29,572 nucleotides of DNA, from NCBI GenBank assembly GCA_013150955.1, contig JAADJD010000029.1:1-29572 (forward strand). Reading direction: 5' to 3'. Source of the stretch: Calditrichota bacterium. GTDB taxonomy: Bacteria > Calditrichota > Calditrichia > RBG-13-44-9 > J042. The translations under genes were made by a program, and so were the position numbers. The notes beneath the pieces were generated by a model. It saw only the letters and a list, made by a program, of their open reading frames with translations, searched no databases and was not told where the DNA came from. Positions 1 to 29,572 of this stretch are shown piece by piece. How positions within the stretch are numbered: position 1 is the first letter of the stretch; the number at the start of each line of letters is the position of its first letter.

Positions 1-102
1 TGAAAAGAAGAGAATGGTTTACGGGACTTTGGCAAAAATCCAAACAGTTTAAGTTGCCAGTTCAATTCTCTAATGCGTAATCTGGGTTTAACCCAAATAA
101 AG

Positions 103-260
103 CGTGAAACCACGAATCACGCGAATGAATTCGGAAAAAAATTAACAAAATAGCTAATATATATCCGGGAAAACATTTTCATTCTGATAGAATCAAGTGC
201 ATTTTATTATTTTTATTGGTGTTCATTCGTGTAATTCGTAGGCGAATGCATAATTTGTGT
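103..260. repeat. 160-bp quasi-palindromic dispersed repeat, copy A
   Basis: This is a full copy of the AT-rich intergenic element that recurs through the window. The left arm contains CACGAATCACGCGAATGAA and the right arm TTCATTCGTGTAATTCGTAG, which are imperfect inverted repeats of each other. Between them is a core with CCGGGAAAACATTTTCAT and then a CATTTTATT stretch. The copy ends in the family end sequence GCATAAT. There is no coding potential. A related partial arm follows at about 261-290. It is probably a MITE-like or structured intergenic element; the class is inferred from symmetry and copy number only. Confidence 0.75.
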
Positions 261-299
261 GAATTCGTGTCAGTCGTGGTCTAACGCATCGTCTTTAAA

Positions 300-778
300 A
301 AAAATCTCTATAGAGGGAAATATTCCTTGATATCCCGCAATTATTTGATATATTGCAATTGGGAGAGATAGCATACGCCATAAAGTGGGTCATTAATTCC
401 ATTTTTCAGAGATGTTTTTCTTGATCGTTCCTTGACAGGGGAGAATGATCCACCGTTCGGTCGTTCCCTGGTGTGGGAATGCTATTTCTGAACCAGCCAT
501 GGGCATGGGTTGTCTGCGATTTCTCTCACACACCCTCCAAATCATGTGAATCATTCCTGAATGGAGCAACGCATCGGGTTAGATGACGGGGCTGTTTTAT
601 CCTTTTACTCCATGACCGAATTGTTTCGGGAATGGAGATGATGCATCTCGTTTTTCACCACTCGATTAACGGGATCAGAAATCCATTCCGGATTTTTGGC
701 CCCTTTCCTATAGATTGCTGAATGATCAGCAGCGTTACCCTTAAACATCATTTAAACAAATGGTAAGGAGGCTCAGTC
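300..778. other. Gene-free leader region upstream of the S74 protein gene
   Basis: No open frame with coding character is seen here on either strand. The stretch is not part of the dispersed repeat family. A small inverted repeat, TGCTG-aatgat-CAGCA, lies near 715-730. A strong ribosome binding site (AAGGAGG) lies 8 bases before the ATG at 779. No convincing -35/-10 or -24/-12 promoter was found by eye. Confidence 0.5.
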
Positions 779-2545
779 ATGAAATCTGCCTGGAAAATGG
801 GTTGGGTGTTTTTATTATTGGGGATATCGCTGGCCCTGGCACAGATTCCCCGCGCCATCAGTTATCAGGGAATTTTAACCGATGTCAATGGCACTCCTGT
901 TGCCGATGGGGCTTACGAGTTGACCTTTCGTTTGTATGATGCGTTGAGCAATGGCAACATGTTGTGGGAGGAAAAACAAACTGTTCCGGTAAAGGATGGC
1001 CTGTTTAATGTAGCGTTGGGCAGTGTCACCCCACTGGTACTGCCGTTTGATCAACCCTACTGGCTGGGCATTACCGTGGGCAGCGGCACTGAAATGTCGC
1101 CACGAATTCCCCTGGCCGCATCGCCTTATAGTTTGAATGCCCAGTCGGTAGCGGATAGCGTCATAACTGGAGAAAAGGTCGCTGATGGACAGCTGGTTCG
1201 CAGTGTGAATGGGCTGACGGATAATGTGACCCTGGCTGCCGGTACAAACGTGAGTCTGACGCAGACGGGCCAGACGATCACCATATCTGCCACCGGCGGG
1301 GGAGATGGAGGGAATACGCTGGATGAGGCGTATGATCAGGGGGGACCGGGTGCGGGACGTCGGATTGTCGCGGATGCCGGAGCCGTTGAAATCGATGGCA
1401 CGGGTGGCCTGAAGGTTGCTGGAAGCGTGGGAATTGGCAGTGATGCGCTGACGGAGAAAGTTCGGATTGAAGGAACCGATTCTCTGGGAACGGATGATGG
1501 GTTTACGGTGGCCCGGATTCGTTTTACCCGAAGTGTTCCCGATAATATTGCGTTGAGGAACACCCGTGCTTTGGAGGTTTATTCAGTTTACGGTAGTCCC
1601 TCAGGGACATATTATGCCCCCAGGGCTGTCCAAGCAATTGTTGAGAATAATTCGTCTGCTGGTACCATAACTGAGGCCAGTGGATTTTACAGTGTAGTTA
1701 AAAATACTGGAGGAGGTGGCACCATCGAAATTGCCAATGGTTTATACAGCATTATTAGCAATCATGCAGGGGGATTAATAAAAGAAGCACGCGGGGTGTT
1801 CATTGCTTCGCCGCGGGCGTTTGGAACCATCGAAAATAATTATGGATTGTTTGTCGAGAATCAGAAAATCCCGGGGACGCGAACCTATGGCATTTATGTT
1901 GAAGGAGGGATGTCGTACTTTGCCGACTCGGTTGGCATTGGTACCGACAAGCCCCGGGGGCATCTGCACTTAAGTTCCAATGGCGATACCAAGCTCCGCT
2001 TTACCAATGGACATGACAATGATGTGGCCATCGTGTACAATACAGATAATGATGCCCTGGAATTTCGTCTGGGCGGTACGGGAACGGAAACCATGTTTGT
2101 CATTACCGATGGCGGCAATGTGGGCATCGGAAATGCCAATCCATCCAATATTTTAACCGTGGCTCAGGGGTCGATTACCGATCCCATTGCTGACGGCTGG
2201 ACCACCTACAGTTCCCGCCGGTGGAAGACCAATATTCACACCATCGAAGGGGCACTGGAAAAGGTGCGCCAATTGCGCGGGGTAACCTTTAACTGGAAAT
2301 CGACGGGTAAACCGGATATCGGCCTGATTGCCGAAGAAGTGGGGAAGGTTATTCCAGAGGTGGTGACCTATGAGGAGAATGGCCGCGATGCCCGCTCGGT
2401 GGATTATGCGCGACTGGTTGCGCTATTAATCGAAGCAGTGAAAACACAGCAGCGGCAGATCGAAGAACAGCAGGCAGCCATCCGGATGCTGGTTGAACGA
2501 ATGAATGCCATGGAAAAAACGTATCGAGTGACCCGCGGAGAATGA
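779..2545 (+). CDS. Secreted surface protein with C-terminal S74 intramolecular chaperone domain
   Basis: A signal peptide (about residues 1-22, ending ALAQ) indicates export. Residues 23-130 resemble the N-terminal region often seen on FCB surface proteins (SYQGILTD..., then a beta-rich domain). The middle is glycine- and isoleucine-rich with repeated short beta strands, as in trimeric fibres. Residues about 476-575 match the Peptidase_S74 chaperone of endosialidase tail-spike proteins: a SSRRWKTNI start, FNWK, IGLIAEEV, VDYARLVALLIEA, then a coiled coil rich in Gln and Glu. Ser478 and Lys483 have the i/i+5 spacing of the family's self-cleavage dyad, so the C-terminal chaperone may be released after trimer folding. 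The start at 779 has AAGGAGG 8 bases upstream. The next gene begins 57 bases downstream on the same strand, so the two are probably co-transcribed. The ligand or partner of the fibre is unknown. Confidence 0.85.
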   Translation: MKSAWKMGWVFLLLGISLALAQIPRAISYQGILTDVNGTPVADGAYELTFRLYDALSNGNMLWEEKQTVPVKDGLFNVALGSVTPLVLPFDQPYWLGITVGSGTEMSPRIPLAASPYSLNAQSVADSVITGEKVADGQLVRSVNGLTDNVTLAAGTNVSLTQTGQTITISATGGGDGGNTLDEAYDQGGPGAGRRIVADAGAVEIDGTGGLKVAGSVGIGSDALTEKVRIEGTDSLGTDDGFTVARIRFTRSVPDNIALRNTRALEVYSVYGSPSGTYYAPRAVQAIVENNSSAGTITEASGFYSVVKNTGGGGTIEIANGLYSIISNHAGGLIKEARGVFIASPRAFGTIENNYGLFVENQKIPGTRTYGIYVEGGMSYFADSVGIGTDKPRGHLHLSSNGDTKLRFTNGHDNDVAIVYNTDNDALEFRLGGTGTETMFVITDGGNVGIGNANPSNILTVAQGSITDPIADGWTTYSSRRWKTNIHTIEGALEKVRQLRGVTFNWKSTGKPDIGLIAEEVGKVIPEVVTYEENGRDARSVDYARLVALLIEAVKTQQRQIEEQQAAIRMLVERMNAMEKTYRVTRGE

Positions 2546-2602
2546 GAGCATTTTGTTTCACAAAAGCGGTAAAAAGCTGGCATAGCGAAAGGAGTCTTTT
2601 CC

Positions 2603-3136
2603 ATGAAAAACATATCCTTTTTTCTGATAGTTATTGGCATTTTGATTGTCCAGGGTGTCGCCTATCAACTGGTGGCCCAATATCAGGTTCAACATGGGGT
2701 TCTGGGCAATGGTGGCGCCACCGTTACCGATAGTCTGTATCGGGTGAGCAGCACAGTGGGGCAGGCGGTTATCGGTGTAGCGACGGATACCGTTCAGATC
2801 CAGCGGATGGGTTTCTGGTATGTGACCAGGGATTTGTTGACTGCGCTGGCCGAGGCGGGCGGCACCTTGCCGCGACAATTTCTGCTCCGGCAAAATTATC
2901 CCAATCCGTTCAATCCAATCACCACCATTGAATATTCTGTAGCGCGGCGGGCACGGGTGAAGATTGTGGTGTTTAATCTGCTGGGAGAGCAGGTCGCGGT
3001 GTTAGTGGATCGGGAGCACGCACCGGGGCGTTATCGGCATGTGTTCAATGGTGTTGGTTTGTCCAGTGGGGTGTATTTTTACAAAATGATTTCCCGGGAA
3101 TATGTGAAGACCCGCAAGATGATTTTGTTGAAGTAA
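2603..3136 (+). CDS. Small exported protein with type IX-style C-terminal sorting domain
   Basis: A 177-residue protein with an N-terminal hydrophobic signal (about residues 5-25). A short body of about 70 residues (VQHGVLGNGGATVTDS...) has the sequence style seen at the start of many FCB secreted proteins. The C-terminal 85 residues are a sorting domain: LRQNYPNPFNP, ITTIEYSV, then GVYFYKM and the final KTRKMILLK. The body is too short for an obvious enzyme, so the protein may be little more than an anchor or adaptor. AAAGGAG lies 8 bases before the ATG. It lies 57 bases behind the S74 protein gene and is followed by a strong hairpin terminator. Known for the family: this tail directs proteins through the outer membrane. 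The function of this protein is not recognised. Confidence 0.8.
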   Translation: MKNISFFLIVIGILIVQGVAYQLVAQYQVQHGVLGNGGATVTDSLYRVSSTVGQAVIGVATDTVQIQRMGFWYVTRDLLTALAEAGGTLPRQFLLRQNYPNPFNPITTIEYSVARRARVKIVVFNLLGEQVAVLVDREHAPGRYRHVFNGVGLSSGVYFYKMISREYVKTRKMILLK

Positions 3137-3148
3137 GGAATGAGCATG

Positions 3149-3186
3149 AAATCGCCCGGGCTGTGTCCCGGGCGGTGATTTTTATT
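3149..3186 (+). terminator. Intrinsic terminator of the S74/sorting-tail gene pair
   Basis: GCCCGGG (3154-3160), loop CTGTGT, CCCGGGC (3167-3173), with flanking AAATC and GATTTTTATTT extending the stem and giving a T-rich tail. It begins about 15 bases after the stop codon at 3136. It also marks the left edge of the hairpin-rich island. Confidence 0.8.
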
Positions 3187-3187
3187 T

Positions 3188-3224
3188 CCCGGGATTCTCC
3201 CGGTGAATCCATCCCAAAGGATGG
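3188..3224. repeat. Two short hairpins at the left border of the palindrome array
   Basis: CCGGG-attct-CCCGG (3189-3203) and CCATCC-caaa-GGATGG (3209-3224) follow directly after the terminator. They are not part of the 390-bp unit but have the same design as its hairpins: a short GC-rich stem with a 4-5 base loop. They may be remnants of further REP-like elements. Confidence 0.55.
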
Positions 3225-3279
3225 AATGAAATGGTTGCGTTTGAAAATCCCGGGTCATGTCGATGGAATACCCCGAATT

Positions 3280-4712
3280 CCCTCCGCCCCGAAGGGGCAC
3301 CATACGTTAGCCCCACGCAATGCGTGGGGAATGGGAACCACCGTTACCACCAAATCATTCCGCCCTGAAGGGGCAGAATATTTTCTGGAGGGTTTGTCCG
3401 GGTATCCCAAATTCCTGCTGAATGGAATGGCACCCATTGTTGCCATGTTTTTTTTCCGGTTGCCCTTCAGGCAACGGATTGAGGTATGGATTGGGTTTTG
3501 TTCCCCCCACGCGCTGCGTGGGGCTACCATATTTTTGTCCTTCGGACAAAATGTGGGGTGGGGCACCGGGGTATTTTCGCCGGATTGGTCATTCCGCCCC
3601 GTAAAATAGAAAAAAGGAAATTGGTCATCCCGACGCGCAGCCCCGGCGATGGGGAATGCCATTAACAACGTGTTCCCCCGCCCCGAAGGGGCGCAATAGG
3701 GTAACCCCACGCATCGCGTGGGGAATGGGAACCAACACACCAAATTATTGCGCCCTGAAGGGGCAAAATATTTTCCGGAGGGTTCATCCGGGTATCCCAA
3801 ATTCCTGCCAAATGGAATGGCACCCATTGTTGCCATGTTTTTTTCGGTTGCCCTTCAGGCAACGGATTGAGGTATGGATTGGGCTTTGTTCCCCCCACGC
3901 GCTGCGTGGGGCTGCCGTATTTTTGTCCTTCGGACAAAATGCGGGGTGGGGCACCGGGGTATTGCCGCCGGATTGGGCATTCCGCCCCGTCAAAGAGAAA
4001 AGAGAAAATTGGTCATCCCGACCGCGCAGCCCCAGCGATGGGGAATACCATCATCACCGTGTTCCCCCGCCCCGAAGGGGCACCATACGTTAGCCCCACG
4101 CAACGCGTGGGGAATAAGAACCGCCAACACCACCGAATTTTTGCGCCCCGAAGGGGCAAAATATTTTCCGGAGGGTTCATCCGGGTATCCCAAATTCCTC
4201 CTGAATGGAAAGGCACCCGTTGTTGCCATGTTTTTTCCGGTTGCCCTTCAGGCAACGGATTGAGGTATGGATTGGTTTTTGTTCCCCCCACGCGCTGCGT
4301 GGGGCTGCCATATTTTTGTCCTTCGGACAAAATGCGGGGTGGGGCACCGGTGTATTGCCCCACCGGATTGGTCATTTCGCCCCGTCAAAGAGAAAAGAGA
4401 AAATTGGTCATCCCGACGCGCAGCCCCGGTGGTGAGGAATGCCATTAACACCGTGTTCCCTCGCCCTGAAGGGGCACCATAGGGTAGCCCCACGCAGCGC
4501 GTGGGGAATGGGAACCGCCATCACCACCAAATCATTCCGCCCTGAAGGGGCAGAATAATGATAGCCCGAAGCTCATCCCCGGTTGGAGGAGACACAGACA
4601 TCACCATCCCCCCGCCCCGAAGGGGCACAATAGGATAGCCCCACGCAACGCGTGGGGAATAAGAACCGCCAACATCACCGAATTATTTCGCCCTGAAGGG
4701 GCAAAATAGGAA
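3280..4712. repeat. Left tandem array of ~390-bp multi-hairpin (REP/BIME-like) units
   Basis: Units begin at 3286, 3680, 4069 and 4463 (periods 394, 389 and 394), with a last partial one at 4614 that leads into the transposase. Each full unit has the same order: hairpin P1 (GCCCCGAAGGGGC), P2 (CCCCACGC-nnn-GCGTGGGG), P1 again about 75 bases later, a spacer of about 85 bases, P4 (GTTGCC-cttca-GGCAAC), P2 again, P3 (TTTTGTCC-ttc-GGACAAAA), then a GC-rich stretch. In unit 1, P4 is at 3459-3475, the second P2 at 3505-3523 and P3 at 3533-3551. The unit at 4463 is cut off after its second P1. All long reading frames here are by-products of the repeats. The loops share a CCTTC/GAAGG core. Confidence 0.9.
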
Positions 4713-5560
4713 AACCTAAATTTTACCACCTTAAACAAATCTTTCCATCCCAAAATTTTTATAACCACCCGTGCCCCATCGAAACAAAAAATGCACTCAT
4801 AAAACTCTAATCCCACACGTATCTTTCATCAAATTGAACACCATGAGCTTTGAGCAATTCTCGAAATTCCTCCTGAAACGATTTATAACGATGATGCTGC
4901 TCTTGATTTTGTACGTACTGAATTACATTCTGCAATAGAGATGCGCTTACGGAAAAAATGCCATAACCATTCTGCCAATGGAATTTTTTGAATTGAGCTC
5001 CTTTGGATTTTATCCATTTTGAAGAGCCTCGTTTTATTTCCTCAACCATTTCGCTGATGCTAATTGTCCGGGCAAGTTCGCAGACTATATGGACATGGTC
5101 TGATGTGCCATTTACAATGCGTGGATAACAATTTAGATTAGTGCAGATACCCGCAATGTATCGGTGCATTTCCTTGCGGATTGGAGGGAAAAGAAATGGG
5201 AACCGGTTTTTGGTGCTGAATACAATATGGACGTATACCTCTGACAAAGATTGAGGCATAACGTTCTCCTTTTGTTGATCTGTTGGGTTTTGTGAAAATA
5301 TTAAGAATTTGAGATGTTTTATGCAAGGATAGGTCGGTTTGTTGGATGGTTTTGCGGATGTTGGTCTTGATTTTTAATATTGAAACTTTGTTTTTGTATG
5401 GAAATGATATTTCCGAGGAGAAGAAGGTGGTGGTGGTGGTGGATTTAATATTGCTGCCCTACAGGCAGCGATAAAAACTAAGGATCGTTATGTTCCCCCC
5501 ACGCGTTGCGTGGGGCTGCCATATTTTTGTCCTTCGGACAAAATGCGGGGTGGGGCACCG
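4614..5560 (-). mobile_element. Transposase-bearing copy of the hairpin element (approximate limits)
   Basis: Left end: P1-P2-P1 hairpins (P1 at 4614-4626 and 4690-4702). Centre: the HUH transposase gene and AT-rich flanks. Right end: GCTGCC-ctaca-GGCAGC (5453-5469), then P2 (about 5495-5515) and P3 (about 5525-5547). The order of hairpins is the same as in the tandem units. The difference is that the spacer of about 85 bases between the second P1 and P4 is replaced by about 750 bases holding the gene. Exact ends cannot be fixed without a comparison to an empty site. Confidence 0.6.
4807..5259 (-). CDS. IS200-like / REP-associated HUH tyrosine transposase (Y1_Tnp)
   Basis: A 150-residue single-domain transposase. 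The HUH motif is His55-Val-His57 (in SDHVHIVCE) and the probable nucleophile is Tyr115 in VIQYVQNQEQHH, matching the Y1 family layout and size, so the enzyme looks intact. Such proteins cut and rejoin single-stranded DNA next to hairpins; no DDE transposase or accessory tnpB is present. ATG at 5259 with AAAGGAG 6-7 bases upstream. The gene and its flanks (4713-5452) are AT-rich, unlike the GC-rich hairpin units on both sides. Hairpins of the same family lie on each side: P1-P2-P1 at 4614-4702 and a P4-like hairpin at 5453-5469 followed by P2 and P3. This points to the gene as the mobiliser of the array. Whether it should be called RAYT or IS200 TnpA cannot be settled by eye. Confidence 0.9.
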   Translation of the reverse strand: MPQSLSEVYVHIVFSTKNRFPFLFPPIRKEMHRYIAGICTNLNCYPRIVNGTSDHVHIVCELARTISISEMVEEIKRGSSKWIKSKGAQFKKFHWQNGYGIFSVSASLLQNVIQYVQNQEQHHRYKSFQEEFRELLKAHGVQFDERYVWD

Positions 5561-6480
5561 GGGTATTGCCGCCGGATTGGGCATTCCGCCCCGTAAAAGA
5601 GAAAAAAGGAAATTGGTCATCCCGACGCGCAGCCCCAGCGATGGGGAATACCATCATCACCGTGTTTCCTCGCCCCGTAAGGGCAAAATATTTTCCGGAG
5701 GGTTCATCCGGGTATCCCAAATTCCTGCCGAATGGAATGGTACCCATTGTTGCCATGTTTTTTTCCGGTTGCCCTTCAGGCAACGGATTGAGGTATGGAT
5801 TGGGCTTTGTTTCCCCCCCCACGCAACGCGTGGGGCTGCCGTATTTTTGTCCTTCGGACAAAATGCGGGGTGGGGCACCGGGGTATTGCCCCATCGGATT
5901 GGTCATTCCGCCTCGTCAAAGAGAAAAAAGGAAATTGGTCATCCCGACCGCGCAGCCCCGGCGATGGGGAATGCCATTAACAACGTGTTCCCCCGCCCCG
6001 AAGGCAATAGGGTAACCCCACGCATCGCGTGGGGAATGGGAACCGCCAACATCACCGAATTATTGCGCCCTGAAGGGGCAGAATATTTTCCAGAGGGTTC
6101 ATCCGTGTATCCCAAATTCCTGCCAAATGGAATGGCACCCATTGTTGCCATGTTTTTTCCGGTTGCCCTTCAGGCAACGGATTGAGGTGTGGATTGGGCT
6201 TTGTCCCCCCCCCACGCGCTGCGTGGGGCTACCATATTTTTGTCCTTCGGACAAAATGTGGGGTGGGGCACCGGGGTATTGCCCCACCGGATTGGTCATT
6301 CCGCCCCGTCAAAGAGAAAAAAGGAAATTGGTCATCCCGACCGCGCAGCCCCGGCGATGGGGAATGCCATTAACAACGTGTTCCCCCGCCCCGAAGGACA
6401 ATAGGGTAACCCCACGCATCACGTGGGGAATGGGAACCGCCGTTACCACCAAATCATTCCGCCCTGAAGGGGCACAATAG
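5453..6480. repeat. Right tandem array of multi-hairpin units
   Basis: This continues the same unit beyond the transposase. Unit starts, marked by P1, fall at 5672, 5995 and 6388. The 323-bp step between the first two is shorter by about 70 bases because the P1-P2 segment of that unit is collapsed: only one P1, altered to GCCCCGTAAGGGC, remains. The next step is 393 bp. The P1 copies at 5995 and 6388 have lost one arm (CCCCGAAGGC and CCCCGAAGGAC), and one P2 at about 6411 has a base change, so the right array is more eroded than the left. The last recognisable hairpin is P1 at 6461-6473, after which a dispersed-repeat arm starts. Confidence 0.88.
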
Positions 6481-6484
6481 ACCC

Positions 6485-6545
6485 ACAAATTAAAGATATT
6501 TTTTGGATTCATTCGCGTGTTTCGTGGTTTAACCCATGATCCGGG
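6485..6545. repeat. Partial copy (one arm) of the 160-bp dispersed repeat
   Basis: TTTTTTGGATTCATTCGCG followed by TGTTTCGTGGTTTAACCCAT matches the arm that ends full copies such as the one at 27912-28072. Only this half is present. It abuts the last hairpin of the array, so the array seems to have met or interrupted an existing repeat copy. Confidence 0.65.
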
Positions 6546-6730
6546 ACAAAATCGCACGTTTCCTCAAACTCCCTCCGGCGATTCTACGCCCCCACGCTGA
6601 AATTGTCTTTTCGGTGTGAATTGTCTCCTTCCACCATTAACTTTCCCCTGCAGGCATTGGAATTAAAAAGGGGTGAACTTTAAATTTGAAATGCCGTTAC
6701 ATGAATCTTTAATCAAAATTCAGGGTCGTC

Positions 6731-7825
6731 ATGCCCATGCCCAGAACATTGCTTGGATTTACGCTTCTCATTTTACTGTTCTTACTCAGCGGATGCATCA
6801 CCCGGGTCGTCCAAACCCAGCCCTGGCCGGTTCCTGATGGAAAATACGATTCCGAATATCCGCACCAGCCGGCTTCCAAAGCGCTGGAGGAATTGCTGGA
6901 AACCGTTCACTTCCTGAACTGTGTGGCCTATTATCGGGGATACGTGTTTTCCCCGGATTCCCGATTGAAACGCCATCAGCTTACAGAAGCGGTAATCAAG
7001 GCGAATGCGGTGCAGCAGACGTTCTTCAATCACACCGCATCCGGAACGGCCACCGTGGTGTATGCCCAGGACGTTCAGCTGGCCTTGTTAACCTGCGCCC
7101 ACATTGTGGACTTTCCGGACACATTATTTACCTTCCGGACTGACGCATTCGACCAGCCCACGGAATATCTGGAAAGCATCGCCATAAAAATTCGGCAACA
7201 GAATTATATTCCCGATCTTCCCCTGGCCAACGATTTGAAGATTCTGGTCTCGGATCGCTCACTGGACGTTGCACTGGTGGGTCAAACCCTGCCGCGCCCA
7301 CCGCTCAAACCCATTCGGGTATTCGATTTTCCGGTGGGATCGGCCAGGGAATTGCAATGGGGAACGTTCGTGTACATTCTGGGATTTCCCAAAGGGCAAA
7401 AGATGGTAACCAGCGGGCTGGTGAGCAGTCCCAACCGCACGGCGCAGGGCTCGTTCCTGGTGGATGCACCATTTAATAAGGGATTTAGCGGGGGGATTGT
7501 GGTGGCCATCCGCGATGGCATTCCCAACTTTGAGCTGGTGGGCTTGATGAACTCCGTCTCCGCAGAATCCGAACTGATCCTGGTACCGGAAAAAGGCGTT
7601 TTGAAAAAGCGGCTGGTGGAAGAGAAACCCTATCGCGGCGATGTATACGTGCGCAATTTGCGCCGCATTAATTACGGGGTGACCTATGCCATCGGCATCG
7701 ATGCCATTCGGGAATTCATCTTTGCCAATCGGGAACGGTTGCAGGAAATGGGCTACGATTTCTCCCTCTTTTTCGAATCGCCGCTTCCGCGCATTACGCC
7801 ACCCGGACAAACCAAACGCAAGTAG
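6731..7825 (+). CDS. Lipoprotein trypsin-like serine protease
   Basis: Residues 1-22 form a lipoprotein signal ending LLSGC, with Cys22 as the lipidation site, so the protein is probably membrane-anchored on the periplasmic side. The protease domain shows a plausible catalytic triad: His124 in LLTCAHIVD, Asp179 in SLDVALV, and Ser253 in GFSGGIV. The Ser motif has Phe in place of the usual Asn/Asp (GNSGG/GDSGG) but keeps SGG. YILGFPKG before it is typical of the Deg/trypsin fold. No PDZ domain is seen, so this is not a standard DegP. A segment rich in charged residues (about 268-305) is inserted after the Ser motif. The start could be Met1 or Met3; no strong ribosome binding site decides it. 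It converges on the M48 gene with only 35 bases between stops. Confidence 0.82.
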   Translation: MPMPRTLLGFTLLILLFLLSGCITRVVQTQPWPVPDGKYDSEYPHQPASKALEELLETVHFLNCVAYYRGYVFSPDSRLKRHQLTEAVIKANAVQQTFFNHTASGTATVVYAQDVQLALLTCAHIVDFPDTLFTFRTDAFDQPTEYLESIAIKIRQQNYIPDLPLANDLKILVSDRSLDVALVGQTLPRPPLKPIRVFDFPVGSARELQWGTFVYILGFPKGQKMVTSGLVSSPNRTAQGSFLVDAPFNKGFSGGIVVAIRDGIPNFELVGLMNSVSAESELILVPEKGVLKKRLVEEKPYRGDVYVRNLRRINYGVTYAIGIDAIREFIFANRERLQEMGYDFSLFFESPLPRITPPGQTKRK

Positions 7826-7842
7826 GATGGGGAACGCCCATC
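7826..7842. terminator. Short hairpin between convergent genes
   Basis: GATGGG-gaacg-CCCATC sits in the 35-base gap between the stops of the serine protease and M48 genes. There is no T-tract, so its role as a terminator for either gene is only suggested by position. Confidence 0.35.
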
Positions 7843-7860
7843 GCGGATTCAGCCAGCCGG

Positions 7861-9315
7861 CTACTTCCCCCGTCGGATGGTCTTGAGCCAGGTGCCGGCC
7901 TCCACGGTATCGGTCAGTTTCAGGCCATTGATCAGTGCGGTTGTTTCCAGATCGTTTTCCAGGATGCGCCAGCGTTTGAGCACCACCCGGAGCGGCGCCG
8001 CCCGCTGAACGCGCCGAACTTCGATCCGATCGGGCTGAATACTCAGCAGCGACCGATCCCGCAGCACCTTGAAATTCGCCATGGTGTGTTCGAAGGTGGA
8101 TTGGAACTGCGGGAAAAGATCACCACGGGTGAATCCGTGAAACACAAAAACGACTTTGCCTTTTCGAATGAAATAGGACAGAATGCGAATGATTTGATCG
8201 GAAGAGGCGATTTCCGATAACAGAATTTGTGCCGGAAATCCGTTGATCCGGGATGCGGTGTTGGAAAGAACGAGGGCTTTTTCTTTGCGAACGAATTGAT
8301 CCGCTGCCTGACGCGGAGAATTGGCGTCCGCAATGGTAAACAGGATGGCTGCCCGTTCCCCGGGTTCCACCAGACGAACCTGCGTGGGCGTGTTTTGCAC
8401 CTCCCATCCCCGGGGCACCGGGAACTGGAATTTTAAGTCCGGATGATAAAAATAGCCCTTCCGAACGAACCCCTGACGGGGATCCTCTCCGAACACAATA
8501 CCATCAATTTTTTTCAGATAGGTTTGTCGTTCGATGTGGGGTTGAGTCAGGCCCAATTTCTGCACCCAGTTGCGAGCCAGCTGGCGAATCTTTACCACCC
8601 GATCGCGCGGATTGGGATGGGTGGAAAACCAGCTGGGCAGTCCACCTTTTTGCTCTTCCGGCGTCATCCGATCCAGAGTCAGGAAAAAGTTGGCCATTTC
8701 GCTGGCGTCGTATCCGGCACGGGCGGCATATTCCACCCCCAGCTCATCTGCCTGCTTTTCCTGGTCGCGACTGAACTTCAGAAACAACAGTCCCAGACCA
8801 ATCTCTGCCAGTCCAGAAAAGCGTGCGAATTGCTCGGACAACATCGCGCCCAGCCCCAGACCCAGTTGTGCCAGCTGGATGCGGGTGTATTGTTTGGCGG
8901 AATGGCGCGCGGCAATGTGTCCAATCTCGTGCCCGATCACCCCGGCCAGTTCGGCTTCGCTATTTAAATAGGCCAGAATCCCACGGGTGATATACACGAA
9001 TCCCCCGGGCACCGCAAAGGCGTTGATCACCGGCGTATCGGTTAATTTAAATTGATAATCCAGGTGCGGACGATGCGATAATGCCGCCAGTTTTTGTCCC
9101 AGCTGCTGGATGTACAGTTGCAACTCGGGATCGTCATAAATGCCGTACATTTGCACCAGCTGGCGGTCGGTTTGAATGCCCAGTTGAATTTCGTCCGCTT
9201 CGCTGAGCAGAATCAGCTCCCGTTTGCCGGTCACTGGATTGACCGCACATCCCAACAGAAAAGCCAGTCCCAGCAGGATTAAAAACCATTTGATTGCCGA
9301 ATGATTCCGGCCCAT
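7861..9315 (-). CDS. Lipoprotein M48-family metalloprotease
   Basis: A lipoprotein signal ends FLLGC (Cys23). CAVNPVTGKRELILLSE is the typical entry of BepA/YfgC-like M48 lipoproteins. The zinc site is His129-Glu130-x-x-His133 (GVIGHEIGHIAARHS), with Glu186 in DQEKQADELG as the third ligand. STHPNPRDRV follows at about 233-242, as in the family. Residues about 270-400 form an extra domain, and the C-terminal 60 residues (LRVVLKRWRILEN..., INGLKLTDTVEAGTWLKTI) look like a LysM-type module. E. coli BepA instead carries TPR repeats. The likely role is periplasmic outer-membrane protein quality control. AGGGGAG lies about 6 bases before the ATG. It lies 105 bases downstream of the crotonase gene on the same strand and could be co-transcribed. 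Note the second envelope protease next door. Confidence 0.9.
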   Translation of the reverse strand: MGRNHSAIKWFLILLGLAFLLGCAVNPVTGKRELILLSEADEIQLGIQTDRQLVQMYGIYDDPELQLYIQQLGQKLAALSHRPHLDYQFKLTDTPVINAFAVPGGFVYITRGILAYLNSEAELAGVIGHEIGHIAARHSAKQYTRIQLAQLGLGLGAMLSEQFARFSGLAEIGLGLLFLKFSRDQEKQADELGVEYAARAGYDASEMANFFLTLDRMTPEEQKGGLPSWFSTHPNPRDRVVKIRQLARNWVQKLGLTQPHIERQTYLKKIDGIVFGEDPRQGFVRKGYFYHPDLKFQFPVPRGWEVQNTPTQVRLVEPGERAAILFTIADANSPRQAADQFVRKEKALVLSNTASRINGFPAQILLSEIASSDQIIRILSYFIRKGKVVFVFHGFTRGDLFPQFQSTFEHTMANFKVLRDRSLLSIQPDRIEVRRVQRAAPLRVVLKRWRILENDLETTALINGLKLTDTVEAGTWLKTIRRGK

Positions 9316-9420
9316 AATCTGCTCCCCTTGATTTTTTGCCTTTCACCGGGTCATGAATAATGCATGAGACACCGACTTTTTACGAATTGGTACACATATC
9401 CCCCAATCCGCGGTTCGACA

Positions 9421-10227
9421 TTATTTGCCAGATCGGGTTGATGCTTCCCGATTAGATTGTGGTGGTGCGGTGTTCAGAAACCGGTCTAAAAATTGTCGGA
9501 ACGCATCACCAATCCAGAGGTCAGCAAAGCGATTGGTTTCGATGGCACGGGCGGTTGTCCATTGCCCATCCACAGCGGCGCGGAAGACTTCCAGGAAGGC
9601 CGCCAGTGCACCGGGCGCATTGCTGGCAATCTGGTGGGCCAGCTCCTCGGCTACCGCAAGCAACCGGTCGCCAGGAACCACCTGATCCACCAGCCCCAGT
9701 TGAACCGCTTCCGTGGCAGAGATCTGCTCTGCGGTAACCAGCAACCGAAGGGCTGCTGGCCCCAGCAGCTGGAATAGCCGCACACCACCGCCCCAGCCGG
9801 TAATCAACCCATTGGCCGCCTGGCGGTAAGAAAAACGGGCATGATCCGCGGCGATTCGCAAATGGCAGGCAGTAACGATTTCGCATCCGCCACCGAAAGC
9901 ATCGCCATTGATGGCCACAATGTAGGGTTTGTCCCCTTTCCAGATCCGATTTAAGATGGATTGCATGCGTCGGGAAAGGGCCAGCCCGGATTCGCGGGTG
10001 GTCAGGGTGGAGAAAAATTTTAAATCCCCACCGGCGCAAAATGTCTTTTGTCCCGTTGCGGTGAGAATGCCCACCCGAATCTCCGGATGATCCGCTACCT
10101 CAGCGGTGTAGGCATCCAGCAAATCCATCATTTCCTCATTAATGGCGTGATGCACCTGCGGACGATTCAGCTGGATTTGCGCAATGGGTGGATTCAGTTC
10201 CAGTATTACCGGTTTCGATTGTGCCAT
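9421..10227 (-). CDS. Enoyl-CoA hydratase/isomerase (crotonase) family protein
   Basis: A 268-residue crotonase fold. NRPQVHHAINEEM and FCAGGDLKFF (64-68, oxyanion-hole loop) are followed by AINGDAFGGGCEIVTACHLRIA, with Glu116 equal to the first catalytic Glu of rat hydratase. The second catalytic Glu (Glu164 in rat) aligns with Gln136 in FSYRQAANGLITGWGGGVRL, so simple hydratase chemistry is doubtful. The GWGG motif recalls acyl-CoA decarboxylase-type crotonases, but this is only a hint. Start: an upstream in-frame start exists at 10317, but ATG at 10227 has AGGAA about 6 bases before it and begins at the normal N-terminus, so 10227 is preferred. The protein is cytoplasmic; the acyl-CoA substrate is unknown. 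Upstream is a gene-poor repeat region. Confidence 0.88.
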   Translation of the reverse strand: MAQSKPVILELNPPIAQIQLNRPQVHHAINEEMMDLLDAYTAEVADHPEIRVGILTATGQKTFCAGGDLKFFSTLTTRESGLALSRRMQSILNRIWKGDKPYIVAINGDAFGGGCEIVTACHLRIAADHARFSYRQAANGLITGWGGGVRLFQLLGPAALRLLVTAEQISATEAVQLGLVDQVVPGDRLLAVAEELAHQIASNAPGALAAFLEVFRAAVDGQWTTARAIETNRFADLWIGDAFRQFLDRFLNTAPPQSNREASTRSGK

Positions 10228-10536
10228 AGGAATTTCCTGTTTGTACGTCTTGTTTCTCAGTTCATCCGGATGTTGCAGCGAATGCAAATGACAAAAGCAA
10301 TTCACATATCCGATCAACGAATGGATCTTTGCAGTCGATTTTATGAAGGGGAATCCCGCAACCCAAAACCATTGTTCCGATCTTTTCTTCCGGGTTTGGG
10401 ATGATTCGCATCATCCGGGAAACGTACCGTTCGCTGTTTTGAGATCCGCCAGAAATTTAGAAAAGAATTGCCTCAAATCAAAATGGGGGTAACAGGCATT
10501 TTCAGGGCGGGATGCAGAAAAAAGAAGGAGAATCGC
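10228..10536. other. Gene-free region upstream of the crotonase gene
   Basis: No supported gene is present. The promoter of the minus-strand crotonase gene must lie here, but no clear -35/-10 pair could be chosen. The base composition is ordinary. Confidence 0.4.
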
Positions 10537-10626
10537 ATGGCAACAGCCCCCGGATTAGCTCAGATGATGCATGAGACCGCGCATCACGCGAATGAAACCA
10601 AAACATATCTACAAAATCGCGAATAA
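10537..10626 (+). pseudogene. Possible gene start cut off by a dispersed repeat
   Basis: ATG at 10537 has a very good ribosome binding site (AAGAAGGAG, 6 bases before the ATG) and opens with MATAPGLAQMM. From 10561 the sequence becomes the 160-bp dispersed repeat and the frame ends at 10626 after 29 codons. No continuation is found after the repeat. Either a short peptide gene whose end is made of repeat, or the 5' end of a gene destroyed by the repeat. Could be chance. Confidence 0.3.
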
Positions 10627-10715
10627 ACCCCGGAACAAATCTCTATCCAGATTTAATAAAATGTATTTTATTGGTGTTAATTCGTGTAATTCGTAGGCTA
10701 TCGCATAATCTGGGA
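10561..10715. repeat. 160-bp dispersed repeat, copy B
   Basis: Opens GATGATGCATGAGACCGCG, with arm CATCACGCGAATGAAACC. The core is CCCCGGAACA then TCCAGATTTAATAAAATG, and it closes with TTCGTGTAATTCGTAGGCTA and GCATAATCTGGG. Same orientation as copy A. Confidence 0.75.
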
Positions 10716-10725
10716 TCAACCGGTT

Positions 10726-10762
10726 ACGTTATCCATTCTCCTGGCTGAAGCCAGGAGTTAAT
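10726..10762 (+). repeat. Second palindrome family (CTCCTGGC hairpin), copy 1
   Basis: A perfect hairpin CTCCTGGC-tgaa-GCCAGGAG (10738-10757), preceded by ACGTTATCCATT and followed by TTAAT. The same flanks occur on the opposite strand at 27866-27903, so the repeated unit is about 37 bases and includes a fixed head sequence before the hairpin, as in REP elements. It lies between a full and a half copy of the 160-bp repeat. Confidence 0.7.
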
Positions 10763-10859
10763 CGAAATGCTCATTCATGAACCTCCAGATTTATCCGGGT
10801 GGACAACTCCTTTTATAGAACAGTTTTAACGGTTTAGATTGTCTAATTCACACAACGGG

Positions 10860-10916
10860 GTATTTTTGTTCGTGTTTATTCGTGTCATTTGTAGGCACTG
10901 TTGCATAATCTGGGTT
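10860..10916. repeat. Half copy of the 160-bp dispersed repeat
   Basis: TTCGTGTTTATTCGTGTCAT, then TTGTAGGCACTGTTGCATAA and TCTGGG match the closing arm of the full copies. The opening arm is absent. Between this and copy B lie the CTCCTGGC palindrome and about 95 bases of unassigned AT-rich DNA. Confidence 0.7.
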
Positions 10917-10962
10917 TAAATCGCAAGTGGGAGTGGATTGGGGTTCCAGATTTCAAACGGGC

Positions 10963-10992
10963 CGGGGACTTCCCCCCAGGTGAAAGTCCCCG
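10963..10992 (-). terminator. Hairpin after the LVIVD-repeat gene
   Basis: CGGGGACTT (10963-10971) pairs with AAGTCCCCG (10984-10992) around a 12-base loop, 30 bases beyond the stop codon of the minus-strand gene at 11022. No T-tract follows, so this is a probable but not certain terminator. Confidence 0.5.
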
Positions 10993-11021
10993 TACCCGGA
11001 TTCGGAACGGATTAACTCTGA

Positions 11022-13181
11022 TTATTTCAATAAAATCATTTTACGCGAGAGCATGATTTGATTGTCAATGGTCAGGCGGTACAGGTACACGCCGCTACTT
11101 ACGGGAATTCCCTGATTGGTGGTTCCATCCCAGCGATACGCATGTCTGCCCGCAGGCAGGATTTCGTTCACCAGAGTGCGCAAATGGCGGCCATTTAAAT
11201 CATAAATGGCCAGCTCCACTCTCGATCGTTTGGGGAGCTGGAAACCGATGGTGGTTGCCGGGTTAAAGGGATTGGGATAGTTCTGTTCCAGTTGAAAATC
11301 CGATGCAACGGGCGTTTCACTGGAGGTAATGGAGGTGGCCAGTGCATTTTGAAGGATGTACACGCCATATTCATCCGATGCCACGTACACCCGATCGCCA
11401 TCCACCCACACTTCACGGGCTTTAGGCAGGGAACGCCAGCGAGCCTCCAGCGTGGGGTTGGTGGGGTCGCTGATGGAAAGCATCCAGATTTCCGGATTGT
11501 AGGAACCAATCTCCGTGGCAATGACATAGGCAAACTGACTATCCACAGCCACATCCTGATAGGTGTAGTTTGCATCATAAAATGAGCCCACCTGCGTCGG
11601 GGAAAGTGGATCGCTTATGTCAATCACATGCAGGCCGTATCCCGTTCCGGTGACGTACACAAAATTACCCATTTTCGCCAGTCCCTGGTAGGCGGTTCCG
11701 GAATTGGACACGGCCACTTCCGAGGGATCGACAGGATTGCGAATGTCGATAACGATCATGCCGCCACCATTGCCATCGGCCAGAAAGGCGTAATCCTCCG
11801 TTATCGCCAGTTCCTGGGTATTGTAGGAATTGTCAATCACCCAGACTTCGGTTGGGTCTGTGGGATCGCTGACGTCGATGATGCGCAGGCCGTCGGCCGC
11901 GCAGGCGGCAAAGGCGTAGGATCCCATCACCTTGATATCATAGGCCTGCCAGATGTCCAGTTTGCCCATTTCCACGGGTTGAAAGGGGTTGGTGACGTCC
12001 ACAATGGACAGGCCATAAGCCGTGATCCCGGCGTACAGGATGGAATCGGCCAGGCCCAATCCAATGGCTATACCGCTGGTGTCCAGGGCGCCCACTTCCC
12101 GCGGAGCGGTGGGATCGGAAACATCCAGCACGCGAATGCCCGACATGTTCTGCGCCACATAGGCATAATCTCCTCGCGCCAGCACGTTGTAGACATAGTC
12201 CCCCACGAATTTTTCGTAAAGCGTGGTGGGGGCCGTGGGATCCTGGATATTTAAGAATTGGTAATAATTTCCCCTGGCATATTCATAATTGGCGGTGTAG
12301 GCAATACCGTTGTCAACGTGAATATCACGGATATTCACAGCACCACCGTGGGTTCCCACTTTGGTGGGATTGGTGGGATCGCTGATGTCTACGATGTAGA
12401 GACCCGCCTGCGTTCCCAGATAGGCATAATTGCCATCAATGAACAGGCCACCGGCGGATTCGGGTCCCGGCGCATAATAGCCTACCTGAGAGGGAGCGGT
12501 GGGATCGGTCAAATCGTATACTTTCAACTCCCCATTGTGGGTAAACCCGTAGGCATAATTCCCGTGAACGATGACCCGAACCAGCGCCCCGGAAACGGTG
12601 CTAATCTGTGTTGGGCTGGCGGGATTGCTGACATCAAAAACCATCAAGCCATTATAAGTACTGGCTACAATGGCGTATTGATTGTACAGATCCACATCGT
12701 TTAGCCCCATATTGGGAAAAGAGGTGCTGATGATGGTCGGTGCTGTGGGATCGGTAATATCCACAATGATCATTCCTTCCACAACAGAGACCAGATAAGT
12801 GGTGTCACCGCTAACGTGAAGCCCATTTACCGCCAGGGAATCGATGAATCCGATCACGCGAGGATTGGCCGGAGTGCTCAGGTCATACATCCACAGTCCG
12901 CGTTTGGGACCGGTGATGTAAGCCCGGCTGCCAACCACCTCAATGTGGTTAATAATGTCCACAAAAGTCTGCTGGGTAATGGTGACCGGGGCCGTGGGAT
13001 CGGAGACGTTCAGAATTTCGAAGCCCGGTCCTCGACTGATGATGGCCAGAGTATCGGTTGCAAAGACCGATTGTGATGGCCCATTGGCCCAGTGCCCCAC
13101 CAGCTGCAACGGCGAATTCTGAGCCATGATACCGGTCAAGCTTATTAATAAGAACAGCAGGATTCGTCTAAATAATTGCAT
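11022..13181 (-). CDS. Secreted LVIVD-repeat beta-propeller protein with type IX-style sorting tail
   Basis: 719 residues. A signal peptide (about 1-20) is followed by more than a dozen repeats of about 42 residues with the pattern hhhhGxYAYVAxxxxGLxVIDISDPTxPTxVG. This is the LVIVD repeat (PF08309), which builds propeller-like domains on surface proteins. Residues about 629-719 are the sorting domain: LEQNYPNPFNPATTIGF, LAIYDLNGRHLRTLV, WDGTTNQG, GVYLYRL, final SRKMILLK. It is therefore likely secreted across the outer membrane and attached to the cell surface. An in-frame start at 13193 exists, but GGGAGGT sits 4-5 bases before the ATG at 13181, so the shorter form is chosen. It is last in a run of four minus-strand envelope genes, 208 bases after the CsgG-like gene and separated from it by a strong hairpin. 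Ligand unknown. Confidence 0.88.
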   Translation of the reverse strand: MQLFRRILLFLLISLTGIMAQNSPLQLVGHWANGPSQSVFATDTLAIISRGPGFEILNVSDPTAPVTITQQTFVDIINHIEVVGSRAYITGPKRGLWMYDLSTPANPRVIGFIDSLAVNGLHVSGDTTYLVSVVEGMIIVDITDPTAPTIISTSFPNMGLNDVDLYNQYAIVASTYNGLMVFDVSNPASPTQISTVSGALVRVIVHGNYAYGFTHNGELKVYDLTDPTAPSQVGYYAPGPESAGGLFIDGNYAYLGTQAGLYIVDISDPTNPTKVGTHGGAVNIRDIHVDNGIAYTANYEYARGNYYQFLNIQDPTAPTTLYEKFVGDYVYNVLARGDYAYVAQNMSGIRVLDVSDPTAPREVGALDTSGIAIGLGLADSILYAGITAYGLSIVDVTNPFQPVEMGKLDIWQAYDIKVMGSYAFAACAADGLRIIDVSDPTDPTEVWVIDNSYNTQELAITEDYAFLADGNGGGMIVIDIRNPVDPSEVAVSNSGTAYQGLAKMGNFVYVTGTGYGLHVIDISDPLSPTQVGSFYDANYTYQDVAVDSQFAYVIATEIGSYNPEIWMLSISDPTNPTLEARWRSLPKAREVWVDGDRVYVASDEYGVYILQNALATSITSSETPVASDFQLEQNYPNPFNPATTIGFQLPKRSRVELAIYDLNGRHLRTLVNEILPAGRHAYRWDGTTNQGIPVSSGVYLYRLTIDNQIMLSRKMILLK

Positions 13182-13334
13182 GATACCTCCCATGATTTTT
13201 CAATAATTGGACGTTATGGTATTGGTTGTGCCTGCTATTTCTGATGCATCATGCGACATTTTCGAACCGGGCAATATCCCGCAGGCCGGATTTTTTATGG
13301 TAGAGGTCGGATGTACCCCATTCAACATAGTACA

Positions 13335-13371
13335 GTTCTGCCATCCGCCGGGTGGAGGCCGATGGCAGAAC
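13335..13371 (-). terminator. Terminator hairpin of the CsgG-like gene
   Basis: An 11-bp perfect stem, GTTCTGCCATC (13335-13345) with GATGGCAGAAC (13361-13371), 18 bases past the stop codon at 13390. This separates the CsgG-like gene from the LVIVD gene, which probably has its own promoter in 13182-13334. Confidence 0.65.
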
Positions 13372-13389
13372 CGTGGTACCGGGTTACTT

Positions 13390-14229
13390 TTAAAAGGGTT
13401 TATTAAACTTTCTGCGGAAAAACTCTTTGTGCTGCTGGATGCGTTTCCCCATTTTGTTCAGTATGTTGCGGCTGATCAGCACATTGTCGACGGAAGCGTA
13501 AATCAAAGCGCCGCTGACCACGTACATGGAGCCGTACAAATACCAGGCTTTGCCATCCCGCTGAAGCTTGTTTCCGTACCAGCCAGAGGCCGCTCCGGCC
13601 AGGAACCAGAAGGCCGCATTCCGATACCCCCGAAATCGGATGCTCTTGTAAGTCTCCTCCTCACTTTCGATGAAGCTCCGGAAATCATCCTCCTGGATTT
13701 CGACGTCCTGAATGATGACGTCGATTAATTTGTAAATGAAGTTGGTAATGGCCAGGGTGAACGGATGATTGGATTCATCTGCCGCGTCATCGAATTTACC
13801 GCTTTCGGAGATGCTCTTCATTTTTGAGGTGCGGATGTCTGTCCATTTCCCTTCGATGGTAAACGTATAGTCCCGCACTTTGAACATTTCGTCCAGGAAT
13901 TCCACCGAGACGTTGATGTGCAGGGTGTAATCGGCGTTCAGAATTTTGCCGATTTCGAATTCCCGCTGGGTCAGCCCCGTCTGGCTCAAGGTGATTTCCG
14001 ACATCACATCCTTTAGATCGCGCTCCACAAAATTAATGTTTTCGAAATGGGACAGCTGTTCGTGGAGTTGCGGTTTGATGCGTTTTCCGTATGTCGCGTA
14101 TTCCTTGGGCCCTTCGTATTCGATGAACGCAATGAGATGAATCTGCTGCTTGGGCTGTTCGGCGAATAGCGCCGTGTGGAGCAAGCCAGCGATTAGTAAC
14201 CCCATCCAGATCCAGTTTTTACGTTTCAT
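13390..14229 (-). CDS. Exported CsgG-like protein
   Basis: 279 residues with a signal peptide (about 1-23, ending LFAEQ). Residues about 30-170 look like the CsgG/LpoB-type fold: LHEQLSHFENINFVERDLKD, then a Gln-rich helix and FEIGKILNADYTLHINVSVE, where Arg-Asp after Glu and the Gly-x-x-hydrophobic-x-Ala-Asp-Tyr are family landmarks. There is no lipobox Cys, unlike curli CsgG. The C-terminus has two hydrophobic stretches (about 205-220 and 230-252) that could be membrane segments. An excellent ribosome binding site, AAGGAGG, lies 6-7 bases before the ATG. The stop of the upstream BNR-repeat gene is 48 bases away on the same strand, so the two probably form an operon. Role in surface-protein or envelope assembly is inferred from fold and context only. 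Confidence 0.65.
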   Translation of the reverse strand: MKRKNWIWMGLLIAGLLHTALFAEQPKQQIHLIAFIEYEGPKEYATYGKRIKPQLHEQLSHFENINFVERDLKDVMSEITLSQTGLTQREFEIGKILNADYTLHINVSVEFLDEMFKVRDYTFTIEGKWTDIRTSKMKSISESGKFDDAADESNHPFTLAITNFIYKLIDVIIQDVEIQEDDFRSFIESEEETYKSIRFRGYRNAAFWFLAGAASGWYGNKLQRDGKAWYLYGSMYVVSGALIYASVDNVLISRNILNKMGKRIQQHKEFFRRKFNKPF

Positions 14230-14277
14230 TTTAAACCTCCTTTTTTGATTTGTTTTCTGTGATGATGGTTGAATGGT

Positions 14278-15684
14278 CTATCGGATTAACATCATCTTTC
14301 GGGTTAGCGTTACGCCGGGGGACTGTCCGCCACCGGGAACGCTGGTGAATCGGTAAAAATACACCCCACTGGCTACGGGGTGCCCCTGGCTGTCCCGACC
14401 GTCCCAGATCAGCGTGTGGCGCCCCGCCGGGAAGCTCCGATTGGCCAGGGTGCGGATTTGCCTTCCGGTGATGTCGAATATGGCCAGCTGAACCCGTGCC
14501 GCTGTGGGCAGCTCGAATGCAATCGTTGTGGCCGGATTAAAGGGATTGGGATAATTTTGTTCCAGGCGGATGGTGCGAGCCTGGGTCGGTGCCGGTGCGT
14601 CGATGGCTACCAGTCCACCTGCATTGGTGGTTTTGAATAGCCGCGGGTTGCCATAACCACTATCCCCAATCGCATAGGCAAAACTGGGATCCAGAAACCG
14701 CATGCGATTAAGGTGATACGGGAAGGGCAGTTCAACGATTTCCCAGGTGCGTCCGGTATCGGGACTATGGTAAAAGAGTCCCACGTTTTGTGTCCCGTTG
14801 AAATGGTTGGTGGTGACGTAAATGTGGGGATAAATCACCTGGATGTCCTCAGGCGTACCCGGTATCTCGGTAGCCTTTTCCCACGTCCAGAGGCTGTCGG
14901 TTCGTGTTCCGATAACCACGTTGTAATCCACCCAGCTGGTGGAATCGCGGGCGATGGCGAAGATCTGATTCTCCGCATAGATGGGTTTCACAATATCGAA
15001 TGCGCCGGTGCGAATTTCCTGCCAGCTGTCCCCGGCATCGGTGGTATGAAGCATGACCGCATGCTGGAAAGAATCCGAAGCGGCTACAAACAGTTCGGAA
15101 TCACTGGCCGCGGTAATGAACCGGGCGTAGGAAATGCCCGGAGGGCTGGGCACCTCCGTCCAGCTGTCTCCGCCGTCCGTGGTTTTAAAGATGCTAATCT
15201 GGGGTGAGTACCCGTAACGGACGGTAAACCAGCCCAGGTTTTCATCCCGGAAGTACACATCGTGAATTTCGTAGCCTCTGGGATTATCACCGAAATTAAT
15301 GACCGACCAGTAGGCACCCCCATTTTCCGTTTTGAACAGTTTGTATCCTTCGTTTAACACGGCAGCAATGGCGTATCCCACATCGTTGGTGGGCGACTCC
15401 GGAAAGAAGATGCGTTTGACGTCAGAAACGGTTCCACCATCCAGAAACTTCATCTTCTTCCAGCTGCTGCCGCCATCCACGCTGCGCAGAATAAAACCAC
15501 TGGAAACATCAGCACCACCGCCGCCAATGAAGATGACGTTGCTGTCCAGGAGCTCCAGAGCATTGTATTGCTTCTGAGAGACGTCCATCACCGGGATGAC
15601 CTCCCACTGGGCGTGCAACAGCGAAATCCCCATGAGCATCACCCAGGTACAGAGCCAGCATATGGAGTGTTGGATTCGCTGCAT
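14278..15684 (-). CDS. Secreted BNR/Ycf48-like propeller protein with type IX-style sorting tail
   Basis: 468 residues. A signal peptide covers about residues 1-26 (ending LLHAQ). At least five BNR-type repeats are visible: LRSVDGGSSWKKM, FKTENGGAYWSVI, FKTTDGGDSWTEV, LHTTDAGDSWQEI and YHSPDTGRTWEIV. They resemble the Ycf48/sialidase-like propeller, but no sialidase active site is evident. The last 80 residues are the sorting domain: LEQNYPNPFNPATTIAF, VQLAIFDITGRQIRTLA, WDGRDSQG, GVYFYRF, final TRKMMLIR. An in-frame start at 15756 exists, but AGGAGAG 6-7 bases before the ATG at 15684 decides for the shorter form. It leads directly into the CsgG-like gene (48-base gap). A possible sigma-54 promoter lies about 165 bases upstream. 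Confidence 0.85.
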   Translation of the reverse strand: MQRIQHSICWLCTWVMLMGISLLHAQWEVIPVMDVSQKQYNALELLDSNVIFIGGGGADVSSGFILRSVDGGSSWKKMKFLDGGTVSDVKRIFFPESPTNDVGYAIAAVLNEGYKLFKTENGGAYWSVINFGDNPRGYEIHDVYFRDENLGWFTVRYGYSPQISIFKTTDGGDSWTEVPSPPGISYARFITAASDSELFVAASDSFQHAVMLHTTDAGDSWQEIRTGAFDIVKPIYAENQIFAIARDSTSWVDYNVVIGTRTDSLWTWEKATEIPGTPEDIQVIYPHIYVTTNHFNGTQNVGLFYHSPDTGRTWEIVELPFPYHLNRMRFLDPSFAYAIGDSGYGNPRLFKTTNAGGLVAIDAPAPTQARTIRLEQNYPNPFNPATTIAFELPTAARVQLAIFDITGRQIRTLANRSFPAGRHTLIWDGRDSQGHPVASGVYFYRFTSVPGGGQSPGVTLTRKMMLIR

Positions 15685-15848
15685 GTTTTCTCTCCTCTGC
15701 TTAGATTGTTTTTTATTGGTTTTTTTGAGAAGGCCTTTAAATCCTCTGGCAGGCAACGCTTTCGATGGAATTCTGCGGGCATTTCAGGAAACGGTTGGGA
15801 ATTACCATTCCACCTGCCATTGTTTCAGTGTATTGTTCAGAGGATAAA

Positions 15849-15864
15849 AGCCTTCTTCATGCCA
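15849..15864 (-). promoter_or_regulatory. Possible sigma-54 (-24/-12) promoter for the BNR-repeat gene
   Basis: On the minus strand, TGGCATG-AAGA-AGGCT has GG and GC separated by 10 bases as in the consensus TGGCACG-N4-TTGCW, though TT before GC is AG. It would give a leader of about 150 bases before the ATG at 15684. No TGTTGTTTACA-type activator sites were found just upstream. It is tentative and rests partly on the sigma-54 activator gene nearby. Confidence 0.35.
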
Positions 15865-15900
15865 TTTCACCCATCGTTTGTGTGAGTCTTTGACCCATAT

Positions 15901-15942
15901 CTACCCCTGGCCAGGTCGCAGAATGCCCTGCCAGGGGGTAGG
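15901..15942 (-). terminator. Terminator hairpin of the DUF6588-like gene
   Basis: CTACCCCTGGC pairs with GCCAGGGGGTAG across a loop of about 18 bases, with one bulged G. It begins 4 bases after the TAG stop at 15947 on the minus strand. The position and stem strength support termination; the T-tract is poor. Confidence 0.6.
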
Positions 15943-15946
15943 AGGC

Positions 15947-17041
15947 CTAAAGGGCAAAATTCAGCCCGGCAGTAATGGAGTTGTATTTACCAATATTGTA
16001 ATCCACGTTTATGTTGAAGAGCAGCAGACGCAGACTGAGTCCCAGGATGAAGCGATTGGTATTTTCCCCTTCCAGCGTCAGGGAAATGTCCTGAGTTAGG
16101 TCGCCGGTGGGAGTCTGCACCACGTACTGATAGTTTACCTCCATGGTGGCCTTTTCCAGCATGAATCCAGCGTATGGGATCAGGTTGAAAAAGCGTCCGC
16201 CAAACTGTTTGCTGACGTTCAACCCGAAAGCACTGGTGGTGGTACGGAACAGGGTGCCAATGTCCAGCGACTGGGAGTAATAGCCGGCAGCCACGTTGAA
16301 GGGCAGGGGATCCTTGGGAAACCAGACAAAGGGATTATGCTGAATGCCAAATCCGAAATATTTCAGGCTTCCCAGATCTGGCGTGAGTTGCACGCTGGGT
16401 AAAAAGCGAAACGTGAGCTGGCTGCCCATGACGGTGCCGATGCTCACCTGGGGTGCGACCAGAGGCAGCATGTTCACTTCGGCCAGATCGCCAAAGCCGG
16501 CAATGGGAAGCTGAATTTCATTGGATGGCAGCGTTACAGAGCCCAGACTGGTGGGGTAGGTGTTTCCAGGAAACTGAATGGTAATGTAATCGTTCGGGCT
16601 GCCGGTGATGGTGGCGCCGGAGATGATGACCTGTGACGGCTTTGTGGTTAGCTGCGTCAGCAATTCCGCACGAATGACAGGATTCGTAATATGGCTGATC
16701 AGCTGCTGGGCTTCGGACACGCTGAAGATGAACTGCCCCTCGGTGGAGAAGCGGGAACTGCCTTCGGGGAAGAACGATCCCATGGCCACCAGGCCAATTT
16801 CCAGATTGAACCCCATTTTTTTGGCTTCAGGTGCTTTGTGAAACCAGGCCCCATTCAGGTTGGCTCCAAATGCTGAAGTAATGGGCGCCACATATTGACG
16901 CACGGCATCGGCAGACAGCTGCTGCAAGGTTTCTTCCAGCGTTTGTCCGGTGCCTGGTGTCGGTAGCAAAAATCCACCGATGAGCAGGCCCAGCCATGCG
17001 ACCCTGCATAAAGAACGCATCCGGTAAATAAGACCCTTCAT
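15947..17041 (-). CDS. Exported outer-membrane-type protein, DUF6588-like
   Basis: 364 residues. A signal peptide (about 1-33, ending GTGQ) precedes LQQLSADAVRQYVAPITSAFGANLNGAWFHKAP, which resembles the opening of DUF6588 proteins of Bacteroidota. The rest is alternating beta-strand sequence with aromatic residues (FGFGIQHNPFVWFP, YGKYN...) and ends in an aromatic-rich strand with a hydrophobic last residue (SITAGLNFAL), as expected of an outer-membrane barrel. An in-frame start at 17119 exists. GAGGAGG about 7 bases before the ATG at 17041 and the signal peptide support 17041. A sigma-54-like promoter and repeated activator-type sites lie upstream, in the region shared with the divergent sigma-54 activator gene, so this gene is the best candidate target of that regulator. 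Function unknown. Confidence 0.7.
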   Translation of the reverse strand: MKGLIYRMRSLCRVAWLGLLIGGFLLPTPGTGQTLEETLQQLSADAVRQYVAPITSAFGANLNGAWFHKAPEAKKMGFNLEIGLVAMGSFFPEGSSRFSTEGQFIFSVSEAQQLISHITNPVIRAELLTQLTTKPSQVIISGATITGSPNDYITIQFPGNTYPTSLGSVTLPSNEIQLPIAGFGDLAEVNMLPLVAPQVSIGTVMGSQLTFRFLPSVQLTPDLGSLKYFGFGIQHNPFVWFPKDPLPFNVAAGYYSQSLDIGTLFRTTTSAFGLNVSKQFGGRFFNLIPYAGFMLEKATMEVNYQYVVQTPTGDLTQDISLTLEGENTNRFILGLSLRLLLFNINVDYNIGKYNSITAGLNFAL

Positions 17042-17135
17042 TATGACCTCCTCGTTTTTGTTACCGTTTTCTTGATTTAAAAGGCGTCGCTGCGAACTGG
17101 CGTGCAGCGAACATATCATTTCTGGGCTGGGTAGT

Positions 17136-17151
17136 TACAACGGGTATGCCA
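17136..17151 (-). promoter_or_regulatory. Sigma-54-like -24/-12 promoter of the DUF6588-like gene
   Basis: The minus strand reads TGGCATA-CCCG-TTGTA against the consensus TGGCACG-N4-TTGCW. The -24 GG and the 10-base spacing fit; the -12 GC is GT. Transcription would start near 17124, giving a leader of about 80 bases before the ATG at 17041. The palindrome centred at 17217 would then be near -93, the usual place for a sigma-54 activator site. Confidence 0.5.
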
Positions 17152-17208
17152 ACTGGGGGGAGTGTTTGCAGGCTGGCGTTTCGGATCGTGCCCTCGAACC
17201 CCTTCCAA

Positions 17209-17226
17209 CTGTTGTGTTTACAACAG
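17209..17226. promoter_or_regulatory. Inverted-repeat activator site 1
   Basis: CTGTTGT-gttt-ACAACAG is a perfect 7+7 inverted repeat. Related motifs occur at 17318-17371 and 17590-17601 in the same intergenic region. The distance to the candidate -24/-12 element fits an enhancer site for the GAF-type sigma-54 activator encoded at 17778. Confidence 0.55.
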
Positions 17227-17317
17227 GATAGGGGGTGTGCCCATTTTTAACGTTTTCCCATTTTTCAATCTGTAAACCGGGAAATGTTCGAGTTTTGCTG
17301 GAAGGAAGCATCATGGG

Positions 17318-17371
17318 TGTTGTTTACAGCCAACAGATTTGCAGCCGCAAGGTGTTCCCTGTAAACAACAG
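17318..17371. promoter_or_regulatory. Paired inverted activator sites 2 and 3
   Basis: TGTTGTTTACAG (17318-17329) and its reverse complement CTGTAAACAACA (17359-17370) face each other 29 bases apart. The first is itself bracketed by TGTTG and CAACA (17318-17335). A weaker half site, CTGTAAAC, lies at 17270-17277. These share the TGTTG/TTTACA core of site 1. Confidence 0.55.
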
Positions 17372-17589
17372 ACCGATCGCCAAATTTTATTTTGATTTTT
17401 TTCTGAGGTTCAGTAATTTGGATCAATTGGAAACGCGTGTGCGGCCCCTATATTGGGTCGATGGAGATGGGGTAAATCAGATGATCGTTTGTGTGCAGAC
17501 AGTCCCGCCGCGATTTCTGGTAGTAGCGGCACCAACATATGCTGTAGTGGATTGGGATGTCGGTTGGGGGGAAGGCGTGGGGAGATCGT

Positions 17590-17601
17590 TGTTGTTTACT
17601 G
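17590..17601 (+). promoter_or_regulatory. Activator-type site 4
   Basis: TGTTGTTTACTG differs from TGTTGTTTACAG at one base. It lies 177 bases before the start of the sigma-54 activator gene and could serve autoregulation. The region 17042-17777 otherwise has no supported gene; a frame at 17235-17609 overlaps these sites and has no coding character. Confidence 0.4.
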
Positions 17602-17777
17602 CACGATGAGCATCAGCGAAAGCCCGCCTGATAGCCGATGTTCGCATCTGATTCCCCGCAATGGATGTTTGGATGATCTTTGCCAGCAATTCCCGAAGAA
17701 ACCTTATTAATCATTAAGACAAACGACCTGTATCCAGATGCGTCAATGAAGAGACAAGGTATTATCAGGAGTTTATC

Positions 17778-19517
17778 ATGAGTGTGAATCCCCATTCACC
17801 CGGTGCCCTGGAAGAGCAAATCCTTCAGGGCATGCAAAAATTTTCTGCCGAATTTAATCAGATCACGCTGCTGCTGGCCACGGAAGGCAAAGTTGCCGAG
17901 GCGCGTCAGGCATTGCAACGCCTGTTTCGGGAATTTCTGCATTTTCATCAACTGCTGGCTGGAGACATACAAAAATTAAGCGCCACTGTTGCGCGGGAAC
18001 AGGAAAAGAACACGGAACTGATAGAGGAAAATCAGCGACTGAACACGCTCATTACGGCATTGATTGGTTTTTCAGGTCACATGCGGGGCAAGAAGGCGAT
18101 GATGGAGAATATACTGGATACCCTGGCCCGCACGCTGGCCACCGATTCCAGCTACGTCTTGTTGACTGATGATGAGGGCAATGTGTCCTATTCGCTGGGG
18201 CGCAATATGGATGCGGTAAAGGAGCGGGAGGTGCAGGACTGGAGCCGAACCATCATCCGGGAAACCCTGAAGGGCTCCCGGCCACAGACGGTGCACGTGA
18301 ATGGCGATCGGCCTTCGGGAGAGCTCCCGCACAGCATGTTGAAACTGCAGATCAAGGCCGCCATGTGTGTGCCCATTTGCATAGAAGGACGTTGCCTGGG
18401 CGTGGTGTACGTGGATCGCCGGCATAGCGATCGGCCGTTTACCAACAGCGAGCTGGGATTTTTAATGAAATTTTCCAGCTTGATGGCCCGCGCCCTGCAG
18501 GTGTCTATCTATATGGAAAACCTGCAATCCCGAATCCTGAGCAAGCTGGTGTTGTCCCGAAAAGAACTGGATGATGTATTTCACTGTCCCGATCTGGTGG
18601 GGCACAGCCGCGCCTTACTGGATGTCTTGCGGGTGGCCGCACAGGTCGCCCCTACCGATGTGCCCGTGTTAATTACCGGGGAAAGCGGTACCGGCAAGGA
18701 GTTGATGGCCCGTGCCATTCACCAGAATAGCCTGCGACGGGATCAACCATTTGTTACCATCAATTGTGGGGCGATTCCGGAGAATTTACTGGAATCGGAA
18801 TTGTTTGGCTATGAGGCCGGAGCGTTTACCGGTGCCCGCCGTGCCAAGCCGGGCAAGATCAGCCTGGCGCACCGGGGAACGTTGTTTCTGGATGAAATTG
18901 GGGAGTTGCACCCCTCTCTGCAATCCAAACTTTTGCGTGTTTTACAATTCGGGGAGCTGGAACCCCTGGGGGGCACCACCCCTCAACACGTGGATGTACG
19001 CATCATCGCCGCAACCAATCGGGATTTGCGGGAAATGATTCATGCAGGACAGTTTCGGGAGGATCTTTACTATCGTCTGCGGGTCATCGAGCTACACCTG
19101 CCTGCATTGAGCGAGCGGCGGGAGGACATTCCGGAATTGGTAGATTATTTCATTCAGAAGCATGCACCGGAGGGACGGCATTTCCGGATTAGCGAATCGG
19201 CCATTGGCGTGCTGGAAAACTACAACTGGCCGGGAAACGTGCGGGAGCTGGAGAATGTCATCCAGCGGGCACTGATTCTCTGTCAGGAAGACACCATAAC
19301 TCCCAACGATTTGCCAACGGAAATTCGCACGCCGGAGCTGGACGCCCTGTCCGAGCTGGGAGATAAGACCCTGGCGGAAGCCGAACGGGAATTCCGCCGC
19401 CTGTACATCACCCGAATCTTGCGCAGCAGCAAAACCAAGGCGGAGGCAGCCAGACGGCTGGGGGTCAACCGATCCTATTTGTACAAGTTGCTGGAAGAAT
19501 TTGGGCTGCATTCCTGA
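17778..19517 (+). CDS. GAF-type sigma-54-dependent transcriptional activator
   Basis: 579 residues. Residues 1-95 are helical with a probable coiled coil (REQEKNTELIEENQRLNTLI). Residues about 105-240 form a GAF-like sensor (FSGHMRGKKAMMENILDTL..., AAMCVPICIEGRCLGVVYVDRR), and there is no receiver domain. The AAA+ core is complete: Walker A GESGTGKE at 301-308, the sigma-54-contacting GAFTGA at 348-353, Walker B LFLDE with Asp372-Glu373, then AATNRDL and WPGNVRELENV. A Fis-type helix-turn-helix closes the protein (KTKAEAARRLGVNRSYLYKLL, about 550-572). AGGAG lies about 7 bases before the ATG. It is divergent from the DUF6588-like gene, with repeated palindromes between them, and so probably switches on that envelope gene in response to a small ligand bound by the GAF domain. 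The ligand is unknown. Confidence 0.93.
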   Translation: MSVNPHSPGALEEQILQGMQKFSAEFNQITLLLATEGKVAEARQALQRLFREFLHFHQLLAGDIQKLSATVAREQEKNTELIEENQRLNTLITALIGFSGHMRGKKAMMENILDTLARTLATDSSYVLLTDDEGNVSYSLGRNMDAVKEREVQDWSRTIIRETLKGSRPQTVHVNGDRPSGELPHSMLKLQIKAAMCVPICIEGRCLGVVYVDRRHSDRPFTNSELGFLMKFSSLMARALQVSIYMENLQSRILSKLVLSRKELDDVFHCPDLVGHSRALLDVLRVAAQVAPTDVPVLITGESGTGKELMARAIHQNSLRRDQPFVTINCGAIPENLLESELFGYEAGAFTGARRAKPGKISLAHRGTLFLDEIGELHPSLQSKLLRVLQFGELEPLGGTTPQHVDVRIIAATNRDLREMIHAGQFREDLYYRLRVIELHLPALSERREDIPELVDYFIQKHAPEGRHFRISESAIGVLENYNWPGNVRELENVIQRALILCQEDTITPNDLPTEIRTPELDALSELGDKTLAEAEREFRRLYITRILRSSKTKAEAARRLGVNRSYLYKLLEEFGLHS

Positions 19518-19577
19518 AAGGTCAGAAAAAACGCTATCAACGCAAAATTGGCGTAAAGGTGGTAGAGTTGCCAGACA

Positions 19578-19620
19578 AATTCCCCCGTTCACCAGAAACC
19601 CATTGGTGAACGGGGAAATT
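19578..19620. terminator. Bidirectional hairpin terminator
   Basis: CCCCGTTCACCA (19583-19594) pairs with TGGTGAACGGGG (19604-19615): a perfect 12-bp stem with a 9-base loop, extended by AATT on both sides. It lies about 60 bases past the sigma-54 activator stop and directly abuts the stop of the minus-strand frame at 19620-19871, so it can serve both. Confidence 0.75.
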
Positions 19621-19871
19621 TATGAACCCCGCTGCGGTACGCGGAGCTGATCAAACACCAGGCCATGTCCAGTTTTCAAAAGGGTCGGGATACCTTTCCC
19701 AAAAGGGGCCATCAAATTGTTGGCGATCGTGGCAATAACCGCTAAATCACCACCTGCCTGCCATGCTTTCCCGAGGTAACCACTCGCGATGGTGCTGGCC
19801 TCTGAACCATACGCGTTGCGGCCAAAAACAACGCGCACGTTGACTGCAGACAGGCATCGGTTGTATCTCAC
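19620..19871 (-). pseudogene. Short unrecognised frame, possible gene remnant
   Basis: 83 codons with natural-looking codon use and protein-like sequence (GYLGKAWQAGGDLAVIATIA, GKGIPTLLKTGHGLVFDQL), ending LRVPQRGS just before a strong hairpin. There is no good ribosome binding site, and a 160-bp repeat copy begins about 50 bases upstream. It could be the C-terminal end of a larger gene whose beginning was lost, with the repeat at the break. I do not recognise the family. A free-standing small gene is also possible. Confidence 0.35.
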
Positions 19872-19920
19872 TTGAAAAATGATTCATGCTCGCATCAGGG
19901 CAACTTTTTATTTTTTGTCC

Positions 19921-20086
19921 CGAATAATGTATTAAGCCACGAATCCCGTGAATGAATCCAGGAAATATCAATAAAACAACGAATAAACCCCGGAACACAT
20001 TTTCATCCAGACACAATCCAATGGATTTTATTATTGTTATTTGTGTTCATTCGTGTCATTCGTGGTTTTTTGCATAATCTGATTTT
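19921..20086. repeat. 160-bp dispersed repeat, copy C
   Basis: Arms GCCACGAATCCCGTGAATGA and TTCATTCGTGTCATTCGTGG. Core AACCCCGGAACACATTTTCA then TCCAGACACAATCCAATGG. Closes TGCATAATCTGA. It separates the remnant at 19620-19871 from the barrel gene at 20108. Confidence 0.78.
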
Positions 20087-20107
20087 ATGACTGTAGTTCG
20101 AGTCATA

Positions 20108-20809
20108 TTAAATCCATGGTTTGGTTTTCAACACAAACGATAAACTGATCCGGTATTCCAGGGTGGTAATGCGATATAGTGTGCCATTATCAAAATAAGC
20201 GGTGCGGGGAAAATAATTTACATCGAACGTGACGAGTATCCGTTTGGTGAGAAAAACAAAAAGCTTATTTTCGATTTTAATTCCCCGACCTTTTGTGGGA
20301 TATTTATTATCGCCGGTGGTCACAGCCCCATAGCGCATAATGGGCGACCAGTAGATTCGGTTTTTCAGGAACCAGCGCTGATAACCCAGGGAAATCGAAA
20401 ATAGACTATGAGAAAAAGAAAAACCAGGATTGACATCGACGCCAAAAATTTCCATGCCAAAACCGAGTAATGCACCTTTATAAACACCAAAATCGAATGT
20501 GACGCGAGCAAAACCACTGTAGGTATAGCCCGTGCGCTGGGGATCGTTTTTTAATGTGCCCCGCTTTTGTCGATAAGTCAATAGAGCGCCACCAAACGCC
20601 GAAAAATCCATTACCCCTTTGGGGCTGAGTCCAATGGCTCTTTCCCCAAGGGGATACGCAACGTAATAATTATCATATTGTAGATCATTAATCGTTGTAA
20701 ATATTTTGGTGTAGCCGGCAGAGCTCCAGATTACCTGGCCCTGGGTGGTGGAGGGGAGCCAGAATGCCCCAAGACAAATTCCCAGAATGATGACCATTAA
20801 TTTTTTCAT
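20108..20809 (-). CDS. Exported beta-barrel candidate of unknown function
   Basis: 233 residues with a clear signal peptide (MKKLMVIILGICLGAFWLPS, cleavage near TQGQ). The mature part is made of alternating polar/aromatic beta strands (GFARVTFDFGVYKGALLGFG, FSISLGYQRWF, KLFVFLTKRILVTFDVNYFP) and ends with strand-like YRISLSFVLKTKPWI, as in small outer-membrane barrels. No named family is recognised. An in-frame start at 20857 exists, but AGGAG about 7 bases before the ATG at 20809 and the signal peptide choose the shorter form. It stands alone between repeat copies, and no operon partner is seen. Confidence 0.65.
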   Translation of the reverse strand: MKKLMVIILGICLGAFWLPSTTQGQVIWSSAGYTKIFTTINDLQYDNYYVAYPLGERAIGLSPKGVMDFSAFGGALLTYRQKRGTLKNDPQRTGYTYSGFARVTFDFGVYKGALLGFGMEIFGVDVNPGFSFSHSLFSISLGYQRWFLKNRIYWSPIMRYGAVTTGDNKYPTKGRGIKIENKLFVFLTKRILVTFDVNYFPRTAYFDNGTLYRITTLEYRISLSFVLKTKPWI

Positions 20810-20857
20810 GACAATCTCCTGATGTTTTTGTGTGAAAACCATTTGATGAGTTTGCAT

Positions 20858-21271
20858 CAGACCCTTTTATTTTTTGTCAACTATTTCAGACTTTGCCAAT
20901 GTCAGCCCGGGAACCACTGAGATTTGTGGGCGCGGGACTGGCAATTATCGATAAAGCAATGAACAAAAACGTCCGCTTGAAAAGATGTCCGGATAACGGT
21001 TTCACCATGCAAACCTCTCATCGTTTTTTCCCGGTGTAGGTCAAGTGATATGCCAGGTTGCAATTTTTGGCACCCGGTGACGTGGAGTGGAAAGGTGCGA
21101 AGTAATAGAAAAATAATGGGTTGTGGACGAAAAAAATTTTACTGTTAGGCTGATCTGGATGAAGAGAAAGGTCTGCGTTTTTCTGAATGGTGTTTGTTAG
21201 AACCAACAGAACAGGGGATCCGGGTGTTTTTCGCAAACAACACCAGAAGCGATTTTAAATTCCGAATGCGT
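20858..21271. other. Gene-free region upstream of the barrel gene
   Basis: No supported gene. On the minus strand TTGACA occurs near 20875-20880 but without a good -10 box at the right distance, so no promoter is called. A 72-codon frame at 21018-21236 has no ribosome binding site or protein-like features. Confidence 0.45.
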
Positions 21272-21333
21272 CCAACCACGAATGTATCCGGGAAAACATT
21301 TTCATCCAGATAGAATCCAGTGCATTTTATCCC
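21272..21333. repeat. Partial 160-bp repeat joined to copy D
   Basis: CCAACCACGAATG runs directly into the core TATCCGGGAAAACATTTTCA, skipping the usual inner arm. It is then broken off at CATTTTATCCC, where a complete copy in the other orientation starts. It looks like an internally deleted copy interrupted by insertion of another. Confidence 0.6.
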
Positions 21334-21497
21334 ATATTATGCATTAGACCATGAATTACACGAATTAACACAAATAAAATTAATAAAATAGGTTGAATCG
21401 TACCTGGATGAAAACTTGTTTTCGTGATTTATTCGCAATTTGTGGATGTGTTATGGTTTCATTCGTGTGATTCGCGGTTTAATACATTATTGGGATT
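21334..21497. repeat. 160-bp dispersed repeat, copy D
   Basis: Opens ATTATGCATTAGACCATGAA with arm TTACACGAATTAACACAAAT. Core TACCTGGATGAAAAC. Closes TTCATTCGTGTGATTCGCGG and TTTAATACATTATTGGG. The core is in the orientation opposite to copies A, B and C. Confidence 0.72.
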
Positions 21498-21966
21498 AAA
21501 TGAGCTGCAGCCTTCTGCAAGGGCCCTCTGGGAAAGACGCCAGCGCAGATCGGATGCACACCGGCATGTTTGCCGTATTTTTCGTCGGAAGCGGGTTGGA
21601 ATCGCTGCTCATTCGCCCCGCGTGCAAATCAGGCAGGAAGATAGAAATGCCACATTGAAATATTCTTGTTGGGTTTGCCCAACACCTGCCGGAAACAATC
21701 TGTTGGATAAAGTCGACAAAAATCCACACCGCGCCGAAGCCCCTGTGATCCAGAAGGAGCGATTCATGGAGGGATATTTTATTTTAACTCAATTGTTAAT
21801 AATAATTTATCCCTGATTCCCTTGCTATGCGAAGTAACCCAGCATGTGCACCAACCGGCGGCTGGCACAATGATTGTCTGCAATTAGAACCGGAGGCAGC
21901 GAGAGAGCAGGGGACAGCGGGATTAAATAATGGTTCGCATTTAATGATCATTCATATCGGGCCGGA
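21498..21966. other. Gene-free region before the receiver-domain fragment
   Basis: It is more GC-rich than the repeats but no convincing gene is seen. A 130-codon frame at 21424-21816 starts inside repeat copy D, has an Arg/Cys-rich implausible composition and no ribosome binding site. It could be eroded coding DNA. Confidence 0.4.
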
Positions 21967-22167
21967 ATGGATATGGAGATATCGATTTTAATTGTTCATC
22001 CAGAGTCAGATGTTTTGAAAAAACTGCGCGTCGTTCTGGTGCAGGCAGGATACAGCGTCATCACAGCCGACGATCTGGTTACCGCAGAGCGCATTCTGGA
22101 AAAAATGAAGGTGGATTTTGTCATGTATCCAACAGAACGGGAATTACCCGATCAATTCCACCGTTGA
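21967..22167 (+). pseudogene. Truncated, degenerate response-regulator receiver domain
   Basis: 66 codons: MEISILIVHPESDVLKKLRVVLVQAGYSVITADDLVTAERILEK and on. This is the beta1-alpha1-beta2-alpha2-beta3 half of a CheY-like receiver domain. The acidic pair after beta1 is His-Pro, and where the phosphorylated Asp should follow beta3 (VDLVILD) the sequence is VDFVMYPTE. The rest of the domain (Thr/Ser, Lys, alpha4-alpha5) is missing, because the frame stops at 22167. It cannot work as a phospho-receiver. The start could be Met1 or Met3; neither has a good ribosome binding site. It is probably a gene remnant, although the intact frame leaves open a small receiver-like protein. Confidence 0.6.
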
Positions 22168-22179
22168 GGGATCGGGATG

Positions 22180-22420
22180 AGTTTACCGGATGTCGCCATG
22201 GTTTCGCATGAACTGTATCCTGGAAGAAGGGTCGGGTTTTCGGAATCCCGAAATGGGAAGTGTAGAAGGCCATTGGGTTTGTCGGACGATCCCAGATGGG
22301 TTAAACCATAGATCACAGGGAGGTAAAGGGGTTTTCCTTATACAGATACCCCTGTGGTTCTGCCCCCACAGCCAATCCGGGCTGGTATAGTATCCCACCT
22401 CTGCCAGCCCGGCTTTTTTT
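22180..22420 (+). ncRNA. Candidate structured transcript ending at the orphan terminator
   Basis: This stretch has no coding frame of quality but holds several complementary segments: CACAGGG near 22313 with CCCTGTG near 22350, the hairpin at 22352-22371, and the terminator stem at 22377-22412. It could be a small RNA or the long 3' end of the receiver fragment's transcript. I compared it by eye to common riboswitch, 6S, tmRNA, SRP and RNase P signatures and found no match. Confidence 0.25.
22352..22420 (+). terminator. Strong intrinsic terminator with preceding hairpin
   Basis: CCGGGCTGG (22377-22385) pairs with CCAGCCCGG (22404-22412), followed by CTTTTTTTA. Just before it is CTGTGG-ttctgccc-CCACAG (22352-22371). 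This is the best rho-independent terminator in the window, yet the nearest plus-strand gene end is 22167, about 210 bases upstream. Confidence 0.8.
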
Positions 22421-22474
22421 ATGGTGGAGGAACTACGAATAACCCGAATAACTCCCAATAAACCCAAATTATCC

Positions 22475-22637
22475 CAAATTATGCAATAAACCGCGAATCA
22501 CGCGAATGAAACCAAAAAATATCGGCAAAATAGCAAATAATCCCCGGAATACATTTTAATACAGACACAATCCAATGTATTTTATTGGTTTTATTGGTGT
22601 TAATTCGTGTCATTCGTAGGCTGTTGCTTAATCTGGG
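22475..22637. repeat. 160-bp dispersed repeat, copy E
   Basis: Opens AATTATGCAATAAACCGCG with arm AATCACGCGAATGAAACC. Core TCCCCGGAATACATTTTAA. Closes TTAATTCGTGTCATTCGTAG and GCTTAATCTGGG. It is followed without a gap by copy F in the same orientation. Confidence 0.8.
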
Positions 22638-22797
22638 ATTATGCATGATACCGCGAATTACGCGAATACATCCGAAAAATATATACAAAATCGTTAATTT
22701 CTCCCGGAGCACATTTTCATCCAGACAGAGTCAAACCTATTTTATTATTTCTTTTGTGTTTATTCGTGTCATTCGTAGGCTAAGGCACAATCTGGGG
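22638..22797. repeat. 160-bp dispersed repeat, copy F
   Basis: Opens ATTATGCATGATACCGCG with arm AATTACGCGAATACATCC. Core CTCCCGGAGCACATTTTCAT. Closes TTTATTCGTGTCATTCGTAG and GCACAATCTGGGG. It is in direct tandem with copy E, but the two differ at many positions, so this is not a recent duplication. Confidence 0.8.
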
Positions 22798-22941
22798 TAA
22801 ATACACGATCGAATTCCTGACAATGGGTTTTCTTGAACATGTTGCCAGCTGGTTGAGGTCGACCAGGGGGCTTCGGAAAAAATTTCGTTATAAAAAAATG
22901 TGAGGCGGGTCGGGATTTTACTGGAAAAATAAAGCAAAATT

Positions 22942-22956
22942 ATGTAATATTTACAT
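22942..22956. promoter_or_regulatory. Palindrome in the promoter region of the sensor kinase gene
   Basis: ATGTAA-tat-TTACAT lies in a very AT-rich stretch 27-41 bases before the GTG start at 22983. TATAAA follows at 22957-22962 and could be a -10 box. An operator or simply AT-rich promoter DNA. Confidence 0.3.
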
Positions 22957-22982
22957 TATAAAATGATGTCGAGTGCGTTTGA

Positions 22983-25900
22983 GTGAGTACTGTTTTGAAC
23001 CGATATGGACATCAGGGCCGATGGCTGCTGGTTTTACTGGGATGGGTGCTTCTCCCGATGGCCGCCGCTGCCGGTGCGGGCAATATCCAGTATCCCCGTA
23101 CCGGCTTCAAACTCAATAAGGAAGTCACCATTCCTCTGGTACTGTCCATTGTTCAGGATAATAAAGGGTTTTTGTGGTTCGGTAACGATAATGGCCTGTT
23201 TCGCTACGATGGCTACCGGTTAAAACGTTATGCGTATTCCCCCAATGATCCCAATTCGTTAACCACCTCCGTGGTGAGTCGCATTTTCTTCGAACATCCG
23301 GATTATTTGTGGATCCGTTCCGGTTTAAGTGGCCTCAACCGCATTCACCTCAAAACGCACCGGATTGCGTATTTTTATCATAACCCGAATAATGATTCCA
23401 CCATTTCGTCCAATCGGTTATTTCACATTTTTCAGGGCATTTCGGGAACGTTATGGTTTTTCACCATAAGAGGCATCGATCGCTTTTACCGGAAGATCGA
23501 TCCCCGGACAGGGCAGCTTGTGGAATATTTCCTCAATGCAGGAAGACCTCGCTTGCTAACATTTGAACATTTCATTCAACAAAACTGGCAATTATTACGA
23601 AACAAAGACGTTGCCTTGATTTTTGGGGCACCGAACAACAAATCCTTTTTTGTATTCCATCCGCGACGGGAAGTGTGTTACGAAGTTCAGGTGCCGGAAA
23701 CATTGTTCCCCAGGCCGTTTTCGATATTATGCACTTTTGTGGATGAACGACATCGTCAGTTATGGATCGGTGGAACGAATGGCCTGCTACTCTGCATCGA
23801 TCTGGTCAGCAAATCGTGGGAAATCGTTCCCCTGCTGCAGTGGTTCCCTGAACTGCAATCCGTGAACATCGAGATTATCTGGATCGATTCCAGGGATCGC
23901 ATCTGGTTATTTACCGAACGAATGGGGATTCTGGTACTGGATCGTGATGAGCGTACCCTGTTGCGCTATTTTGATGATGGATCGTCCCAGCCACTTTTAC
24001 ACGGAAAGCGCATCACGGCATTTTTATACGACCGATCCGGAATTTTGTGGGTGGCCACGGATGTGGGGATAAACAAACTGATTCTGGATCAGCCGCCATT
24101 TCTGCATGTTCGTCCCTTCCCTCAGGTTGCGGAGAACGCGGCCGTGAATAATTGTCAGGCCCTGGCAGTGGATCCCCAGCAATATCTGTGGATTGCTGCA
24201 GACCGTCGGATACACCGCATGCACATTCCCACACTGACATTTGAATATGATTTGCAAAACCGCTGGATTACCCGTGGCTTTCCGCGGAATAAAATTATTA
24301 AAACCCTCTTTGTCGATTCGCGCGGAGATGTCTGGATTGGCTTGAATTCGTCCAGATTATTCCGTTACCGCCCTCAAACGGGTGCAATGGATGTATATCA
24401 AATACCTGGCGGGGAGTACAAGCTGGTGCGTAGCATTATGGAAGATCCTCAGGGTTTTTTGTGGATTGGAGTGGATTTCCCGCATGGGGGGATTTTTAAA
24501 CTGGATCCGGAAACAGGTAACATGCAATCGTTTCTGCCTGAACCAGGGAATCCACGCGCCCCCACATCCAGTCAGGTCTGGCGGGTGATGAAAGATCGCC
24601 GGGGTTATTACTGGTTTACCTATTGGGGCGACGGGGTGGATGTGTACGATCCCCGAACGGGAAGATTTTACAACTTTCGTTACCAGAAGAACGATCCCCA
24701 TTCCATCAGCTCCAATTATGTGACCAGCATTGCGGAGACCTCGGATGGTACCGTCTGGCTGGGAACCTGGGATGGGGGATTGAATAAGGTGGAGTCTTTT
24801 ACTCCCGCGGAAGCGGATGGGGCGTCGGGGATTTCGATCCGGTTTAAACGTTATACGGAAAGCGAGGGGCTGGATGCCAGCAACCAGGTGGGGGTGATTG
24901 TGGTGGATCTGCGGGATCATTTGTGGCTGGTCACCGGAAATGGCCTGACGCGGTTCGATCCCCAGAGTGAACGGTTTAAGGATTATTCCCTGGACGATGG
25001 ATTACAATCCCGCATGTTCAATGTCAATGCCTTTGCCCAATCGCCAAACGGTACCCTGTTTTTTGGTGGAACCAACGGATTTAACGTTTTTCATCCCGAT
25101 AGTTTTCAGCTTAACCGCCATGTTCCACCGGTGGTGATTACAGGATTGACCGTTATGGGAGAACCCGCCCCACTGGATACGGTGATTTATTATAAGAAGC
25201 GTGTGAAGATTCCCTACAAGTCCAAGGTCTTTTCCATCGAGTTTTCCGCGCTGGATTTCCGGGCACCTGAAAATAATCAATTTCAGTACATGCTGGAAGG
25301 CTTCGATACTCAATGGACGAACAGCGGAAAACGGCGGTATGTCACCTACACCAATCTGGATCCAGGGGAATACGTTTTTCGGGTGCGGGCGGCCAATAAT
25401 GATGGGGTATGGAATACCACCGGTGCCCGGTTGACCATTGTCATTACACCGCCCTGGTATCGTACCTGGTGGGCGTTCTTGATTTACAGTGTGCTGGGCG
25501 GGTTGTTGCTGCTGGCTGTTCGCTGGGGCATTGTTAATCGCCGGCAGTTGATGCACCTGCGTGCGCGCAAGATCTCGCATTACAAGCTGATGAGTGTGCT
25601 GGGTGAAGGGGGCATGGGGGTGGTTTACAAATCCCTGGATCTGAATACCCGGCGGGTGGTGGCGCTCAAACTGTTAAATAAGGATTTGTTAAGTGACCCC
25701 GAAAATCGGAACCGTTTTGCTAACGAAGGCCGTCTGCTGCAATCCTTTTCCCATCCCCACATTGTGAAGGTCTATGAAGTCGGCGAAACCGAAACTCAGG
25801 GTTTTATTGCCATGGAATACCTGACCGGGGGCACGCTAAAGGATTATCTGACCCGGCACCATCCGCTTCCCTTGCAGGAGGTGCGGCGATTTTTGCTGCA

Positions 25901-26378
25901 GATTGCCGATGGATTGCTGGCCATTCACCAGCAGGGGATCGTGCATCGCGATCTGAAACTGGCCAATATCATGCTGGACGAAGAAAACAACATTCGCATC
26001 ATGGACTTTGGGCTTTCCAAATCGCACCTGATTGCCACCATGACCAATCTGGGAACGGTCATTGGCACGCTGGGGTATGTGGCGCCGGAACAGATTACTG
26101 GGGTTCAGGTGGATCATCGGGTGGATATTTTTTCATTCGGGGTGATCATGTACGAGCTGCTGACCGGCGAGATGCCATTTAAAGGCGAGAATGAGATGGC
26201 CATGATTCACGCCATTTTCAATACCCAGCCGCCACCGCCGTCTGCCCTCAACCGGCGCCATGGTATCCGGGAGTGGGATGAAATCGTCATGAGTTGCCTG
26301 GCGAAAAATCCCACCCAGCGCTTTCGCTCGGTGGAGGAAATCATCGCCCGGCTGCAGCAGGTGGAAGTGGTCGTCTGA
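22983..26378 (+). CDS. Periplasmic propeller/Y_Y_Y sensor fused to a Ser/Thr protein kinase
   Basis: 1131 residues starting with GTG. A signal peptide or anchor (about 12-32) is followed by about 14 propeller blades with the Reg_prop motif (KGFLWFGNDNGLFRYDG, SGILWVATDVGINKL, DGTVWLGTWDGGLNKV and others), enough for two seven-bladed propellers. A Y_Y_Y domain follows at about 740-825 (FSIEFSALDF, QYMLEGFDTQW, YTNLDPGEYVFRVRAAN). One membrane helix is at about 829-851. The cytoplasmic part is a complete Hanks-type kinase: Gly loop GEGGMG near 874, VALKLL lysine near 895, HRDLKLAN with Asp990, DFG at 1008-1010, APE near 1034, and DIFSFGVIMYELLTGEMPF. All key residues are present. The sensor half is that of hybrid two-component sensors (HTCS), where a histidine kinase is expected. 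It probably couples a periplasmic ligand, perhaps a glycan, to Ser/Thr phosphorylation. Only 37 bases separate its stop from that of the convergent DctP gene. Confidence 0.92.
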   Translation: MSTVLNRYGHQGRWLLVLLGWVLLPMAAAAGAGNIQYPRTGFKLNKEVTIPLVLSIVQDNKGFLWFGNDNGLFRYDGYRLKRYAYSPNDPNSLTTSVVSRIFFEHPDYLWIRSGLSGLNRIHLKTHRIAYFYHNPNNDSTISSNRLFHIFQGISGTLWFFTIRGIDRFYRKIDPRTGQLVEYFLNAGRPRLLTFEHFIQQNWQLLRNKDVALIFGAPNNKSFFVFHPRREVCYEVQVPETLFPRPFSILCTFVDERHRQLWIGGTNGLLLCIDLVSKSWEIVPLLQWFPELQSVNIEIIWIDSRDRIWLFTERMGILVLDRDERTLLRYFDDGSSQPLLHGKRITAFLYDRSGILWVATDVGINKLILDQPPFLHVRPFPQVAENAAVNNCQALAVDPQQYLWIAADRRIHRMHIPTLTFEYDLQNRWITRGFPRNKIIKTLFVDSRGDVWIGLNSSRLFRYRPQTGAMDVYQIPGGEYKLVRSIMEDPQGFLWIGVDFPHGGIFKLDPETGNMQSFLPEPGNPRAPTSSQVWRVMKDRRGYYWFTYWGDGVDVYDPRTGRFYNFRYQKNDPHSISSNYVTSIAETSDGTVWLGTWDGGLNKVESFTPAEADGASGISIRFKRYTESEGLDASNQVGVIVVDLRDHLWLVTGNGLTRFDPQSERFKDYSLDDGLQSRMFNVNAFAQSPNGTLFFGGTNGFNVFHPDSFQLNRHVPPVVITGLTVMGEPAPLDTVIYYKKRVKIPYKSKVFSIEFSALDFRAPENNQFQYMLEGFDTQWTNSGKRRYVTYTNLDPGEYVFRVRAANNDGVWNTTGARLTIVITPPWYRTWWAFLIYSVLGGLLLLAVRWGIVNRRQLMHLRARKISHYKLMSVLGEGGMGVVYKSLDLNTRRVVALKLLNKDLLSDPENRNRFANEGRLLQSFSHPHIVKVYEVGETETQGFIAMEYLTGGTLKDYLTRHHPLPLQEVRRFLLQIADGLLAIHQQGIVHRDLKLANIMLDEENNIRIMDFGLSKSHLIATMTNLGTVIGTLGYVAPEQITGVQVDHRVDIFSFGVIMYELLTGEMPFKGENEMAMIHAIFNTQPPPPSALNRRHGIREWDEIVMSCLAKNPTQRFRSVEEIIARLQQVEVVV

Positions 26379-26415
26379 ATCTCCGCCCATTCCCTCCGCC
26401 AACAAAACGGTGGAT

Positions 26416-27543
26416 TTACCGCATTAACACATTGTAATACATCTTTTCGGACACCGTTGCCCATTCCCCCACACGCTGCTGGAATTGATGGAAGGATTGA
26501 TATACCTTCTTGCTGAAGGGATCTTTTTCCACCACTTCCTGGATCACTTCCTGTGACAACTGGCGAAATTTCTCCAGTACATCGTCGGGGAATTTTTTGA
26601 TCTGGACTTTTCCTTCTGCCAGGATTTTTTGCAGATATTCGGTGTTTTTGGATTCAAATTCCGAAAGCACCCAGGTGTTCAAGCGCCAGGCCGCCACGCG
26701 AATGATGTGTTGCAAATCCGTTGGTAATTGCTCGAAAGCCGCTTTGTTGCAGATCAGTTCTGTGACCGTGCCCGGTTCGTGCCAGCCGGGATAGTAGTAA
26801 TATTTCGCGATCCGGTGGAATCCCATCAGGTAATCGTGGTAGGGGCCGATCCATTCCGTCGCATCAATGACCCCGCGTTCCAGGTTGGTATAAATTTCTC
26901 CCCCTGCAGAAAGAATGGCCGAGCCTCCGGCTTTTGCGATGACTTTTCCGCCCAATCCGGGAATCCGCATTTTCAATCCTTTCAAATCTTCCAGGGAATG
27001 GATTTCTTTATTGAACCATCCACCCATTTGCACGCCGGTGTTACCGCCGGGGAAGGGCACCAGGTTAAACTGGGCATAAAGTTCGCGCCATAATTCCATG
27101 CCGCCACCAGCATCAATCCAGGCGTGCATTTGCTGGGCATTCATCCCGAACGGAACCGCGGCAAAGAATTGAGCCGCCGGGGCCTTGCCAGCCCAGTAGT
27201 AAGACGCCCCGTGCCCCATCTCCGCCACTCCCTGGCTGACGGCATCGAACACCTGAAGGGGAGGAACCAGTTCGCCTCCCCCATAGACTTTTATTTTTAA
27301 TCGTCCCGCAGACATATCCTCCACCCATCTGGCGAAGTGCTCCGCACCCTCGCCCAGGGCAGGGAAATGAGGTGGCCAGGTGGTCACCATCTTCCATTCG
27401 AACGTTTTGTTGGTAATCACGGCCGGAGCTTTCCCGGAGGGAGCCTCGTTCTGGCGGGCACAACCCATGGCCAGCAGGGGACTGCTCCAGATCACTGCCT
27501 TTCCCAGAGTACCCAGAAATTGACGCCGCTTGATTCCCGACAT
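26416..27543 (-). CDS. TRAP transporter substrate-binding lipoprotein, DctP/TakP family
   Basis: 375 residues. The N-terminus has a twin-arginine-type signal (KRRQFLGTLGKAV) followed by a lipobox, LLAMGC, so the protein is probably exported folded and lipid-anchored. The body fits the DctP family: FEWKMVTTWPPHFPALGEGAE, VYGGGELVPPLQVFDAVSQG, GGWFNKEIHSLEDLKGLKMR, IPGLGGKVIAKAGGSAI, TEWIGPYHDYLMGFH. Similarity is closest in style to TakP, the 2-oxo-acid binder. No DctQ or DctM membrane gene is in the window. Start: AGGAG lies 8 bases before the ATG at 27543; the GTG at 27552 is too close to it. A good promoter (27574-27602) lies just upstream. The protein ends with a helix typical of the family. 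Confidence 0.9.
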   Translation of the reverse strand: MSGIKRRQFLGTLGKAVIWSSPLLAMGCARQNEAPSGKAPAVITNKTFEWKMVTTWPPHFPALGEGAEHFARWVEDMSAGRLKIKVYGGGELVPPLQVFDAVSQGVAEMGHGASYYWAGKAPAAQFFAAVPFGMNAQQMHAWIDAGGGMELWRELYAQFNLVPFPGGNTGVQMGGWFNKEIHSLEDLKGLKMRIPGLGGKVIAKAGGSAILSAGGEIYTNLERGVIDATEWIGPYHDYLMGFHRIAKYYYYPGWHEPGTVTELICNKAAFEQLPTDLQHIIRVAAWRLNTWVLSEFESKNTEYLQKILAEGKVQIKKFPDDVLEKFRQLSQEVIQEVVEKDPFSKKVYQSFHQFQQRVGEWATVSEKMYYNVLMR

Positions 27544-27573
27544 AAGCCACACTCCTTATTTTTGCCTGCTGGA

Positions 27574-27602
27574 ATTATACAATGGAACCACCAAACCTGC
27601 AA
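27574..27602 (-). promoter_or_regulatory. Sigma-70-type promoter of the DctP/TakP gene
   Basis: On the minus strand TTGCAG (27602-27597), a 17-base spacer, then a perfect TATAAT (27579-27574). The transcript would start near 27566, giving a leader of about 23 bases before the ATG at 27543. Confidence 0.65.
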
Positions 27603-27691
27603 CAAGCGGCAAAAGTTCGTGTGGATTGATTGGAGATTTCGGCAATTTTTGACAAAGACCCTCTTCACGGCTTAATCGTATTCACCTTAAA

Positions 27692-27845
27692 CCCGGATGA
27701 TGCAATGGCCTACGAATGACACGCATTAAAACGAACAAAAATAATAAAATCCATTTGATGATATCCGGCTGAACATAGATTCCGGGGGGTATTCGCGATT
27801 TTGTAGATATGTTTTGGGGTCATTCACGTGTAATATATTATTTGT
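27692..27845. repeat. 160-bp dispersed repeat, copy G (inverted)
   Basis: Opens GATGATGCAATGGCCTACGA with arm AATGACACGCATTAAAACG. Core ATATCCGGCTGAACATAG. Closes GTCATTCACGTGTAATATAT. The order of segments is the reverse complement of copies A, B, C, E and F. The closing arm is worn. Confidence 0.7.
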
Positions 27846-27865
27846 GCTAATGAAAAATCATTGAT

Positions 27866-27903
27866 ATTAACTCCTGGCTTTAGCCAGGTGAATGGATAAC
27901 GTA
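27866..27903 (-). repeat. Second palindrome family (CTCCTGGC hairpin), copy 2
   Basis: The hairpin CCTGGC-ttta-GCCAGG (27873-27888) with flanks that, read on the minus strand, give ACGTTATCCATT before and TTAAT after it, the same as the copy at 10726-10762 in the opposite orientation. Again it lies between two copies of the 160-bp repeat (G and H). Confidence 0.7.
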
Positions 27904-27911
27904 GAGAATTA

Positions 27912-28072
27912 ATCCCAGATGATGCAATAGCCTACGAATGACACGAATTAACGCGAACAAAAACAAAAAAATCCGTTTGATTATATCCAGATGAAAAATG
28001 TGTTTCGGGATTTAATCGCTATTTTGTTGATATTTTTCGGATTCATTCGCGTGATTCGCGGTTTCATTAATT
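27912..28072. repeat. 160-bp dispersed repeat, copy H (inverted)
   Basis: Opens CCCAGATGATGCAATAGCC with arm TACGAATGACACGAATTAAC. Core TATATCCAGATGAAAAATG then TGTTTCGGGATTTAATCGC. Closes GATTCATTCGCGTGATTCGC and GGTTTCATTAATT. It ends about 12 bases from the serpin stop codon, so serpin transcripts would read into it. Confidence 0.8.
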
Positions 28073-28083
28073 GACCGGCGTTT

Positions 28084-29319
28084 TCAGGATGCGGGATTCA
28101 TCACCACGCCCATGAAGATGATGGTATTGGCCTGGTTTTCCCGGATCAGGAACAGAAAGGGGCGGTTTACGGCAATCACTGGCGGAACGCTCACAACGTC
28201 AAACAGGATGGCCGTCACCGCAGCGGCTTCTGTGCCCTTTTCATCTACCTGAACGGCAGCACTATGGCTCACCCGAGAAATGAACAGCCTCTTGTCCGAT
28301 ATACCGGAAAAATCCGCCTGGTCGGGATGAAAAGCAACGGCCATTCCCATGGCCTTCAGGATGTCGTTTAATGTTGTGTTAAACGTGTACTTGAATTTTG
28401 GGAGATACAGATCGGCTTTTATGGAGTCCAGTTGCTGAAAATATGTCGTCAGGGTTTCCGGGGTAAGCTGCTGAATGACGTCCAGCAACGAAGTAGACTC
28501 CTCGGGCAGGAAGATGGTCATGCGGAAACGCCTGTTGCCGTAAGGTAGATCGACGATGGTGCCCCATTCCGTTTGAGTACGAAACACGGTTCCCTCCCGA
28601 TACATGGTCGGGACGGTAATTTCTTCCCCGGTGGCCAGATAAAAGGGACGTTCTTCCGTATCGCTGGCCGAAAAGGGGTATGACCACATCCCTTTAAAAT
28701 AAATGGCGTTGATTAAGAAGAGCATTGTATCGTCGGAGATTTTATCCACAATTTTACGAATCATCCCATTGGTCTGGGTACTTGCCCAGTTGTTAATGGT
28801 TTGCATGGCCAGCGGAGATTGGAAATCCAGGGCGGCAATTTCTGCAAAGTAGTATTTTGCCAGAACCTGCATAAAGGGGGACTTAATGGGAAAGCCCTTC
28901 CGGTAAAACAGGCTGTTTGCAATTTTAAATTCCACCGCCGGGTCCAGCTCCATAAGCAATTGGATCAGAGAGTGAGAATAGGTATTGATGGCCTCCAGGT
29001 TCATGTCCTGGAATTGGAGGGTGTTGTAAATCGCCTCGTAAGTTTCCCCGTAGGCACCGTTTAAAGCCATCGATAGGGCCAGCGAAATGCTGAGCGGGGA
29101 AACAAAGATGTTCTTTTGCCGGGGAATTTCCTGGTCACTTAATCGTTGAAACAACTGAATAGCAAAATGGTTGGAGGATTGAATCAGCTGCAGCTCCTCT
29201 GGAGTGAAAGGGCGATTTTTTAGATCCGGAGATTCGATGGAGGAGATTGGGGTATTGTCGCACTGGATCAGAAAAAGCCCCAGAATAAAAATCACCCATA
29301 ACCTGCTTCGCGAAATCAT
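28084..29319 (-). CDS. Lipoprotein serpin (serine protease inhibitor)
   Basis: 411 residues, about the normal serpin length. The signal ends FLIQC, with Cys20 as the probable lipid anchor. Serpin landmarks follow in order: NHFAIQLFQRL, NIFVSPLSISLALSMALNGA, INNWASTQTNGMIRKIV, LINAIYFKGMWSYPF, VDLPYGNRRFRMTIFLP, FKYTFNTTLNDILKAMGM, HSAAVQVDEKGTEAAAVTA and VNRPFLFLIRENQANTIIFMG. The hinge KGTEAAAVTA has the small residues needed for an inhibitory serpin. The loop from Gly362 to the PP pair aligns without gaps with alpha-1-antitrypsin, placing Val376 at P1 and Ser377 at P1'. Val at P1 suggests an elastase- or subtilisin-like target. AGGAGG lies about 7 bases before the ATG. A 20-base palindrome lies 25 bases upstream. 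It probably protects the envelope from proteases, its own or foreign. Confidence 0.93.
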   Translation of the reverse strand: MISRSRLWVIFILGLFLIQCDNTPISSIESPDLKNRPFTPEELQLIQSSNHFAIQLFQRLSDQEIPRQKNIFVSPLSISLALSMALNGAYGETYEAIYNTLQFQDMNLEAINTYSHSLIQLLMELDPAVEFKIANSLFYRKGFPIKSPFMQVLAKYYFAEIAALDFQSPLAMQTINNWASTQTNGMIRKIVDKISDDTMLFLINAIYFKGMWSYPFSASDTEERPFYLATGEEITVPTMYREGTVFRTQTEWGTIVDLPYGNRRFRMTIFLPEESTSLLDVIQQLTPETLTTYFQQLDSIKADLYLPKFKYTFNTTLNDILKAMGMAVAFHPDQADFSGISDKRLFISRVSHSAAVQVDEKGTEAAAVTAILFDVVSVPPVIAVNRPFLFLIRENQANTIIFMGVVMNPAS

Positions 29320-29343
29320 GGGATAACCTCCTGGTTAAATTTA

Positions 29344-29363
29344 ATAAGAATATAAATTCTTAT
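29344..29363. promoter_or_regulatory. Palindrome upstream of the serpin gene
   Basis: ATAAGAAT-ataa-ATTCTTAT, a perfect 8+8 inverted repeat 25-44 bases before the serpin start. It may be an operator over the promoter or part of it (the spacer and right arm are AT-rich). No clear -35 was identified. Confidence 0.4.
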
Positions 29364-29403
29364 GTCTTTCCGGACAAAATGTTTCTGAAGACAGACCATC
29401 GAA

Positions 29404-29572
29404 CCCGGATAATGCATTCGTCCAGGAATCATGCAAAGAGTACGAACAAAAATAATCCCAAATTACGCTTTAGACCACGAATTGCACGAATTAACACAAA
29501 TGAAAACAATAAAATCCATTGTTTTAGATCTGTATGAAAATTCGCTTCGAGGTTTATTCATGATTTCATTGA
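29404..29572. repeat. Compound 160-bp repeat copy, running off the window end
   Basis: A first fragment, CCCGGATAATGCATTCGTCC to about 29458, is interrupted. It is followed by TTTAGACCACGAATTGCACG and AATTAACACAAATGAAAAC, core TGTATGAAAATTCGCTTCG, and the start of a closing arm. It continues past position 29572. Confidence 0.65.

Follow-up and report, generated by a model that had tools for sequence, protein, structure and literature searches.

The window analysed here, a 29,572-base stretch corresponding to the entire contig C35, encodes what is likely a transmembrane receptor Ser/Thr kinase, in which ligand-driven rearrangement of a dimer, relayed via a short linker, would lead to trans-autophosphorylation and to phosphorylation of cytoplasmic Ser/Thr targets. 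As predicted from sequence and structural modelling, the protein comprises a double propeller with a Y_Y_Y domain, one transmembrane helix followed by a basic linker, and, at the C-terminus, a PknB-like kinase that is intact (Table 1). The source genome (G000; 4.07 Mb, 66 contigs, 99.7 % complete) also harbours a classical HTCS, L080, which served as a positive control and contains 13 Reg_prop, Y_Y_Y, HisKA, HATPase, receiver and AraC HTH domains. A preliminary description of this DNA had proposed coupling between an HTCS-type sensor and a Ser/Thr kinase; this is borne out, with the classical form present alongside it.

Table 1. Features of the receptor kinase gene and its upstream region within the window
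Feature	Position	Strand	Details
Receptor Ser/Thr kinase ORF	22983–26378	+	1131 aa, one open frame, no internal stop
Signal-peptide-like hydrophobic N-terminal helix	22983–23075	+	Residues 1–31; model helix 9–31; sequence RWLLVLLGWVLLPMAAAAGAG
Reg_prop propeller 1, seven-bladed	23139–24110	+	Residues 53–376; Pfam, AlphaFold, structure match
Reg_prop propeller 2, seven-bladed	24153–25154	+	Residues 391–724; Pfam, AlphaFold, sequence and structure match
Y_Y_Y domain	25182–25448	+	Residues 734–822; Pfam 759–821; sandwich strands 740–822 in model
Transmembrane helix, single	25467–25535	+	Residues 829–851; hydropathy estimate and model
Basic juxtamembrane linker, short	25536–25580	+	Residues 852–866; helix 853–861; RxRKISH motif
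Hanks-type Ser/Thr kinase domain	25581–26327	+	Residues 867–1115; full catalytic motif set
Activation segment DFG...APE	26004–26090	+	Holds conserved Thr1021 and Thr1029
Half-receiver-like short ORF without phospho-acceptor region	21973–22164	+	Judged outside the system

Domain architecture and predicted structure

The kinase gene starts with a GTG codon immediately 3′ of an in-frame TGA, with TTG at 22995 as an alternative start. Pfam matches of its product to Reg_prop, Y_Y_Y and Pkinase (90.4, 70.8 and 203.8 bits, respectively) are all above cut-offs; only five Reg_prop stretches pass individually, and 11 blade motifs are found by simple pattern. The AlphaFold2 model, built from a 26-row alignment (A3) and with a mean pLDDT of 81.5, displays 2 × 7 four-stranded blades, a count that is our own reading of the strands listed for residues 53–376 and 391–724, followed by a Y_Y_Y sandwich, helices at 829–851 and 853–861, and a kinase from residue 867. 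The second of these helices lies in the linker, between the transmembrane helix and the kinase, where model confidence is low (pLDDT about 54), as it is at the activation loop. The arrangement originally noted, of some 14 blades, Y_Y_Y, one membrane helix and a complete kinase, is confirmed by Pfam, motifs and AlphaFold taken together.

Structural alignment using VIA-align returns Z 35.1 for the sensor against BT3049 (3v9f; 696 residues, rmsd 5.3), Z 32–33 against BT4663 (4a2l/4a2m), and Z about 29 for the kinase domain against Stk1/PknB, with Foldseek matches agreeing for both modules. Alignment of sequence to 4a2l gives 156 bits for propeller 2 plus Y_Y_Y and 31 bits for blades 1–2, in the same order. 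The fold and the Gly loop, Lys, HRD, DFG and APE motifs of a Hanks-type kinase are present, with GEGGMGVV at residue 874, K896 within VALK, E915, HRDLKLAN at 988, DFG at 1008, APE at 1034 and DIFSFG at 1048. Amongst the Reg_prop kinases, the activation-loop residues Thr1021 and Thr1029 are conserved in 31/33 and 33/33 sequences, respectively. The PknB dimer-interface positions Arg10 and Asp76 (a D76A mutant of which is among the solved structures) align with His866 and Glu932 of the window protein; the first of the latter is His, Lys or Arg in 24/33 fusions and the second is acidic in 23/33. The idea that this pair sets these receptors apart was rejected, as N-terminal kinases possess it too.

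Downstream, and convergent with the kinase gene, is a DctP-type solute-binding protein gene (26416–27552, − strand); no TRAP membrane subunit was found among the window ORFs scanned. A full-length serpin (28084–29319, − strand; 378.5 bits) is located near the contig end, and no RNA elements scored above gathering scores in the window. Upstream, the region 21281–22796 carries a dispersed intergenic repeat in which TTATTCGTGTCATTCGTAGGC-like and GCGAATTACGCGAAT-like blocks occur; it has two direct copies of 119 nt (74 %), an inverted one of 171 nt (74 %) and further partial direct copies. It is in this repeat-rich stretch that the half-receiver ORF sits, with no tie to the kinase seen. The ORF matches Response_reg over model positions 1–47 of 111, and its score of 20.5 bits falls short of the 30.2-bit cut-off. 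A short homologue is present on contig C1 of the same genome (L207:1417–1704; 46 % identity, E 8.7e-12), and both ORFs stop around the strand expected to bear the phospho-acceptor Asp; instead of a one-off pseudogene, the half-receivers may represent a small truncated receiver that recurs. Due to this second homologue, and to the absence of receivers among the neighbour genes scanned at other fusions, the suggestion that the fragment is the trace of a former two-component partner is unsupported.

Recurrence of the fusion and exchange of its modules

The sensor–transmembrane helix–kinase arrangement recurs in at least 33 copies from at least 29 genomes, spanning at least four phyla. Using an alignment of the Y_Y_Y–transmembrane–kinase part (A2), 10 copies of the fusion were detected in Calditrichota, where 8 of the 40 genomes carry it, with scores in this phylum separating into 746–839 bits for fusions, 400–465 for kinases bearing FG-GAP repeats and 319 or less for other kinases. 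In genome sets that are samples and not a census, it is also present in 6/9 genomes of the small phylum holding Bacteroidetes bacterium HKST-UBA01 (the phylum of G041) and, where up to four candidates per genome were scored, in at least 3 of 394 Bacteroidota genomes and at least 12 of 396 Acidobacteriota genomes (at least 14 copies); the same scoring of 387 Verrucomicrobiota genomes gave no fusion at E 1e-82. Pfam confirms Reg_prop, Y_Y_Y and Pkinase in representatives from each positive phylum, and the Y_Y_Y–kinase part has no match on plasmids at E 1e-60. The fusion is recurrent yet infrequent, and the case raised earlier, that it might be well described and common, does not apply, with no description found in open-access papers.

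It is highly improbable that the gene is an assembly join, or a functionless fusion that arose by chance or is decaying in a single genome. The fusion is absent from G001–G003, which share the source genus and family, and the upstream intergenic region with its dispersed repeats and half-receiver would also fit such an origin; however, the frame is intact, all catalytic motifs are present, and the same order recurs in the numbers given above. A join or frameshift at 25470–25570, envisaged as a means by which sensor and kinase could be artificially united, is refuted, as independent assemblies show this junction again, which is thus not an assembly artefact.

The full alignment (A1) shows two kinds of ectodomain joined to the kinase and its juxtamembrane RxRxISHYKL motif, namely Reg_prop/Y_Y_Y or FG-GAP repeats, the latter with a PSII_BNR-like stretch ahead of the repeats and, in one member (L088), an UnbV_ASPIC match. 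The FG-GAP receptor Ser/Thr kinases (L064:6023–9505, L088:1493–5170, L094:4289–7891 and L070:6080–9652) belong to Calditrichota and Ignavibacteria, have several membrane helices in some cases, and carry an integrin-like propeller on the same kinase branch as the window protein.

Kinases with the two sensor types are intermixed in one supported 40-row set of the kinase tree (99/98 to 100/98), and in a wider tree all 57 C-terminal-kinase rows, including those from Acidobacteriota, fall on one side of a 98/87 branch. The window protein has each of the features by which this set is defined (sensor, transmembrane helix, short linker, C-terminal kinase and position on the supported branch). A single clade is rejected for the Reg_prop kinases (p-AU 0.0001), for the FG-GAP kinases (0.007) and for four kinases whose sensors group together (0.0045), with these values weakened by the groups having been named only after the trees had been inspected. 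For G008 and G015, the kinase of the Reg_prop receptor has as its closest kinase that of the FG-GAP receptor found in this genome pair. In the sensor tree, kinase-linked sensors are scattered among histidine-kinase-linked ones; that of the window groups with L081 and L082 (97/94), and L201 and L205 combine a closely related sensor with a distant kinase. As neither sensor type forms one clade in the kinase trees, sensors and kinases have been exchanged repeatedly, with the number and direction of exchanges not readable from these unrooted trees. Thus, whilst the earlier proposal of a rewired sensor stands insofar as the sensor is joined to a Ser/Thr kinase, a single event is too simple an account. 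Independent exchange of the two modules would be expected if their junction is a working module boundary.

Linker dimensions bear on the same junction. In 35 Reg_prop rows, two of which are overlapping copies of an already counted gene, simple hydropathy estimates place 15–24 residues between transmembrane helix and kinase, three to eight of them basic, as opposed to 16–99 residues (median 31.5) in N-terminal kinases. The short and length-restricted nature of this segment suggests that coupling of membrane to kinase is mechanical rather than tethered.

Two loci from Zixibacteria-type genomes (L109:5411–7840 and L139:5360–7849) have CHASE2 N-terminal to a C-terminal Ser/Thr kinase of a separate lineage, and in Ignavibacteria-type genomes (L098–L105) N-terminal Ser/Thr kinases of 700–1000 aa are arrayed in tandem, several at a time. 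L083 and L087 (WYBG01) bear the title Deltaproteobacteria bacterium PRO9, which is probably wrong: they match contigs of G015, assigned by genome search to the same order as the window.

The balance tilts modestly towards these proteins forming a family of receptor Ser/Thr kinases of reversed topology, whose N-terminal beta-propellers are exchangeable, present in Acidobacteriota, Calditrichota, Bacteroidota and the HKST-UBA01 phylum. If so, the family would share its layout with the receptor kinases of animals and plants, and sensing of glycan type (HTCS) or integrin-like type (FG-GAP) would go straight to Ser/Thr phosphorylation. The fusion shows the HTCS sensor to be a plug-in module, not bound to histidine phosphorelays, and uncultured soil and sediment bacteria may gain a route from extracellular signals to Ser/Thr phosphorylation. 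Natural sensor/kinase chimeras, such as those of G008 and G015, in which nearly sister kinases bear different propeller sensors, offer a means of studying how bacterial receptors pass a signal across the membrane to a Hanks kinase.

Proposed signalling and the nature of the ligand

PknB activation is dimer-based, and a scissor-like closing has reportedly been seen for BT4663. As both modules are thought to be dimeric, the simplest joint mechanism would be ligand-induced dimer rearrangement followed by trans-autophosphorylation. With the N-terminus predicted to be periplasmic and the C-terminus cytoplasmic, a periplasmic ligand (an oligosaccharide in HTCS relatives) would bind the propellers of a receptor dimer, upon which the Y_Y_Y domains may move. 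A nearly continuous transmembrane–juxtamembrane helix would transmit this motion without a flexible linker, such that the paired kinase domains could trans-phosphorylate their activation-loop Thr residues, with the activated kinase then phosphorylating cytoplasmic Ser/Thr targets.

With regard to genomic context, no conserved operon partner or substrate gene is present among ten neighbours at five relatives, which are mixed (methyltransferase, MacB/FtsX, UDG-like and ROK genes), with an alpha/beta hydrolase adjoining two of the five. No polysaccharide utilisation locus was seen in the window or among the scanned neighbours of relatives and, as the neighbours are also unconserved, a glycan ligand is here without support. 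It is possible, albeit doubtful, that the propellers are mainly a protein–protein or envelope-docking module (PorZ- or adhesion-like), with the kinase reporting envelope state or contact instead of a small glycan: FG-GAP/UnbV propellers occur on the same kinase branch, the window sensor matches the PorZ model, although below its cut-off, and sugar-utilisation genes were not found adjoining the kinase gene. Set against this, the nearest solved folds are HTCS sensors, and HTCS sensors of the same architecture bind oligosaccharides (PMC3243724).

Beyond the choice of ligand, the kinase could conceivably act as a cross-talk device that tunes HTCS pathways of the same cell through Ser/Thr phosphorylation of histidine kinases or response regulators, although this is unlikely. 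The genome does encode Reg_prop histidine kinases with related sensors, HTCS included, and response regulators are known targets of Ser/Thr kinases in other bacteria; however, a two-component gene is neither adjacent nor operonic in the window or among the scanned neighbours of relatives. Only three Pkinase matches exist across G000, the other two being N-terminal kinases with PEGA domains, and the genome has no match to a PP2C_2-type phosphatase.

Comparison with known systems

Both modules of the receptor kinase are already known; it is their combination, and the reversed-topology set, that are little described. No pairing of Reg_prop or a regulator propeller with a Ser/Thr kinase was found in the open-access literature searched, nor any description of the reversed-topology set. 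The relevant passages of two kinase surveys mention only PQQ-type and PknD propellers. None of the NCBIfam equivalogs fits the window protein.

The sensor resembles those of the HTCS proteins BT4663 and BT3049, with which it shares a periplasmic double seven-bladed Reg_prop propeller, Y_Y_Y and one membrane helix (Z 32–35); some 24 % of residues are identical across a stretch of 700. By Pfam, however, the window protein is without HisKA, HATPase_c, receiver and AraC HTH domains, and its output is a Hanks-type kinase. This kinase in turn resembles PknB, Stk1 and StkP in its motifs and in its fold (Z about 29), and is about 37 % identical to PknB. Whilst PASTA kinases carry an N-terminal kinase and a C-terminal sensor, the window protein is reversed, with a propeller sensor and a short linker; its match to the PASTA kinase NCBIfam model (295.9 bits against a cut-off of 450) is confined to the kinase domain, and Pfam finds no PASTA repeats in it. 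More broadly, the kinase is N-terminal in the majority of Ser/Thr kinases among related sequences, an order that the window protein inverts.

In Mycobacterium tuberculosis PknD the kinase is N-terminal and a single six-bladed propeller is C-terminal, whereas the window protein has the opposite order, with an N-terminal sensor of 7 + 7 blades plus Y_Y_Y. The likeness between the two is that PknD is also a transmembrane Ser/Thr kinase with a beta-propeller sensor, in that case extracellular (PMC2877116, PMC6213207). Xanthomonas GdpX2 and GdpX3 carry the same Reg_prop/Y_Y_Y sensor on a GGDEF-domain protein (PMC6637768), and so are likewise cases in which it is not paired with a histidine kinase; their output is GGDEF, whilst that of the window protein is a protein kinase.
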